DNA of 64,000 nt from NCBI RefSeq assembly GCF_005869845.1, contig NZ_VAWF01000003.1:186001-250000 (forward strand), written 5' to 3'. The notes under the pieces were generated by a model. The model was not told where the DNA came from and did not search any database. It was given only the letters and a program-made list of their open reading frames with translations. Each line of letters opens with the position of its first letter. The stretch's first letter is position 1. Origin of the DNA: Fodinibius saliphilus. Lineage in GTDB: Bacteria; Bacteroidota; Rhodothermia; Balneolales; Balneolaceae. This document shows, piece by piece, positions 1-64,000 of this stretch. The position numbers and the translations under genes were made by a program.

Positions 1-244
1 GTTTTTAAACTCGTCGGCCGCTAGATAGGACAGTCGAAAGCGTTCTTTGGTTCCACTCTCATAAGTAAGGCGAAGACTGAATTTTGTGAGGGTAATATTA
101 TCCAGCTTATTCCAATAAGTGTCAGCACTTCATCAAGGATTAGTTTATGGAGTTCAATGGCCAGTAAACCATACTACCAATGAATAGCATTCCTTTGGCG
201 AAGAGCATGCTCCTGGTATCGGTATCTGTTTCGTAGGTGGCCAT
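1..244 (-). pseudogene. Remnant of an unrecognised protein gene
   Basis: On the minus strand an ATG at 244 opens a short frame that stops at about 140. From about position 120 to the left edge a different frame continues for some 40 codons with protein-like composition (it includes the residues TKFSLRLTYESG and RFRLSYLAADEF). This looks like a gene broken by frameshift or deletion and cut by the window edge. I do not recognise the family. It could also be chance open frame. Confidence 0.25.
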
Positions 245-266
245 GTCCAAAAGAAATGGGATTAAA

Positions 267-304
267 AAAATAGCTCACCCCCGTTTAAAAGCATGAGCTA
301 TTTT
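267..304 (-). terminator. Rho-independent terminator of the S9 peptidase gene
   Basis: Perfect 11-bp inverted repeat (267-277 with 294-304), followed on the minus strand by a run of seven T. It lies 26 bases after the stop of the S9 peptidase gene. Confidence 0.8.
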
Positions 305-329
305 AAAAGAATAATTTAGGGATAAATAT

Positions 330-3062
330 CTACTTGGCTCCGTTGTCTTTCATGGCCGGGCGTTGCAAGTATGGCAAGCCATCAGTAATCCACTCAGGAG
401 CTTCTTTACCTAAGAGATAATGCTCATGCCATTGGAAAGCACGGTTGGCATAGTCGATCTGGTTTTCTTCGCGAGCCAGCCCGTGGTTTTCTCCTTCATA
501 TACCAGCATTACAAAGGGGTTTTGCATACGGCGCATCGTGTTGTACAGTTCAACACCTTGATTAAAGTCCACAGCACCATCTTGGGTTCCAAATTCTACC
601 AAGAGTGGAGTACTTACCCCCTCCATTTGGAAGATAGGAGAGTTTTCTACAAAGTTATCCCAATCTTTCCACCATGGATCAGGAAAACGACCCTGACTAA
701 CTTCAAATATATTAGCATCGGGCGTACCGGAATTCCAATACACCGAATTATACATGCTGATCATATTGGTAAGAGGGGCCCCTGCAACAGCTGAATTAAA
801 CAAGTTTGTTTGCGTTATGATAAAAGTTGTTTGATACGCTCCCCATGAGTGACCGGTTAATCCAATTTGGTCTTTGTTAACCATTCCGGTATCAATCATT
901 TTTTCTACTGCCGGTACTACGCTTTCAACTGCGGATATTCCGGGATTACTTAATTCGTAGGTGATATCCGGTTGGAAAACGAAATATCCTTCCGAAGAAA
1001 AGCGCCTAAAGTTATACGGATTTCTCTTCGTAGGAATGCTATACTGATGGGTTGTCTGTGATCGCTCTTCATAAATATAAGTGATCATCGGGTATTTTTT
1101 GTCAGGATCATAGTTGGCAGGGTAGAGAAGCCGGCCCTCTAACTGCTCACCGTTTGCATTGGTAAAAGTGACAACCTCATCATCAGCCCAGTAATAGTTA
1201 TCTTGTTGGGGATTGGTGTATGTCAAGGCTACCGGGTCAGCAAAGTCGTAGTCAACATGGAAGAAATCAGGAGAATCGGTAGCCGATTGTACCTGGTATA
1301 TATAATGTTCGGTAGAATCTGCTTTAGTAAGGCGGTTATACATTTTAGGTTCATAAACCAGGGTATGTGTTTGTCCGGCTTTACTAGTACGAGCATAGCC
1401 CCGATCTTTACTTTCATCTCCATACATAGAGAAATAGATGGTTTCGTCTTTGGCAATGCCTTTATTGTCGTAGTCGAATCGTACTTGTCGATAGCGAATT
1501 TTATCTTGAGTGCCTGACGTCAGCTTTTCTGTCTTACTTCCATCAGCCCAAATTTTGTATGCGTCATACTGGTCATAGACAATGAACCATCTGTCATCTT
1601 CGGCCCACTCTCCTCTGCCGAAAGGACGTCGGTTTTTACGCCCGTTAACATTAGTGAAGTTTTGAAAGCGGGTATTAATATTTTTGGTCAGATTTATATG
1701 TTTTCCTTTTTCAATATTGTAGACCCACCAGTTTTGATCTTTAAAATATTGTAGATATTTACCATCAGGTGAGTTTCTTATATATTCGTGCTTTTCAAGG
1801 ATTTTCTTGGATTCACCTGATGTTACATCAACCAGATATACATCTTTCCATTCCTCTTCAAAAGTGGGCTCATAGGGTTTAGGGTTATATCCCACCGCAT
1901 ATTGTTGGTTCCCGGTAAGGAATGTTTCTTCAAGCATTTCATTACCAATTTGCACAAAGGTGTTTTCATCTAAATGCCAGGCAGCAAGGTGATTCTCTTG
2001 TTTCATTTGCCCGACTAACACTTCTTGTTTTGCTTGAATGTTATCATCCTTCCAGTGCCACACTTCTACATTTGAGGGGTCCAGGTCACCTCCGCTATCT
2101 TTTTTCGTAGAGTCTGCCTTTGTCTCTTTTTCTTTTTTCTCCCATTCCATAATTCCAAAGAAAAGGGTTTTAGTATCTTCCGACCATTTTAGATTTCGAT
2201 AATCAACGATGCGATACTCATCAGGAAAATTATTTATGTTGTGATGGTTAAAAATATTTTTTTCTGGTGACTTATGGATATTCTTAAATGCTAATATTTG
2301 ATGTGTGATATTTTTGAAATCACTGTCTTCCTTTTCCTTAAGGAAAGCCAAAGCTGTTCCATCTTCACTCCATTCCAGGCTCTTGTATGTGGTAGTATCG
2401 CTGTCTAGTACAGTAATTCGTCCTGTAGAAAGATCATACAAATGAGCACCATTACCGAGGGTGGTGTGAGCATCAAGAAGCACAGCCAGCTTGGTGCTCC
2501 CGTCATTAAAGGCATATTCCGATACATTCCCGATGAGTTGATTCGTTCCTTCCTGCAGGTTTCGGAGGATGAGATCTGTACCCTCTGCTTTTGACTGTTC
2601 GGCCTGGTACTTTTTCATCGCGAGGTAGTGCCCGTTATCGGAGAAAGTATAGCTTGAAATATTTTTAAACGTATCAACTTCAGTTGTGGACAGATTCATT
2701 AAACCCAGCTTAAGACGAACCTGTTTATCTTGTTTTTCGAGTTTCTCTTTTTTGTTTTCTGAGACTCCGATTTGAAACGCAGCCCACTGATTATCTTGAG
2801 AGAACTCGAGCCTTTCTGCATGCATATACTTATGGTCACCGGTAGAATCTGTGCCCACTTTTTTGATGGTAAGCCACCCATCTCCATCTACCAGGTTGAT
2901 ATTATAACCGAACCATTCTCCATTGGCCGATAATTCTGTAGATCTAATAGACTGCCACTGGTCATAATCATCGGGAGTGAGCTTTTGTTTTTGGGCAAAA
3001 AGAGAGCTTATAGTTAATAATGATAAAACAAGAGTAAAAGTAGAAAGCTTAATAAGCCGCAT
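330..3062 (-). CDS. Secreted S9 family (prolyl oligopeptidase-type) serine peptidase
   Basis: A secreted or periplasmic peptidase of about 910 residues. The open frame extends upstream to 3245, but the ATG at 3062 is preferred because it begins directly with a signal peptide (MRLIKLSTF... ending in LFAQ). The long N-terminal half has the low-complexity beta pattern of a propeller domain. The C-terminal 250 residues are an alpha/beta hydrolase with the nucleophile elbow GHSWGAY, a downstream Asp in the FGTQDGAV region and a His in the EGENHGL region, giving a Ser-Asp-His triad. Such enzymes trim short peptides after import into the periplasm. It stands alone between ftsZ and a remnant. Specificity (prolyl, dipeptidyl or acylaminoacyl) cannot be fixed from sequence. 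Confidence 0.88.
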   Translation of the reverse strand: MRLIKLSTFTLVLSLLTISSLFAQKQKLTPDDYDQWQSIRSTELSANGEWFGYNINLVDGDGWLTIKKVGTDSTGDHKYMHAERLEFSQDNQWAAFQIGVSENKKEKLEKQDKQVRLKLGLMNLSTTEVDTFKNISSYTFSDNGHYLAMKKYQAEQSKAEGTDLILRNLQEGTNQLIGNVSEYAFNDGSTKLAVLLDAHTTLGNGAHLYDLSTGRITVLDSDTTTYKSLEWSEDGTALAFLKEKEDSDFKNITHQILAFKNIHKSPEKNIFNHHNINNFPDEYRIVDYRNLKWSEDTKTLFFGIMEWEKKEKETKADSTKKDSGGDLDPSNVEVWHWKDDNIQAKQEVLVGQMKQENHLAAWHLDENTFVQIGNEMLEETFLTGNQQYAVGYNPKPYEPTFEEEWKDVYLVDVTSGESKKILEKHEYIRNSPDGKYLQYFKDQNWWVYNIEKGKHINLTKNINTRFQNFTNVNGRKNRRPFGRGEWAEDDRWFIVYDQYDAYKIWADGSKTEKLTSGTQDKIRYRQVRFDYDNKGIAKDETIYFSMYGDESKDRGYARTSKAGQTHTLVYEPKMYNRLTKADSTEHYIYQVQSATDSPDFFHVDYDFADPVALTYTNPQQDNYYWADDEVVTFTNANGEQLEGRLLYPANYDPDKKYPMITYIYEERSQTTHQYSIPTKRNPYNFRRFSSEGYFVFQPDITYELSNPGISAVESVVPAVEKMIDTGMVNKDQIGLTGHSWGAYQTTFIITQTNLFNSAVAGAPLTNMISMYNSVYWNSGTPDANIFEVSQGRFPDPWWKDWDNFVENSPIFQMEGVSTPLLVEFGTQDGAVDFNQGVELYNTMRRMQNPFVMLVYEGENHGLAREENQIDYANRAFQWHEHYLLGKEAPEWITDGLPYLQRPAMKDNGAK

Positions 3063-3185
3063 TGCGAAGCACATTTGTTGAAGATTGAACACACTGATTG
3101 TAACACTACAAAATTTGAGTGGGATGGGAAGATAGCTCTTAGAGTCCATTATCCGAAATACAAAAGTTAAAGGTGGCGGGAGATT

Positions 3186-3220
3186 ATAAAAAAGGAGTCC
3201 CCGGTCAGGAGACTCCTTCT
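3186..3220 (-). terminator. Terminator of the dcw operon, behind ftsZ
   Basis: 8-bp stem (3192-3199 with 3211-3218) followed on the minus strand by six T. It lies about 100 bases beyond the ftsZ stop and marks the end of the division cluster transcript. Confidence 0.8.
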
Positions 3221-3322
3221 GTATTATAGCAATCAAAATCCGCATAAACGCGGGAGTGATATCACTGATAAAATATCAGCATATCAACATACAGCAATGA
3301 ACGTAGGGTTCACTGATTTTCG

Positions 3323-4648
3323 TTAATCCATAATTTTGCGCAGAAACGCAGGTTGGTCAGAATCGGATTTATCAATTCGTTCCCTGCGATTGTTAAGCAA
3401 TTCGTCGCCCTGTTTCTGCTCGTCTTGCATCTGTTGTTCTTGTTCGTTCTCTTTTTCGTCACTTAGGGAACGGACATTTTTCAAACCACGTCTATGAAAT
3501 GCCGGTTGATCCATATGTTTGAGGTTTTTCTCCCCTTTATAAAATGGATCATTGGTAGCAGAATGTTTGGTTTGCCCGGTCATATCTTTGGCCGAAGGCA
3601 TTTCGAGATCGTTTGATTTCTGCTCGTTTCCGGATTTCGAGTTCGGGGCAACCCGGGCCTCATTATCACTTTCGGCCAGGTCGAATCCGGTAGCGATGAC
3701 GGTTACGCGTAGCTCGTCGTCAAAACTTTCGTCGAGTACTGTACCGAGTATGATTTCAGCATCTTCTCCGGCTTCTTGTTGAATGATGCTGGTTGCAGTG
3801 GTGGTTTCGCGCATTCCCAAGTTAGCACCAGATGAGATGTTGACCAGAACATTGCGTGCACCTCGAATACTCACCCCGTCGAGCAGCGGTGAGTTGATTG
3901 CTTCGCGGGCTGCAATTTCTGCACGGTCTTCGCCTGTAGAACTTGCTGATCCCATAATGGCAGCACCTCCATCAAGCATGGTGGTACGCACGTCAGCAAA
4001 GTCAAGGTTGATAAGACCGGGCATTAAGATCAGGTCTGAAATACCACGGGTGGCATTGTAGAGTACTTGGTTGGCCTGATCGAAAGCCTCAAGAAGAGTG
4101 GTGTCTTCATTGGCAATCTCCATCAATTGTTCGTTGGGGATTACAATAACTGTATCACTGTTTTTCTTGAGTTCGGTAATGCCTTCAAGGGCATATTTCA
4201 TCCGTTTGGGACCTTCGCAATCGAATGGGGTAGTGACGATGCCTACCGTCAGTATCCCCTTCCGTTTGGCAATACCTGAGACTACAGGGGCACCACCGGT
4301 ACCGGTACCGCCGCCCATTCCGGCGGTGACAAATACCATGTCGGCGCCTTCTATTGCTTCTTCAATTTCGTGTCGATTTTCTTCTACCGCTTCTCGACCA
4401 ATTTCGGGTCGAGCACCGGCTCCGAGTCCATTAGTGAGGTTAGCTCCCACCTGGATCGTGATATCGGCCATGCTATTCTTTAAGGCCTGAGCATCAGTAT
4501 TGAGTGCTATATACTCGACACTGGTCAAGCCTTTATGGATCATGTTGTTAACGGCATTACCGCCGCCGCCTCCAACACCCACGACTTTAATTTTCGCATT
4601 GTCTTGACCGTCGATGTCAAAACTAAAACGAGAGTTGAGGTTAGACAT
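3323..4648 (-). CDS. ftsZ: Cell division protein FtsZ
   Basis: Tubulin-like GTPase that polymerises into the cytokinetic Z ring. The N-terminal nucleotide-binding domain has VVGVGGGGGNAV near residue 22 and the tubulin signature GGGTGTG at about 112-118. The GTPase core ends near residue 330. It is followed by a Gln/Glu-rich linker and the conserved C-terminal peptide DQPAFLRKIMD, which binds FtsA and other membrane anchors. At 441 residues it is a little longer than typical because of the linker. The start is backed by a good ribosome binding site (AAGGAG, 8 bases upstream). It is the last gene of the dcw cluster, 67 bases after ftsA, and is followed by a strong terminator. Confidence 0.98.
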   Translation of the reverse strand: MSNLNSRFSFDIDGQDNAKIKVVGVGGGGGNAVNNMIHKGLTSVEYIALNTDAQALKNSMADITIQVGANLTNGLGAGARPEIGREAVEENRHEIEEAIEGADMVFVTAGMGGGTGTGGAPVVSGIAKRKGILTVGIVTTPFDCEGPKRMKYALEGITELKKNSDTVIVIPNEQLMEIANEDTTLLEAFDQANQVLYNATRGISDLILMPGLINLDFADVRTTMLDGGAAIMGSASSTGEDRAEIAAREAINSPLLDGVSIRGARNVLVNISSGANLGMRETTTATSIIQQEAGEDAEIILGTVLDESFDDELRVTVIATGFDLAESDNEARVAPNSKSGNEQKSNDLEMPSAKDMTGQTKHSATNDPFYKGEKNLKHMDQPAFHRRGLKNVRSLSDEKENEQEQQMQDEQKQGDELLNNRRERIDKSDSDQPAFLRKIMD

Positions 4649-4715
4649 AATAGTTACTCCTTGGTTTGATTGCTGTATGCTGTTTGTGTTACTGTTTGAT
4701 TGCTAGTGTTTATTG

Positions 4716-5981
4716 CTATAATTCCTTGAACCAGCTTTTCATACGATCAGCGATGCGATTCATCACTTTCTCGACGCTGGAACCTTGGGTTGATGAGGGC
4801 ACGATAGCCTGGTTTGCAGGACCGCTGCCCGTCTCAATGGCGTGCATCACTAAACCCACGCCGGTTGCATAAATTGGATTGTTAACTTCTTCAATGAGTC
4901 CGCCACTGAGTCCGAGCGGTTTGCCAATTTTGGCATCCATGCCAAGTACTTCGTTGGCAAGGGGACATACGTTTTTTATGAGTGAGCCTCCGCCGCTGAG
5001 CACCACTCCGGCACTCAGGTTGTCGGCATAGCCACTTCGTTTAACTTCAATGGCGACAATCTCCAGGATCTCTTCCATACGTGCCTGTATGATTTTTGCC
5101 AGAATACTTTTTGTAATTTCTTTGGGTGGACGCCCGGCTATACCGGGTACGGTAATGGCTTCATCTTCTTGGATCATATCTACATACGCTTCACCATGCT
5201 CGCGCTTCAGTTTTTCAGCTTGGTCATCCAGTACACTAAGTCCTACGCGGATGTCATCAGTGACTTTTTTACCTGCAATAGCGATAACTGCAGTATGGCG
5301 AATCGTGTTATCCTGGAAAATGGCTACATCAGTAGTACCGCCACCGATATCGACCAGTACCACACCGGCTTCTTTCTCTTCATCATCAAGTACGGAATAG
5401 GAAGAGGCCAGAGGCTCAAGAATAATATCGGCAACTTGGTATCCGGCGCGTTCAACACAGCGATAGATATTTTTTGCAGCTGATACGAGACCGGTAATAA
5501 TGTGGACTTCCGCTTCCATTCGCATACCACTCATACCCACGGGGTCGCTGATCCCATCTTGTCCATCAACGACAAACTCTTGTGGAATAACGTGGATAAT
5601 CTGCTGGTCGGTAGGCAGCATAATCTGCTGGCAATCTTCGAGCAGGCGTTCTACATCATCTACTGTAATTTCATTGTCACGGTTATTAATGGTGATCACC
5701 CCTTTGCTGCGCATACTGCGGATGTGATCGCCGGCAATGCCAACATTTACTGAGTTTACCTCGATTCCGGAAGCAAGCTGTGCCTGTTCCACAGCAGTTT
5801 GTATAGCATTCACGGTCTTGTCGATATTCACCACCACTCCACGATTTAAACCATCGCTTGGGGCTTTACCTACACCCAGGATATGAATCCGGTCCTGAGG
5901 ATCGATGGATGCAACAATAGCACAAACTTTGGTTGTGCCAATATCCAATCCGACGACAATTCGGTCTTTTTGTTCTTCCAT
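4716..5981 (-). CDS. ftsA: Cell division protein FtsA
   Basis: Actin-fold ATPase that anchors FtsZ filaments to the inner membrane. The N terminus has the phosphate-binding GLDIGTTKVCAIV motif. The SHS2/1C domain insertion and the second phosphate-binding segment (VLVDIGGGTTDVAIF) follow in the usual order. A C-terminal basic amphipathic stretch (RIADRMKSWFKEL) fits the membrane-targeting helix. The ATG at 5981 is chosen; a GTG four codons upstream (5993) is possible. It lies directly ahead of ftsZ. The interval to ftsQ holds a palindromic repeat, which is unusual for this operon. Confidence 0.97.
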   Translation of the reverse strand: MEEQKDRIVVGLDIGTTKVCAIVASIDPQDRIHILGVGKAPSDGLNRGVVVNIDKTVNAIQTAVEQAQLASGIEVNSVNVGIAGDHIRSMRSKGVITINNRDNEITVDDVERLLEDCQQIMLPTDQQIIHVIPQEFVVDGQDGISDPVGMSGMRMEAEVHIITGLVSAAKNIYRCVERAGYQVADIILEPLASSYSVLDDEEKEAGVVLVDIGGGTTDVAIFQDNTIRHTAVIAIAGKKVTDDIRVGLSVLDDQAEKLKREHGEAYVDMIQEDEAITVPGIAGRPPKEITKSILAKIIQARMEEILEIVAIEVKRSGYADNLSAGVVLSGGGSLIKNVCPLANEVLGMDAKIGKPLGLSGGLIEEVNNPIYATGVGLVMHAIETGSGPANQAIVPSSTQGSSVEKVMNRIADRMKSWFKEL

Positions 5982-6017
5982 AATACTATCCACGTACTGT
6001 TATATGATTTATTTTCA

Positions 6018-6093
6018 TCATGTCATGCTGAGTTTATTTCAGCATCTATCAGCAGGATCTTTGAGATCCTGAAACAATTCCAGGATGACATGT
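6018..6093. repeat. REP-like palindromic repeat between ftsQ and ftsA
   Basis: A long imperfect inverted repeat of about 29 bases per arm. The outer 8 bases (CATGTCAT/ATGACATG) are perfect, and the inner modules TTTCAGCATCT and AGATCCTGAAA mirror each other. Its modules recur at 8354-8405. This resembles the interspersed palindromes of Bacteroidota-type genomes. In the transcript it would fold into a large hairpin between ftsQ and ftsA. Confidence 0.65.
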
Positions 6094-6108
6094 TTGTTAT
6101 TATTATAT

Positions 6109-6861
6109 TTATGTTCCTTTTTCTCGGGTTACAATTTGTCCTTGAAAGCGCAGATCAACCGAACGCATTGCTTCAATTCCTTTTTGTTTGATAACCTTGC
6201 CATAGAATGCTTCCCAGTTTTGTAACCGGTTTGCATAATCACCTTTGCCAAAAATTAGTTTTACACCATTTTGATTTGTCAGTGCAATAATGCCGTCTTT
6301 ATTAGTCCAGGCAACTTCACTAATAGTAGCATTACTGACCTTTTTTCTATGAACGGTTGTTAAAAAGTGAGAGGCATATCTAAATGCATCGCTGCTGAGT
6401 GTATCCCCCAAAGGGGTTGCTTTAAATCCATAAAGAATGGGCACATCAACGCTTTTGCCCAATACTTTCGGGAGACGAACTCCCTCTTGGTCTACATATA
6501 CTTTTTTACTTCCATCAGCGATCAGCGCTATAGGTTGTCGCTCAGTAATCTGCACCATGAGGTTGCCATTGGGTTCCACACTGATATTTGCTCTGTCGAC
6601 GTAGGCCAGTTTTTCAAATTGGCGTATTATATCCGCATAATTAATACTATCCGGATTCACACCAGTAGGCACTTCTACCTGTTGCAACTCTTCAGCCGTA
6701 GTAAAGTAATTGCCTTCAAAGCGAACTTGCTGCACGGTCATATTAGCGCTCCAATATAGGCCACCAACGATAGCAATGCCCAGAACCAATATAGCTCCGG
6801 CTACCCATGGCAGTGGATTTTTACCGCTTTTTGATTTGTTATCTGTTTCCTTTTTCGTCAT
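6109..6861 (-). CDS. ftsQ: FtsQ/DivIB-type cell division protein
   Basis: Bitopic division protein that links FtsL (and FtsB) to the divisome. It has a short charged Lys-rich cytoplasmic tail, one membrane segment at about residues 17-38, then a POTRA-like region (QQVRFEGNYFTTAEEL...) and the FtsQ domain with RQPIALIADGSKKVYVDQEG. Length (250) and position between murC and ftsA match FtsQ. Sequence conservation in this family is low, so position is part of the evidence. Confidence 0.9.
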   Translation of the reverse strand: MTKKETDNKSKSGKNPLPWVAGAILVLGIAIVGGLYWSANMTVQQVRFEGNYFTTAEELQQVEVPTGVNPDSINYADIIRQFEKLAYVDRANISVEPNGNLMVQITERQPIALIADGSKKVYVDQEGVRLPKVLGKSVDVPILYGFKATPLGDTLSSDAFRYASHFLTTVHRKKVSNATISEVAWTNKDGIIALTNQNGVKLIFGKGDYANRLQNWEAFYGKVIKQKGIEAMRSVDLRFQGQIVTREKGT

Positions 6862-6894
6862 CAGTTATTTTAATTCAGATATATTACTGATTTA

Positions 6895-8322
6895 TTACTT
6901 CTTCAAAGTTGAAATTCCTGCTTCCAGTGCTTCTACAAACTGTTCGCTGTATTTATAAATATCACCGGCCCCCATCGTGATTATGACATCACCGGGTTCT
7001 ACAATCTCTTTGAGCTGTTTAGGAAGCTCAGCTTTATCTTCCACATAGTGTACCTTCCGGTGGCCATACTCTTTGGCAGCATCTGCAATAAGCTTGCCGT
7101 CTACCCCTTTTATGGGATCTTCACGCGATGGATAGACATCTGTAATTACGGAGACCTCCGCATCAAAGAATGAAAGTCCAAACTCTTCAAAGAGCTCTTG
7201 CGTACGTGAATACAAGTGAGGCTGAAAGACTGCCACAATACGGCGGTCTTTCCAGCCTTCGCGTGCGGCACTAAGTGTTGCCTGTACTTCGGTAGGATGG
7301 TGTGCATAATCATCAATAACGATCACATCATCCTTCTCTGCTTTAAGTTGAAAGCGTCGGAAAACGCCCTTAAAGCGTTCCAGGCCAGATTTTATTTGTT
7401 TAAAGTCAATATCCAGTTCCAAGCCTACAGCAACAGCAGCTAAGGCATTTTTCACATTATGTTCGCCCGGAGCATTGAGCTTTATTTCCCCCAGCTTTTC
7501 TCCCTCATCAATCACAGTGAAGGTGCTGGTAAAGTGATCGATTTCAATGTCGATTGCCCGGATTTCTGCCTGCGGTGTTAAACCGTAGGTGATAGTTCTT
7601 CGTTCTAATTTCGGAATGATACTCCGTACATTGGGGTCATCTAGGCATAAAGCTACAGCGCCGTAAAAAGGAACTTTGTTAGCAAACTCAATGAAGGCTT
7701 CTTTTACATCGTCCAGGTTATCATAAATATCCAGATGTTCGGCTTCGATATTGGTGATGACACCCAGCGAAGGAGTGAGTCGTAAAAAAGTACGATCAAA
7801 CTCATCAGCTTCTACGACAATAATATCACCTTTACCAACAACGGCATTGGTTTCAGAAAAGCTGTGCACTTTGCCACCTACCATGATTGTAGGATCAAAA
7901 CTACCATCCTGTATTACATGACCAATCATAGTTGTGGTAGTAGTTTTCCCATGGGTGCCCGCTACGCCCACGCCATACTTCATTCGCATAAGTTCAGCCA
8001 GCATTTCGGCTCGCTTAATAACGGGGATACCTTGTTCTAGGGCCGCTTTTGTTTCAATATTTTCTTCTGCTTTTACGGCACTGGTATAAACGACGACATC
8101 GCAGCCTTCAATATTTTTTTCATCATGGCCAATAGCGATATTAGCTCCAAGTTTCTGGAGTCGTTCAATGGTTTCGCCCATACTGGCATCTGAGCCGGAT
8201 ACGATATATCCCTTTTGCAGTAGGATTTCGGCCATGCCGCTCATACCGATACCGCCAATACCTACCATGTGAATATGGCGAGTTCGTCCGAATATAGGCT
8301 GTGTTTGTATTTGCTTGCTCAT
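6895..8322 (-). CDS. murC: UDP-N-acetylmuramate--L-alanine ligase MurC
   Basis: Cytoplasmic Mur ligase that adds the first residue, L-Ala, to UDP-MurNAc using ATP. The N-terminal Rossmann domain has HMVGIGGIGMSGMAEIL. The ATP-binding P-loop is GTHGKTTTTTM near residue 118, and the central and C-terminal domains have the usual DDYAHHPTE and FQPHLYSRT motifs. Length (475) is typical. It sits 34 bases before ftsQ and about 100 bases after murG, with a palindromic repeat in that gap. Confidence 0.97.
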   Translation of the reverse strand: MSKQIQTQPIFGRTRHIHMVGIGGIGMSGMAEILLQKGYIVSGSDASMGETIERLQKLGANIAIGHDEKNIEGCDVVVYTSAVKAEENIETKAALEQGIPVIKRAEMLAELMRMKYGVGVAGTHGKTTTTTMIGHVIQDGSFDPTIMVGGKVHSFSETNAVVGKGDIIVVEADEFDRTFLRLTPSLGVITNIEAEHLDIYDNLDDVKEAFIEFANKVPFYGAVALCLDDPNVRSIIPKLERRTITYGLTPQAEIRAIDIEIDHFTSTFTVIDEGEKLGEIKLNAPGEHNVKNALAAVAVGLELDIDFKQIKSGLERFKGVFRRFQLKAEKDDVIVIDDYAHHPTEVQATLSAAREGWKDRRIVAVFQPHLYSRTQELFEEFGLSFFDAEVSVITDVYPSREDPIKGVDGKLIADAAKEYGHRKVHYVEDKAELPKQLKEIVEPGDVIITMGAGDIYKYSEQFVEALEAGISTLKK

Positions 8323-8353
8323 TAAGCTTATTTGCTTTTATCAGTCTATCATG

Positions 8354-8405
8354 AAAACTACTTTCAGCATCTCCTGTTTTGCAGAGATCCTGAAAAAAGT
8401 TCAGG
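8354..8405. repeat. Degenerate REP-like palindrome between murG and murC
   Basis: Contains TTTCAGCATCTCC and GAGATCCTGAAAAAAGTTCAGGAT, the same modules as the repeat at 6018-6093 but with eroded outer ends. It can fold into a hairpin in the dcw transcript. Confidence 0.55.
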
Positions 8406-8419
8406 ATTATATTTTTAGT

Positions 8420-9586
8420 TTATGGGTTATGTTGTTTTGCTAATTCGAAAACTTTATTAGCGATAGTTTTTGCAGCTTCTGGTCGTGCTAGGCTTTTTGC
8501 TGCATTGTTCATCTGTTTCAGTTTGTTTTTGTCGTGAATAACTTTTCCAATAAGGGATGGTAGCATATCCTTTAACTCATTATCAGGAGCCATTTTTGCT
8601 GCTCCTTCTTGTACCATTGATTGTGCATTTTTTGTTTGGTGATCTCCTGCTACATTGGGGGAGGGCACAAGTATGCTTGCATTTCCTGTAAGGGCTAACT
8701 CTGCACATGAAAGAGCACCGGCACGACTGACAACAATATCCGCTACTTCATAAGCTGCAGGCATATCGTGTATAAAATCTTTGAGTAACAGCTGATCATA
8801 TGCTTGTGGTCTGATATCGCTTCGTAGCTGATCATAATATCGTTTGCCGCACTGCCAGATAATCTGTAACCCCATTTCATCATGAAGCTTCTCAATATTA
8901 TGAAGCATCGCTTCATTAATGCTTTTTGCACCGCCGCTACCGCCTAACACCAAAAGCGTCTTTTTGTTCTGGCTAAATCCAAAGTTTTTGTAGGCCTGTT
9001 GTTGGTCAATAGCTGTAAGTGACTTTCGCGTGGGATTACCGGCAAGCTTCGTTTTTTCAATAGGGAAGTAATGGTCCGCTTCTTTAAAGGCTGTAAAAAT
9101 ATATTCGGCATTTTTACCCAAGATCCGGTTGGTTACTCCCGGGTAGCTATTTTGTTCTTGTACAACCAGTGGAATACCTTTTTGGGTGGCTACCCAACCA
9201 ATGGGGCCGGCAGCATAACCGCCACAAGAGATTACGACATCAGGTTTGAAACGGTTTAGAATTCGCAGGCTCTGTACCAAGCTTGTGACTAATTTTACAG
9301 GGAAAATTAAGTTTTTGACAGTGAGACGGCGGTGGAACCCGCTGATCCAAATACTGGTAATATTGTAACCGGCCTTTGGCACGGTTTCCCATTCCATATG
9401 GTCTTTAGTGCCAACAAAAAGGATATCGGTATCATCATAGGTCTCCCGCAACGCATCGGCAATAGCGATGGCCGGGTAGACGTGCCCTCCAGTACCTCCG
9501 GCTGCTATGAGCACTTTTACTTCGCTCATAGCAGCGGAGACTGGTCCGCCTTGTGATGATATGTTCTTTGCTGCAGCGCTATGCAT
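8420..9586 (-). CDS. murG: MurG, lipid II synthase (GlcNAc transferase)
   Basis: GT28 glycosyltransferase that transfers GlcNAc from UDP-GlcNAc to lipid I at the inner face of the membrane. Glycine-rich loops are visible in both Rossmann domains: IAAGGTGGHVYPA in the N domain and LVLGGSGGAKSINEA in the C domain. The donor-binding segment ending in SRAGALSCAEL is also present. The ATG at 9586 overlaps the ftsW stop, which suggests translational coupling. The ATG at 9529, just before KVLIAAGGTGG, would give the more usual N terminus. Confidence 0.96.
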   Translation of the reverse strand: MHSAAAKNISSQGGPVSAAMSEVKVLIAAGGTGGHVYPAIAIADALRETYDDTDILFVGTKDHMEWETVPKAGYNITSIWISGFHRRLTVKNLIFPVKLVTSLVQSLRILNRFKPDVVISCGGYAAGPIGWVATQKGIPLVVQEQNSYPGVTNRILGKNAEYIFTAFKEADHYFPIEKTKLAGNPTRKSLTAIDQQQAYKNFGFSQNKKTLLVLGGSGGAKSINEAMLHNIEKLHDEMGLQIIWQCGKRYYDQLRSDIRPQAYDQLLLKDFIHDMPAAYEVADIVVSRAGALSCAELALTGNASILVPSPNVAGDHQTKNAQSMVQEGAAKMAPDNELKDMLPSLIGKVIHDKNKLKQMNNAAKSLARPEAAKTIANKVFELAKQHNP

Positions 9587-10769
9587 AAAAAACTGCTTTT
9601 TTGTTGTTACTATGCTTTGAAATATTCATTAGGATGCCAATCATTAGGCCTGCAAAAAGAATACTTGTTCCTCCATAGCTCACAAAGGGCATGGGGAGAC
9701 CGGTTACAGGTAGCAGTCCACTAGCTACACCTGCATTGATAAATCCATAGAGAACGATAGTGAGTGTACATCCTACAGCCATTAACATGCCAAGGGTATC
9801 GGGAGCATTTTTAGCAATTTTACCAATGCCTCGGAATAGTATTACACTAAATAATATGATAAGTGAAACAGAGCCAAGCAGGCCGTACTCTTCGGCGATA
9901 ATAGCAAAAATAAAGTCGTTGTAGGGAGCGGGCAGGAAGTTTCGCTGAGTGCTTTTCCCAATTCCGACTCCAAAAATTTCGCCTTGCGCAATAGCAATAT
10001 GAGCCTGTTGGGCCTGGTATCCTTCTGCTACATTAAATTCGTTGCTATTGATATCCGTAATTTGATTTACATACTGGTTGATACGGCTCTGGCGTTCCGG
10101 TGATTGCCAAATGAGCAGGGCAGCCCCCATAATACCAATCAGCATAAGCGAGCCCAGCTGCATTGTGCTGATACGTCCGATAAACATTACCAGCAGTGAT
10201 AATCCCATAAGGACTGCAGCACTGCTGAAGTCTTCAATACCGATAAGGCCACAGGTGATAACCACCCAAAACATGATGGGTAAAAATGCTCGTTTAAAAT
10301 CTTTGATATAATCCTGCTTCTCTTCTAATAATACGGAGATATGGATCAGCAGGGCTAGGGAGGCAAAAGGAGCAGGCTGGAATGAAAATCCACCGATATT
10401 TAATGATCGTTTAGCTCCAAATACCTCATTGCCAAATACCATTACGGCAATAAGCAGTATCCAGCTAATGACCATCCCCATGCGGCTGAACTTGGCCAGC
10501 AAGTGATAATCTATCTTGGAAGCAATAAGCATAGCGAGAAAGGCGATGCCCAGTTTTAACGCATGGCCTATCACCAGACTTCCTGCTGTAGTGTGTTTCG
10601 TTTCTGCGAAATAGGCTATAGAAGAATATACCGCTAGCACCCCGATAATCATCAAGAATATCACCGATATAAGGAGTACGCGATCGCTACCCTGCTTGGG
10701 GGTATCGATGTCATCCGGGCTGGTACCCATAATGGATGAAATATTTTTATTTGGCGTAGTGTATAGCAT
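9579..10769 (-). CDS. ftsW: FtsW, SEDS-family lipid II polymerase of the septum
   Basis: Polytopic membrane protein of the SEDS family that polymerises septal glycan together with FtsI. About ten hydrophobic segments are visible. Family features include the AYxxQQA-like stretch (EGYQAQQAHIAIAQG), GVGIGKSTQRNFLPAPYNDFIFA and the C-terminal GLPMPFVSYGGTS. Length (396) is typical. Overlap with murG and position after murD agree with FtsW rather than RodA. Confidence 0.95.
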   Translation of the reverse strand: MLYTTPNKNISSIMGTSPDDIDTPKQGSDRVLLISVIFLMIIGVLAVYSSIAYFAETKHTTAGSLVIGHALKLGIAFLAMLIASKIDYHLLAKFSRMGMVISWILLIAVMVFGNEVFGAKRSLNIGGFSFQPAPFASLALLIHISVLLEEKQDYIKDFKRAFLPIMFWVVITCGLIGIEDFSSAAVLMGLSLLVMFIGRISTMQLGSLMLIGIMGAALLIWQSPERQSRINQYVNQITDINSNEFNVAEGYQAQQAHIAIAQGEIFGVGIGKSTQRNFLPAPYNDFIFAIIAEEYGLLGSVSLIILFSVILFRGIGKIAKNAPDTLGMLMAVGCTLTIVLYGFINAGVASGLLPVTGLPMPFVSYGGTSILFAGLMIGILMNISKHSNNKKAVFYA

Positions 10770-10783
10770 ATTTCGTTGTTTTC

Positions 10784-10844
10784 AGTCTTCAGCTTTCAGC
10801 TAATGAATAGTCAATGCGCAATAGCTGAAAACTGAAAGCTGACT
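10784..10844. repeat. Imperfect inverted repeat between murD and ftsW
   Basis: The left arm (10784-10801, ...TTCAGCTTTCAGCT) mirrors the right arm (10823-10844, AGCTGAAAACTGAAAGCTGACT) with a 21-base loop. It belongs to a different repeat type from the other two dcw repeats. There is no T-run, so it is not an obvious terminator. Confidence 0.55.
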
Positions 10845-10848
10845 CCGG

Positions 10849-12216
10849 TTAAAGTCTATTTACTGCTTTTTTAAATTCGTTACCTCGGTGTTTGTAATTA
10901 TCGTACATATCAAATGAAGAGCAAGCTGGACTTAACAATACCGCTTCGCCTCGTTTTGCTCCTTTTTTAGCTTTTCGTACAGCTTCATTCATATTATTCG
11001 CGGTATTAAAATGAGGAACAATTGTTTTTAGTTGTTCTTCTATAAGAGGGCGTGCTTCACCGATAGCGATAATCGTATGCACTTTTTCGCGGATTTGGTC
11101 TGCCAATTCCAAGTAGTCATTGCCTTTATCACGCCCGCCGAGAATAAGTGTAAGCGGCACATTAAAGCTGTCCAAGGCATACCATACAGCATTGATGTTG
11201 GTTGCCTTGCTGTCATTGATATACTTGACGCCTTGGGCTTCACGCACAAATTCCAGACGGTGTTCGACTCCTTCAAAAGTTTTTAAGCTTTCACGTATCA
11301 CATCATTATTTATCTCAGAAGCACGGGCAGCCAAGGCTGTCGCCAAGCCGTTTTTTAAATTGTGCGTTCCGGAAAGTTGTACATCGCTGATCGGCATCAG
11401 TACCTCTTCTTCTTGGTTAATTTTGAGAATGATGTTTTGATTGCGTATAAACGCCCCGTCGCTTTCTTCTGGCTCTTTCTGGTTCGAAAAGGCCAGTAGT
11501 TTTGGGACATCGGCTTTTTTTTTGAGCATATTGACAAAGTTGGCAATGGTTGGATCATCATAGTTATAGATGAACCAGTCATTACCGGATTGATTCTCAG
11601 TAATTCTAAATTTTGAGGCCGCATATTTCGAAAAGTCATCATCATAGCGATCCAGATGATCGGCCGTTATATTAAGCAGTAGGCTTACATCTGGTTTAAA
11701 GGTGTCAATATGATCGAGCTGGAAGCTGCTCACCTCCAACAAGCTATCGGTATTTTCAGAAGTATGTTCTACAGCATCCGAAAAAGCATGGCCGATATTG
11801 CCGGCAGTAATATGATCGCGCTCAGCCTTTTGCCAGGTGTGATCAAGCCAGTGAGTGACGGTTGTTTTGCCATTACTTCCTGTGACCGCTGTAATTGGCC
11901 CCTCATTGAACCAGCTGGCAATTTCAATTTCTGAGAATACTTCTTTTCCGGCATTAAGATATTCTTGAATCAAGGGTGCTTCTGTTGGCACGCCTGGACT
12001 TACTGCCAAGAAGTCTGCGCCACTTGCGTTATCTGTATGTCCTTTTTCTTCAAATGGGATATTGTTCTCTTTAAGCTTCGCTTTTACATTATCAGCGATA
12101 GCCCCATGGTCTGTAATAAACACACGAGCTCCTTTACGCTTCAGCAACGAAGCGACAGCCAGCCCGCTTCTGGCGGCGCCTACTACAACGATATGTTGGT
12201 TTTGAACTTCTCTCAT
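10849..12216 (-). CDS. murD: UDP-N-acetylmuramoylalanine--D-glutamate ligase MurD
   Basis: Mur ligase that adds D-Glu to UDP-MurNAc-L-Ala. The N-terminal Rossmann domain has VVVGAARSGLAVASLL. The P-loop is VTGSNGKTTVTHWL near residue 115, and the C-terminal domain has YINDSKATNINAVWYAL and LILGGRDKGNDY, both typical of MurD. The start overlaps the mraY stop by four bases (ATGA), indicating coupling. Length (455) is normal. Confidence 0.97.
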   Translation of the reverse strand: MREVQNQHIVVVGAARSGLAVASLLKRKGARVFITDHGAIADNVKAKLKENNIPFEEKGHTDNASGADFLAVSPGVPTEAPLIQEYLNAGKEVFSEIEIASWFNEGPITAVTGSNGKTTVTHWLDHTWQKAERDHITAGNIGHAFSDAVEHTSENTDSLLEVSSFQLDHIDTFKPDVSLLLNITADHLDRYDDDFSKYAASKFRITENQSGNDWFIYNYDDPTIANFVNMLKKKADVPKLLAFSNQKEPEESDGAFIRNQNIILKINQEEEVLMPISDVQLSGTHNLKNGLATALAARASEINNDVIRESLKTFEGVEHRLEFVREAQGVKYINDSKATNINAVWYALDSFNVPLTLILGGRDKGNDYLELADQIREKVHTIIAIGEARPLIEEQLKTIVPHFNTANNMNEAVRKAKKGAKRGEAVLLSPACSSFDMYDNYKHRGNEFKKAVNRL

Positions 12217-13349
12217 CGCAGTTTCAGAGTTAAGAGGCTGAGAATTCCGAGGAGTACTGCAATAATCCAGAAACGAACAACAATTTTGGATTCGGGCAGT
12301 CCTTTCTTCTCAAAATGATGGTGAATGGGTGTCATCAAAAATACTCGCTTCCCTTCACCATATTTGCGTTTGGTGTATTTGAAATAGGTTGTTTGAATAA
12401 TGACTGAGACCGTTTCAACAAAGAAAATTCCACATATTATTGGCAGTAATAATTCTTTATGCAGCATGAGTGCAAGAGCACCGAATGATCCCCCCAGTGC
12501 TAATGATCCGGTATCCCCCATAAAAACAGAAGCGGGGTGGGTATTATACCAGAGAAATCCCATACAGGCTCCTACCAGTGATGCGCAAAAGATGGTCAGC
12601 TCTCCTGAGCCCGGCAGATAAATAATGTTGAGAAAGTCTGAGAAGTCAGTTCGCCCGGAAACGTAAGCAAAAATACCAAGAATGAGCCCTGCAATAGCCG
12701 ATGTCCCAGCTGCTAGTCCATCAAGCCCATCTGTTAAATTGGTAGCATTGCTCACAGCTGTTATAACAAAAATGACCATGGGGATATAGATAACCCATCC
12801 CAAGGCTTCTCCTAAAAAGGCGTAATCAATATTGACACTTTTTAAAAAAGGCACGGTTGAAAGCGTATTGAAGCTCTTAAAATCGGGCCAGAAGTAGAGG
12901 GTTAATCCCAATAGCAGGCCAACCGTAACTTGCCCGGCAATTTTAAATTTACCGCTTAGGCCGGTTTTATCCTTTTTTACGACTTTTATATAGTCATCAA
13001 TAAAGCCGACAACCCCCAGCACAAGAGTAACGAGAATGATCATCCATGTATATACGCTGTCCATTTTCATCCAAAAGAGGGCCGGAATAAGTACGGCTAA
13101 TAAGATGATGATGCCACCCATAGTGGGGGTGTGGGCCTTACCCAAGTGGTTATCAAGACCGATATCTTCCCGGATAACTTCGCGAAGCTGCATTTTTTCA
13201 AGCCACTGAATGATACGGCGGCCTATCATAACGCTGATAAATAGAGCCATAGCAGCAGCCACAGCAGCCCGTGTAGTGATAAATTCAAATGCGCCAAAGC
13301 CGGGGGGCTGATAGTTAATTTCTAACCAGTGTAAGAGTTCGTATAGCAT
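12213..13349 (-). CDS. mraY: MraY, phospho-MurNAc-pentapeptide transferase
   Basis: Integral membrane enzyme that makes lipid I from UDP-MurNAc-pentapeptide and undecaprenyl phosphate. About ten membrane segments are visible, with family signatures THTPTMGGIIIL, the Asp-rich NATNLTDGLDGLAAG loop, FMGDTGSLALGG and the TPIHHHFE motif near the C terminus. Its ATG shares one base with the murE stop (TAATG). Confidence 0.97.
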   Translation of the reverse strand: MLYELLHWLEINYQPPGFGAFEFITTRAAVAAAMALFISVMIGRRIIQWLEKMQLREVIREDIGLDNHLGKAHTPTMGGIIILLAVLIPALFWMKMDSVYTWMIILVTLVLGVVGFIDDYIKVVKKDKTGLSGKFKIAGQVTVGLLLGLTLYFWPDFKSFNTLSTVPFLKSVNIDYAFLGEALGWVIYIPMVIFVITAVSNATNLTDGLDGLAAGTSAIAGLILGIFAYVSGRTDFSDFLNIIYLPGSGELTIFCASLVGACMGFLWYNTHPASVFMGDTGSLALGGSFGALALMLHKELLLPIICGIFFVETVSVIIQTTYFKYTKRKYGEGKRVFLMTPIHHHFEKKGLPESKIVVRFWIIAVLLGILSLLTLKLR

Positions 13350-14830
13350 TAGGCACCTCCCGAATTATCATTGGGATTTTTACTTGCTAGTGCTTTACGA
13401 GCTATAGCCCGGTCATCAAAATCGTGGCGATGCCCTTGTATTTCTTGATATGTTTCATGGCCTTTGCCGGCAATCAGAATCATGGTATGTCGATCACCAT
13501 CTTCAATTGCTTTAATAATAGCATCACCTCGGTCTGTAATTCGATCTATTCGTTCGGGGGATTCAAAGCCCACCATAACTTCATCAATTATTTCGTCTGG
13601 ATCTTCACTTCTGGGATTGTCTGAAGTAACGGTAACTTTATCGCTGTATTTTTCGGCAACTTTGGCCATCTTGGGACGCTTGGTTTTATCTCTGTCTCCG
13701 CCACATCCGAAAATGGTATGCAGAGTCTGATTCTCTTGTTTAAGATCGGCCAACGTTTTAACCACATTTTCAAGTGCATCAGGAGTATGAGCGTAATCAA
13801 CAAACACAACGGGGATATCGCGATTGTCAGCTTGTTGTATGCGTTCCAGTCGTCCTGCAGCTCCTGTTGCTGTTTTCAGGATATCAGCAATAGCTTCTTT
13901 CTGATAGCCAATAGTATCGCAGATCAAAAAGGCCTCTACAATATTATAGGCATTAAAAGCACCTACCAGAGGGGTTTCGATGATTTGGTTGCCAATACGT
14001 ATGACAAGGCCTTCAATACTATTTGATAAAATCTGGCATTCAACATCCAGTGCTTTGTTAAAGCTGAAATCAACTACATTTGCAGAGCAGTCCATTGCTA
14101 TGAATGCAGCTTTATCATCGTCGCCATTAATAATAGCCCATGCATCGTCATCAAGGCTATCAAATAACTTTTTCTTTGATACTGCATAGGATTTCAAATC
14201 ATCGTGATAATCGAGGTGGTCGTGACTTAGATTTGTGAAAACACCTACATCAAAATGAACACCTGCCACACGTTCTTGGTCTAATGCATGGGAGGATACC
14301 TCCATCACCAAGTGGGTAGAATTGGCTTCTACCATTTTAGCCATGTCTGCAGCCAGTTCAATGGGGTCTGCAGTAGTCAGTAAGCTTCTGAGCTCTTGGT
14401 CACCAATACGTTTGGATACGGTGCCCAAGAGAGAGGGTCTGGCACCGAATTGTTGCAATATTTGGAATACAAGGGTAGCAACAGTGGTTTTTCCGTTTGT
14501 ACCGGTAATACCAATAATCGTGAGCTGCTCAGCAGGGTTCCCTTCAAAGGCTTGCGCCAGCTTGCCTAACAGCGAACGGGTGTTTTCTACCTCCAATACG
14601 CATACTTCTTTGTCAGTATAGTATGATTCTTCGCAAATGATTATTGAAGCCCCGTTTGCTACAGCATCCTCAATAAAGATATGACCGTCAACATTGAAAC
14701 CACGCACGGCAATAAAAACGTCTCCTTTATCCACGGTACGCGAATCTTGTGTAAGCGCACCAATGGTATTCGGCTCCGGACCGGAGACGTCAATCGGATT
14801 GCAAAGTGATATAAGTTCGTTAAATGTCAA
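13349..14830 (-). CDS. murE: MurE, UDP-MurNAc-tripeptide synthetase (probably meso-DAP adding)
   Basis: Mur ligase that adds the third stem-peptide residue. The P-loop GITGTNGKTTVATL lies near residue 110, and the carbamylated-lysine region and the C-terminal domain with VTSDNPRSEDPDEI follow. The DNPR motif is the established signature of enzymes that use meso-diaminopimelate, so a DAP-type peptidoglycan is inferred. The start codon is TTG at 14830, with AGGAG about 8 bases upstream. It lies three bases after ftsI and overlaps mraY by one base. Confidence 0.96.
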   Translation of the reverse strand: MTFNELISLCNPIDVSGPEPNTIGALTQDSRTVDKGDVFIAVRGFNVDGHIFIEDAVANGASIIICEESYYTDKEVCVLEVENTRSLLGKLAQAFEGNPAEQLTIIGITGTNGKTTVATLVFQILQQFGARPSLLGTVSKRIGDQELRSLLTTADPIELAADMAKMVEANSTHLVMEVSSHALDQERVAGVHFDVGVFTNLSHDHLDYHDDLKSYAVSKKKLFDSLDDDAWAIINGDDDKAAFIAMDCSANVVDFSFNKALDVECQILSNSIEGLVIRIGNQIIETPLVGAFNAYNIVEAFLICDTIGYQKEAIADILKTATGAAGRLERIQQADNRDIPVVFVDYAHTPDALENVVKTLADLKQENQTLHTIFGCGGDRDKTKRPKMAKVAEKYSDKVTVTSDNPRSEDPDEIIDEVMVGFESPERIDRITDRGDAIIKAIEDGDRHTMILIAGKGHETYQEIQGHRHDFDDRAIARKALASKNPNDNSGGA

Positions 14831-14833
14831 GGG

Positions 14834-16987
14834 TTAGTCTCCTGTTAAGGTTTCCATTGCTTTTGCTTTACCGCGAACGGTAATGGCGTGGCCTTGTTTC
14901 ATCATATCGCCGGGCCGCGGGAATTGGGTATAAACAGTTCCTGAACCGATCATCTTGGTTTTAAAACCTCGGCTGTGAATAACTAAGGTTGCTTTGCGCA
15001 TACTCATTCCGCCTACATCCGGTATAATAGAGTATCCATCAGGGAGTTCGGCAGTATCAGCAACGGCTATAGTATTTGAAAGTTTAAGCGTAATGTTATC
15101 TTCGGAGGTTAGTTTAGTACCGGCTTCGGGTCGTTGCCCGCTTATCCAGTCACCCTCTCCGCTAATCTTGTATTCTAAATTCTGTTGTTCGAGCAAAGAC
15201 TGGGCTTCCTCCTTGTTAAGTCCTGATAGTTGGGGAGCATAAGCCCAAATTTTGTTTGTTGTTTCACTTTCAATAATCTGTTTTTCAATTTCATCGTCGA
15301 GGCCGGCAATACGTTTGGCAGATTCACGGAATATTGGTCCCGCAGTAACGCCACCATAAGGTGGATAGGTATCGGGGTCATCAAGAACGACCAGGCATAC
15401 ATATTTTGGATTTTGAGCTGGGAAAAACCCTACAAATGAAGAACGATACTCGTTGCGATACTGTCCGCCAATGAGCTTTTGAGCTGTTCCCGTTTTGCCG
15501 GCAATGGGAAGGCCGTCAATTTGAGCATACTTGGCTGTTCCGGAATCAGTAACAACATTTCGGAATACCGGGTAGAGTTGCTCCAGGGTTTCCCGTTCGG
15601 CAATTTGTCGTACTTCTACATCATTGTGACTCCAACTGGTATTTCCTTGAGCATTGGTGGCTTTTTCTACAAGGTATGGACGCATCATTTTACCTCCGTT
15701 GGCAAAAGCGGCATAAGCTTGAGCCAATTGAATGGGGGTAACCTGAAGCTCATATCCAATAGACATCCATGGCAGGGAAACTTCACTCCATTCATAAGGC
15801 TTGGGCAGTCTTCCGGTTTCTTCATTAGGCAAGTCTACATTAGTAGGTGTGCCAAATCCAAGATTGCGGGCATACTGATAAAATGTATCCTTGGACAAAC
15901 GCATGGCGATTTCTGCAGTAGCTACGTTTGATGATTTTTGTATAACCTCGGGGAAGCTGAGTGTTCCAAGAGGTTCATGGTCACGCATCCATTGTCCGTG
16001 AATTTTTGTTTTCCCGTTTTCAGGAGTTTCAAAGGATTCTGAAAATTGCACTTTTTGTTGTTCAACAGCAGCTATAGCAGTAACCAGTTTAAAAGTAGAG
16101 CCGGGCTCGATCATATCCGAGATCGCAAAATTCCTGCGGTTAGTACTGTTCAGGGAAGCAGGGTTATTTGGGTTGAATGTGGGATAATTAGCCATCGCTT
16201 TAATGGCACCTGTATTGGGATCCATCACAATAGCAGAACCGTAGGATGAACTCGTTCGGTCAATCCCGGCTTTAAGTTCTTCTTCAAGAATTGCTTGTAT
16301 ATGGGCATTTATAGTCGTGTGCAGTGATTGCCCTTGTCGGGGATGCTTTGTTGGCGCACCAACGTAGGAAGATATACGACCGTTTCGCTCACGACGAACT
16401 TGCTGTACCCCGTCTTCACCGCTGAGTCGTTTGTCGTACATTTTTTCAAGCCCCGTTACCCCTTGGGTGTTATGGTTGACAAAGCCCAACGTATGAGCAG
16501 CCAGTGTTCCAAAATTGTAACGTCGTTTATAGTTCTCTTCCAGGATGACACCCCGAATATTCATCTGTTGCAATGCCTGATGCGCTTCGGGGCCTACATT
16601 TTTGCCGAGCACTACATAGCGGGAGCGGGCAGAGGCTTTGCGAATTTTTCGTAAATACTGGTTTGACGTCTGGGAGGTATACTTCGCCAGCGTATCACAA
16701 ACTTGTGAGATTTGAGTATCTTTAAGCCCATTTATTTTCGGATCGATTGCAATTTTATATGCCACAGAATTTGTAGCCAGCAAGCTGCCGTCTTCACTGT
16801 ATATATTACCTCTTTGGGCTGGAATGGGGATATAATCAATGGCTTGTTCACTCCAGAGTTGGCGGAGTTCGGGCCCTTCTACAAAATTGATGCGAAAGAG
16901 CTGCACACCAATGGCACATGGTATCAATAGTACCAGTCCAAAGACTATAAACATCCTGTTTAATATGGCAGAACGCTCTTCTTGCAT
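14834..16987 (-). CDS. ftsI: Septal penicillin-binding protein FtsI (class B PBP, PASTA-containing)
   Basis: Transpeptidase that crosslinks septal peptidoglycan. There is one N-terminal membrane anchor at about residues 11-30, then the PBP dimerisation domain. The transpeptidase domain carries all three active-site motifs: STFK at 297-300 (catalytic Ser297), SSN at 352-354 and KTGT at 498-501. The C terminus carries two PASTA-like domains (about 590-640 and 655-710), which E. coli FtsI lacks but Bacteroidota and Firmicutes homologues often have. Length is 717. It lies one base after ftsL. Confidence 0.96.
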   Translation of the reverse strand: MQEERSAILNRMFIVFGLVLLIPCAIGVQLFRINFVEGPELRQLWSEQAIDYIPIPAQRGNIYSEDGSLLATNSVAYKIAIDPKINGLKDTQISQVCDTLAKYTSQTSNQYLRKIRKASARSRYVVLGKNVGPEAHQALQQMNIRGVILEENYKRRYNFGTLAAHTLGFVNHNTQGVTGLEKMYDKRLSGEDGVQQVRRERNGRISSYVGAPTKHPRQGQSLHTTINAHIQAILEEELKAGIDRTSSSYGSAIVMDPNTGAIKAMANYPTFNPNNPASLNSTNRRNFAISDMIEPGSTFKLVTAIAAVEQQKVQFSESFETPENGKTKIHGQWMRDHEPLGTLSFPEVIQKSSNVATAEIAMRLSKDTFYQYARNLGFGTPTNVDLPNEETGRLPKPYEWSEVSLPWMSIGYELQVTPIQLAQAYAAFANGGKMMRPYLVEKATNAQGNTSWSHNDVEVRQIAERETLEQLYPVFRNVVTDSGTAKYAQIDGLPIAGKTGTAQKLIGGQYRNEYRSSFVGFFPAQNPKYVCLVVLDDPDTYPPYGGVTAGPIFRESAKRIAGLDDEIEKQIIESETTNKIWAYAPQLSGLNKEEAQSLLEQQNLEYKISGEGDWISGQRPEAGTKLTSEDNITLKLSNTIAVADTAELPDGYSIIPDVGGMSMRKATLVIHSRGFKTKMIGSGTVYTQFPRPGDMMKQGHAITVRGKAKAMETLTGD

Positions 16988-17422
16988 TTACTTTTCCACC
17001 TCAATTACTTTTTCTGCAGGCCCACCATTGATGAAGCCTGCCTCTTTTGCATTTTCATAAATTTCGGCCGGACCAATCATCCGATCATAAGTAAGCCGGT
17101 AATCTTCATGCATTCGTTTAACTTGGTTGTATTCTCGTTCAAGCTGCCGTACTTCCTGTAGTAGTTGTTGCGTAGCGAATACGTGATTTAGATACACAAT
17201 GCCAAGAGCACCAACGATGAGTGCGCCAACAATAACTTTCCAGGGTTTTAGCTTGGGCAATGAGAATCCACTATCTTGGTCTTGGTTTTTTTTGCGAGTG
17301 CCATAGTGGTTACCGTTTGAACGGGCTGCCCCTTTGATGGTACTTCTTTTGTTACTCTTGGAAGAAGAGCGACGTTTATTTTGTTTAACCTTCTCTTTCT
17401 TGAGTGGAGATTTTATAAGCAT
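16988..17422 (-). CDS. ftsL: FtsL-like divisome protein
   Basis: Small bitopic protein of 144 residues. It has a very basic cytoplasmic N terminus (Lys/Arg/Ser/Asn-rich, about 60 residues), one membrane segment near residues 63-82, and a short coiled-coil-like stretch (QQLLQEVRQLEREYNQVKRMHEDYRL). Size, topology and position between rsmH and ftsI indicate FtsL, which recruits and activates FtsWI. Primary sequence conservation is too weak for a motif-based call. Confidence 0.8.
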   Translation of the reverse strand: MLIKSPLKKEKVKQNKRRSSSKSNKRSTIKGAARSNGNHYGTRKKNQDQDSGFSLPKLKPWKVIVGALIVGALGIVYLNHVFATQQLLQEVRQLEREYNQVKRMHEDYRLTYDRMIGPAEIYENAKEAGFINGGPAEKVIEVEK

Positions 17423-17425
17423 GCG

Positions 17426-18364
17426 CTACACCTCCGGCTCTTCTATCTTCTGTGCAACGCGCATTTTTGCGCTTCGTGCAGCAGAATTTCGTTCAATTTC
17501 TTCTTCGGTAGGGCGAATGATACCACCTGAGATCTCCTCTATGGGATTTAGAGGATTGCCATAAAAATCTTTTTCGATCTCTCCCTCATGGTTGCCTGCT
17601 TTAAAGAATTTCTTGACGATTCGATCTTCAAGTGAGTGGTAGCTAATGGCAACTATACGCCCATCAATTTTCAGAAGCTCAAGTGCCTGTTTTAGCACTT
17701 GACGTAACATATCAAGCTCTCTGTTCACCTCAATACGGATGCCCTGAAAAACGCGAGCTACACTTTTCACTTGGTACTGTCCCTTAACAACGGCTTCTAC
17801 CGCCTTACGAAGCTCGGTCGTGGTTTCGATAGGACGACGATCAATAATTTCGCGAGCAATTTGGCGACTCATTCGTTCTTCGCCGTAGTGGAAGATAACA
17901 TCGCGAAGGTCTTCGTAGGAGTATTCGTTGACTACTTGGTATGCAGTTATACCGCGCAGGTTACCCATGCGCATATCCAGCGGACCTTCTTTTTGGAAGG
18001 TGAATCCGCGTTCTTCTTCTTTTATCTGATGAGTAGAAACTCCCAGATCCAAAAGAATACCGCTAACTTTCCCATGCAGTTCTGGGGGAAGTAACCGAGA
18101 AAGGTAGCCAAAATTACCCTTGATGGATGAGAAGCGGGGGTCATCGCCAATGCGGGAGTTTGCTGCAGCTAGTGCTTCATCATCTTGATCAATACCAATA
18201 AGTTGGGCATCACTATTAAGGTGAGACAACAATGCCTGGCTGTGTCCGCCACCGCCTAAAGTCGCATCAATATAGATACCGCTGGGGTCCGTAATAAGGT
18301 ACTCTACGGACTCCTCAAGCAATACCGGATGATGCTCATAATATGTGTCATTGTTGTTGTTCAT
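17426..18364 (-). CDS. rsmH: RsmH, 16S rRNA m4C1402 methyltransferase
   Basis: SAM-dependent methyltransferase (old name MraW) that N4-methylates C1402 of 16S rRNA. The N-terminal HHPVLLEESVEYL and DATLGGGGHSQALL (SAM motif I), then LLDLGVSTHQIKEEERGFTF, and near the C terminus ISYHSLEDRIVKKFF are family signatures. The ATG at 18364 is chosen; a GTG five codons upstream (18379) is possible. Either start overlaps the end of mraZ, as is common in dcw clusters. Confidence 0.96.
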   Translation of the reverse strand: MNNNNDTYYEHHPVLLEESVEYLITDPSGIYIDATLGGGGHSQALLSHLNSDAQLIGIDQDDEALAAANSRIGDDPRFSSIKGNFGYLSRLLPPELHGKVSGILLDLGVSTHQIKEEERGFTFQKEGPLDMRMGNLRGITAYQVVNEYSYEDLRDVIFHYGEERMSRQIAREIIDRRPIETTTELRKAVEAVVKGQYQVKSVARVFQGIRIEVNRELDMLRQVLKQALELLKIDGRIVAISYHSLEDRIVKKFFKAGNHEGEIEKDFYGNPLNPIEEISGGIIRPTEEEIERNSAARSAKMRVAQKIEEPEV

Positions 18365-18818
18365 GGCTATTATCGTCACCCATTACGCCTTCAAAAAGTT
18401 GTTGGTACGATTCAAAGTCAAGGTTCTCATCAACGGAGTTGAGTCTCTCTGGAGACCATATTTCTATTCGTTCGCCTGTGCCAATAAATATGGCTTTACC
18501 GTCGATATCGGCCCATTCTGTTAGTTGTGAAGGAAGTGGAATGCGATTCTGATTATCCAAGTTCACATCAATTGCAAAGCGCAGAAAATTACGCTTGAGT
18601 GTGCGACCTTTTTTTGTAAAACTGTTTATCTGGGAGAGCTGGTCTTCAACTTCTTGCCATTCATCCTCTGGGTAGAGATAAAGGCATTTGTCTAGACCTC
18701 TTAATATAGTAAAGTGCTCTTTTGCTTGGGGATTCAGAGCTTTACGCAGTTTAGCCGGGAAGCTAACGCGTCCTTTGTTATCAACACTATGTTCGTATTC
18801 GCCTTTAAAGCTAGGCAT
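18348..18818 (-). CDS. mraZ: MraZ, transcriptional regulator of the dcw cluster
   Basis: Ring-forming DNA-binding protein with two AbrB/MraZ-like beta domains. The first starts GEYEHSVDNKGRVSFPAKLRKAL and the second has FAIDVNLDNQNRIPLPSQL. Length is 156. As first gene of the cluster it is expected to repress its own promoter by binding TGGGN repeats. Such repeats are present in the correct array just upstream (18873-18897). Confidence 0.95.
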   Translation of the reverse strand: MPSFKGEYEHSVDNKGRVSFPAKLRKALNPQAKEHFTILRGLDKCLYLYPEDEWQEVEDQLSQINSFTKKGRTLKRNFLRFAIDVNLDNQNRIPLPSQLTEWADIDGKAIFIGTGERIEIWSPERLNSVDENLDFESYQQLFEGVMGDDNSHEQQQ

Positions 18819-18872
18819 ATATGGATCCCCAGAGTTACAGCAATGTTATCGAATTCGATCGTGGATATGAAC

Positions 18873-18897
18873 TCCCACATTCTACCACTTCACCCCA
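18873..18897 (-). promoter_or_regulatory. Triple MraZ-box operator
   Basis: On the minus strand this reads TGGGG-N5-TGGTA-N5-TGGGA: three TGGGN-like units at exact 10-base spacing, the middle one with one mismatch. This is the known MraZ operator architecture. It lies directly downstream of the predicted -10 element and about 55 bases ahead of mraZ, so autorepression of the cluster is likely. Confidence 0.8.
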
Positions 18898-18898
18898 C

Positions 18899-18928
18899 AA
18901 TGTACCCCGAAAGGTTGTAATATGTCAA
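18899..18928 (-). promoter_or_regulatory. Predicted promoter of the dcw cluster (Pmra)
   Basis: On the minus strand TTGACA (18923-18928) and TACATT (18899-18904) are separated by 18 bases. The pair also fits the Bacteroidota-type TTG / TAnnTTTG pattern approximately. The MraZ box follows immediately. Confidence 0.6.
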
Positions 18929-19510
18929 GGGCTGATTTCAAAAAGATCACAAAGTTGTATGTAATTATAGGTCTAAAATTTCGGAAATTAACTTAAAAGT
19001 AATGTTTAGGTAATGCTAAGGGGCTTTTGTCGGCAAATAAAGATGGATGTATTTTTTTATCGCCTCATAAATTGATGCGGTGGTAGAGAGTGGTAGAGAT
19101 TTTTCATCTGGGCCGAAATGCGGAGTTATGCGTTGCTGTGAATAGTTACGGTACAACTTTTAAATATCGGACCGAGTATCGTCTTCGCAATTTGAGTAGA
19201 TCATCCTTGTAAAAGGAAATCAAATAGCGTTTGGAAGGTAATGAGAATGCGTGATATTATGATTCTGAGAATCATTTTAACAGTTGATCACAATAGTATA
19301 TTATGCAACGAATACATTTATTTTGCTATTTCAGATCATACCGCCTCTTAGGTCGGACGCATCCTCAATAACGGAAAGTAGCTGGTTTTGTATCTCATCC
19401 CGTAACTATGTTATGAATAAACGCTGAGATTATTTCGTAAAGCCCCTGAAAAATGAGAGATCGCCAGAATATGTGATTTTCGAATGATTAGTAGGTAGGA
19501 TATTGAATAT
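18929..19510. other. Gene-free interval upstream of the dcw cluster
   Basis: Nearly 600 bases between the dcw promoter and the terminator of the carbonic anhydrase gene. I see no convincing open frame, RNA gene or repeat. Only a short palindrome (GATTCTGAGAATC, near 19260) stands out. Confidence 0.5.
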
Positions 19511-19548
19511 AAAAGGAAAGAGGACTGGTCGTGAGATTAATCCTCTTT
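19511..19548 (-). terminator. Terminator of the carbonic anhydrase gene
   Basis: 8-bp stem AAAGAGGA/TCCTCTTT (19517-19524 with 19541-19548) followed on the minus strand by a T-rich tract, 26 bases beyond the stop codon. Confidence 0.7.
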
Positions 19549-19573
19549 GTTTAGGAATATTTGAATTGGATGG

Positions 19574-20182
19574 TTAGCTCAGGTCACTATTCGATGAAAC
19601 TGTGAGCTCAAGATCAGTAATTTCTCCCTGGGCTAAGCTATAGATCCATCCATGAACGTTCAGATCCTGCCCGCTATCCCACGCATTTTGAACGATAGGT
19701 GTTTGGCAGAGATTGCGGACTTGTTCTGCTACATTTAATTCGCAAAGTCGGTTGAGCTTATCGTCTTCAGAAAGTCCATCAAGTTCATCAGCATGCAGGC
19801 GGCCTACATCCTGAATATGGCGCAGCCAGTTGTCAATGAGGCCGTGATTCTGGTCATCAAATGCCGCCTTCACGCCACCGCAGCCGTAGTGTCCGCAAAT
19901 AATAACATGCTCTACTCTGAGTACTGCTACTGCATACTGTATCACTGATAAACTGTTGAAATCCGTATGGGCAATAACGTTGGCAATATTGCGATGTACA
20001 AACATATCGCCGGGGGCGAGGTCTACTACTTGGCTGGCAGGAACGCGGCTGTCGGCACAGCCTATCCACAGGTAATTTGGTGATTGTCCCTTGGAGAGTT
20101 GTTCAAAGAATCTGGGATCTTCTTTTTTAATTCGGTTCGCCCATTCCTTGTTTTGGTCGAGTAGGTCAGTTGGAGTATTCAC
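19574..20182 (-). CDS. can: Beta-class carbonic anhydrase
   Basis: Zinc enzyme interconverting CO2 and bicarbonate, 202 residues. The zinc ligands Cys42, His98 and Cys101 and the catalytic dyad Asp44-Arg46 are visible in GCADSRVP and GHYGCGGV. The C-terminal segment VHGWIYSLAQGEI is characteristic of the bacterial Can group. The gene stands alone with its own terminator. It probably supplies bicarbonate to carboxylases. Confidence 0.95.
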   Translation of the reverse strand: MNTPTDLLDQNKEWANRIKKEDPRFFEQLSKGQSPNYLWIGCADSRVPASQVVDLAPGDMFVHRNIANVIAHTDFNSLSVIQYAVAVLRVEHVIICGHYGCGGVKAAFDDQNHGLIDNWLRHIQDVGRLHADELDGLSEDDKLNRLCELNVAEQVRNLCQTPIVQNAWDSGQDLNVHGWIYSLAQGEITDLELTVSSNSDLS

Positions 20183-20372
20183 AGTATTTTTTGTTTTAAA
20201 CCATGGTTTCCATAAATGCCTTAGAGGCTACGGATTTAACGGTATTTATGCAAATTCATGTGTCTATAGTATATGGTAAAAGAACGCTCTATTATTGATG
20301 GTGCTGACTCTTGTTCCCCCGATATGTCACTGCAGTTATGAGGTGCCTCAGAAAGTTTGGAGGTGGTTGCAG

Positions 20373-22784
20373 TTACGATAAAGCCCGTGCCGTCTTCAAA
20401 ATATCTGCTAAAACACCGGCAGCTGTTACCTCTTTGCCAGCACCAGGACCTTGGATAACTAGCGGAGTTTGGTTGTAAAGATTAGAGAAAATCTGGATTA
20501 GGTTGTCCGTTCCCTTTAGCTGCCCGATAGGAGAGTCCTTTGGGAGTTCTTCAATACCGATCTGTACTTTGCCATCCTTAAAGCGCCCGGTATAACGCAA
20601 AGTGTTGCCTTTATTTAGTGCTGCTTCAATATGTTTTTCCCAGTGTTGATCATAGTTGCTGAGCCTGTTAAGGAAAGTATCCTTCTCCACATCCTTTAAA
20701 GCGTCTGGAATTAAAGAATCCACAGCTATTTCTTCACGTTCAATTTTAAACCCGAGGGTACGAGCCAGCGTTAAAAACTTACGAGCTACATCTTCACCGG
20801 ATAAATCATCACGCGGGTCCGGTTCAGCATAGCCTTTCTCTCTGGCATCAACAATTGCCTTGCTGAAAGGAATTCCTTGTTCGAGTTGGTTAAACAGGTA
20901 GGTCATCGTCCCTGACACCACACCCGATATTTCGGTAATATTATCACCGGCCGACTGTAGTTCATTGAGTGTTGATATTACCGGCAGTCCGGCCCCGGCA
21001 GTTGTTTCATACCGGAAAGAGGTATTATTTTCTTTAATTAACTTTTGTAGATCATCAAAGAAAGCCTGTTCAAAGGTATTGGCAAGTTTGCTGGGGGTAA
21101 CAATATGGGTGCCGTTTTCGAATAGCTTTGGATACAGTCGTGCTACCTCTTCACTTCCAGTAGCATCAACAAAAATGAGGTTGTTGCGGTGCGGTTCGGT
21201 AAGTTTATCAACTAGCGTATCCCAGTTGGTAGGCTGGCACGCAGACCAGTCAATATTTTTCTTAAGCGCAATGCCGCTCTCGTTCCACAGGGCTTGTCGG
21301 CTGTTACAGGCTCCGATAAGTCGAAAGGTGATTCCTTCCGGTTCCAGCCTTTTCAGCTGCTCCAGCAACGTATGGCCTACAGCACCAGTTCCGGCTACAA
21401 AAAGGTCGATCACTTTTTGATCTCCCTGCAAATAATCATTTAACAGACGTGCTGCCAGTTGGGCATCTTGTTTATCAAACAAGAAAGAAATGAAGCGTTC
21501 ATCGTGGTTTCGTTCAGTGCTAATGGGTTGCAGGTTATTTGAGGCTAACAGATCCCAAATACGTTTACAAAGTGATTCATCATCAGAGAAGTGATTGCTG
21601 AATTTTTTAACTTTATAGAGGTTGCTTTGCAGATCTAGCACCACATTATTGTTAGATGCCCATTGTCCGAGAAGGTTCGAAACTTTTTCGAAAAATGATT
21701 GCCGTAGTATAAAACGTGCCGGCTCAAACTCTGAGCTCGTTCTAAACCCAACCGCTTCCGAGTCAGTCTCTTGTTCGGACCAATCAGTAAGTTTGGAGAA
21801 CAGTTCAAATGCATATGTTTCGTCAATTTGTAGCTTTACAAAAGGCCCGGTAACGGTAATGGTTTTAAGGGCTCCATTAGATTCAAAGCCCGATGTTATA
21901 GAAGTGCCGGGGTGAGATGGGTTATAGCTGTTTTTGACAAGCACAGTAGTGTCCTTATTCTGAATGGGCCGTATGGTCTGGGGATGGATCACTTTCGCCC
22001 CATGAGCCGAAAGCTCTGTTATATCCCCAAAGTTGAGTTCTTTAATTGATTGAGCGGTGGGTACCCATCGGGGATCGGCTGAAAGCACTCCGTTTACATC
22101 GGTCCATATTTCAAGATGGTCGGCATTAAGAGCATCAGCAACAAGGCCGGCGGTATAATCAGACCCCGAACGACCAAGCGTTGTGATGCGATTTTTTGAG
22201 TCAGAGCCAATAAAGCCGGTGACAACAGGTACAAATTTCGATTGTTGCAGGTAGTCTCGGATCAGTGCACGACTTGTATCCTGCTTTACCTTAGCTTTTC
22301 CGAAAGTGGAATCAGTTTTGATAAATTGATGGGCTTCAAATGATTTTGCAGGTAATCCGTTACTGGATAGAACGGAAGCAAAAATTAACGCTGAAGCTCT
22401 TTCACCTATGGAAAGAATGCGATCTTTGAGTGCTCGCTTATTTTCAATATCGAGGCTGAGCTTATGCAGGTTTTGAATTAGTTCATCAAACAACTTGTCC
22501 AGATTTCTACGTTTTTTAGGTAGTTCTTTGGTGAGCTTATCAAAAAAGTCCAAATGTTTTTGACGCAAATTATCAACATTGGACTCAATAGAATCGGTCT
22601 TTTGGCCGATATTAGTGGTATGTGCAATGAGTGCATCGGTAACGCCTTCAAGGGCAGACACTACCACAAAAGGACGCGCCCGTTGTGTACGGTCAATAAC
22701 AATTTCGGCAGATTGTTTAATATAATCCGGATTCTGTAGTGAAGTACCACCGAATTTAAGAACATGTGTTTCAGAAGTATTCAT
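20373..22784 (-). CDS. thrA: Bifunctional aspartate kinase / homoserine dehydrogenase
   Basis: Fusion enzyme for steps 1 and 3 of the aspartate pathway, 803 residues. The N-terminal kinase domain starts with KFGGTS at residues 10-15 and has the TLGRSGSDYTAGLVA and EIWTDVNGVLSADPR segments. A central regulatory (ACT-type) region follows. The C-terminal NAD(P)-dependent dehydrogenase begins near residue 460 (DLFVAGTGAVGHTLLEQL) and has PSKLAN and GVVSGTMTYLFN. It lies 3 bases after metX, so homoserine made here feeds methionine synthesis under the operon's sulfur-sensing leader. Threonine also depends on this step unless another copy exists. Confidence 0.95.
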   Translation of the reverse strand: MNTSETHVLKFGGTSLQNPDYIKQSAEIVIDRTQRARPFVVVSALEGVTDALIAHTTNIGQKTDSIESNVDNLRQKHLDFFDKLTKELPKKRRNLDKLFDELIQNLHKLSLDIENKRALKDRILSIGERASALIFASVLSSNGLPAKSFEAHQFIKTDSTFGKAKVKQDTSRALIRDYLQQSKFVPVVTGFIGSDSKNRITTLGRSGSDYTAGLVADALNADHLEIWTDVNGVLSADPRWVPTAQSIKELNFGDITELSAHGAKVIHPQTIRPIQNKDTTVLVKNSYNPSHPGTSITSGFESNGALKTITVTGPFVKLQIDETYAFELFSKLTDWSEQETDSEAVGFRTSSEFEPARFILRQSFFEKVSNLLGQWASNNNVVLDLQSNLYKVKKFSNHFSDDESLCKRIWDLLASNNLQPISTERNHDERFISFLFDKQDAQLAARLLNDYLQGDQKVIDLFVAGTGAVGHTLLEQLKRLEPEGITFRLIGACNSRQALWNESGIALKKNIDWSACQPTNWDTLVDKLTEPHRNNLIFVDATGSEEVARLYPKLFENGTHIVTPSKLANTFEQAFFDDLQKLIKENNTSFRYETTAGAGLPVISTLNELQSAGDNITEISGVVSGTMTYLFNQLEQGIPFSKAIVDAREKGYAEPDPRDDLSGEDVARKFLTLARTLGFKIEREEIAVDSLIPDALKDVEKDTFLNRLSNYDQHWEKHIEAALNKGNTLRYTGRFKDGKVQIGIEELPKDSPIGQLKGTDNLIQIFSNLYNQTPLVIQGPGAGKEVTAAGVLADILKTARALS

Positions 22785-22787
22785 TGG

Positions 22788-23837
22788 TTAATAGTGTGCA
22801 ATTCTTGTTGGCGTTTCTACTAAAAAAGGTTTGATAATGTTGTTGAGCTGGTCGAATTCAATTAAGAAGGCGTCATGCCCGTGCTTCGACCGTATTCTTC
22901 GATATCGTCCTTTGGGCAATAATTGTGCAAGTTCATGCTGTTCTCGAACTGGGTATAGCATGTCTGAGTTGATACCTACTACCAATACAGGGATTTCAAT
23001 GTTGCCAAGTACTTTTACGTATGATGAGCGATTACGAGCAACATCGTGACTGTCCATAGCCTGGGTAAGGCGGACATAGGAAACGGCATCAAAACGTTCT
23101 ACCAGCTTTTCTCCCTGGTAATCGAGGTACGACTCTACTTCAAATTCTTTGGAATCTGCCTCTTGTAAACGTGCAAATTTATGTTCGTAATCGGTATCAC
23201 TGCGGTAGCTTATCATAGCAATCATCCGAGCGAGAGCCAGTCCCTTTTTGGGAGGTTGCTCTTCAGAATAATAACCATTATCCCAGTTGGGATCGTTAAA
23301 AATAGCCTGTCGCTGAGTATGGCTGATGCCAATGGCCCAGGGGCGGTGGGCTTTGCCCATTCCAATAAGTACCGCTGATTGTGGACGCTCATCCATAATT
23401 AGCCATTCCAGTACCTGCATGCCCCCCATAGATCCTCCGATAAGCAGTTCAATACTTGTAATGCCAAGGGCATCAAGCAGTTGTCGCTGCAGGCGTACCA
23501 TATCACGAATTGTGATTCTTGGAAAGTTGGCTCTGTAAGGCGTGCCGGTTTCAGGGTTCATACTGGTTGGGCCGGTGGTACCGAAGCAGCTGCCCAGTAC
23601 ATTGGGGCAGATGATAAACTGATGCGCAGGATCCAGTGTTTTGCCGGGACCAAAAAGTCCACTAAACCATTCTTCGGCATCGGCATTACCGGTTAATGCA
23701 TGGCACACAACCACCACATTATCACCTGCTTTGTTAAGGTTACCCCAACTTTTATAGGCAATGGAGGGTTGGGGTATAGGCTCCCCTTTTTCAGTTATGA
23801 AAGGATCTTCAAATGTTATTGTGTTTTTCGTACTCAT
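22788..23837 (-). CDS. metX: Homoserine O-acetyltransferase MetX
   Basis: Alpha/beta hydrolase-fold acyltransferase that activates homoserine as the O-acetyl ester. The nucleophile elbow is GGSMGGMQ, and the family hallmarks HALTGNADAEEWF and NVLGSCFGTTGPTSMNP are present. The catalytic Asp (in INSDMLYP) and His (SKHGHDAFLIE) are near the C terminus. Length (349) is normal. A succinyl donor cannot be excluded by eye, but pairing with an O-acetylhomoserine sulfhydrylase supports acetyl. It is the middle gene of metY-metX-thrA. Confidence 0.95.
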   Translation of the reverse strand: MSTKNTITFEDPFITEKGEPIPQPSIAYKSWGNLNKAGDNVVVVCHALTGNADAEEWFSGLFGPGKTLDPAHQFIICPNVLGSCFGTTGPTSMNPETGTPYRANFPRITIRDMVRLQRQLLDALGITSIELLIGGSMGGMQVLEWLIMDERPQSAVLIGMGKAHRPWAIGISHTQRQAIFNDPNWDNGYYSEEQPPKKGLALARMIAMISYRSDTDYEHKFARLQEADSKEFEVESYLDYQGEKLVERFDAVSYVRLTQAMDSHDVARNRSSYVKVLGNIEIPVLVVGINSDMLYPVREQHELAQLLPKGRYRRIRSKHGHDAFLIEFDQLNNIIKPFLVETPTRIAHY

Positions 23838-23870
23838 TATATAAAGTCAGTAACTCTTGGGCTGTATTAA

Positions 23871-23908
23871 GCGCCCGCGCAAACCAGACATCATGAAAAC
23901 GCGGGCGC
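23871..23908 (-). other. GC-rich stem-loop between metY and metX
   Basis: A perfect 9-bp GC-only stem (GCGCCCGCG 23871-23879 with CGCGGGCGC 23900-23908) and a 20-base loop. There is no T-run after it on the minus strand. It may stabilise or process the metY part of the mRNA, or cause partial termination. Confidence 0.5.
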
Positions 23909-23926
23909 CGTAGACAGCAAACCTAT

Positions 23927-25364
<1,438 letters not shown>

Positions 25365-25399
25365 AACAAACATGCCATGGATACCATGGGTGACCTCAT

Positions 25400-25519
25400 C
25401 TCTCATCTTTCCCCGGACCAGCCGGAGCAGGAAGTAGCACCTATCCCCTGTGTATCAAATACACAGGGCGGTTGCCAAAGCGTCATCGGGCCTGATCCCT
25501 CAGCTTTTCTTGATAAGAG
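25400..25519 (-). promoter_or_regulatory. SAM-I (S-box) riboswitch aptamer
   Basis: The minus-strand transcript shows the S-box core in order: CTCTTATCAAGA (P1 5' side), GAGGGA, GGCCCGATGA, GGCAACC, a variable P3 hairpin (CCTGTGTA/TACACAGG), GGTGCTAC, TTCCTGC and GAAAGATGAGAG (P1 3' side). It binds S-adenosylmethionine and is expected to favour the downstream terminator when SAM is plentiful, shutting off metY-metX-thrA. Confidence 0.95.
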
Positions 25520-25555
25520 TGCTCAGTATGTAAAAAGAACTAATGCACAGATATT

Positions 25556-25590
25556 CAAAAAAAGCCCTTCGGGGTCGTCCGAAGGGCTTT
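25556..25590 (-). terminator. Leader-peptide attenuator terminator upstream of the SAM-I riboswitch
   Basis: Perfect 12-bp stem (25579-25590 with 25561-25572, AAAGCCCTTCGG/CCGAAGGGCTTT), followed on the minus strand by seven T. It lies 28 bases after the stop of the Cys/Met-rich leader peptide. Its 5' arm (CCTTCGG) is also fully complementary to CCGAAGG at the end of the leader peptide reading frame (25624-25630), so an alternative antiterminator hairpin can form. Confidence 0.85.
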
Positions 25591-25618
25591 GAATCTGTTT
25601 ACATAGGTATGAAACAAA

Positions 25619-25696
25619 TCACTCCTTCGGTTGCAGGCATGGCATAAGCATACACATGCAACAGAGGCAAATAATATGTTGTGATATCTGTTTCAT
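25619..25696 (-). CDS. Cys/Met-rich leader peptide (25 residues)
   Basis: ATG to TGA, 25 codons, with the core CLCCMCMLMPC: five Cys and three internal Met within eleven residues (codons 10-20). It sits 24 bases after a predicted promoter and just before an intrinsic terminator, ahead of the metY-metX-thrA operon. This is the layout of a ribosome-mediated transcription attenuator. Stalling on Cys or Met codons would leave CCGAAGG (codons 23-25) free to pair with the terminator's 5' arm; reading to the stop codon would cover it. The ribosome binding site is weak, which is common in this phylum group. I know no named family. The regulatory role is inferred. Confidence 0.75.
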   Translation of the reverse strand: MKQISQHIICLCCMCMLMPCLQPKE

Positions 25697-25721
25697 TATT
25701 ACTTCAGTTTTAATTTCGTTT

Positions 25722-25753
25722 CTAAGATATGCGATTTTTTTTTATTACACAAA
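25722..25753 (-). promoter_or_regulatory. Predicted promoter of the methionine operon
   Basis: On the minus strand TTTG (25750-25753) and TATCTTAG (25722-25729) are 20 bases apart. This matches the Bacteroidota-type -33 TTTG / -7 TAnnTTTG consensus with one mismatch. It lies about 26 bases upstream of the leader peptide. Confidence 0.5.
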
Positions 25754-25764
25754 CAATACCTTTT

Positions 25765-25801
25765 GAAATGAAAAGGAAAATATGCTTTTTCTTTTCATTT
25801 C
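25765..25801. repeat. Inverted repeat upstream of the methionine operon promoter
   Basis: Perfect 11-bp arms GAAATGAAAAG/CTTTTCATTTC (25765-25775 with 25791-25801). It may be a factor-independent terminator on either strand or an operator. It lies between the histidine kinase gene end and the met promoter, in a gap that shows no other feature. Confidence 0.4.
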
Positions 25802-25999
25802 TTATTTTTAATGGTCTTTTCAAATCCTAACGAAACTTTTTGAGCTGAGAACAGGCAAAAAGTGAAGAATAATTAATGGAAGTTGAAAGATTTTAAAGTT
25901 GTAAGTCTCTGTATGTCACTGGCACATTAAGAAATGGCCAATTATATCTGCTGAATTGGTTTAATTAAGTGGAGCTTAAAGTATTAGTTATCCTAATTA

Positions 26000-27109
26000 T
26001 CAGGCATCTTTTTTAAAATTCATTTCAAAATGGGTTCCATTTTCTGAATACAGGCGGTATTCAGCATCTATCTGTTGAGTTAAAGTTTCAATAAGTTTTA
26101 ATCCCAGGGAGTCATTTTCTTGGATATCCATATTGTCGGGAATGCCTTTCCCATTATCCGTGACCTTGAGGAATAAATGGTCGTCTTCTTCATAACAGCG
26201 AATTGAGACGGTTCCCCCATTGTCTTCAAAAGCATGTTTGTGTGCATTTGAAACTAATTCGTTTATGATAAGCCCCAGCGGTACGGCCTTTCTCATATTT
26301 AAAGAGATCGGTTCGATCTCCAGGTCAAAACCTATTTTTCCCGGGCCGGAACTGTTGATAGTCTCCATAGAATTTTGGAGATGTTCGATAAGATCTTCAA
26401 TATAGACATTCAGCGCAATGCTGGCTAAACCTTCGGTTTTGTAAAGTTTTTCATGAATAGACGCAATCGATTGCACCCGATTCATGCTCTCAGAGAGTAC
26501 CTCTTGAACATCCTCTGAGTTGCTCTTGATGATCTGTAGTTCCAACATCCCGGTAATAGTAGCAAGATTGTTTTTAATACGATGGTGGGTCTCTTTGATA
26601 AGCATTTCACGCTCATCAATAATCTCTTTTAACTTTTGTTGCTGTTCCCACTCTTTTGTAACATCTCTCTGAACAGAGACAAAGTGAGTAATCTCTCCCT
26701 CATCATCCCGGATAGGGTCGATACTCCAGCGGACTCTGTACGTTGATCCATCTTTTTTATAGTTAAAGGTTTCTCCTTCAAAATGCTCACCATTACTAAC
26801 CTTTTCTACAAGATCTTTGATTGTTTCTTGGTTGGTTTTGGGACCTTGCAATATCGTGGGAGATTTTCCCAGGATTTCTTCTTTAGAATACTGTGTAACT
26901 TTCTCAAAAGCACTATTAACGAACACAATTTTTTCTTCACCTATTGTTTCAGGCGCATCGGTAACCACCACCATCTCTTTGGTTGTTTCAATAGCTTTTA
27001 TAAGTGTTTTGGCTATTCTTTGGTCTACAGATTGGGAAACGTCTTTAGTTAATTGCTTTTCTCGGAATTCTTCGAAAACATCTTTAGCCATGGTAATGAT
27101 AACCTTCAT
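26000..27109 (-). CDS. PAS (LOV-like) sensor histidine kinase, HisKA_2 type
   Basis: Soluble 369-residue kinase. A PAS domain covers residues 40-150 and closely resembles LOV domains (GKSPTILQGPKT, NYKKDG, THFVSVQRDVT), but the photoactive Cys position is Pro, so a flavin-cysteinyl adduct is not expected. The phosphoacceptor box is ETHHRIKNNLATI (His175/176), typical of the HisKA_2/HWE group. The ATPase domain has NELVSNAHKHAF (N box) and VTDNGKGIPD (G1). The start is supported by GGAGAAA 9 bases upstream. No response regulator is adjacent, so its partner is encoded elsewhere. Confidence 0.88.
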   Translation of the reverse strand: MKVIITMAKDVFEEFREKQLTKDVSQSVDQRIAKTLIKAIETTKEMVVVTDAPETIGEEKIVFVNSAFEKVTQYSKEEILGKSPTILQGPKTNQETIKDLVEKVSNGEHFEGETFNYKKDGSTYRVRWSIDPIRDDEGEITHFVSVQRDVTKEWEQQQKLKEIIDEREMLIKETHHRIKNNLATITGMLELQIIKSNSEDVQEVLSESMNRVQSIASIHEKLYKTEGLASIALNVYIEDLIEHLQNSMETINSSGPGKIGFDLEIEPISLNMRKAVPLGLIINELVSNAHKHAFEDNGGTVSIRCYEEDDHLFLKVTDNGKGIPDNMDIQENDSLGLKLIETLTQQIDAEYRLYSENGTHFEMNFKKDA

Positions 27110-27141
27110 TGTACTTATTTCTCCAAAAGAGCAATAACATC

Positions 27142-28839
27142 TTATCTGCCAGGTAAGGGAGTAGTAGCTACGGAATCTTTTTTTACATAATAGTTATTAT
27201 TTACTGAAAAACTATCATTTTTTTTGAAATCCAGCTTTGTTTTTTTCCACCGACTCGAGGTAGGATAAATAAAAGTATATGAGTTGCTATCATTAATGGA
27301 TATTTCTACAGGCATATCAAAATGAGCAACATCAGCTTCCCACCGATAATACAGTATACCATTTTTGATATGGTATTTTAAAGTAGGGATATCCGCATAG
27401 TGCAAGTACTGGTCAAAAATATCATCTAGATTTTTTCCGGACTGCTCGATAATGTATCGTTCAATTTGATCGGCCCTAACTGTTTGGTGACGAAACTTTT
27501 TTTGAATGCCTCGCAGAATATGCCGCCAAGTGGTATCATTATTTACGATTTGGCGAATGGTATGGAGCATATTGTGTCCCTTGTAATACATATCTCCGGA
27601 ACCCTCATTGTTAATACCATATTTGCCCGTGATTGGGGCTTTATTCTGAATTCTCGAACGTAATCCCCTCGTATATTCTGCAGCAGCTTTTTTTCCGAAC
27701 TGGCACTCGGTATAAATGGATTCCGAATAGCTGGTGAACGATTCATGCACCCACATATCGGCAATATCTTTAGTGGTTACATTATTGCCCCACCATTCGT
27801 GTCCGGCCTCATGGATGATGATAAAGTCCCACTTGAGACCCCAGCCAGAACCGGAAAGATCGGTTCCGTTGTATCCATTTTGGAACCCATTGCCGTAGGC
27901 AATAGCACTTTGGTGTTCCATGCCCAGGTGCGGGGTGTGCACCAGTTTAAAACTGTCTTCATAAAAGGGGTAGGGGCCAAACCATTTTTCAAAACATCGC
28001 ATCATTGGTTTTACCTGCTCAAACTGCTTTTTAGCTTTTTCCAGGTTCGGTTTTAGTACCCAATAGCTGAGATCGAGTGTTCCTTTTTTGCCTTGGTAGG
28101 TATCTTTGAAATTAACATAATTACCGGCATTAACAGAGACGTTGTAGTTGTTAATGGGATTGGTAACAAACCAGCTCCAGGTGGTCATTCCGTTTTCGTG
28201 TTTAGTAATGTCACGCAGTCGACCATTAGATACATTTTTTATTTCATTCGGCACCGTAATATTAATGCTCATGCTATCGGGTTCAGCTGTTTGGTGATCT
28301 TTGTTGGGCCACCAAATACTGGCCCCTAATCCCTGGTTGGCGGTGGCAATCCATGGGTTGTTCAATGAATCCTGTTCCCATACAAATCCCCCATCCCAGG
28401 GGGCATTTTTTGCTGCTTGAGGGTTTCCCTGGTAAAATACAGAGATAGTATAAAGAGAATCCTGTTTTAATCCATTGGGTACATCTACCATATAAGCGTA
28501 ACCATTTGGCACCCTTTGATACTCAAGAGCTTGGTTTCCCTGTTTTATTTGATCAATCTTCAACGGATCTTGCAGATCAATCTGCATACGTTTGGGAGTA
28601 TCGGTAACGCGGTATGTAATGTTATTATAGCCAGTGATTGAAGAGTCTTCAGGTTGAACAGTAAGATGCAGATCATAAAACTCTACATCCCACCAGGCGC
28701 GTTGAGGGGTGATAGAACCACGGAGTGTATCAGCTTTAGTAGCAAGCACGCCGGAATGTTGTGCAGTGGCGGGTAGGATGAGCGCAATGAGGAAACAAGT
28801 TAGTAATCCATACAGAATTAGGTTATAGAGTTTTTTCAT
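27142..28839 (-). CDS. Secreted M1 family metallopeptidase
   Basis: A zinc aminopeptidase-like protein of 565 residues with a signal peptide (ending ALILPATAQ). The N-terminal beta domain (WWDVEFYDLHLTVQPEDSSITGYNNITY) is the usual M1 saddle. The zinc site HEAGHEWWGNN with the third ligand Glu in WVHESFTSYSE is intact. The usual upstream exopeptidase motif reads HLGMEHQSAIAYG in place of GxMEN. The protein is shorter than full M1 enzymes because the C-terminal helical domain is reduced. It is probably a periplasmic peptidase. Confidence 0.9.
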   Translation of the reverse strand: MKKLYNLILYGLLTCFLIALILPATAQHSGVLATKADTLRGSITPQRAWWDVEFYDLHLTVQPEDSSITGYNNITYRVTDTPKRMQIDLQDPLKIDQIKQGNQALEYQRVPNGYAYMVDVPNGLKQDSLYTISVFYQGNPQAAKNAPWDGGFVWEQDSLNNPWIATANQGLGASIWWPNKDHQTAEPDSMSINITVPNEIKNVSNGRLRDITKHENGMTTWSWFVTNPINNYNVSVNAGNYVNFKDTYQGKKGTLDLSYWVLKPNLEKAKKQFEQVKPMMRCFEKWFGPYPFYEDSFKLVHTPHLGMEHQSAIAYGNGFQNGYNGTDLSGSGWGLKWDFIIIHEAGHEWWGNNVTTKDIADMWVHESFTSYSESIYTECQFGKKAAAEYTRGLRSRIQNKAPITGKYGINNEGSGDMYYKGHNMLHTIRQIVNNDTTWRHILRGIQKKFRHQTVRADQIERYIIEQSGKNLDDIFDQYLHYADIPTLKYHIKNGILYYRWEADVAHFDMPVEISINDSNSYTFIYPTSSRWKKTKLDFKKNDSFSVNNNYYVKKDSVATTPLPGR

Positions 28840-29036
28840 AAATACCGTTAGTTGCGAAATGATGAAATCAGGCTATTGTAACATCGTCGTATCGAGAAAA
28901 AATAATCATTCCATTTTCTTTGTAAAGAAAAATTAAGGTAACAGGCTGGATTTTAAACTTTTAATTCTCAATTTCTAATTGTTTAAACATCCAAAGATTG
29001 CGACTCATGCTTTATGTATTATGCCAACACTGAACG

Positions 29037-29924
29037 CTAATACCCGTAATGTCGAACATGACTGGGGTTCTCGCGCCATTTTTCGCGCACCTTAACATGG
29101 AGGTCGAGATATACCTTTTTATCAACAAAAGCCTGTATGACCTCCCGAGCACTTTTCCCCAGTTTTTTAATTGCTTTGCCACCTTTCCCAATGAGGATGC
29201 CCTTTTGAGATTCTCGGTTTACAATAATATCTGCACTTATATAGTCCAGGTCATCCCGCTCGTCATATTGTACAATATTGATAGTTGAAGAGTAAGGTAT
29301 TTCCTGATGATAGAGTAAAAAGAGCTGTTCGCGAATCATCTCAGCTACAAAAAAGCGCACCGGTTGTTCGCTTAGCATATCTTTTGGATAGAAGGGCGGG
29401 CCCGAAGTGATATTTTCTTTTATAGTATCCATGAGTTGTTCTAAACCCTCGCCATTGAGGGCAGAAACAAAGAGCGTATCATCAAAATCGAACTTCTCCT
29501 GGATCTCTCTAGCTACAACCTGGCACTGCTGATCTGAGGTTTTGTCGATCTTATTAATGACCAGGAAAATTTCCTTGTTTTTCATCGAAGAGAACATTTT
29601 GAAAATTCGTCCCGGTACCTTGTAATCAGTTACATCTACAATAAGCAAGATGATATCGGCATCGCGTCGGGCCCGATCCACTGTTTTCATCATCGCCTTC
29701 TGTAACTCATAGCTGGGATCGATAACCCCGGGCGTATCCAGAAAAATAATTTGTAGGTCATCTTCGGAGTGTATGCCCAGGATTTGGTGCCGGGTGGTCT
29801 GAGGTTTGTGCGTTGTGATCGAGACCTTGTTGCCCAGCATTCGATTCATCAGGGTAGATTTACCCGCATTGGGTTTGCCAATAATAGCAACGTAGCCAGA
29901 TCTGTGTTCAGGAGTATTTTCCAT
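29037..29924 (-). CDS. era: Era, ribosome-assembly GTPase
   Basis: GTPase that binds the 3' end of 16S rRNA during 30S maturation. G1 is GKPNAGKST, G3 is DTPG and G4 is NKID. The C-terminal KH domain contains GILIGKGGKAIKKLG followed by YLDLHVKVREKWR. Length (295) is typical. It lies 37 bases after pdxJ on the same strand and is probably cotranscribed. Confidence 0.97.
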   Translation of the reverse strand: MENTPEHRSGYVAIIGKPNAGKSTLMNRMLGNKVSITTHKPQTTRHQILGIHSEDDLQIIFLDTPGVIDPSYELQKAMMKTVDRARRDADIILLIVDVTDYKVPGRIFKMFSSMKNKEIFLVINKIDKTSDQQCQVVAREIQEKFDFDDTLFVSALNGEGLEQLMDTIKENITSGPPFYPKDMLSEQPVRFFVAEMIREQLFLLYHQEIPYSSTINIVQYDERDDLDYISADIIVNRESQKGILIGKGGKAIKKLGKSAREVIQAFVDKKVYLDLHVKVREKWRENPSHVRHYGY

Positions 29925-29961
29925 AGTTCGTATTTCTTAATCGCAATAGCTGCGATATCTA

Positions 29962-30699
29962 TTAGGTGGTAGTTTGTTTGGTGGTCCGCATGATATGCAA
30001 GAACTTCTGGACCGTTTCGTCCAGTCCGTGGTACAGTGCTGAGGATACCAGGGCATGACCAATACTGATATCGTGTAAGTGAGGAACCCTTTCAACAAGG
30101 GGACGCAGGTTATCAAGGTTGAGTCCATGGCCGGCATTAACCTTCATGCCCAATTCGTGAGCTTGTTTGGCTCCTGCTTTCAGTCGATCGAGTTCTTTTT
30201 GTTTCCCTTCTTCCGTTTCTGCGTTGGCATAGGTACCCGTGTGCAACTCAATGGCATCGCTACCTAATTCGGCTGCCAGCTCAATATCTTCTTCATTGGG
30301 ATCTATAAAAAGGCTTATGGCAATATCGGTATCGATGTAAGCTGGAAAAACCCGGTTCTTGAAATCATCATAGACAACTTCCATATCTAGCCCCCCTTCA
30401 GTAGTTAACTCTTCGCGGCTTTCGGGCACCAGAGTGATTAGGTCTGGGGCAACAGCCTTGCTGATTTTGATCATTTCATTAGTAGCTGCCATCTCAAAGT
30501 CTAGCGTACCGTTAACATGTTTCTTTAACCTGTGTACATCATCTGTTTTAATGTGACGGCGATCTTTGCGAAGATGAAAAACGATACCCGACGCACCGGC
30601 CTGCTCGCATACTTCTGCAGCTTCTACCGGATCCGGATATCCTTCGCCGCGTGCATTTCGCAGTGTGGCCACATGATCAACATTTACCAAAAGTTGCAT
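29962..30699 (-). CDS. pdxJ: Pyridoxine 5'-phosphate synthase PdxJ
   Basis: TIM-barrel enzyme of vitamin B6 synthesis that condenses 1-deoxyxylulose 5-phosphate with 3-amino-1-hydroxyacetone phosphate. The N terminus LLVNVDHVATLRNARG, HLRKDRRHI, ITLVPESREELTTEGGLD and VNAGHGLN are diagnostic. Length is 245. Promoter is shared in a divergent gap with the NlpC/P60 gene; a 16-bp palindrome lies just ahead of the start. Confidence 0.97.
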   Translation of the reverse strand: MQLLVNVDHVATLRNARGEGYPDPVEAAEVCEQAGASGIVFHLRKDRRHIKTDDVHRLKKHVNGTLDFEMAATNEMIKISKAVAPDLITLVPESREELTTEGGLDMEVVYDDFKNRVFPAYIDTDIAISLFIDPNEEDIELAAELGSDAIELHTGTYANAETEEGKQKELDRLKAGAKQAHELGMKVNAGHGLNLDNLRPLVERVPHLHDISIGHALVSSALYHGLDETVQKFLHIMRTTKQTTT

Positions 30700-30705
30700 A
30701 GATAA

Positions 30706-30721
30706 AAATAAGCGCTTATTT
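30706..30721. promoter_or_regulatory. 16-bp perfect palindrome upstream of pdxJ
   Basis: AAATAAGCGCTTATTT lies 6 bases ahead of the pdxJ start codon, in the divergent gap. It could be an operator for pdxJ or for the NlpC/P60 gene. No matching regulator is visible nearby. Confidence 0.35.
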
Positions 30722-30786
30722 ACAGTTGTCTTTAAACCTCTAAATATAGATCATTTAAGGGAGAGTTTAAGTCAAAAATGATATAA

Positions 30787-31380
30787 ATGATGATACGATT
30801 ACAATTAGGGGCAATAATTTTGTTGATAGGTCTGCTAGCAGGAGGTTGTGGCGTTGTGCCTCGTTCAGCAAACCCACCTGTGCAAACAATAAGTAAAGAT
30901 ACAACATCTTCTCCGAAGCCGGTTTCTTCAACATCATCTACAGAAATAGAAAAGGAGGAGGAAACATCTTCTGATTCATCCCCGCCATCTGCAATGGAAG
31001 TGTCGTCGCTTAATGAAGCAAAATCATCATTGATGAAAGCCTACCGCGAATGGAAAGGCACACCCTATCGAATTGGCGGGGAATCCAGTAAGGGTGTTGA
31101 TTGTTCAAGGTTTGTAGAAATTGTGTTTGAAGACTACATGGGAATAGACCTTCCTAACAATACGAGAACCCAACTTAATGAAGGAAAAGGTATTAGAAGG
31201 GCAGGTATTCGAACAGGAGACCTGGTGTTTTTTAAAACGGGGCGAAAAACACTACATGTGGGAGTGGCTGTTAACAGGGGCGAATTTTTACATGCTTCAA
31301 CTTCCAACGGTGTTATGATTAGCAAGTTGGGGAACAGTTATTGGCGCGAACGTTTTTTAGCAGCACGCCGTATTTTATAA
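30787..31380 (+). CDS. NlpC/P60 family lipoprotein (cell wall endopeptidase)
   Basis: Lipoprotein of 197 residues, with lipobox LAGGC (Cys21). A Ser/Thr/Glu-rich linker runs to about residue 75, followed by an NlpC/P60 domain. The catalytic Cys is in GVDCSRFV, the His in TLHVGVAV, and a polar third residue follows. Such enzymes cleave stem peptides between D-Glu and DAP (compare Spr/MepS). It is divergent from pdxJ. Confidence 0.92.
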   Translation: MMIRLQLGAIILLIGLLAGGCGVVPRSANPPVQTISKDTTSSPKPVSSTSSTEIEKEEETSSDSSPPSAMEVSSLNEAKSSLMKAYREWKGTPYRIGGESSKGVDCSRFVEIVFEDYMGIDLPNNTRTQLNEGKGIRRAGIRTGDLVFFKTGRKTLHVGVAVNRGEFLHASTSNGVMISKLGNSYWRERFLAARRIL

Positions 31381-31411
31381 TTTTATTTAATCAGGTAAAT
31401 CAATACGTATT

Positions 31412-32848
31412 ATGCGCAATTATTCAGCAGTAGTTGTAACCTTTATCTGCTTGATCTCATTTTCATTTTCAGCTTTTTCACAGTCACCTCCCAAATATAT
31501 TAAGGGTGGTCAATATTTTGATGTTGATACCCAACAGATGGTATCCAATGAGGGGATATTAGTTCGTGGCGGTCGGTTTTATGAGATAGGTGATAGACCC
31601 GTCCCAAAGAATGAGGGTGATTATGAGGTGATTACGCTTGAAGATGATGAATATATTTTAGCGGGTATTGTAGATGTTCATGCTCACTTTCGAATGGATG
31701 CCTTCGGGTCGGAAAAGGAAAATGAAATAGATGAGTTTAAATATAATTCACTCGTCTATTTGGCAAATGGGGTTACTTCTGCCTTTGCCAATGGGGTCTA
31801 CTATCCCCATATGGAGTTGGCAGCTAAAAGGTTGATCAACAGTGGTAAGTGGGCAGGACCGCGTATTTGGGCGTCAGGTCCGTATTTTGGCAGTGCTCGA
31901 CCCGATTGGAAGGATTATTCCAAAGAAGAGATATATGAACAGGTTGATCACTGGGTAAGCTTAGGCGTAGATGGTTTTAAGACCAAAGGTGGAGATCCGG
32001 AAACGGTTAAGCATTTGGTAAACAGGGCACATTATCATGGGTTGACTGTTGCCGGTCATCTTGGATCAGGATATAAAGGCACGACGAATGCGATAACGGC
32101 AATTGATGCCGGTATCGATCGCGTAGAACATATTCTCGGTGGATTTGTACTGGAGCCTGATCAATATGCTTATCCTGTTTGGAATAAAGTGGATACAACT
32201 TCGGCAGACTTTAAGAAAACAGTGCATTATTACCTTGATCACAACGTTTATTTTGATGCGACGATTAATGCGCCTGTCTATTTTACAACTCTTAAAGAAG
32301 GATTTAATTACTGGAAAAATGAAAAGGGAATGTTTACTCCCTACGTACGCAACCTTTTACCGCCTCGGGAGGAACAGAAAGGGAGTGATCTTATGGATGG
32401 ATTGTACAAGGCAATGCTACGGTCCACGAAAGCATTTTATGATGCTGGGGGAGGAGACCTGATTACCCTCGGTACTGATGCACCTACTCATGGATATTAT
32501 TTGGCAGGATTCGGGGCTCATCGCGAGATGCATGCCATGGTGATGGCCGGAATTCCTGAAAGAGCGGTGCTTAAAATTGCTTCTCAAAACGGAGCCAATG
32601 CTCTTGGGAAAGGAAGTTTGCTGGGATCTATAGAAACTGGAAAACTGGCTGATCTTTATGTAGTGAAAGGAAATCCCTTGGAAGATATTACCAATACTCG
32701 GAATGTAAAGCTGGTCATGAAGTCAGGGGAGATTTATCATCCCAATAAGCTACTTGAGCAAGTAAAAGGAAATATTGGTCCTGAAAGTGAGTTAGAGGTC
32801 GAGGACTGGTTTAAGTACCCTGAACTGATGGAGGAGGCAGGGGGTTAG
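31412..32848 (+). CDS. Secreted amidohydrolase family protein
   Basis: A metal-dependent hydrolase of 478 residues with a signal peptide (ending SFSAFSQ). The composite barrel has the metal-binding VDVHAHF motif near residue 92, a Lys in GFKTKGGD, His residues in TVAGHLG and RVEHILGG, and the Asp in LGTDAPTHG. The C terminus returns to the beta sandwich (GSLLGSIETGKLADLYVVKGNPLEDI). It resembles imidazolonepropionase/prolidase-like amidohydrolases. The substrate is unknown. A small membrane protein gene follows after one base. Confidence 0.9.
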   Translation: MRNYSAVVVTFICLISFSFSAFSQSPPKYIKGGQYFDVDTQQMVSNEGILVRGGRFYEIGDRPVPKNEGDYEVITLEDDEYILAGIVDVHAHFRMDAFGSEKENEIDEFKYNSLVYLANGVTSAFANGVYYPHMELAAKRLINSGKWAGPRIWASGPYFGSARPDWKDYSKEEIYEQVDHWVSLGVDGFKTKGGDPETVKHLVNRAHYHGLTVAGHLGSGYKGTTNAITAIDAGIDRVEHILGGFVLEPDQYAYPVWNKVDTTSADFKKTVHYYLDHNVYFDATINAPVYFTTLKEGFNYWKNEKGMFTPYVRNLLPPREEQKGSDLMDGLYKAMLRSTKAFYDAGGGDLITLGTDAPTHGYYLAGFGAHREMHAMVMAGIPERAVLKIASQNGANALGKGSLLGSIETGKLADLYVVKGNPLEDITNTRNVKLVMKSGEIYHPNKLLEQVKGNIGPESELEVEDWFKYPELMEEAGG

Positions 32849-32849
32849 C

Positions 32850-33038
32850 ATGATTATCTTTTTAGGTGCTCTTATATTAGGCATTACCTTATTGATATGG
32901 CTTTGGAAAGTGCCGATCACGAAAATGGCTAATGCCATGAAAGAAAATGGGAGTAGTGCGTTTGAGGCTTATACTATTATTACCTTATTGGTAGTTGGAC
33001 TTGCGGGAGCAGTCTATATGATCAGTCGTGTTATCTAG
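32850..33038 (+). CDS. Small membrane protein (62 residues)
   Basis: Two hydrophobic segments (about residues 2-20 and 42-60) flank a short polar loop with KMANAMKENGSSAFEAY. The start follows the amidohydrolase stop by one base, with an AGGAGG-like site inside the preceding gene, so the two are translationally linked. I do not recognise a family. Confidence 0.7.
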   Translation: MIIFLGALILGITLLIWLWKVPITKMANAMKENGSSAFEAYTIITLLVVGLAGAVYMISRVI

Positions 33039-33051
33039 GTTAGTTGCTGTG

Positions 33052-33408
33052 TTAAAAAGGGACATCGTGGTCCATATCTGACATATCGATAGTCGGTTCT
33101 TGGTCATTGAAAGGAGCCTCTTGATTGGAAGGTCCCTCTTCTCCTCGCTCTACTTTCCATGCTTTAACATCGGTGTACCAGTTGCCTTTGTATTCCCGGC
33201 TTTGGATATCAATGAAGACCGTAAGCTCTTCCCCTTCTTGTATGTTGAACTGGTCAATTTTGTCTCCCCAATGGGTGATACAGATTTTTTTGCCATATTT
33301 GCCTTGTGTTTCAAGGATAAAATCTTGCTTCTTCCACGGCCCGTTTTTGCCTTCGCCCGATTGTGCTTCAAGAATTTGTGTAACTTTGCCCTTAACCTGT
33401 AAATCCAT
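33052..33408 (-). CDS. DUF3127 domain protein
   Basis: A 118-residue protein that starts MDLQVKGKVTQILEAQSGEGKNGPWKKQ in short pieces typical of DUF3127, an OB-fold-like family common in Bacteroidota. The first 85 residues form the beta-rich domain, followed by an acidic tail ending in MDHDVPF, reminiscent of SSB-type C-terminal tips. A nucleic acid-related role is possible but unproven. Confidence 0.85.
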   Translation of the reverse strand: MDLQVKGKVTQILEAQSGEGKNGPWKKQDFILETQGKYGKKICITHWGDKIDQFNIQEGEELTVFIDIQSREYKGNWYTDVKAWKVERGEEGPSNQEAPFNDQEPTIDMSDMDHDVPF

Positions 33409-33627
33409 AGTTCTGTGTGCTCATTTTTTAATTGGTATAACCGGCACAGGATAGGCATGAACCGACTCTATATCAATAAAAAAACGCATTAATTTTTTGT
33501 TACTGGCAATGAGAACGGTAAAGGTAATATCACACTTAAATAAGTGAGGTGCTATCTATATGCCTGAAAGAATTGATCGGACTTAGGTATGCTAAAATCT
33601 TCTCATTTATAAGAACATAAACATTTA

Positions 33628-35046
33628 TTAAAAAAGTACGATAAGTTTACCTCCCCCTTTGTCGAATCTTGCTACTCTGGGATTGTATTCATGGTCATCA
33701 CCGTCTATATCATACGCCCCGAAAACTTCAAACCTTACCTTCGGATGGAATTTTGTAGTAATATGAAAAGCTATCCGGTTGTCTTTAAAGATATTCCCCA
33801 TATAAATTTCGGGTAAGTGTTTAACAACAAATCGTACTGATTCCTTGTCTTGATTATAACGGTTGAGTTGCATGTATCTTGCCGTAATATGAATTTTTTC
33901 ACTAATTCTATAGCCAAGTCCTATATCAATCAGTCTTCTTGGTTCTTGGTAGTCAAAAGCACGCTCTATAACTGATATGCTAAAATCATCGCCATATTGT
34001 CGATCATAATAGTTTTCAAAAGAGATTCTCAATTTTGGCTCAAAACGCCAAATTTTTCCATATAAAAAGACCCCTCCTTTTAAAGATCGCTGTTTTGCCA
34101 TATACATTCCTTTAAAAGGAACTCCCTTTGAAATCCTTTTAGTTGCAGTATAATCCATATATCCATAAACACCGCCTACAAATGATGAGTAACGGACACT
34201 TAGTAACCCGTTTATTAGATATAAGTTTTTGGTCTCTTCAAAAAAGAACTGTTCATCAATTCGATCGGTAACGTCATATTTTATTTTCGGTTGATATATG
34301 AAGGAAAGATCCCAGTTGTACCACTTGTCTTTCGGAGCGGTCCATCTGCCTAAGATGAAAAAACTAGGGGTGGTAATTTCTTTTTCAATTTTTCTATTTT
34401 CTTCACCGGTAGGTGGTAGATTATTTCCGGCAGTATTTACTAAATTGTTGTAATAATCTTGGAATGTATAATCCAGACGTACATTGCCAACTGGACCTAA
34501 ATCTCTGCGGTAAGATACCGTAAAGTCCATATCTTTTTTGTATTCACTAATAGTATTTGAAAGCGATATTGAGTTCTTTTTTCCAATATTCAGTTTGTAT
34601 TCAAATTCAAACAATGCACGGTTTGCTCTCGCATGTTGCTGTAAATAGGTGTGTAACCCAATTCTGGATCTACTTGTCAATTTACTTTCACTATGCAATT
34701 CTGAGTAGACGGCCCATGTTGCTTTCTTATAACTGGCAAACCTGCTTCTAAAACCAAGACCATTTTTATGCCACGCATATTGGTCTCCAAAGCTAAACTC
34801 TTGGTTCATCATGTCTAACTCATATTCTCTATGTCCACGCCTTGTATATACCCGGGTAAATCCCCGGTCATAGAAAGAATCACCAAAAGCATGACTCTTG
34901 TCCATGATTTGTAAACGATGATTGAAAGTCCAGTCAATGTTTGATGCATGCGGTAATTTTGTGTACAAATATTGAGAGTATGCTGGGAGTGTACAAAAAG
35001 CGGTAGTTATTATAACGGTTAATAGCTTGATCAGTTTACTAGACAT
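33628..35046 (-). CDS. Outer-membrane-like beta-strand-rich protein, unrecognised
   Basis: About 472 residues from the ATG at 35046, with a signal peptide (ending TLPAYSQ). The rest is dense in aromatic, alternating strands (for example RLDYTFQDYYNNL, SLSNTISEYKKDMDFTVSYRR), and it ends with a hydrophobic strand (GGGKLIVLF). This is the pattern of an outer membrane beta-barrel. I do not recognise a named family. A GTG at 35070 is a less likely start. Confidence 0.7.
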   Translation of the reverse strand: MSSKLIKLLTVIITTAFCTLPAYSQYLYTKLPHASNIDWTFNHRLQIMDKSHAFGDSFYDRGFTRVYTRRGHREYELDMMNQEFSFGDQYAWHKNGLGFRSRFASYKKATWAVYSELHSESKLTSRSRIGLHTYLQQHARANRALFEFEYKLNIGKKNSISLSNTISEYKKDMDFTVSYRRDLGPVGNVRLDYTFQDYYNNLVNTAGNNLPPTGEENRKIEKEITTPSFFILGRWTAPKDKWYNWDLSFIYQPKIKYDVTDRIDEQFFFEETKNLYLINGLLSVRYSSFVGGVYGYMDYTATKRISKGVPFKGMYMAKQRSLKGGVFLYGKIWRFEPKLRISFENYYDRQYGDDFSISVIERAFDYQEPRRLIDIGLGYRISEKIHITARYMQLNRYNQDKESVRFVVKHLPEIYMGNIFKDNRIAFHITTKFHPKVRFEVFGAYDIDGDDHEYNPRVARFDKGGGKLIVLF

Positions 35047-35070
35047 GCCATGGTTTTCTTTAAATTTCAC

Positions 35071-35495
35071 TTGGGTTTTCTCTAAGAATTTAGCTACGGA
35101 TAAATTATTTTTACTTTTGTTTTAAGTACGTAATCCTAAATATTTGTAGCTGCTCTAAAAGCTTAGCCCGGATATATATTAATGAAGTGAGTGGTAAGGA
35201 TATAGTTCTATAAAATTGTTAAGTGGTATTTGAGTTTTATGGACTATGACTAGGATATATGACCATAGTACAGTATGAAGCCTGCTATAAAAATTTTGCT
35301 AAAAATAGAGACATAAAGGAGAATTGTAAAAAACAATCTCCCAGCTTTTGGGTATCCTAATAGAGTTCTTTGTGTGATGTAAGCTAATTTTTAGCAATTT
35401 AATATTCCTAAAAAACTCAGAAAAATTAATCCCTCCGTTATTAACTTCAAATTATTCCAAGGTATTCTTTTTAAATCCTATCATCCTAATATTTT
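35071..35495. other. Gene-free AT-rich interval
   Basis: Over 400 bases without a credible gene. It holds the upstream region of the preceding outer-membrane-like gene and an imperfect stem near 35318-35343 (GGAGaATTG/CAATCTCC). Nothing else is evident. Confidence 0.4.
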
Positions 35496-35529
35496 AAAAG
35501 GGACACTAGCAGTTGTTAGTGTCCCTTTT
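35496..35529. terminator. Bidirectional terminator behind the prolyl oligopeptidase gene
   Basis: 13-bp stem AAAAGGGACACTA/TAGTGTCCCTTTT (35496-35508 with 35517-35529), with an 8-base loop and T-rich flanks on both strands. It serves the minus-strand peptidase gene that ends at 35608. Confidence 0.8.
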
Positions 35530-35607
35530 TACTTTCTTTGCGCCGGCAATAATCCCATTTTCTAAAAATGCCAGCTCTTTTGAAATAATCAGCTTTGCTG
35601 TATCTGC

Positions 35608-37749
35608 TTAGTTGTCCGGTTGGCTATCCATATTATACAGCGTAAAGGAAAAGATATCTGTGAGCTGTTTAATCGTTTTACTTGTTGGCGTTCCGGCCCC
35701 ATGTCCGGCGCGTGTTTCGATACGGATCATTACAGGAGTATTCCCGGTATGGTACTCTTGCAGACGAGCCGCAAATTTAAAGGAGTGAGCAGGAACCACA
35801 CGGTCATCATGATCTGCGGTAGTTACAAGAGTAGCAGGAAAGCTGGTACCTTCTTCCAGATTATGATAGGGTGAGTATCCGTAAAGGTATTCAAACATCT
35901 CTTTGGAATCATCGGCACGTCCATAATCAGAGGCCCATGCTGCTCCAATAGTAAATTTGTGGTAACGCAGCATATCCAGTACACCAACCTGTGGAATGGC
36001 AACTTGGGCAAGGTCAGGGCGCTGGGTCATGGTAGCACCAACCAGCAGACCACCGTTAGAACCACCCATAATAGCTAGCTTATCGGAGCTGGTGTAGTCT
36101 TCAGCTTTAAGGTATTCTCCTGCTGCAATGAAATCATCAAATACATTCTGTTTCTCCATTTTGGTTCCGGCTTTATGCCAGCTTTCTCCATATTCTCCGC
36201 CACCGCGTAAATTTGCCATCGCAAAAACGCCGCCCATCTCCAACCATGATATCCATCGGGTGCTGAAAGAGGGGGTCAGGCTAATATTAAATCCACCGTA
36301 GCCATAGAGCAGGGTAGGGTTATTACCATTTAGCTCAACTCCTTTTCTATGGACGATAAACATCGGAATTTCCGTACCGTCCTTACTTTCATAGAATACC
36401 TGCTTGGTTTCATACTGATCAGGATGAAAAGCAACGTCGGGTTGCTCGTAAAGTTCAGAAGTGCCTGATTCAATATCATACCGAAAAACTGTGCTGGGAT
36501 AGGTAAAAGAGGTGAAGGTATAATAGAGTTCGGTGTCTTCGGACTCTCCTCCAAAGCCCCTGGCCGATCCTATGGCAGGTAGATCTATATCCCGCACATG
36601 CTCGCCATCCAAAGTAAGCTGTTTTACTTTAGATTTAGCATCTTCAAGATAATTCAGGAACAGGTACCCCCCCGCAGTAGAAGCACTGTTAAGTACATGT
36701 TCTGATTCGGAGATGAGGGTATCCCAGCTTTCGGGATTGGGTTTATCGATAGTAGTTTCAGCAATACGATAGTTTTGGGCATTCAGGTTGGTATAAATGA
36801 GCAATCGGTCTCCCTCGCTGTGTAGTACGCTATGGTTATTTTCAAAGTTGTCTACGAACTGCACAAAATCGCCATCGGGATCTTCGAGGTCCTTAATATA
36901 CAGTTCATTACCGCTGGTGCCTTTCCAGGGAGAGAGGACCAGGAAACGTTCATCTTCGGTAAGTCCTGCAGAAATACCGCGTCGCTGAATATCGCCCCCA
37001 AATACTACGCGATCTTCAGATTGCTGGGTACCAATTTTGTGAAAATAGACCTTTTGATTTTTATTAGCAGCGGTAAGGGCTTCACCCTCTTTGGGACGTT
37101 CATAACTGCTGTAGTAAAATCCTTCAGTGCCTTTCCAGGAGATGCCTGTGAATTTTAAATCTGTTAACGTATCACCGACCACTTCTTTGGTTTCGGTATC
37201 AAGGGTGATTGCTTTACGCCAGTCTGATCCACCATCAGAGATAAGGTAAGTCATCAGAGAGCCATCATTAGAGAAGGAAGTGCCGGCCATAGAAATCGTG
37301 CCATCCTCAGAAAAGTTGTTGGGGTTCAAAAATACTTCTTCCTTGTCACTATTCAGATCTTTGGTACGGTAATATACACTTTGGTCCTGCAGGCCGTCAT
37401 TCTTGTAGTAATAATAGTATTCTCCGTGTTTGTCGGGGGCACTTATTTTTTCGTAATTAATAAGATTTTTAACCGTTTTTTTAACCTCAGCTCGAAATGG
37501 TATGTCATTGAGATAAGAAAAAGTGACTTTGTTTTGGGCCTCTACCCACGTTTCAGTCTCTTCAGCATTATCATTCTCAAGCCAGCGATAGGGGTCAGGT
37601 ACCTCTGTACCAAAATAAGTATCAACAGTATCTACTTTTTTGGTATCCGGATATTGGATGTCGGAGGCTGAAGGGCCTTTCTGTTGGGTGCAACTAAACA
37701 CGAAAGCAACAATTAAGAAAAGAAAAGGGAGCCGAATTTTGCTCTGCAT
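35608..37749 (-). CDS. Prolyl oligopeptidase (S9A), lipoprotein
   Basis: A 713-residue serine peptidase. The N terminus is a lipoprotein signal (FVFSC). It begins the enzyme with DTYFGTEVPDPYRWLE, then a seven-bladed propeller, then the hydrolase domain with GGSNGGLLVGA (catalytic Ser), DHDDRVVPAHSFK (Asp) and RAGHGAG (His). The order and the MANLRGGGEYGESWH motif are diagnostic for prolyl oligopeptidase, which cleaves short proline-containing peptides. Membrane-anchored periplasmic location is inferred. Confidence 0.95.
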   Translation of the reverse strand: MQSKIRLPFLFLIVAFVFSCTQQKGPSASDIQYPDTKKVDTVDTYFGTEVPDPYRWLENDNAEETETWVEAQNKVTFSYLNDIPFRAEVKKTVKNLINYEKISAPDKHGEYYYYYKNDGLQDQSVYYRTKDLNSDKEEVFLNPNNFSEDGTISMAGTSFSNDGSLMTYLISDGGSDWRKAITLDTETKEVVGDTLTDLKFTGISWKGTEGFYYSSYERPKEGEALTAANKNQKVYFHKIGTQQSEDRVVFGGDIQRRGISAGLTEDERFLVLSPWKGTSGNELYIKDLEDPDGDFVQFVDNFENNHSVLHSEGDRLLIYTNLNAQNYRIAETTIDKPNPESWDTLISESEHVLNSASTAGGYLFLNYLEDAKSKVKQLTLDGEHVRDIDLPAIGSARGFGGESEDTELYYTFTSFTYPSTVFRYDIESGTSELYEQPDVAFHPDQYETKQVFYESKDGTEIPMFIVHRKGVELNGNNPTLLYGYGGFNISLTPSFSTRWISWLEMGGVFAMANLRGGGEYGESWHKAGTKMEKQNVFDDFIAAGEYLKAEDYTSSDKLAIMGGSNGGLLVGATMTQRPDLAQVAIPQVGVLDMLRYHKFTIGAAWASDYGRADDSKEMFEYLYGYSPYHNLEEGTSFPATLVTTADHDDRVVPAHSFKFAARLQEYHTGNTPVMIRIETRAGHGAGTPTSKTIKQLTDIFSFTLYNMDSQPDN

Positions 37750-37953
37750 AACAGCGGAAATTTTAAGTTGTTGTCGGTGATTAAAAACTAATACAAAATA
37801 GGTAATAAGGGGAAAAGTGCAATTACTGATCGTAAAAGCTTGTTTCAGGAGCCCTTATATTAACAACCTTTAATTATAAGGAGACAAGACTTTTGATAGC
37901 AGGGTTGTTATCTTTTTGATAGAGTAATTGCCGAACCTTATAACTATGAAATT

Positions 37954-39564
37954 ATGAGCGTGCAAGCACTGAATTCAAATATCTTGGATAAGCTTATTAA
38001 TCATCTTGAGCAGGCAAACTTTTATCCTCACAAGCCAGAGCAAGTAGAGCATATTCAAACGCATATTTCCCACGTATTTATTGCCCCGCCATATGTTTAT
38101 AAGTTCAAAAAGCCGGTCGATTTTGGCTTCTTGGATTACAGCACTCTCAAAAAGCGTAAAAAATATTGCCGGCGCGAAGTAAATTTGAACCGGCGCTTGA
38201 GTGATGATATTTACTTGGGGATTATTTCTATTGTAGAACAGAACGGTGCAGTTGAGTTTGTTGAAGAAGAACTGAGCGTTGGGAACGTAGTAGAATATGC
38301 TGTTAAGATGAGGTTGCTGCCGGAAGAGTACTTTCTACATACCTACCTGGAAGATGGTTCTTTAACCTATGATCAGTTGAACCGACTAGCAAATAAGTTA
38401 GCTGAATTTTATGACGGTCAGGACCCGGATGAAGAGGTTTTAAGGTGGGGCAAGATAGAAAATATCAAAGTAAATACGGATGAAAACTTTGAGCAGACCA
38501 AAGCATTTATTGGGGAAACGATAGAACAAAATAGTTTTGATGCAATTCGGCATTTTACAAACGAATATTTCAACCAACATCAAAGCCTTTTTGAGCAGCG
38601 AGTACAGGATAAACGTATAGTAGACGGGCATGGTGATCTGCATCTGGAGCATATTCATATAACGCCGGATAAGGTGCAGATATATGACTGTATCGAATTT
38701 AACGAACGTTTTCGATATGGTGACTTGGCTGTGGATTTGGCATTTCTGGCAATGGATTTGGACTTCAATAATCGGTGGAAAGAAGAGCGCTATTTTATAG
38801 ATCGGATGGCAAAAATACTGGAAGATCCCGGACTGCTCAGTATTATCGATTTTTATAAATGTTATCGTGCTTATGTAAAGGGCAAGGTCAAGAGCTTGCA
38901 GAGCGGGGAAGAGGAAGTACCAAAACAAGAACGAAAAAAAGCAGCAGCAACGGCAGCTCGTTATTTTAAGCTTTCGCTGCGATATGCCCTGCTCGGGTCA
39001 CATCCTAAGTTGCTGGTCGTAATGGGACGTGTTGGGACAGGTAAAAGTACCATTGCGCGACACCTGTCACATAAACTTGATATAGAACGGTTCTCAAGCG
39101 ATCGTATCCGAAAAAAAATGGCTGGGCTGCCCCTTTCAGAACGTTCTCCAGAAGAAAAAAGGGATGAACTATATTCCCGTCAAATGTCCGAAAAAACCTA
39201 CCAGGCGTTACTGGATCACGCAGTAGAATGTCTGGGAGATGGCCGAAGTGTGATTTTAGATGCTACGTATAGCAAGAGATCAGCCCGCAAGAAACTGATC
39301 GAAACAGTAGAGGTCCCGGTACTTTTTGTGGAGACGGAAGCACCGGATGCTGTTATTAAAGAGCGTCTTCAGGCACGGGACGGTCAAGAAGATGTAGTGT
39401 CAGACGCCCGACGCGAAGATTTTGAAGCTCTGGCTAGTACGTTTGAAGCGCCCAGGGAGATCCCGAGAGAGTACATGCTAAAGGTATCGACGGACTGTTC
39501 GGTGAGTACATCGAGGGAACGGCTCTATAAAAAGCTTGCCGATATAAATATCCAGCACGGATAA
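37954..39564 (+). CDS. APH-like / P-loop kinase fusion protein
   Basis: A 536-residue two-domain protein. The N-terminal 330 residues resemble aminoglycoside-phosphotransferase-fold kinases, with the catalytic-loop-like VDGHGDLHLEHIHI and the metal-binding-like IYDCIEFNERFRYGDLAVDLAFLAMDLD. The C-terminal domain is an AAA/gluconate-kinase-like P-loop protein with GRVGTGKST near residue 355 and DATYSKRSAR. This fusion is known as a conserved protein in many bacteria. Its substrate is not established, and it should not be read as a resistance gene. Confidence 0.85.
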   Translation: MSVQALNSNILDKLINHLEQANFYPHKPEQVEHIQTHISHVFIAPPYVYKFKKPVDFGFLDYSTLKKRKKYCRREVNLNRRLSDDIYLGIISIVEQNGAVEFVEEELSVGNVVEYAVKMRLLPEEYFLHTYLEDGSLTYDQLNRLANKLAEFYDGQDPDEEVLRWGKIENIKVNTDENFEQTKAFIGETIEQNSFDAIRHFTNEYFNQHQSLFEQRVQDKRIVDGHGDLHLEHIHITPDKVQIYDCIEFNERFRYGDLAVDLAFLAMDLDFNNRWKEERYFIDRMAKILEDPGLLSIIDFYKCYRAYVKGKVKSLQSGEEEVPKQERKKAAATAARYFKLSLRYALLGSHPKLLVVMGRVGTGKSTIARHLSHKLDIERFSSDRIRKKMAGLPLSERSPEEKRDELYSRQMSEKTYQALLDHAVECLGDGRSVILDATYSKRSARKKLIETVEVPVLFVETEAPDAVIKERLQARDGQEDVVSDARREDFEALASTFEAPREIPREYMLKVSTDCSVSTSRERLYKKLADINIQHG

Positions 39565-39634
39565 AGCTTTTTAAGAGGTGGTTACGCAGGTAGCAGGAGA
39601 CGAAGATCTGTTGGGTATTGGTAGAATCAGCGTC

Positions 39635-40345
39635 TCAGGAAGAAGAGGCATTGGAAACCCCAAACAGAAGTAATCCTGTTGAAGCAAAGTTTGATTCTCC
39701 ATCCCACCAATGGCCTGCGATGTTGTTCCGGATAATTTTAGCTGATGCATTTTGATCCACTTGGATTCCGTTTTCAGCCCAGCCGTTAGTTTTGGCGCCA
39801 CTTCCTGCGACCGTATTCCCTTTGATATTGGCATGTGTATTTTTACCACGGATCAGTATAGCAGAACGATGAGTACCGGTAATATCATTACCGGTTATTG
39901 TTCCTTGGACTCCATCGTCAAAGCGAATTGGCAGGTATTGGCCGGAGAAATCTGTGATAAAAGTAGAACGTTTGATCGTAATATCTCCTCCATTATTCCA
40001 AAGACCGGTACTTCTTCCGGTTGCACTGGTTTCCTGTATGATTGTTACATTTTGTACCGATGCATTTTTAGGAGCATTGGCATCAAAATATATAGCCAGG
40101 TCACAACTGTGATCTGCAAAATTAATGGTTTCAATTTTTACCGACTGATTCACGTATACAGCCGTCAAACCTGTGCTTCCTGCTGTTTAGCAGCTGGAAA
40201 GCAGATGGGGTGTGCCCTGTACTGATGAAATTACTTGTGATTGGTTGCTTGTTGTTTCAACATCACTTTGTGTAGCATGTTGACAACTCCATACTATAAA
40301 GCTGGTTGCTATAAGTATTCCTAAGAAATGAATTTGCTGTTTCAT
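39635..40345 (-). pseudogene. Right-handed beta-helix lipoprotein interrupted by an in-frame stop
   Basis: From ATG 40345 a lipoprotein signal is read (IVWSC lipobox), but codon 53 is TAA (40187-40189). The same frame then continues without interruption for 184 more codons to 39635, with parallel beta-helix repeats (ITGNDITG, IKGNTVAGSG, KIIRNNIAGH). Without the stop this would be a 236-residue secreted beta-helix protein. A later start inside the frame would lack the export signal. Either a nonsense pseudogene, a readthrough gene, or a sequence error. Confidence 0.65.
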
Positions 40346-40650
40346 GGACTTCCCTCCGTTAATTGAAATTAAATGAAGAGGTATTGATCTACTGAGGAAG
40401 TATATGGTCTCTATCTTTGATAACTAGATTTGCCCACCTTGTTTTATTTTCCCCTCTCTTAGCATTTTTGAATATGCTGAAAAACCTCTTAAATATATCC
40501 TAGGTTGTTTGCAGGCAATTAGCAAATTGCAATTTATTAATAAACATCTCTGGAGGTCCAATATATAACAGCGAAGAAATGGTGGTTGTTGATCACCGGA
40601 AATATCACCAGTTGTCCATTTTTACTGTGTTATAAAAAAGAGAGGCATAA
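40346..40650. other. Gene-free interval
   Basis: About 300 bases upstream of the beta-helix pseudogene. I see no open frame or clear structure here other than AT-rich sequence that may hold its promoter. Confidence 0.4.
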
Positions 40651-40651
40651 A

Positions 40652-40681
40652 AAATGGAGTATCCGGAAAAGGGATACTCCA
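40652..40681 (-). terminator. Terminator of the small Cys-rich protein gene
   Basis: 10-bp stem TGGAGTATCC/GGATACTCCA (40655-40664 with 40672-40681), followed on the minus strand by a T-run, 21 bases after the stop codon of the 48-residue gene. Confidence 0.75.
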
Positions 40682-40701
40682 TAAATAGTTATAAGTTATT
40701 T

Positions 40702-40848
40702 TTATGCTTCATCGCGGCACGGTTCAGTAGCCGTGGCTCCACACTTAGTACAGGTTGCTACTTCTCGGGCGCAATCATCTTTAGGTTCATGTTGACAAGC
40801 TTCTAATGCGGAAGCACCGCATTCCGGACATTCATCTCTTTTACACAT
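40702..40848 (-). CDS. Small Cys-rich zinc-ribbon-like protein (48 residues)
   Basis: ATG to TAA with a strong ribosome binding site (AGGAGAG, 5 bases upstream). It has two CxxC knuckles (CPEC at residues 7-10, CTKC at 33-36) and further Cys at 2, 18, 26 and 44. Acidic and compact, it probably binds zinc. It has its own terminator and stands in an otherwise decayed region. I do not recognise a named family. Confidence 0.7.
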   Translation of the reverse strand: MCKRDECPECGASALEACQHEPKDDCAREVATCTKCGATATEPCRDEA

Positions 40849-41028
40849 AATCTCTCCTTTCTTTATTTCAAATTATGCTATAAAAGTATCTAAAGCCATG
40901 GTTAATTACGAACAGAAACGGAAATATGAAACAAGTCTAAATAAAGTGATCACCTATCGATGTCTATTATCAAACTACGAACTTGCTCACTGTTTATCTC
41001 TATTGCATAGCAGTAGTAAAAGATAAGA

Positions 41029-41290
41029 TTATCCGCCTTTCGTGAATTTTGGGAAGTCGTTGTAGGTAAAGGTTTTACTCTCACAGGAATCTATCCCGTG
41101 TTCGGGTTTTGATGTTGGGGGCCAGTTAATACGGGCTGTAAGCTTTAGTGATTGATAGGGTTCCGCTGCCGACAAATGATAGTAAATTTCATGCTGATAT
41201 TTTTGATAGAAATACTCCCGATTTGAGTTCTTAATAGGAGGTCATAACTTTTGTCCCCGATTTGTTCGTACTGTTTTAATCTTCGCTTAA
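41029..41290 (-). pseudogene. Fragment of an unrecognised protein gene
   Basis: The minus strand encodes a protein-like C terminus (YFYQKYQHEIYYHLSAAEPYQSL ... FTYNDFPKFTKGG, stop at 41029) that is joined, in another frame, to an upstream stretch (KRRLKQYEQIGDKSYDLLL). A frameshift and loss of the N terminus are inferred. No family is recognised. Confidence 0.35.
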
Positions 41291-41622
41291 CTAGTAAAAT
41301 GCCAATATGCTTGACTGAAAAATATATATACAACAACTATGTAGCAGTGTATTCAACATCAGTTCTAGCATATTTATTTGACACGGAAGGCCCTTATATG
41401 ATTATCTGTTTCTTTAATATAGTTCGAAAATATTTTTGATTTGGCAGTGGTCAAAATTCGCAACTTCTATATCTTCTCAAATAATCTGTTGCTACGATAA
41501 TATTTTTAATATCAGTTTTTTTAATTACTATGAAGTATTCAACAAGAAGAGTGCTGTATCGTAAATCTTATTATCAGCTATATTTGGTTGCTCCGCAATT
41601 CTAAAAATAGAGGGTAAATATT
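41291..41622. other. Gene-free AT-rich interval
   Basis: About 330 bases of AT-rich sequence between two gene fragments. I see nothing that can be supported as a gene or structured element. Confidence 0.4.
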
Positions 41623-41892
41623 ATGCGATTACTAACTAAACCTAAGGTTATAGCATCTCAAATTTTAGGCATCTTTTTGTTTTTTTTCAACAGCTGTTGC
41701 CCAGGAAAGTGCCAGTACTACCGCTATATATTATGTGGCGGATTATAATATTGAATGGACGATTTCCACCAGCATTACATGAATGGTATTTTTAGTAAAG
41801 AGGGAACGTGGAAAGAACTGGGCGGTATGATCCGGGATCATACAGATGTGATATGGGAAAGGGTACCGGATAAAGTCGCTGAGTTGGATTAA
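41623..41892 (+). pseudogene. Frameshifted small secreted protein gene
   Basis: ATG at 41623 begins a signal peptide (MRLLTKPKV...) that runs into an eight-T tract. Shifting frame there gives AVAQESASTTAIYYVADYNIEW, and a second shift near 41758 gives DDFHQHYMNGIFSKEGTW and then ERVPDKVAELD before TAA at 41892. Two frameshifts in one small gene, followed by an intact terminator, indicate recent decay. Family not recognised. Confidence 0.5.
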
Positions 41893-41922
41893 TAATCCGA
41901 ACATTTAGGTTTGACCTATGTA

Positions 41923-41950
41923 CCCGGTCTTTTATAGGCCGGGCTTTTTT
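41923..41950 (+). terminator. Terminator of the frameshifted secreted protein gene
   Basis: 7-bp GC-rich stem (41923-41929 with 41937-41943, one G-U pair) followed by C and six T on the plus strand. Confidence 0.75.
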
Positions 41951-42030
41951 AGATAGGAAAGTAGTGCCCATTATCTAGGCTCGCAGTTTACTTACCCTTT
42001 GTAGGGAAGGGGATAGATGTACAACTGTTT

Positions 42031-42477
42031 TCAATTTAGATATTTGTTTATAAAATATTGGTAGCCAGTAATTTCAACACTTTTCTTGCCTTTTATCTTT
42101 TCTTTTAGAACCTCCTTAGCAGCTTCAAAGTTGGAATGCATTGTTGAGATATTAATTGGACTTTTACTGCTACCATAGATACTAAAACCGCCAGTACCAA
42201 CTTCAACTCTTTTAATATTACTGAATAAAATAGCTTCCGAATTATAACCAACTTTCTTGATTTCTTTATCATCAATTATAACCTCCCTTTGATTAAATCT
42301 TGAAATAGCTACCGCAGATCCAGCGACAATAACGGAAGCAACAAATGTTATTGGAAGTAGCAGTTGAATGGAGTTTACACCAGCAAAGTAGTAAAGAAAT
42401 ACGTTGGCGAAAGCAAAAAAGGAAACAAAGAAAATGACCCAGTATTTAGGATTCACTTTTAATCTAATTTTTTCCAT
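42031..42477 (-). CDS. Hypothetical membrane protein (148 residues)
   Basis: Two adjacent hydrophobic segments (about residues 12-34 and 38-60) are followed by a soluble beta-rich domain (REVIIDDKEIKKVGYN ... IKRVEVGTGGFSIYG) that looks like a bacterial PH-type domain. No specific family can be named. It is an isolated gene in the accessory region. Confidence 0.6.
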   Translation of the reverse strand: MEKIRLKVNPKYWVIFFVSFFAFANVFLYYFAGVNSIQLLLPITFVASVIVAGSAVAISRFNQREVIIDDKEIKKVGYNSEAILFSNIKRVEVGTGGFSIYGSSKSPINISTMHSNFEAAKEVLKEKIKGKKSVEITGYQYFINKYLN

Positions 42478-42632
42478 GACGAACAGTATTTATTAGTAAT
42501 GTAGTATATAGCTAATGATCATACGTATTAGGTATAGGTGCCGGAGCGTTGAAATTCTTATTAAATGAAACTATATCTATAAAAAGAACAGATAGCAAGA
42601 ATCGGTAAGGCTTGCCCCCCTTATTGCGCGTA

Positions 42633-42938
42633 TTATAGTGCCTCAATTCGTTGTATAGATAATACTTCAACTATTGGCCCAACCATCGTACAACTTGCTA
42701 AATCTTGACGGTTACTGATTGCCATTTGCACGCGTAATCCATTCTCCTTGAAATTATCTGGTAGCTTAACAAGTTCGTAAAGTTCATCATCAGCTTTAAG
42801 TCCCCACCCCCCGCAGTCAACTTGGATTTTTTTTATTTGCCCGGTAAGTATCTCAGTGTCCTTTTCTAGTGGAGATGTTGTACAACTTGAAAGACTAACA
42901 ATCAAAATAATGCTGAGCCATAATGTGTGCGCTTTCAT
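42633..42938 (-). CDS. Hypothetical lipoprotein (101 residues)
   Basis: From the ATG at 42938 the protein starts MKAHTLWLSIILIVSLSSC, a lipoprotein signal with lipobox LSSC. The mature part is about 80 residues, with three Cys including CGGWG and SCTMVGP. Upstream in-frame codons to 42986 are unlikely to be used. Family not recognised. Confidence 0.6.
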   Translation of the reverse strand: MKAHTLWLSIILIVSLSSCTTSPLEKDTEILTGQIKKIQVDCGGWGLKADDELYELVKLPDNFKENGLRVQMAISNRQDLASCTMVGPIVEVLSIQRIEAL

Positions 42939-43439
42939 ATTTTTAAAAAAGTGTAGTATGAAAATTTCAGCAAAATAAATCATCATGTTATCGTTTAATC
43001 CATTTTATCTATATAAATAATAAAATTCAAAAATACGGCTACCGAATGGGAATTATAACGATTGGCGCATCAGGTTCTTGATGAATAGTAGGTTCTGATA
43101 TGATTTCCCCAAAAGCAAAGAACACTATCCAGGGTTGCAGGGTCTACAGGAACGCAATTTGGCGGACTTAATGGCAATAAAACGATACTTCACGCATCGT
43201 AGGGGCGGTTATTCGTGAGTGTTATTATCTTTGTTTCGGGATATGGAGGGTAATCATCACAATAATTGCGTCAAAAAAGAAGTGAAAAATATGTGTGGTG
43301 ATTTGTCTTACATAAAAAGCTTGGGTGGCACTGGCAATAACCTGTATAGAGGTATTGCAAGTTTAAATGATGGAGTGTTTGAATCACTTTGCCTCCTATC
43401 AATTATAAATCTATACAAACAAAAAAATAAGAGGGAAAT
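42939..43439. other. Interval without a convincing gene
   Basis: About 500 bases. An open frame at 43219-43482 has poor protein character and overlaps the next gene's start, so it is not called. The segment around 43060-43220 may be a remnant of a lost gene, but no family is visible. Confidence 0.4.
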
Positions 43440-44009
43440 ATGTATTCATATAAGAAGGTCTATCTTTTCATCATACCTTTAATGACAATTCTACTCTTGG
43501 GATGTGACTCATCTGTAACTTCAGAACAGGTATCACAGCCGGGAGACAGCATCGACCATGTTCCGACAGCACTTCATTCGGTTAACAATTCCGGTTTACA
43601 ACGGACATTAGCAGAGGTGCGAAGAGCAACGGCACCTTATAATAATGTGGACCATGCCACGGCTGATGGGTATATTCCCACAGACCATTGGGTACCTCAA
43701 ATGGGATATCACCATGTAAACCCAACGCTGATTGACGGTACTATAAATTATCTGGAGCCCGAAGTGTTGGTGTATCAGCGTAATCCAGCTGAACCAGATA
43801 ACCGTCGGCTAGGTGCTGTTGAATATTTGATTCCTGTAAGTGCGGTATCCAGCCAGAGTGATTTGGATGATGCTTTTCCAGGAGTCGATGGAGATTACTG
43901 GCACATGCTTAGCTTACCAACAGGCACATTCTGGGCGCTCCATGCCTGGATTTGGTATCCTAATCCAGACGGAGTATTCCATGGAGAAAATGCAAGGGTT
44001 GGATTGTAA
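43440..44009 (+). CDS. Hypothetical lipoprotein (189 residues)
   Basis: Starts with a lipoprotein signal (lipobox LLLGC, about Cys22) and a good ribosome binding site (GAGGG). The mature domain is rich in His, Trp and Tyr (DHWVPQMGYHHVNPTL, FWALHAWIWYPNPDGVFH). It resembles a family of secreted bacterial hypothetical proteins. Function unknown. A strong terminator follows. Confidence 0.75.
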   Translation: MYSYKKVYLFIIPLMTILLLGCDSSVTSEQVSQPGDSIDHVPTALHSVNNSGLQRTLAEVRRATAPYNNVDHATADGYIPTDHWVPQMGYHHVNPTLIDGTINYLEPEVLVYQRNPAEPDNRRLGAVEYLIPVSAVSSQSDLDDAFPGVDGDYWHMLSLPTGTFWALHAWIWYPNPDGVFHGENARVGL

Positions 44010-44040
44010 ACTGGTAAATAAACTATCGTAAAACGTTTGA

Positions 44041-44073
44041 GGGCCGCGGGATTTGCTATCTCGCGGCCTTTTT
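44041..44073 (+). terminator. Terminator of the 189-residue lipoprotein gene
   Basis: Stem GGCCGCG/CGCGGCC (44042-44048 with 44062-44068) followed by five T on the plus strand. Confidence 0.8.
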
Positions 44074-44149
44074 ATTGTTCTGAGAAGCCTAACGACATTG
44101 CACTTAATGGGCGTAATGGGATTTGTGATGCATCACACATTCCAAACGT

Positions 44150-44193
44150 TTATACCAAAAAGCAAAAGGACGCAACTCTGTTGAGTTGCGTCC
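44150..44193 (-). terminator. Terminator of the 221-residue lipoprotein gene
   Basis: Perfect 11-bp stem GGACGCAACTC/GAGTTGCGTCC (44168-44178 with 44183-44193), tetraloop TGTT, followed on the minus strand by a T-rich tract. Confidence 0.65.
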
Positions 44194-44262
44194 AAATTCC
44201 AAATAAAACTTCATGTCGGAGTCGGAAGGTTATAGCAACTTATTATACTGCTAAATATTTAG

Positions 44263-44928
44263 TTAATAACCCGCAACATTAACTTTATCTTTGCACTTCA
44301 ATGTTGTTGGGTCAACACCATCCCATACACATCTACTATGTGCATTAGCTCTTACTGATTTTCCATCACTAGTTAGTTCAAATTTTCCAGAGCTCGATAT
44401 GCCAAATGAATTTGCATTTTTGTTATCTGGATTTAAGAAGACAAGAAGATCATTATCCGTGGATGTGAAATTGGCAATACCGGTAGCAAGCGGTTCACCT
44501 GCTAATACATCAGCACAACTACTGGGAGCTGGATTCCACAAACTGGCTAACACATCTTTGCCTTTAATATTTCGTATTATGCGATTTAGATCTTCAGCGG
44601 GTTGAACTTCCATAAAATTAACGGCACTAAAGCTGGGTATGCCTTGACAAATATCGACCACATTAGCTCCAACAAAATATGCGTAATCATTCTTGGGATC
44701 TGTTATCAAGAAAGTAGCTGTTCCCTCAAACCTGATTACCCTTGGACCTGAAGCAGTAGGTGGTCCTTGATGAGAACTAGCCTCAATTAAGTTGCTCGCT
44801 GATTTTGAATTTGAATCTTTTGAATCTGAGATTTGAGAATCTATAACAGAATCACACCCTACCAATATAAATGCAAGTATCAGAATAGAAGTTGATAAGA
44901 ATTGAATCAAGAATTTTGAATCTTTCAT
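44263..44928 (-). CDS. Hypothetical lipoprotein (221 residues)
   Basis: Lipoprotein signal with lipobox LVGC near residue 25, then a Ser/Asp-rich linker (SDSKDSNSKSAS). The mature beta-rich domain has GTATFLITDPKNDYAYFVGANVVDICQG and several Cys. Family not recognised. It converges with the 189-residue lipoprotein gene, and both have their own terminator between them. Confidence 0.7.
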   Translation of the reverse strand: MKDSKFLIQFLSTSILILAFILVGCDSVIDSQISDSKDSNSKSASNLIEASSHQGPPTASGPRVIRFEGTATFLITDPKNDYAYFVGANVVDICQGIPSFSAVNFMEVQPAEDLNRIIRNIKGKDVLASLWNPAPSSCADVLAGEPLATGIANFTSTDNDLLVFLNPDNKNANSFGISSSGKFELTSDGKSVRANAHSRCVWDGVDPTTLKCKDKVNVAGY

Positions 44929-45335
44929 AAGAGACCTCTTTTATAAGTTTATAATTGAGGGCTAATATCTGCTGTAGAGGATAATTTTCTGCCATTACTA
45001 AAATTAGTGTAATGCTTTGAACCTTATTTAGCTGTAGGGCATCTTCTAAATTTAGCTGTAAGGTATCTTCTTAACACGTTGTAAAAAAACTTCTTGATCG
45101 CCCTCTTATGGTGGTTGGATAACAAAGAAAAGAGGTCGCTCAGTTGCTGTCTCAGTCTCGATATTTTAAGGGGAGATACTCTCCGAAAACTTATATGCTG
45201 CCCGCAGGAATAGTTTTACTAGGCAAAACTTGGCATTAGTTAACAATAAGTGCTGGTATTCTAAAACGTAGATTTATCAGCACATTTAAACAGGTAGGGT
45301 AGTCTAATAAATGCGCGGGATCTTTCCAAAAAGGA
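44929..45335. other. Interval upstream of the IS110-type relic, with a 24-base tandem repeat
   Basis: About 400 bases without a gene. A direct duplication with period 24 (TTTAGCTGTAGGGCATCTTCT at 45027-45047 and TTTAGCTGTAAGGTATCTTCT at 45051-45071) is visible. The insertion boundary of the IS relic could not be placed. Confidence 0.4.
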
Positions 45336-45386
45336 GGTCCTCACTTAGATTAGAAAGTATCAATCCTAACTAATCCAAGGAGGACC
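45336..45386 (+). repeat. Inverted repeat ahead of the IS110-type transposase relic
   Basis: GGTCCTCacTTAGATTAG (45336-45353) mirrors CTAATCCAAGGAGGACC (45370-45386). The right arm contains the AGGAGG-like ribosome binding site of the transposase, so the hairpin could occlude translation, as seen in several IS families. Confidence 0.55.
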
Positions 45387-45388
45387 CC

Positions 45389-45988
45389 ATGACCTATGTA
45401 GGAATAGATCTTCACGCAAATAATATGGTAAATGTCGCGATTAACAGCAATAGTGAAGTAATTCGAGAGGCAAAGCTGCCGACGTCCCGGTAATCGCTGG
45501 AAGATTTCTTTGGCACCTTTGACGGCCCTGTGAAAGCCGTGGTCGAGTGCACCAGCAACTGGTACTGGCTTAGTGACTGGTGCCGGGCCAACGGAATCGA
45601 TCTCACCTTGGCCGAAATCGGGGATATTACCCGTTTTCCCAGTGCCAAACAGTTTGTCAGTTATTGTTGTCTGGTACCGGGTAGTAAAAACAGTGGAGGG
45701 AAGAGCAGACATAAATCAGGAAACAAGGATGGCAACAAGTACCTGCGAGCAGCTTTCGGGCAGGCCGCCGTCTCGGCCTATACCCATTACAAGGTTGTGA
45801 AGAAATTCTACCAAAAGATTAAGCGCCGAAGCGGTCGCCCGGTAGCGCGAGCTGTGGTTGGAAAAGAGCTGGCCAAAGGCGTCTGGCATATGCTGACGAA
45901 GAACCAAGAATATAACGGATGTAAGGGGCAGCCAGTAAGGGCTGCTTCCCAAACCTGCTGGCCCCAACCGATAAACCCGAACGCCTAA
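45389..45988 (+). pseudogene. IS110/IS1111-family transposase, internally deleted
   Basis: The N-terminal DEDD (RuvC-like) part is recognisable (MTYVGIDLHANNMVNVAI, VKAVVECTSNWYWL) and the C-terminal Transposase_20 part with FPSAKQFVSYCCLVPGSKNSGGKSRHKSGNKDGN and LRAAFGQAA. The middle of the protein is missing, in frame. Codon 35 is TAA (45491-45493). About 199 codons remain of the usual 330-400, so the element is dead. GC content is visibly higher than in its surroundings, in line with acquisition. Confidence 0.9.
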
Positions 45989-46180
45989 GAGGGACACCGA
46001 GCCCGTGCGCGGGATTGGGACATCGGTTGGCTGGCCGGCCGGAGATCTGGGATAGTAGCTCCCACAGAGCTGCAGCTTCTGCCCATTGGCGGAGGATAAG
46101 CCCGAAAAGGGGGTTGGCTGCCGGCAGGTAATCCGAGCGTGATCAACGAACCCGGTCGCCAGCGATAGGTTTGAATAGGA
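45989..46180 (+). ncRNA. Structured non-coding flank of the IS110/IS1111 relic (possible bridge/seekRNA region)
   Basis: About 190 GC-rich bases after the transposase stop, with several self-complementary stretches (GCCGGCCGG, GAGCTGCAGCTTC) and no open frame. IS1111-type elements carry their guide (bridge/seek) RNA in the non-coding end downstream of the transposase. By position and composition this is the relic of such an end. The exact RNA and IS boundary are not determined. Confidence 0.4.
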
Positions 46181-46265
46181 TTTACAAATTGAAGCGAAAA
46201 GAAGAATGCTGGGTGAGGGCTATCTGCTTGACATTTCCCTTTTTAAAGGGGTTAGCTGACCAGAC

Positions 46266-46685
46266 TCAATGTTTGGTCAGCATGTTACTTTTGATGAGTT
46301 CAAAATCATATTTGTTTATTTCTAAAAACCCGTTCATTAACTTATATCCCCATTTATCAATATTATCCACGAAATGTAACTTCTTAAGAAGTGGATGTAT
46401 TTTAACTTCCTCACAATGCAGAAATTTCACCTTCCTGCGATAAGGTTTAAAATTAGCGTTTATCGTTTGTTGAGATACTTTTCCCTTCTCAACGAAACCA
46501 ATAGCAGTAAACTTTTGATAAGCGGTATTTGATCTAAGTTTTTCTTTTGACGAGTAAAATAGAATTCCGTCGCCGGCACTCATTTTTGCCAATGGCCACT
46601 TCTTACCATGACAAGCTTGGCAGTAACTTCCTTCTTTTGCGGCTTGCATATGGTCTTTGGAAGCGACTATGATCCAATATTTCAT
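46266..46685 (-). CDS. EVE domain protein (UPF0310-like)
   Basis: A 139-residue PUA-like EVE protein. It begins MKYWIIVASKDHMQAAKEG, then ACHGKKWPLAKMSAGDGILFYSSKEK, with FTAIGFVEKGKV and the C-terminal MNGFLEINKYDF. EVE domains bind modified bases or nucleic acids and occur in defence and toxin-antitoxin contexts. Here it lies 9 bases downstream of an ABM-domain gene under a MarR-type divergent control region. Confidence 0.85.
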   Translation of the reverse strand: MKYWIIVASKDHMQAAKEGSYCQACHGKKWPLAKMSAGDGILFYSSKEKLRSNTAYQKFTAIGFVEKGKVSQQTINANFKPYRRKVKFLHCEEVKIHPLLKKLHFVDNIDKWGYKLMNGFLEINKYDFELIKSNMLTKH

Positions 46686-46694
46686 CGTGATTAA

Positions 46695-47018
46695 TTAAAT
46701 TGATATCGAATCAACTACTCCCGTTTGAATTGGTTCGAAACTGTTCACGAGTTTTTCTGCTTCTTTCATATGGGGAATGGCAGCAGAATTCGACAACATC
46801 TGTTCAAAATGTTCTTTGCTTTTCCATTGAGCATAATTGATTACTCTTTTCCCATCTAAACTTTGATGAATGTTTGCTGAGATAAATCCGGGCAGAGTAC
46901 TCATTGCTTCTTCAGTAGCTTCAGCAAGTAGATTAACAAGTTCTTGCTGGTTGGTAGGTTCGACATGAAAAACATTAATTAATGTGAAGATATCATCATG
47001 TTGGTTAATTGTGGTCAT
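46695..47018 (-). CDS. Antibiotic biosynthesis monooxygenase (ABM) domain protein
   Basis: A 107-residue ferredoxin-like-fold protein with the ABM pattern: INVFHVEPTNQQELVNLLAEATEE, then LPGFISANIHQSLDGKRVINYAQWKSKEHFEQML. Members act as small oxygenases or stress proteins on quinone-like substrates. It is the first gene of a two-gene unit with the EVE gene, divergent from a MarR regulator. Confidence 0.88.
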   Translation of the reverse strand: MTTINQHDDIFTLINVFHVEPTNQQELVNLLAEATEEAMSTLPGFISANIHQSLDGKRVINYAQWKSKEHFEQMLSNSAAIPHMKEAEKLVNSFEPIQTGVVDSISI

Positions 47019-47047
47019 AGAGATTGAATAAATTTTAGGTTATATTA

Positions 47048-47059
47048 TCAGTGCACTGA
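47048..47059. promoter_or_regulatory. MarR-type operator, site 1
   Basis: Perfect 12-bp palindrome TCAGTGCACTGA in the 80-base gap between the ABM and marR genes. Its centre is 22 bases from that of site 2. Confidence 0.65.
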
Positions 47060-47067
47060 CAATATAA

Positions 47068-47083
47068 TATCAGCATACTGATA
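47068..47083. promoter_or_regulatory. MarR-type operator, site 2
   Basis: Perfect inverted repeat TATCAG-CATA-CTGATA, sharing the ATCAG half-site motif with site 1. It is located 15 bases ahead of the marR start codon. Confidence 0.65.
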
Positions 47084-47098
47084 AATCAATACGTAATT

Positions 47099-47521
47099 AT
47101 GGTTGACCAAAGGTTAGGATATGTGATTAAGCGCACTCAACAAGTGTTACGCTCGCGCATGGATGAAAAATTAGATACTGTTGGAGTAACAACACCCCAA
47201 TATGCCGCATTAAGTATTTTAGAAGAAGATCAGGGACTTTCGAATGCTGAATTAGCCCGTCGCTGCTTTTTAACGCCACAAACAATGCACAAAATTATAG
47301 GTGGGTTGGAGGCAAAGGGATTGGTTGAAAGAAAATCAGATCCTTCTCACGGAAGGAAAATTAATACGCTTTTAACTTCAGAAGGAAAAGATTTACTCAA
47401 AAAGGCACACAAGATAGTGCAAAATATCGAATGCAAAATGACGAGTGATTTAACGGAACAAGAGATTGAACAAACAAGAAAAAATTTAGCAAGATGTGTT
47501 GAATTACTCAATGACAGCTAA
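47099..47521 (+). CDS. MarR family transcriptional regulator
   Basis: Winged-helix dimeric regulator of 140 residues. The helix-turn-helix covers about 45-70 (LSNAELARRCFLTPQTMHKIIGGLEAKGLV), followed by the wing with RKSDPSHGRKINTLLTSEG. The N- and C-terminal helices form the dimer interface. The two palindromes in the shared upstream gap suggest it represses itself and the divergent ABM-EVE pair. The ligand is unknown; ABM proteins point to quinones or phenolic compounds. Confidence 0.93.
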   Translation: MVDQRLGYVIKRTQQVLRSRMDEKLDTVGVTTPQYAALSILEEDQGLSNAELARRCFLTPQTMHKIIGGLEAKGLVERKSDPSHGRKINTLLTSEGKDLLKKAHKIVQNIECKMTSDLTEQEIEQTRKNLARCVELLNDS

Positions 47522-47588
47522 CGGCGAGGCGTGTCCCATTAATATGCTGATTAAATGAGCATATTCATTCCTTTTCAGTTTATAAAAT

Positions 47589-49760
47589 TTATTCTGCGAT
47601 AATTTCCCCATTAGGTGCAACCTCTAGCCCAATGTATTCGCGAACAAAATTGGCTCCCCGTACGGGACTTAGCTTAACGATTCGGTGTGCTGCATCCATC
47701 ATCTTACCTTCTTGCCCGAGAATTTTGTATAACTGTGCCAGCTCAGCCGTCGAATACCATGACATGGGAGCCAGTTTATCAGCAAGCTTAGCATAAGGCA
47801 ATGCACGTTGGGCTTTTTCTTCTTTGGTCAGATCATCGGGCCAAACCGGCAGGGGATTCTCTTCGACAAGACCAATAAGCGGATGTTCAATAAAGTCACC
47901 ACCAAGCTTCATTCCGGAAGAAATAGCACTTTTAAGCCGCTTTTCTGCCTCATCCAGTTTTCCAGCTCGTATAAGTTCAGCGGGTAGTTTAAAATCTCCT
48001 TCTTCAGGATGCATAGCGTAGGTGGTGTCTTTCCAGATAAGATCTAGATGTGTGTTACCCAACCGACGATCTATGTATACATCTGTAATATCGGTAGCCA
48101 GCTGGTGGGTCGACAGTGGATATAATTCCGTATCTATAAATGCTTGCTTGGCTCCATCATCGACTTGCAGGTGTAGCTGACCGGAAGCGTTGGTAATGGT
48201 CGCTCGGTGTACCGGAGAGATACGATAGGTGCCCGTGAACTTTTCTCTTTCCTCAGCATCTAGCTCTATGGTATAGCGGGGGGGCGGCTGATGTTCTTTA
48301 ACCGCCGTCATAGTTAAATCCTGGTTGTTAAAATGTTGATCCGAGGTCATAGGCACCCTGATATCGGGCTCCAGGTAGGTTCTGGGCGTATCGGGCATGC
48401 CCTCTTGATGCATTGTATGTGACAGCAGTACCACAATTTTGGAATTTGGCAGTTGCGCCGGTACCGTTTCGCCCCAGATATTGGGATTAAAAGAACTGTT
48501 TTCTCCGGCAAAAATGGTTTTGGTTCGGCGCTCCATCTGCATGGCAAAAATACCTCCGGCCGATGTAGTTTCGGGACTAATAAGCGTATAGAGCTTACCT
48601 CGCTGGTTGAACTTGGGATGATCGGCGAACTGTCGGATCAGGGGCTCCGCATCCGATGAGTTGCCGCCCCCATTGGTGCGGAGATCGATGATCATTTTGT
48701 TGATCGGGTTGCTATCGGCGATGTGCCCAAGGCTGTCGGCAAGGTGGTTGAGTGTCCAGTCTTCGGATTCATGCACAATCAAATTTAAATCGAGATACAG
48801 GTTCTGGGTCGAATCGCGGTAACTCAGACTGTAATTCGGTTCCCTATTACTTTGGGGCTCGGAGCCCGGCGACCATTGCAGGTTTTCAGGCACCAACGGA
48901 CGTGACGGTGGCATGGTAGCAAAAGCTACATATTCAGCGGTATTGGGCATAAGCGTTTTTACCTGTATCTCTTTTCTTTCTCCTTCAGGAGTTCGAATCT
49001 CGAGGGGTACGTTATTAATATCATCGATAAAATCCAGCGCCTTCAGGTGGTTGGCCCAGCGAAATTGAATTACATATTCCTCCACATCGCGCCACATGTC
49101 CCACCGGTTGTCGGAGCTCACATATTTAGATAATGCTTCGTACACCTCGTCAACAGGTATACCGTTGACTGATAATATTTCACTGTCGATCCAGTCGGTA
49201 TTGATGGCTGCCATGATATAAACCCCATCAGCAAACCGGTAAGGAAATAATGGAACAGCCCGCCAACCTATGGCACTTTGGGCGGAACGTATACGAGTAT
49301 GTCCCGTGCCGAGTGCTGGCAGATTAGCCAGTTGCATAAGTGAAAATATGCGCTGGTCGCGCGTCTGTTCTGGCACCAGTTGTTTAAGCGAATCCACCCG
49401 CCGGGTGAGTTCTTTTTCATTGATCGCAGCCTCATAGTACGGTATACGTTGACGAATCAAGGAAGCTAGGGTATCTAAATCTGCCCGCCATTCTTGCACT
49501 GACATTGATTTTGGTATCTCCTGCCTGAGCATGAGTCGTTCACTGCGGGGCGTAGCACGGCGGTAAAACTGTTCGGGTGGAAAAGGTAGAGTATCTGTCT
49601 TGGCTATATAGTAATTCTCAAAGCCAGTAATTTTAATTTTATCTAATGGACTTACAGGTTCAGCTAAAAATTGATGGCTATTAATACCTATACATATTGA
49701 TAATAAGAATACCCAGTTGAGGAGCGTGTGCACTTTAAATGAAAAATACATAAAACTCAC
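47589..49760 (-). CDS. S41 family (C-terminal-processing-like) peptidase
   Basis: About 720 residues with an N-terminal hydrophobic signal or anchor (residues 8-28). The S41 core has KMIIDLRTNGGGNSSDAEP and the catalytic-serine segment SPETTSAGGIFAMQM, followed by a domain of beta character and a C-terminal helical TPR-like region (LIRAGKLDEAEKRLKSA). Related proteins are periplasmic peptidases of unknown substrate. The ATG at 49751 is an alternative start. Confidence 0.85.
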   Translation of the reverse strand: MSFMYFSFKVHTLLNWVFLLSICIGINSHQFLAEPVSPLDKIKITGFENYYIAKTDTLPFPPEQFYRRATPRSERLMLRQEIPKSMSVQEWRADLDTLASLIRQRIPYYEAAINEKELTRRVDSLKQLVPEQTRDQRIFSLMQLANLPALGTGHTRIRSAQSAIGWRAVPLFPYRFADGVYIMAAINTDWIDSEILSVNGIPVDEVYEALSKYVSSDNRWDMWRDVEEYVIQFRWANHLKALDFIDDINNVPLEIRTPEGERKEIQVKTLMPNTAEYVAFATMPPSRPLVPENLQWSPGSEPQSNREPNYSLSYRDSTQNLYLDLNLIVHESEDWTLNHLADSLGHIADSNPINKMIIDLRTNGGGNSSDAEPLIRQFADHPKFNQRGKLYTLISPETTSAGGIFAMQMERRTKTIFAGENSSFNPNIWGETVPAQLPNSKIVVLLSHTMHQEGMPDTPRTYLEPDIRVPMTSDQHFNNQDLTMTAVKEHQPPPRYTIELDAEEREKFTGTYRISPVHRATITNASGQLHLQVDDGAKQAFIDTELYPLSTHQLATDITDVYIDRRLGNTHLDLIWKDTTYAMHPEEGDFKLPAELIRAGKLDEAEKRLKSAISSGMKLGGDFIEHPLIGLVEENPLPVWPDDLTKEEKAQRALPYAKLADKLAPMSWYSTAELAQLYKILGQEGKMMDAAHRIVKLSPVRGANFVREYIGLEVAPNGEIIAE

Positions 49761-50003
49761 TTGAATTATAATTGTACATTTGTCAATAAAAGAAAGGGTA
49801 TTCGTAAATCCAGTGGCAATGTTACGAAGAGAAATGACTGTTCATGTAACGACGTCTTGCATAAACTGCAGGCACAAGTGGCGAATTGAAATTATATACA
49901 AATGAAAGGGTAACTAATAAAAGGGAAGTCGGCAAGCATTGGGGAGGCCTGTCTACATAAATAAAGGAATTACATTTTAAATATGAATGGACTGTCTCAA
50001 TTT
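49761..50003. other. Upstream region of the S41 peptidase
   Basis: Some 240 AT-rich bases. I see no gene or clear structure in it. Confidence 0.3.
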
Positions 50004-50204
50004 TTATTTTGAGCCAACCCGCCGAAGTATGTAGTAACCATTTACAACATCAAGATTCCATTCATCAACGTAGTCTCCTGAACCGACAAATTGATAATGG
50101 TAATCGCCAAATTTCCATGAACTTTTTGTCCATTTTAACCCTGGGTCATGATGAAGTGTATCTGCGTACCGCTTTGTAGGCCAATAATTTCTAATGGGGT
50201 ACAA
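50004..50204 (-). pseudogene. Possible gene fragment
   Basis: The minus strand reads about 50 residues of protein-like sequence ([39 protein letters not shown]) to a stop at 50004, with no good start codon. This looks like the 3' end of a lost gene next to the tRNA. No family is recognised. Confidence 0.3.
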
Positions 50205-50325
50205 GAACTACTCGGCCACCAAAATGTGAAAACAACCATGGGGTACACACATGTGCTGAAAAAGGGCAGGAAGGGTGAGCAGAGTCTGGCCAATACGATA
50301 TAGTTGAAAGGAGATGTATTGAATG

Positions 50326-50409
50326 TACCCAAGAAAGGACTCGAACCTTCACGGGGAAACCCCCACATGCACCTGAAGCATGCGCGTCTACCAATTCCGC
50401 CACTTGGGC
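50326..50409 (-). tRNA. tRNA-Leu (anticodon CAG)
   Basis: Class II tRNA of 84 bases. Acceptor GCCCAAG/CTTGGGT (first pair G-U), D arm GCG...CGC with GGTAGA, anticodon stem CATGC/GCATG with loop TTCAGGT (anticodon CAG), a long variable arm (GGGG/CCCC), and T arm with TTCGAGT. The 3' CCA is not encoded. Confidence 0.95.
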
Positions 50410-50563
50410 ATTTTGAACGGTTTCAAATATAGGACATTTCGCAATGAATTTGAAACCTCTTGCTATACTTTTTTAGGACTCGTATTGAACCCGGCCCCGG
50501 CAAAGGGTGAGTTGTAAGGGGTGCGCTAAATATAGATGCTGCAAATCCCAAACATCCCCAAAC

Positions 50564-50592
50564 AAAAAAAGCCCGCTAAAAAGCGGGCTTTT
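50564..50592 (-). terminator. Terminator of the cold-shock gene
   Basis: 11-bp stem AAAAGCCCGCT/AGCGGGCTTTT (50567-50577 with 50582-50592), with T-runs on both sides, so it can act in both directions. It is 24 bases after the stop codon. Confidence 0.85.
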
Positions 50593-50615
50593 AAAATCGT
50601 CAAGAAAAAGAACGA

Positions 50616-50831
50616 CTATTTGTAGTCCAAGCTTCGGACGTTAGTAGCGCTTAATCCTTTAGGAGTTTCTTCAACGTCAAATTCTACTGCTTCGTCGTCT
50701 TCAAGTCCTTGATTGTAATCTAAGTTTTCGACATTGTTTCTGTGAACGAAAACGTCTTTACCACCGTCGTCGGGTGCAATAAATCCAAATCCTTTCTGTG
50801 TGTCGAAAAATTTTATTTTGCCTTGTGCCAT
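50616..50831 (-). CDS. csp: Cold-shock domain protein
   Basis: RNA/ssDNA-binding OB-fold protein of 71 residues. RNP1 is KGFGFIAPDD and RNP2 is DVFVHRN. The ATG at 50831 (MAQGKIKFF) is the conserved start; an upstream in-frame start at 50858 would add a non-homologous tail. It acts as an RNA chaperone. The gene has a single-gene layout with a strong terminator. Confidence 0.96.
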   Translation of the reverse strand: MAQGKIKFFDTQKGFGFIAPDDGGKDVFVHRNNVENLDYNQGLEDDEAVEFDVEETPKGLSATNVRSLDYK

Positions 50832-51172
50832 AATATATAACTGTGTATTAGTGTACACCTATCGAGTGGTATCAGATGAAAGGAGTTGAATTAACGCGTC
50901 GTTCCAAAAAATATACTAGTAGGTGGGTAATTAAATGTAACACGCCATAATACGACTATTCCAACAGAATACCTATTTCTATTTACATTTTTATATTAAG
51001 CTCTTGGAAAACGTGGTATTAGGTTGAACCTTTCCTTTGGGACGCCTATATATATTTCTCCCGTCTTGTGATGCATAAAGGGCTGTTTTTGTGGATGGGA
51101 AACATGTGGGAAATGGGGTTGAATAAACAATAATACGGCTGAAATAATTATGATTAAGAAAAAAAGAGACAG
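50832..51172. other. Interval between csp and the SLC13 gene
   Basis: About 340 bases, divergent promoter region. No gene is visible. The part next to csp may be a long cold-shock 5' leader, but I cannot define one. Confidence 0.3.
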
Positions 51173-52651
51173 ATGAAGCAGAATTCGTTCGTACTCAGTG
51201 GGCGCGTGGGCTTTGTTGCCGGGCCCCTGATTTTTGTATGTATCTTATTGCTGCCTGCGCCCGAAGGGCTTTCTGTTGCGGGCTGGCACACCGCCGGGGT
51301 GGCATTGTTGATGGCTACCTGGTGGCTTTTCGAAGCACTGCCTATTCCGGTAACGGCACTGCTGCCCATTGTGTTATTACCACTGCTCAATATCACAGGT
51401 ATCGCCGAAGCAACCACGCCTTATGCCAATCCGCTTATTTTTTTATTCTTGGGAGGCTTTATTATTGCTGTTGCCATGGAGCGCTGGGAGCTGCACCGCC
51501 GAATTGCGCTGAATATCGTGGAGTTTGTGGGGAGCCGTCCCTCTTCTATTATTATGGGATTTATCCTGGCTTCAGCTTTTCTCAGTATGTGGGTCAGTAA
51601 TACAGCTACGGCCCTGATGATGCTACCTATTGGACTCTCTATATTAAAGTTGGTTGAGAATCAAAAAGAGCATGCCGGGAAAATAAATTTTGAGATTGTC
51701 TTGGTGCTCAGTATTGCTTACGGTTGCAATATCGGGGGAATGGCTACAATCATCGGTACGCCGCCTAATGCGTTGCTGGCTGGATATATGAATGAGACCT
51801 ACGGACTTAATATCGGTTTTGCCCAGTGGATGATGGTAGGGGTGCCATTGACTATTATTGCAGTTCCCATTCTTTACTGGATGTTAACTAAAGTTATATA
51901 TCCCATAAAAATTGATCTGTTGCCCGGCGGCCGGGCCCTTATTGAAGAAGAACTGGAGCAGCTGGGACCTATAAGCAGTTCTGAAAAGAAGGTAGCGGCA
52001 GTGTTTATCTGTGCAGCAGTATTATGGATTAGTCGTCCGCTCTTGACAAATATTTTACCGGGGCTTTCGGATGCGGGTATTGCTATTGCAGCGGCCTTGT
52101 CCCTCTTTGTTATTCCTCATAATCTTTCAGAGGGGCAGTTTCTACTTTCTTGGTCTGATGCGGCGAAGCTGCCGTGGGGCGTGCTTATATTATTTGGAGG
52201 TGGATTAAGCCTAGCCGCAGCCATCAGCGAAACGGGGCTGGCAGGCTGGATAGGAAGTGGAGTTGGTATGTTAGGGGGCTGGTCGCTTTTGCTGCTGGTG
52301 AGCTTGGTTGTCGTCACTATCGTCTTTTTGACCGAGATTACCAGTAATACGGCTACAACAGCCGCTTTTTTGCCTATTGTTGCTTCGGTAGCCATTGGGT
52401 TGGGAGAAAATCCGCTGATACTTGCTGTTCCGGCGGCTTTGGGAGCCAGCTGTGCTTTTATGCTGCCCGTGGCAACCCCGCCCAATGCTATTGTGTATGG
52501 GAGTGATAAGATTACCATTCCCGAAATGTCCCGGGCCGGCTTATGGTTGAATCTCATTTTTATTGTGCTGCTGACCGCCGCAGCTTTTTCTTTAATTACC
52601 TTGGTATTTGGCATTGAAGCAGGTGTGCTGCCTGAGTGGGCAACCAATTAA
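51173..52651 (+). CDS. SLC13/DASS family transporter
   Basis: A 492-residue membrane protein with about 11-12 hydrophobic segments. The two SNT motifs of the family are clear: WVSNTATALMMLP (about 140) and EITSNTATTAAFLPI (about 390), with the IGGMATIIGTPPNALLAG and LPVATPPNAIVYGS repeats. It should cotransport Na+ with dicarboxylate or a similar anion (sulfate is possible). It converges with the GlmU-like gene. Confidence 0.93.
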   Translation: MKQNSFVLSGRVGFVAGPLIFVCILLLPAPEGLSVAGWHTAGVALLMATWWLFEALPIPVTALLPIVLLPLLNITGIAEATTPYANPLIFLFLGGFIIAVAMERWELHRRIALNIVEFVGSRPSSIIMGFILASAFLSMWVSNTATALMMLPIGLSILKLVENQKEHAGKINFEIVLVLSIAYGCNIGGMATIIGTPPNALLAGYMNETYGLNIGFAQWMMVGVPLTIIAVPILYWMLTKVIYPIKIDLLPGGRALIEEELEQLGPISSSEKKVAAVFICAAVLWISRPLLTNILPGLSDAGIAIAAALSLFVIPHNLSEGQFLLSWSDAAKLPWGVLILFGGGLSLAAAISETGLAGWIGSGVGMLGGWSLLLLVSLVVVTIVFLTEITSNTATTAAFLPIVASVAIGLGENPLILAVPAALGASCAFMLPVATPPNAIVYGSDKITIPEMSRAGLWLNLIFIVLLTAAAFSLITLVFGIEAGVLPEWATN

Positions 52652-52652
52652 A

Positions 52653-53852
52653 TTAGGCCCTTCGGTTTTCGAAGATTGTTGTAATCATTTCCCGGTATTC
52701 ATCGGTTAATGGTATATTACGGCGTATCATCATCGCTTTCATCGCCTCAAAGGCTTTATCCAGTTTGTAGGTTTGGATCACATTCGCCCCCACCCAGCTA
52801 AAAGAGGGGATGAGTTTAGGTGGAAAATCATCCGAAAAGATATTGCAGCTTACCCCGCAGATAGTTCCGGTATTGAGCTGGGTATTGATAGCTGTTTTAC
52901 AGTGGTCGGCCATAATGGTACCGATAAACTGTTGTCCGGTTTCGATCTGCTCGCGATCACTCCAGTTGGTAATCTGGATATTACTGTAGTTATTTTTGAG
53001 ATTTGAGGTATTCGTATCGGCACCAATATTACACCACTGCCCAATAAGGGAGTTGCCCATAAAACCATCGTGACCTTTATTTGAATAGGAATGGAAAATG
53101 GTGTTATTTATTTCGCCGCCCACCTTGCATACCGGTCCAACGGTAGTTCCTTCATAAATCCGGGCTCCCATTTTAACAGTGGCACCTTCACAAATAGCTA
53201 CCGGCCCGCGAACATAAGAACCGGCCATGACCGTTGCATTTCTGCCGATGTAGATCGGTCCGTTTTCGGCAATTAGAATACAACCCGGCTCTATGGTAGC
53301 GCCTTCTTCAATAAAGATATCGTCTTTGTTTTGGAGTATCGCATTCTCAGAGACTGTAATATCGATATCTTCTTCTATGGGAAGTAAGGTAGTATCAAAT
53401 GTTATCTGTTGTCCATTCAGTTGGAACATATCCCAAAGGTATGTAATAGAAAGGAAGTCGGAACCTTCGAGCACAAAAAGATTGCTGAAGTCAGTGGTAT
53501 TGTTTTTGTGCCACTCAGCCGAGGTAGAACCATTTACACAGGCAGCAATAACGGTGTCTCCGTGTTTTAGGCATTGTCCTTCGTTTAAATCATTTAGTTG
53601 TTGAATCAGACTGCTACTGGGTAGGTACCGACTGTTAATCCATAAGCACTGTTCGGTAGCATTAATCGAGCCACGTGAAAAAAGAGTTTGTAGATGAGGC
53701 CGAAGCAGTCGAGCAGGTTCTGGAGCTTCTAATGCTAGAGCCCATTGTTGAGAAATAGTTTGTATGCCTACACGCAGGTCATCAACCGGGCGTGTTAGGA
53801 TAAGCGGCTGCAGATTTTCAGAAATATGATCTTCAAAGAAGCATAACTGCAT
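52653..53852 (-). CDS. GlmU-like putative sugar nucleotidyltransferase
   Basis: A 399-residue protein of the Bacteroidota GlmU-like group. The N-terminal half is a divergent nucleotidyltransferase domain (LILTRPVDDLRVG). The C-terminal half is a left-handed beta helix of hexapeptide repeats (IEPGCILIAENGPIYIGRNATVMAGSYVRGP...). Divergent from glmS, it fits UDP-GlcNAc synthesis from glucosamine 6-phosphate downstream products, but the exact substrate is not proven. Confidence 0.85.
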   Translation of the reverse strand: MQLCFFEDHISENLQPLILTRPVDDLRVGIQTISQQWALALEAPEPARLLRPHLQTLFSRGSINATEQCLWINSRYLPSSSLIQQLNDLNEGQCLKHGDTVIAACVNGSTSAEWHKNNTTDFSNLFVLEGSDFLSITYLWDMFQLNGQQITFDTTLLPIEEDIDITVSENAILQNKDDIFIEEGATIEPGCILIAENGPIYIGRNATVMAGSYVRGPVAICEGATVKMGARIYEGTTVGPVCKVGGEINNTIFHSYSNKGHDGFMGNSLIGQWCNIGADTNTSNLKNNYSNIQITNWSDREQIETGQQFIGTIMADHCKTAINTQLNTGTICGVSCNIFSDDFPPKLIPSFSWVGANVIQTYKLDKAFEAMKAMMIRRNIPLTDEYREMITTIFENRRA

Positions 53853-53988
53853 GTCTAGGTAAGTGACTAAAAGTTATGAGGAGTTAGTTTTAAAATATAA
53901 TATAGAATGATAACTTTACCCATGGTCAAAAACTGACTCAGAGAGGCAGTATAACAAAAATAATTACGCAAATTACAGGATATCCCAT

Positions 53989-55827
53989 ATGTGTGGAATT
54001 GTAGGTTATGTCGGAGAAAATAAGGCAAGTGAGGTTATTGTTAAAGGACTCGAACGATTGGAATATCGAGGCTATGACTCTGCTGGCATTGCTTTATATA
54101 ATGGAAGTCTGGAGATCAAAAAAGGAAAAGGCAAGGTTCAAAACCTGAAAGATAAACTGTCAGCGGACCCTACTGCCGGTTATATGGGAATTGGTCATAC
54201 GCGCTGGGCAACCCATGGTGCACCGAACGATGTGAACTCGCACCCCCATGTAAGCGGATCCGGGAAAATTGCCTTGGTTCATAATGGGATTATTGAGAAC
54301 TATAATTCGCTTAAAAAGGAGCTTGAAAACAAAGGTCGCAGCTTCCATACTGACACTGATACCGAAGTTATAGCTCAGCTTATTGAAGAGATCTACGAAA
54401 GTGAAGATGATATCACTTTTGAACAGGCTGTGCAGATGGCGCTCAAGCAGGTAGTGGGTACCTATGGTCTGGCGATTATCAATATTGAAAATCCCGAACA
54501 GATAATTGTGGCTCGAAAGGGCTCGCCTTTGCTTCTCGGGGTTGGAGATGGTGAGATGTTTATAGCCTCCGATGCTTCACCAATTGTGGAGCATACGAAG
54601 AAGGTGGTATATCTCGATGATGGTGAGATGGCTATTGTTACTAAAGATGATTACGAAGTGAAAACCATTGAAGATGTATCGCTTACAAAGAAGGTACACG
54701 AGCTGGCAATGAGCGTAGAAGAGATTGAGAAGGGCGGCTACCCGCACTTTATGCTCAAAGAGATTTTTGAACAACCTCGGGCAATCTCAGATTGTTTGCG
54801 CGGACGTATTGATGTAGAGAATAATTCTATTCAGTTGGGCGGGATTGCCGATGTGCTTGATAAACTTGTGGGTGCAAAAAGACTTATTATTGCCGCTTGT
54901 GGTACAAGCTGGCATGCCGGTCTTGTGGGCGAATATCTGTTTGAGCACCTGGCAAAGCTGTCGGTAGAGGTTGAATATGCTTCAGAATTCCGCTACCGTG
55001 AAGCCCTTATCGATGAAGATGATGTGATGTTGGTTGTATCGCAAAGTGGAGAAACCGCAGACACTCTGGCTGCGCTGCGCACGGCTAAAGAGCACGGAGC
55101 CTTAACACTGGGTGTCTGTAATGTGGTAGGATCTACGATAGCCCGTGATACGGATGCAGGAGTATACACCCATGCCGGTCCTGAAATTGGGGTCGCTTCT
55201 ACTAAAGCTTTTACTACTCAGGTTTCTGTACTGGCGATGATGGCAATTATGCTGGGACAGAAAAGAGGAACGATTGATGATCAATATGCCGGGCGTCTGA
55301 TTCAAGAGTTGGATCGTATTCCGGGTAAAGTAGAGAAGATTCTTGAGCAAAAAGAGTCGATAAAAGAGATTGCACGATTGTTTACCTATGCCCCCAATTT
55401 CTTGTACTTGGGAAGAACGTACAACTTTCCTGTAGCCCTCGAAGGCGCGCTTAAGCTGAAAGAAATTTCTTATAGTCATGCTGAGGGATATCCTGCAGCA
55501 GAAATGAAGCATGGGCCCATTGCACTTATTGATGAGATGATGCCGGTCGTAGTGGTTGCAGCAACCGATCATACCAATGAAAAGATGATTAGCAACATTG
55601 AAGAGGTAAAGGCTCGTGATGGACGTATTATCTCGATAACAGGGGAGGATAACAATGAGGTCATTGATCTTTCAGAATTCTACTGCTCAATACCTGAGAC
55701 AGAAGATTGTCTGTCACCCTTGTTAACATCGATACCGTTGCAGTTGCTTTCCTATTATATAGCGGTTAATCGCGGTTGTAATGTAGATCAGCCCCGTAAC
55801 CTGGCAAAAAGTGTAACAGTAGAGTAG
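53989..55827 (+). CDS. glmS: GlmS, glutamine--fructose-6-phosphate aminotransferase
   Basis: Makes glucosamine 6-phosphate from fructose 6-phosphate and glutamine, the first step to UDP-GlcNAc. The N-terminal glutaminase starts with catalytic Cys2 (MCGIVGYVG), then RLEYRGYDSAGIA and GHTRWATHG. Two SIS domains follow (IIAACGTSWHAGL; LYLGRTYNFPVALEGALKLKE), and the protein ends PRNLAKSVTVE, as normal. Length 612. No glmS ribozyme is visible. Divergent from the GlmU-like gene. Confidence 0.97.
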   Translation: MCGIVGYVGENKASEVIVKGLERLEYRGYDSAGIALYNGSLEIKKGKGKVQNLKDKLSADPTAGYMGIGHTRWATHGAPNDVNSHPHVSGSGKIALVHNGIIENYNSLKKELENKGRSFHTDTDTEVIAQLIEEIYESEDDITFEQAVQMALKQVVGTYGLAIINIENPEQIIVARKGSPLLLGVGDGEMFIASDASPIVEHTKKVVYLDDGEMAIVTKDDYEVKTIEDVSLTKKVHELAMSVEEIEKGGYPHFMLKEIFEQPRAISDCLRGRIDVENNSIQLGGIADVLDKLVGAKRLIIAACGTSWHAGLVGEYLFEHLAKLSVEVEYASEFRYREALIDEDDVMLVVSQSGETADTLAALRTAKEHGALTLGVCNVVGSTIARDTDAGVYTHAGPEIGVASTKAFTTQVSVLAMMAIMLGQKRGTIDDQYAGRLIQELDRIPGKVEKILEQKESIKEIARLFTYAPNFLYLGRTYNFPVALEGALKLKEISYSHAEGYPAAEMKHGPIALIDEMMPVVVVAATDHTNEKMISNIEEVKARDGRIISITGEDNNEVIDLSEFYCSIPETEDCLSPLLTSIPLQLLSYYIAVNRGCNVDQPRNLAKSVTVE

Positions 55828-55908
55828 TGTGGGGTGTTGGTAGCTGGCTTTGACTGTACTACGTTCTCTGTTTGTTTCTAAATGGAGTGCAGTGAATGAG
55901 AAGATAAC

Positions 55909-55941
55909 TAAGGTCTCACCTGGTGAAGGGACCTTTTTTAT
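55909..55941 (+). terminator. Terminator of glmS
   Basis: AAGGTC/GACCTT outer stem (55910-55915 with 55930-55935) with inner CACC/GGTG pairing, followed by a run of T. It lies about 80 bases after the stop codon. Confidence 0.7.
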
Positions 55942-56063
55942 TGAGATGAAAACTTGTACTTCTGAGAAGCAGCAAGCTATTTCAGAATGAACTTGTCATA
56001 TTCAGCTCCTTTCAGGATCTTTATAGCTAAACGAAACTAGATTGTGCACCGTTAGATAAAACT

Positions 56064-56639
56064 ATGGCTACTATAAATATCAAAAATATGGTGTGCGACC
56101 GTTGTATTACGGCAGTAGAAGAGCTCTTCGAAGAGCTGGGGTATGATGTTCGGGCTGTGGAGCTTGGCAAAGTAGATGTTGCTGAAACCCCGGGCGAAGA
56201 GCAGTTAGAAACAATAGCCACACAGCTTAGAGAGAAAGGCTTTGAGCTTATACAAGAGAAAAAAGATAAGCTGGTAGAGGAAATAAAAGCTAAACTCATA
56301 GCTTATTTGCAGATTCTTGAGAAAGAAGATGATCCGCCTAAACTTTCAGAATACCTTTCTGAGAGCATGCACCGTAATTATAGTTATTTGAGTAACCGGT
56401 TTTCAAGTGAAACGGACCTGACTATTGAACGTTACTTAATACAATTAAAAATTGAGCGGGTTAAGGAGTTAGTCAGCTATCAAGAGTTAACACTAAGTGA
56501 GATTGCCTGGAAGTTAAACTATAGTAGTGTGCAGTATCTATCTAAGCAGTTCAAAAATGTTACCGGCGAAACGGTAAGTGAATTTCGCACTCATTTGGAT
56601 CGATCCGGACGCCAGTCGTTGGATGCTGTAAGATCATAG
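56064..56639 (+). CDS. HMA-like metal-binding / AraC-type regulator fusion
   Basis: A 191-residue protein. The N-terminal 70 residues form a heavy-metal-associated-type domain with Cys11-x-x-Cys14 (NMVCDRCI). The C-terminal about 100 residues are an AraC-type helix-turn-helix (TIERYLIQLKIERVKELV, LTLSEIAWKLNYSSVQYLSKQFKNVTGETVSEFR). It lies 100 bases ahead of copA on the same strand. It is probably a copper-sensing activator in which metal binding is fused to DNA binding. Confidence 0.88.
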   Translation: MATINIKNMVCDRCITAVEELFEELGYDVRAVELGKVDVAETPGEEQLETIATQLREKGFELIQEKKDKLVEEIKAKLIAYLQILEKEDDPPKLSEYLSESMHRNYSYLSNRFSSETDLTIERYLIQLKIERVKELVSYQELTLSEIAWKLNYSSVQYLSKQFKNVTGETVSEFRTHLDRSGRQSLDAVRS

Positions 56640-56739
56640 ATCCAAAAATTTTACACACCTATGTTATTTGATTGTAACACCTAGAGGGTGGGAGTTTGCT
56701 ATCTTTATATCGATCAAAAACTAATAAAGATAGCTTGTC

Positions 56740-58986
56740 ATGAAGAAATCATTGCAGATTGAAGGGATGCACTGCGCCGGATGTGCTAACAGTGTAGAGG
56801 ATGCATTAGCAGAAGTATCCGGGGTTAAAAAGGTTTCAGTAAATCTGGCTACCGAGAAAGCGCTGGTTGAATTTGAAAATGGTTCAATAGATGAGAGTGC
56901 GCTTAAAAAGGCCGTGCAGAGTGCTGGTTATGATATTAAGGAAGACGATGATGTAGCCTCTATTGAAGATTCCGATAATGAAAAGCTGGAACGGGCCTAT
57001 AACAAAATGAAATGGGCCTGGGGATTAACAATACCCATTATGCTGTGGATGCTCCCCGAAATGATTTGGGATACAACCGTGGGGGGAGAAGCGCTATACC
57101 ATGCGATAATGGTTGCCCTCTCTGCAGGTGTTATCTTTTATCCCGGTTTGGAAACACTGAAAGGGGCATGGAAGTCGACCTTGAATGCCGCACCCAACAT
57201 GGATGTACTGATTGCCATGGGGAGTTTATCTGCACTGGCTACCGGGTTAGTAGCATTACTTCATGCTTTCGGAATGGCACCGCCCTTTCACAGTTTTGCC
57301 GGTATTGCCGGTATGATTATGGCCTTTCACTTAACAGGAAGATATGTTGAAACCAAGGCAAAAGGACGAGCTTCAGAAGCTATTAAAAAGTTGATGACTC
57401 TGGAAGCCAAAGAAGCTCGTATCATCCGTAATGGTAAAGAGATGACGGTCTCGGTAAGAGATCTTAATGTAGATGATGTGATGATTGTACGTCCGGGGGA
57501 AAAGATTCCGACAGACGGCAATGTTATTGATGGTGAAAGCCGAGTGGATGAATCTATTGCTACCGGAGAATCGATGCCGGTAAAAAAGGTGAAAGGTGAT
57601 GAAGTGATTGGAGGAACTATCAATCAAAATGGCACCATGAAGGTGCAGGCTACGAAAGTGGGCGAACAAACATTTTTGAGTCAGGTTATTCGGATGGTTG
57701 AAGAGGCACAAGGCTCCAAAGTACCCATACAGGAGTTTGCCGATAGAATTACAGCTATTTTTGTGCCGGTGATCTTGGTTCTGGCGGCAGTAACCTGGGC
57801 AGCCTGGATGATATTCCCCGATTTCTTCCATCAAATAGCGGTTTGGGGAGCTGGTTTTATACCATGGATAAATCCGGCTATGGGGGATGTAGCCTTGGCG
57901 TTTTATGCAGCCATTGCAGTACTGGTAATTGCTTGTCCGTGTGCGTTGGGATTGGCAACACCTACTGCTCTTATGGTTGGCACGGGCCTTGGTGCTGAAA
58001 ACGGTATTCTTATTCGCCAAGGCAAGGCGGTGGAGATTCTGCGCGAGATAGATACTGTTATTCTTGATAAAACAGGTACTATTACAGAGGGTAAGCCTTC
58101 TGTAACCGATGTTGTTGCCTATATAGATGAAGATAAGCTTCTTAAATATGCAGCTTCAGCCGAAAATAGGTCTGAACATCCTATAGGAGAGGCTATTGTA
58201 ACTTATGCGAAATCGGAAGGATATGAACTGCTTGGCTCTACCGCTTTTGAGGCCGTAACGGGAAAAGGTATCAGGACGAAGGTAAAAGGAGAGAAGGTTT
58301 TGATTGGTAATCAATCTTTTATGGAAGAAGCTAATATCAGTATTCCTACAGACTATTCCGAGCAAGTGGTTGCTCTAGAGAATGAAGCAAAGACAACGGT
58401 TCTTGTTGCGATTGAAGGAGAGTTTGCTGGAATCCTGTCAGTAGCTGATCCTATTAAAAATGATAGCCAGCAAGCGATCTCCACGTTTAAAGATATGGGC
58501 TTAGAACCAATAATAATTACAGGTGACAATAAGAGAACGGCCAAAGCAGTAGCGCAAAAGGTAGGCATCGAAAAAGTTATTGCCGGTGTGTTACCGGACC
58601 AGAAGTCAGATGAAGTAAAAAAACTTCAGCAGCAAGGCCGAAAGGTGGCCATGATAGGAGATGGAATTAATGATGCTCCGGCTCTTACCCAGGCTGATAT
58701 TGGTATCGCTATTGGCACGGGTACGGATGTGGCAATAGAATCGGGCGATATCGTTTTGGTTCAAGGTGATCTCTCGTCAGTTATACAAGCGATGAAGTTG
58801 AGTCAGGCAACTTTCCGAAAAATAAAGCAAAATCTGTTTTGGGCGTTCTTCTATAATGTAGTAATGATTCCTCTTGCATTACTTGGAATGATGCATCCAT
58901 TGCTGGCAGAAGCGGCCATGGCATTTAGCTCTATCAACGTGGTCTTTAATTCACGTCGTTTACAAAAGGTTGATCTTTCTGCATAG
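56740..58986 (+). CDS. copA: Copper-exporting P1B-type ATPase CopA
   Basis: A 748-residue P-type ATPase. One N-terminal HMA domain with GMHCAGC (Cys12, Cys15), actuator TGES near 275, the membrane metal site Cys399-Pro-Cys401, phosphorylation site DKTGT (Asp443), SEHP (His for nucleotide binding), and the [10 protein letters not shown] hinge. The conserved YN and MxxSS ([12 protein letters not shown]) residues in the last helices mark the Cu+ subgroup (P1B-1). It exports cytosolic Cu+ to the periplasm. Confidence 0.95.
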
Positions 58987-59199
58987 AAGCTGTGGAAAAC
59001 TATGTGTAAAATTAGAATTTTTTAATAAATTAAGAATAATTTGTAACAAAAAGCCTTTTGCTCACTCTTGAATGTATATGCCCAGTAAAAAGGGTATATC
59101 CCTCAATGTGGATAACTTGAAATTGCGAATTTCATTGGTTATTAACCGAGGGGTTCTATAAAGACGGCTAAAAATAATTTAAACTGTGGGGAAGGTTTA
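58987..59199. other. Interval downstream of copA
   Basis: About 210 bases. No clear terminator or gene is seen. A weak AAAAG/CTTTT pairing lies near 59050. Confidence 0.3.
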
Positions 59200-59274
59200 A
59201 TGAAAGATTGGAAGGCATTAATTTTTAAAATAACGGTATTAGTACTTATTAGTATTGTTATGCTAACTGGCTGA
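59200..59274 (+). CDS. Possible small membrane peptide (24 residues)
   Basis: ATG to TGA with a good ribosome binding site (GGGGAAGG, 5 bases upstream). The peptide has a charged start (MKDWKALIFK) and a hydrophobic segment (ITVLVLISIVMLTG). It ends at the point where a lipobox Cys would be expected (LTG, then TGA, one base away from TGC), so it could be a truncated lipoprotein or a genuine small membrane peptide. It precedes the HPt gene by 74 bases. Confidence 0.35.
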   Translation: MKDWKALIFKITVLVLISIVMLTG

Positions 59275-59348
59275 GTCTAATATTTCCCGGGATGGGATAT
59301 TTGAGGCCAAAGTCACGATACTAATAACGCAACTAATCGGAAAATATC

Positions 59349-59705
59349 TTGAGTGAAAATCAGGTTACGGACTTGTCATATCTGCGTGAGATGGCAATGG
59401 GAGATGAAGAGATTGTTAAAGATACGGCTAAAGCTTTTCTGGAAAATATACCCGCTTTAATTTGTCAAATGAATGAGTGCTATGCGAATGAAACATGGCA
59501 AGAACTAAGAAAGTTAGCGCACCAAATAAAATCCAATATGAGTTACATGGGAATGGATGAGGGGCGATCGATTGTGCTTGATATCGAAAACCAGATTAAA
59601 AACAATAACATTTCTAAAAAGCTGGGTGCACAGCTCTCGGAATTTGAGCAGATCTGTAATCATGCTTGTAATGAACTAACTTCGAAGCTGAAAGAACTCA
59701 ATTAA
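59349..59705 (+). CDS. HPt (histidine phosphotransfer) domain protein
   Basis: A 118-residue stand-alone HPt protein. The phosphoacceptor His is in RKLAHQIKSNMSYMGM at about residue 57, with helices before and after as in the four-helix HPt bundle. The start codon is TTG at 59349. It should pass phosphate between a hybrid kinase and a response regulator, neither of which is in this window. Confidence 0.85.
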   Translation: MSENQVTDLSYLREMAMGDEEIVKDTAKAFLENIPALICQMNECYANETWQELRKLAHQIKSNMSYMGMDEGRSIVLDIENQIKNNNISKKLGAQLSEFEQICNHACNELTSKLKELN

Positions 59706-59774
59706 GAATAAGTAAGTAACAATTTTTATAGGGTTACGTACACCTGCAAAATTTAATAAATACAGGTGTATATT

Positions 59775-60092
59775 ATGATAATGTCATTATTGCTAAATGC
59801 TCTTGGGATATTTTTGATAGCCTACTTTTTGAAAGGAGTTAAAATTGAGAGTTTTCTAACAGCTCTTGGTGTGGCTATTGTATTAGGATTGGTAAATACT
59901 TTTGTTAAGCCCATACTGGTATTTTTAACCTTCCCCATAACAATGCTAACTTTCGGATTGTTTCTCTTGGTAATAAATGCACTTATGCTGATGCTGGTAG
60001 ATGCCCTTATAGAAGGAATGGAAATAAAAGGCTTTGGATGGGCTTTACTATTTAGCTTCTTGCTCTCGATTTTAAATTTAGGCTTTTTCTAA
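59775..60092 (+). CDS. Phage holin 4 family-type membrane protein
   Basis: A 105-residue protein with four hydrophobic helices (pattern of PF04020), from MIMSLLLNALGIFLIAYFL to GWALLFSFLLSILNLGFF, including TFVKPILVFLTFPITMLTFGLF, which is typical of the family. Despite the name, these are chromosomal membrane proteins of unknown role, not evidence of phage. A GTG at 59766 is an alternative start. Confidence 0.85.
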   Translation: MIMSLLLNALGIFLIAYFLKGVKIESFLTALGVAIVLGLVNTFVKPILVFLTFPITMLTFGLFLLVINALMLMLVDALIEGMEIKGFGWALLFSFLLSILNLGFF

Positions 60093-60695
60093 TTAAGCCA
60101 CATTCACACTGTCGGATGTAACGGTGCCGCCACTGTTTACTTCCAAGGTATACACTTTGGCAGGGGGGAGATTTAATAAAACGATCTTTTCGTTTTGCCC
60201 ATACTTTTCAACTACTTTTTCTTCAAAGTCGCTTTTGAAATCACGAAATTTCACATATTTAAAATAGCTGATATATGCTTCCGGATTACATAGGTTGAGT
60301 TTTTTTTCCCATATTTCACGGGATACCTTTTCCGGCATATTCTCATATGGCAAGCTGGAAAAAATAAAGTCGTACTGATAGTTGGGGTCGAAGTGCAGGA
60401 TGTCGGAATGGTGGGCCTGAACGTTTTGCTGGCGATATTTTGTTTTTACGATTTGAAAAAACTTTTTGTGTATCTCAACAATATCCAACTGATCTTTAGG
60501 GCGTAAATGCTTGATGATTTGCTTGGTTAGCGGGCCCGTACCCGCACCGATTTCTAAGATACGAAGTGGTGAGCAGTCGTTACCGGCAAGTTTTTTTTTG
60601 AGTTGTGAAACCAGATCTTTAGCAAGAAATTTTGAACTGGGAGCAATAGCTCCTACTTGTTTGAGATCTTTAAAAAAGTAAAGCAGATGTTCCAA
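60093..60695 (-). CDS. SAM-dependent methyltransferase (KsgA/PmtA-like fold)
   Basis: A 200-residue class I methyltransferase with motif I ILEIGAGTGPLTKQII, a DIVEIHKKFF acidic residue and the FSSLPYENMP motif in the position of the NxPY/F catalytic loop. The first residues (FFKDLKQVGAIAPSSKFLAKDLV) match phospholipid N-methyltransferase (PmtA-like) or rRNA-dimethylase-like proteins. The start is TTG at 60695 with AGAGG upstream. Convergent with the holin-type gene. Confidence 0.8.
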   Translation of the reverse strand: MEHLLYFFKDLKQVGAIAPSSKFLAKDLVSQLKKKLAGNDCSPLRILEIGAGTGPLTKQIIKHLRPKDQLDIVEIHKKFFQIVKTKYRQQNVQAHHSDILHFDPNYQYDFIFSSLPYENMPEKVSREIWEKKLNLCNPEAYISYFKYVKFRDFKSDFEEKVVEKYGQNEKIVLLNLPPAKVYTLEVNSGGTVTSDSVNVA

Positions 60696-60842
60696 TCAAC
60701 CTCTATTTTTATCATTATTAATTCCTAAAGGTAACAAAGCTAGCGGTTTATGGCTAGCATTGTTATCAATATTTTAATTTTCTTACTTCCATTCGGAAAT
60801 CTGGATTCGTATTTCGAAATCCCGATTAGTTCATAAAATATT

Positions 60843-60887
60843 TTTACATATGCAAGGGTAATTAATTTTGAATCATTCATATGTAAA
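60843..60887. promoter_or_regulatory. Inverted repeat upstream of the zinc metalloprotease gene
   Basis: 10-bp perfect arms TTTACATATG (60843-60852) and CATATGTAAA (60878-60887), separated by 25 bases, about 50 bases before the gene start. It may be an operator. Unclear. Confidence 0.35.
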
Positions 60888-60939
60888 TGTATGCTTCTAA
60901 CTTTTAACAAAAAATAAAATTTAACTTAAATAATCCATT

Positions 60940-63426
60940 ATGAGTTCTAAGATAGTAAAGAGGATTGGTGTTTTGATGTTGGGGCTGGTATTTCTGGCAT
61001 CTTGTGCTACCTCTGAGCAAGTGAAAAGTTCTTCGAAAAGTGATAAGGGCACTAATGGGGCTAAATCCCCCAACGGGCTTAAGCCTTACAGTGAGGTAAT
61101 AACTGATAAAGCCAAAACAGATGAAGGGCTTTTTGATATTCATAAGATTGAGACTGATTATTTTTATGAAATTCCTGATTCATTGCTTAGTCGCGAGATG
61201 TTATTGGTTTCGCGTATTGCTGAAACACAAAATGAGATTGGCTACGGAGGTGAAAAACTGAATACCCAAGTTGTACGTTGGCAAAAGAAGGATGATAAAG
61301 TGTTACTGCGTCATGTTACGTATGAAAATGTAGCGAATGATTCTTTACCGGTTTATGAAGCAGTGAAAAACTCTAACTTTTAGCCTATCATCGCTTCATT
61401 TGATGTTAAATCATTAGGGGAAGATTCTTCTGGGGTTGTAATTGAAGTAACGGATCTTTATACCACTGATGTGCCTTCTTTGGGATTACAAAGTAGCCGT
61501 CGCGAGCGATACCGGGTACGCCGATTGGATAGGGATCGTTCATTTATTGAACATATCCACAGTTATCCGCAAAATATTGAGGCCCGAAATTGGATAACCT
61601 ACGAGGCCTCCAAACCGCCATCAAGTTCATCAACGGGAACAATATCTCTTGAAGTTAACCACAGCATGGTGTTGTTGCCTAAAGATAAAATGGATACCCG
61701 CTCCTATGATAAAAGAGTAGGGTATTTTAGCGTACAACAGACAGATTATGGTACCAATGCACACAAGGCTAAAAATAAACAATATGTTACGCGCTATAAA
61801 TTGGTACCCAAAGATAAAGAGGCCTATTTAAACGGTGAGCTGGTAGAGCCAGTAAACCCTGTCGTATATTATATTGATCCTGCAACACCCGAAAAATGGC
61901 GATCATACCTTAAAGAAGGAGTTGAAATGTGGCAGGAAGCTTTTGAAGCAGCAGGATTTAAAAATGCTATTATTGCTAAAGATCCGCCCTCAGAGGAGGA
62001 AAATCCTGAATGGAATCCGGAAGATGTGCGGTATTCGGTGATCCGTTATTTCGCTTCAGATATTAGAAATGCTTACGGTCCTCATGTTCATGATCCGAGA
62101 ACGGGACAGATTTTAGAGAGTGATATCGGTTGGTACCATAATGTGATGAGCCTGCTTAGAAACTGGTATTTTGTGCAAACAGCCGCAGTAAATCCTGATG
62201 CCCGTACGGTCCATTTCAAAGATGAAGTGATGGGTAAACTCGTTCGTTTCGTTTCGGCACACGAAGTAGGTCACACGCTGGGTCTACCACACAACTGGGG
62301 ATCAAGTTATGCATTCCCTGTCGATTCTTTACGCTCTCCATCTTTTACCTCTACCCATGGTACCGCGCCTTCCATCATGGACTATGCTCGTTTTAATTAC
62401 ATAGCACAGCCCGGCGATGGAGTAGAAAGCTTTGGCCCGGATATTGGACAGTATGATGAGTGGTCTATCAAATGGGGCTATTCTTGGTTCCCAGAAGGGA
62501 TGAGCAAAGAGGAGAAAGAAGCCAAGCTTAATGAATGGACTCGCGAGCGAGCTGACGATCCGGTCTATTTTTATGGACGACAATCGGGCAGTAAAATTGA
62601 TCCCCGTTCGCAAAATGAAGACCTCGGTAATGATGCGATGAAAGCAAGTGAGCTGGGTATTGCTAATCTAAAGCGTATTACTGCGAACTTGGTAGAATGG
62701 ACTAAACAAGAGGGTGAGAATTTTGCCGAACTCGAAGAGCTTTATGGAAGTATTCTCAACCAATGGGGACGATATATGGGCCACGTGACCAAAAATATTG
62801 GTGGGGTCTATGAAAATAATAAGACCTATAGCCAAGAGGGTGCGGTCTATGAGTTTGTTCCTGAAGAGAAGCAGCAACGTGCTATGGATTTCCTTATTGA
62901 TTACGGATTCCATACTCCTGGTTGGGTCCTGGATAGTGATATACTGGATCGCATTAACCAATCAACCGTTGTTGATAATATGCGAGATGCACAGGTGGGT
63001 GTCCTTAATGAGGTCACTGATCCACAGCGTATTGCCCGTCTTATAGAGTTTGATGCACGTTCTGCTGATGATACCTATAATGCTTTTGAGATGATGGATG
63101 ATCTGAGGAATGGTATCTGGAGTGAGCTAAATGATCATGATGTGATCGATGTTTATCGTCGTAATCTGCAACGAGCTTATATCGAACGTATGGAGCACTT
63201 AATGACAGAAGAGTTGCCAAGTATTCCTGAGGCTTTTAAGGAGTTCATAGGCTGGACTGATGTTAATGTAAGTCAGTCGGATATTCGCCCTGTTGTTCGT
63301 AACCAGCTTGAGCTGCTTCTTGATGATGTTCAAGGTACAAAGAGGAGAGTTCGTGATCGTGCTACAAGGGTGCATCTGAATGATGTGGAAGTACGTATTG
63401 AAAATATTCTTAACCCTGATGATTAA
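60940..63426 (+). pseudogene. Zinc-dependent metalloprotease lipoprotein with one in-frame amber codon
   Basis: One continuous frame of 829 codons, broken only by TAG at codon 148 (61381-61383). It begins with a lipoprotein signal (LASC lipobox) and has the zinc motif FVSAHEVGHTLGLPHNWG (HExxHxxGxxH, metzincin-like). The C-terminal extension of about 450 residues is helical. The segment around the stop reads NSNF-stop-PIIASFDV, where a Glu or Gln codon is expected. The second part alone (651 residues from 61474) lacks the signal. Either a one-base nonsense mutation, a readthrough gene, or a sequence error. The family is of secreted DUF5117/DUF4953-type zinc proteases. Confidence 0.85.
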
Positions 63427-63468
63427 AATAAATTTGCTTAAAACAGCGAAATACATTTTCTAATAGTA

Positions 63469-63498
63469 TAAAGCCCCGGCAATAGTCGGGGCTTTTTT
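63469..63498 (+). terminator. Terminator of the metalloprotease gene
   Basis: 9-bp stem AAAGCCCCG/CGGGGCTTT (63470-63478 with 63487-63495) with an 8-base loop, followed by T. It lies 43 bases past the stop codon. Confidence 0.85.
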
Positions 63499-63603
63499 GT
63501 AAGAACAACATTTTTTTACATCCTGCTCTTGCAAATCGGTTTTGCATTCAATAGCATAAGGAATTGGGAAACAGTAATTATTTAAAAATGAAATTGAGGT
63601 TAT

Positions 63604-64000
63604 ATGAAAGCTTCTTTTGTACAAAAGGGAATAGGTAGGATCACGTTGATAGCGTTTGTGACGTTTTTTCTTACTGCCGTAGCCGGTGCTCAAAATCTTG
63701 ATATGGAAAAATTTAAAGATATGGAGCCACGGAATATCGGTCCGGCAGGTATGAGTGGGCGAATTACAGCAATCGATGTGGTAACTGAAAATCCTGATAT
63801 TATATACAGTGGTGCTGCTTCAGGTGGATTGTGGAAATCTGAAAGTGGGGGAGTCGATTGGGAACCTGTTTTTGATGACCAAGAGGTACACTCTATTGGC
63901 GCTATTGATATCTACCAAAAGAATCCCAGTATTGTTTGGGTGGGTACTGGAGAAGGGAACCCCCGAAACAGTGCAACGATGGGAGGTGGCGTCTATAGAA
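63604..64000 (+). CDS. Secreted BNR/VPS10-sortilin-like repeat protein (partial)
   Basis: Starts at 63604 with a signal peptide (ending AVAGAQ) and continues past the right edge of the window. The visible 132 residues contain the propeller repeats of this family: NIGPAGMSGRITAIDVV, IYSGAASGGLWKSESGG and WVGTGEGNPRNSATMGGGVY. Such proteins are large exported beta-propellers, often annotated as glycosyl hydrolase-like or sortilin-like, of uncertain activity. The 3' end is not seen. Confidence 0.88.
   Translation, partial: MKASFVQKGIGRITLIAFVTFFLTAVAGAQNLDMEKFKDMEPRNIGPAGMSGRITAIDVVTENPDIIYSGAASGGLWKSESGGVDWEPVFDDQEVHSIGAIDIYQKNPSIVWVGTGEGNPRNSATMGGGVYR

Follow-up and report, generated by a model that had tools for sequence, protein, structure and literature searches.

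A predicted Cys/Met leader-peptide attenuator arranged in series with a SAM-I riboswitch upstream of metY in Balneolales

Ribosome-mediated attenuators, best known from the leaders of the trp, his, thr and ilv operons, and riboswitches are usually treated as alternatives. A short frame, mgtL, is carried by the leader of Salmonella mgtA, and in this leader, as in that of Mycobacterium tuberculosis metE, the frame is interwoven with the riboswitch. The uORFC-8-2 of Rhodobacterales is a Cys-codon attenuator upstream of cysS, with a conserved uORF containing tandem Cys codons, a terminator with a U run and proposed stalling on the Cys codons (PMC8632094). Leader peptides with Cys runs have been described for cys operons in Mycobacterium and other bacteria, the Cys codons lying near the stop of a short frame before sulfur genes (PMC1262725). 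The methionine-gene leader of Bacillus clausii metE contains SAM-I and AdoCbl riboswitches in tandem, which are two independent terminator switches in series (PMC2258182), and that of M. tuberculosis metE combines a B12 riboswitch with uORF translation (PMC11260477). Hints of leader peptides also exist for Flavobacterium psychrophilum (PMC9723704).

No leader-peptide attenuator located before a SAM riboswitch was described among the matches listed in our search of the open-access literature, which mostly leaves out subscription papers. The remark in a preliminary description of this DNA that no such combination was known in this phylum group is thus unchallenged, and since the search was mostly confined to open-access texts and to the matches listed, this is weak evidence of novelty.

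The window analyzed here is a stretch of 64,000 nucleotides from Fodinibius saliphilus, whose relatives are the Fodinibius/Aliifodinibius of the order Balneolales (Balneolota in the NCBI scheme). The preliminary description placed in it a second attenuator, in tandem with a SAM-I riboswitch before metY-metX-thrA. On the minus strand, the order is promoter candidate, uORF, terminator, boxA-like motif, SAM-I aptamer, SAM-I terminator and metY-metX-thrA. The features are as follows.

25722..25753, minus strand: candidate promoter of the Bacteroidota type, predicted from sequence (TTTG at 25753-25750, a 20-nt spacer, TATCTTAG at 25729-25722)
25619..25696, minus strand: leader peptide ORF MKQISQHIICLCCMCMLMPCLQPKE, a conserved frame of 25 codons with an ATG start and the stop TGA at 25621-25619
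25686..25696, minus strand: segment A, the start-codon region, predicted to pair with C in the untranslated leader
25657..25662, minus strand: 5' side of the early hairpin, GTTGCA, which 8 of the 12 genus members retain
25630..25635, minus strand: 3' side of the early hairpin, TGCAAC
25624..25630, minus strand: segment B, CCGAAGG, at the ORF end, the 5' side of the putative antiterminator
25609..25619, minus strand: segment C, ATTTGTTTCAT, directly 3' of the stop codon, partner of A
25561..25590, minus strand: attenuator terminator, with D = AAAGCCCTTCGG at 25590-25579, E = CCGAAGGGCTTT at 25572-25561 and a U tract to about 25557
25534..25540, minus strand: GTTCTTT, a boxA-like motif lying after the attenuator and before the SAM-I aptamer
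25400..25519, minus strand: SAM-I riboswitch aptamer, RF00162 (86.4 bits, gathering cut-off 44.4)
25306..25364, minus strand: intrinsic terminator belonging to the SAM-I riboswitch, with a T run behind it (-29.4 kcal/mol, z = -6.0)
23927..25255, minus strand: metY, O-acetylhomoserine aminocarboxypropyltransferase (TIGR01326, 686.5 bits, cut-off 495.1)
22788..23837, minus strand: metX, homoserine O-acetyltransferase (NF001209, 401.6 bits, cut-off 331; TIGR01392, 426.5 bits, under its cut-off of 500)
20373..22784, minus strand: thrA-like fused aspartate kinase/homoserine dehydrogenase (NF006959, 677.6 bits, under the cut-off of 726)
26000-27109: PAS/HisKA_2 histidine kinase gene on the other flank of the leader region, opposite metY

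With an aptamer above the gathering score and a terminator of its own as the expression platform, the SAM-I element has what is required of such a riboswitch, and it is the only SAM-I match in this genome. The complete leader extends beyond 25556-25753, as the boxA-like motif and SAM-I lie below 25556; both A and C lie inside this interval. The stretch 25700-25556 folds at -48.3 kcal/mol (z = -6.95), which none of 200 shuffles equaled. Other RNA families were considered for the upstream part and rejected. There was no T-box match at the gathering score in the window and none among the 16 matches that Rfam gave for 25520-25800 at E values no higher than 5; the His_leader and Phe_leader families of Rfam scored 19.2 and 23.5 bits against cut-offs of 49 and 55, and the SAM-Chlorobi RNA 14.1 bits against 35.

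An attenuator of the trp type is expected to have a short ORF with a run of regulatory codons, an intrinsic terminator between this ORF and the genes, an antiterminator competing for the 5' arm of the terminator, and a ribosome position that masks or frees the antiterminator. The predicted leader shares these with the trp, his, thr and ilv leaders: antiterminator and terminator compete for one strand, and a ribosome at the stop codon would mask the antiterminator. Unlike these systems, it would read two sulfur amino acids together, occurs in the FCB group, and has a second, ligand-sensing terminator behind the first. From uORFC-8-2 it differs in the gene controlled and the bacterial group, and the available part of that report describes two Cys codons only and mentions no riboswitch (PMC8632094); the mycobacterial cys leaders belong to Actinobacteria and lack a conserved terminator hairpin, again with no riboswitch mentioned in the part available (PMC1262725). 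In B. clausii metE both inputs are metabolite aptamers as far as described (PMC2258182), whereas the first input here would be a translating ribosome. As in M. tuberculosis metE and Salmonella mgtA, a riboswitch and a short frame share one leader; unlike in these, the frame forms a separate upstream module with its own terminator. In our assessment, ribosome-mediated transcription attenuation by Cys/Met codons, upstream of and in series with SAM-I, is the highly probable function of this leader, on computational evidence only. It rests on the conservation of frame, terminator and pairings, on two cases of covariation (B with D across genera, A with C within the genus) and on the geometry of the leader.

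The 25-codon Cys/Met frame proposed in the preliminary description is present, and its run TGYATGTGYATG occurs once in the whole genome, at this leader. Under a rule demanding an ATG and, within the last 18 residues, at least two Cys and at least four Cys plus Met, such a frame was found in 85 of the 90 Balneolales metY loci with a detected terminator, the frames being chosen blind to pairing; the identical uORF search succeeded in 50 of 1800 dinucleotide shuffles. After the start codon, 18.4% of the leader residues are Cys and 14.0% are Met. Eight genus members with frames of equal length give a pN/pS of 0.24 for codons 10-21 and of 0.41 for codons 2-25; base pairing of the RNA in this region may account for part of these low values. 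The short ORF with a run of regulatory codons is thus in place by sequence, its translation being inferred. A frame with a Cys/Met-rich stretch near its end and a pN/pS below 1 could also belong to a peptide that arrests the ribosome from within the tunnel, sensing SAM, cysteine or a metal instead of uncharged tRNA at the codons. Between genera, however, the leader sequence outside the Cys/Met run, its length and the exact Cys/Met positions all vary, as would be expected if it is the codons that matter, and two loci (L189 and L195) have Met-rich, Cys-free versions without SAM-I, so that we regard nascent-peptide arrest as improbable.

As the preliminary description had it, the frame is followed by an intrinsic terminator, formed by the stem 25590-25561 and a T run; the stretch 25606-25556 alone has a fold z of -5.8, and the terminator lies between the leader ORF and the genes as in a trp-type attenuator. 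The complementarity claimed between its 5' arm and the last codons of the peptide is also found, CCTTCGG lying at 25585-25579 and CCGAAGG at 25630-25624 on the minus strand. When the best partner of D was sought over the whole leader, it lay at most 12 nt from the stop codon in 83 of 85 leaders, with 17.9 expected if partners were uniformly placed. Between genera, B and D covary: in a swap test, 25 of the 29 genera scored higher with their own pairs than with foreign ones (P = 8e-8, Wilcoxon test). Examples, some including wobble pairs, are CCGAAGG/CCTTCGG in the genus of the window, GGGTTCG/CGAACCC in G085 and G087, ACCGGGGGAT/GTCCCTCGGT in G021 and GGAGAGCCT/AGGCTCTCT in G101. The swap test took the place of a single covariance model because B, D and E vary between genera in sequence, register and distance from the stop. 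By window shuffles, B:D was no better than P = 0.05 in 21 of 92 leaders, from at least nine genera (G188 and the duplicate G412x were left out). The P values of this set are flattered because B was selected at a score of at least 14, and the swap test was therefore repeated on leaders chosen without regard to B. With B anchored at the stop codon and covarying with D between genera, an antiterminator competing for the 5' arm of the terminator is indicated.

Covariation had been proposed beforehand as a check on the antiterminator and terminator pairings, and the outcome depends on the scale. Between genera B:D covaries; within the genus, where 97.6% of B:D cells and 95.1% of D:E cells are paired, double changes occur in neither. 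The genus alignment contains a further pairing that was absent from the preliminary description, an 11-pair helix between the start-codon region (A) and the stretch after the stop codon (C), with 91.6% of cells paired in 12 genomes. Compensatory double changes occur at two of its pairs, A-U to U-A in two genomes and G-C to A-U in three. None of 500 shuffles attained the joint covariation score of A:C and D:E, and 2 of 500 attained their count of double-change cells; the number of pairs with a double change (two) was not exceptional, being matched by 140 of 500.

The early hairpin suggested as a competitor takes the form GTTG(C/T)A:T(A/G)CAAC in the eight genus members that keep it, and the other four of the 12 have an alternative, GGATGTG with CACATCC (G001, G006 and G011) or with TACATCC (G008). 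The minimum-energy fold of the window leader contains most of A:C as well as the early hairpin and the terminator, and in it a CCU upstream of the hairpin pairs with the AGG of B, so that the predicted hairpin competes with the antiterminator, in line with the original suggestion. An untranslated fold with B free and only a weak early hairpin was rejected, as all 12 genus members have one form or the other of the hairpin, which occupies part of B.

We modeled the states of the leader by folding and by geometry. In the RNA ahead of a ribosome halted on a Cys codon, the probability of B:D has a median of 0.98, with values above 0.5 in 83 of the 85 leaders. Of 333 Cys codons, 308 lie at a sufficient distance upstream of B. 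With the ribosome at the stop codon, 95% of B would be masked on average. This masking is partly built in, because B was sought only near the stop in that analysis, which is why the search for B was repeated over the whole leader, as given above. Taken together, the stalled folds and the masking at the stop imply that full translation should favor D:E and termination, and stalling B:D and read-through; the masking and freeing of the antiterminator is thus supported on geometry and folding only. Without a ribosome and before E is made, the probability of B:D varies between leaders, with a median of 0.40 and values above 0.5 in 40 of the 85; for the window leader it is 0.96. Despite this value, the complete window leader, if untranslated, folds with B held and the terminator formed.

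Translation of the leader, stalling, termination, the response to starvation and the gate logic are inferred. When Cys and Met are ample, the ribosome would reach the stop codon and cover B, D:E would form, and transcription would end before the riboswitch. When Cys or Met is decoded slowly, the ribosome would halt on the Cys/Met run and leave B free to pair with D, and no terminator would form. In untranslated genus leaders, B may be held by the early hairpin and the A:C helix. A polymerase that has passed the first terminator would then meet the SAM-I switch, which would stop transcription at high SAM. From the two terminators in series we infer an AND gate, metY-metX-thrA being made only if Cys or Met tRNA is short and SAM is low.

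To assess the distribution of the module, RF00162 was searched in 116 relatives and found in 107; 130 of the 134 places were fetched, the four left out being second copies in the class outgroups G108, G112, G113 and G115. Added later were 40 chosen places (10 from the family, 30 from the class), then 29 new loci and 20 chosen places, in most cases one or two from each family (L271, from G172, repeats L222), and finally 30 loci, of which G412 and G302 repeat earlier ones. A joint criterion, which required a Cys/Met frame, a terminator and a stop-proximal segment complementary to it, was applied to 249 loci. Before metY-linked SAM-I in Balneolales, the full set was present at 88 of 103 loci (genus, 12/12; family, 45/50; family loci fetched later, 8/9; other families of the order, 23/32), and before metH-linked SAM-I at none of 22. 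Loss of the frame and the Cys/Met run in close relatives had been set beforehand as a refuting observation, and the conservation in all genus loci and in most of the order speaks for the tandem arrangement on computational grounds. The counts are not independent, since the loci share ancestry. A terminator upstream of SAM-I was found at 1 of 21 metH loci, so that these serve as controls for the whole module and not for each of its parts.

The 15 Balneolales metY loci without the full set are the five that belong to genus g5, the locus of G133, and nine from other families; among these nine, G098 has a terminator and B together with a frame containing a single Cys. Two further family loci, G025 and G061, where our test did not recognize the downstream gene, lack the full set. 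In three more of the nine, all of genus g24, Cys-rich frames were seen upstream of SAM-I at L105, L109 and L023 (G074, G079 and G091), with no detected terminator in G074 and G091 and a weak stem only in G079; these are possibly Rho-type or unrecognized variants. Elsewhere in the class, 1 of 34 metY loci passed (G188), probably by chance because its stem is short and its B unrelated, and in a phylum sample 1 of 31 (G412). The promoter candidate was judged against the Bacteroidota consensus. A looser form of it, TTG-N18..23-TANN[TA]T with its end 8-35 nt ahead of the uORF ATG, was found in 12 of 12 genus leaders, 12 of 73 others and 120 of 1700 plain shuffles, and these figures support the promoter for the genus only.

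A conserved frame directly followed by a terminator could also encode a small functional Cys-rich protein, binding for instance metals or thiols, with the hairpin as the terminator of its gene and the riboswitch unit starting anew downstream. Promoter-like stretches seen by eye near the aptamer in genus g5 and in the class outgroups G105 and G109 would suit such an arrangement; none was seen by eye between terminator and aptamer in the window, the only place to which that inspection applies. A plain terminator would need neither the stop-locked partner of D (83/85) nor the covariation of B with D, and all passing leaders precede metY, counting G555, so that we give this explanation little credence. 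Still less credible is a uORF that acts only on translation or on Rho access through coupling or polarity, B:D and D:E having no switching role: it can draw on the mycobacterial cys leader peptides without conserved terminators, for which a Rho mechanism is proposed (PMC1262725), and on the frames of G074 and G091 without a detected terminator, and is opposed by the finding that 88 of 103 metY loci have an intrinsic terminator together with a stop-proximal segment that is complementary to it and covaries. Attenuation by Cys/Met codons remains the preferred reading, and we regard the Cys/Met leader with SAM-I as a real case of a known attenuator type in an unusual architecture, an interpretation that is well supported computationally. 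Such leaders place an attenuator and a riboswitch in series on one RNA, an arrangement kept over many genera, and the metH riboswitch of the same genomes, without an attenuator, is a natural internal control; together these make the layered RNA control logic of sulfur-amino-acid synthesis directly testable.

The module also occurs outside Balneolales. In the Ignavibacteria loci L160 and L172, a frame MKNKNLNIEIKNMAMCL(S/C)CMM... is followed by a terminator, SAM-I and metY. The class of G412 is taken to be Ignavibacteria because its leader (MAMCMCCMC) resembles these frames. In this class, 3 of 10 metY loci pass the joint criterion (one being G412 again), as does G555, in which metY lies about 1.4 kb behind SAM-I. 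Under a looser rule, a Met/Cys-rich ATG frame was present within 700 nt upstream of metY at 6 of 25 loci of the class; G541 and G412 have a SAM-I core, and G258, G279, G322 and G328 have none. An RF00162 search gave no match in G258, G279 and G322 and in G328 a single match, on another contig. At L344 (G258), two Met/Cys frames stand in a row before metY, both accompanied by a terminator and by a stop region complementary to it; L347 (G279) is probably doubled likewise, the script having picked an unrelated stem for its second frame. L353 has a wholly different terminator, ACGCCATTCCT, to which its stop region, GGAGTGGTGTT, is still complementary. The Met-rich, Cys-free frames of L189 (Stygiobacter electus, Ignavibacteria) and L195 (Melioribacteraceae) lie upstream of metY and are accompanied by a terminator, and pattern matching found no SAM-I core at either locus. 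Since the attenuator module is found without SAM-I, the two are separable. Cys and Met are thereby indicated as amino acids read by leader peptides in both Balneolales and Ignavibacteria. By eye, L189 and L195 have a complete classical set of pairing segments: ATCGCCC, GGGCGA(A/T), AAGCCCTTC and GAAGGGCTT. At L192, a metY locus labeled Cytophagales, a SAM-I-like stretch was seen by eye, followed by a frame ending in MSICCGMCMRCC close to metY.

Between the attenuator and the aptamer, a boxA-like motif recurs. GTTCTTT, GTTCATT or GCTCTTT starts 6-32 nt upstream of the aptamer at 134 of 176 metY-linked loci examined (two repeat rows and G172x were left out), and at 1 of 176 in each of two control windows further upstream; the corresponding counts are 5 of 32 for metH-linked and 12 of 38 for other loci. 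The motif is also present without a leader peptide, in genus g5 and family f28, and occurs at only 5 of 34 metY loci of other class members. We presume it to be boxA from its likeness to the boxA consensus. In the rRNA operon of the same genome (L131), the 16S-23S spacer contains the boxA-like sequences TGTTCTTTTTT, TGTTCTTTGTT and TGTTCTTTGAC, and the 16S leader sequence TGTTCATTTACATACTGAG resembles AGTTCTTTTTACATACTGAG of the window. The expectation that a genuine boxA should recur in the genome's own rRNA operon is thus satisfied at the level of sequence, with NusB/S10 binding and any effect on elongation hypothetical. Genome-wide, GTTCTTTDA is not enriched (280 occurrences against 260 for the reversed pattern). 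As a guess, boxA might shield the untranslated stretch from Rho.

A three-part gate can be envisaged on this basis, running from the codon attenuator through an rRNA-type boxA to SAM-I, with the attenuator module traded in evolution and occurring alone, doubled or before SAM-I. NusB/S10 loaded at boxA on polymerases that have passed the first terminator would ready them for the untranslated riboswitch stretch. We advance this proposal tentatively, as somewhat less probable than its opposite. If it is true, a biosynthetic riboswitch operon of much of the Bacteroidota, broadly defined, incorporates antitermination of the rRNA type; the presence of boxA beside SAM-I in any case raises the new question of Nus factors in riboswitch operons.

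The interval between SAM-I and metY varies. In the window metY comes directly after SAM-I, with no small-protein gene between; in several relatives (L025, L031 and L032, for example) a gene for a small protein (MKSTFNNWYDKKMRAT...) reminiscent of CoA-binding proteins lies there.
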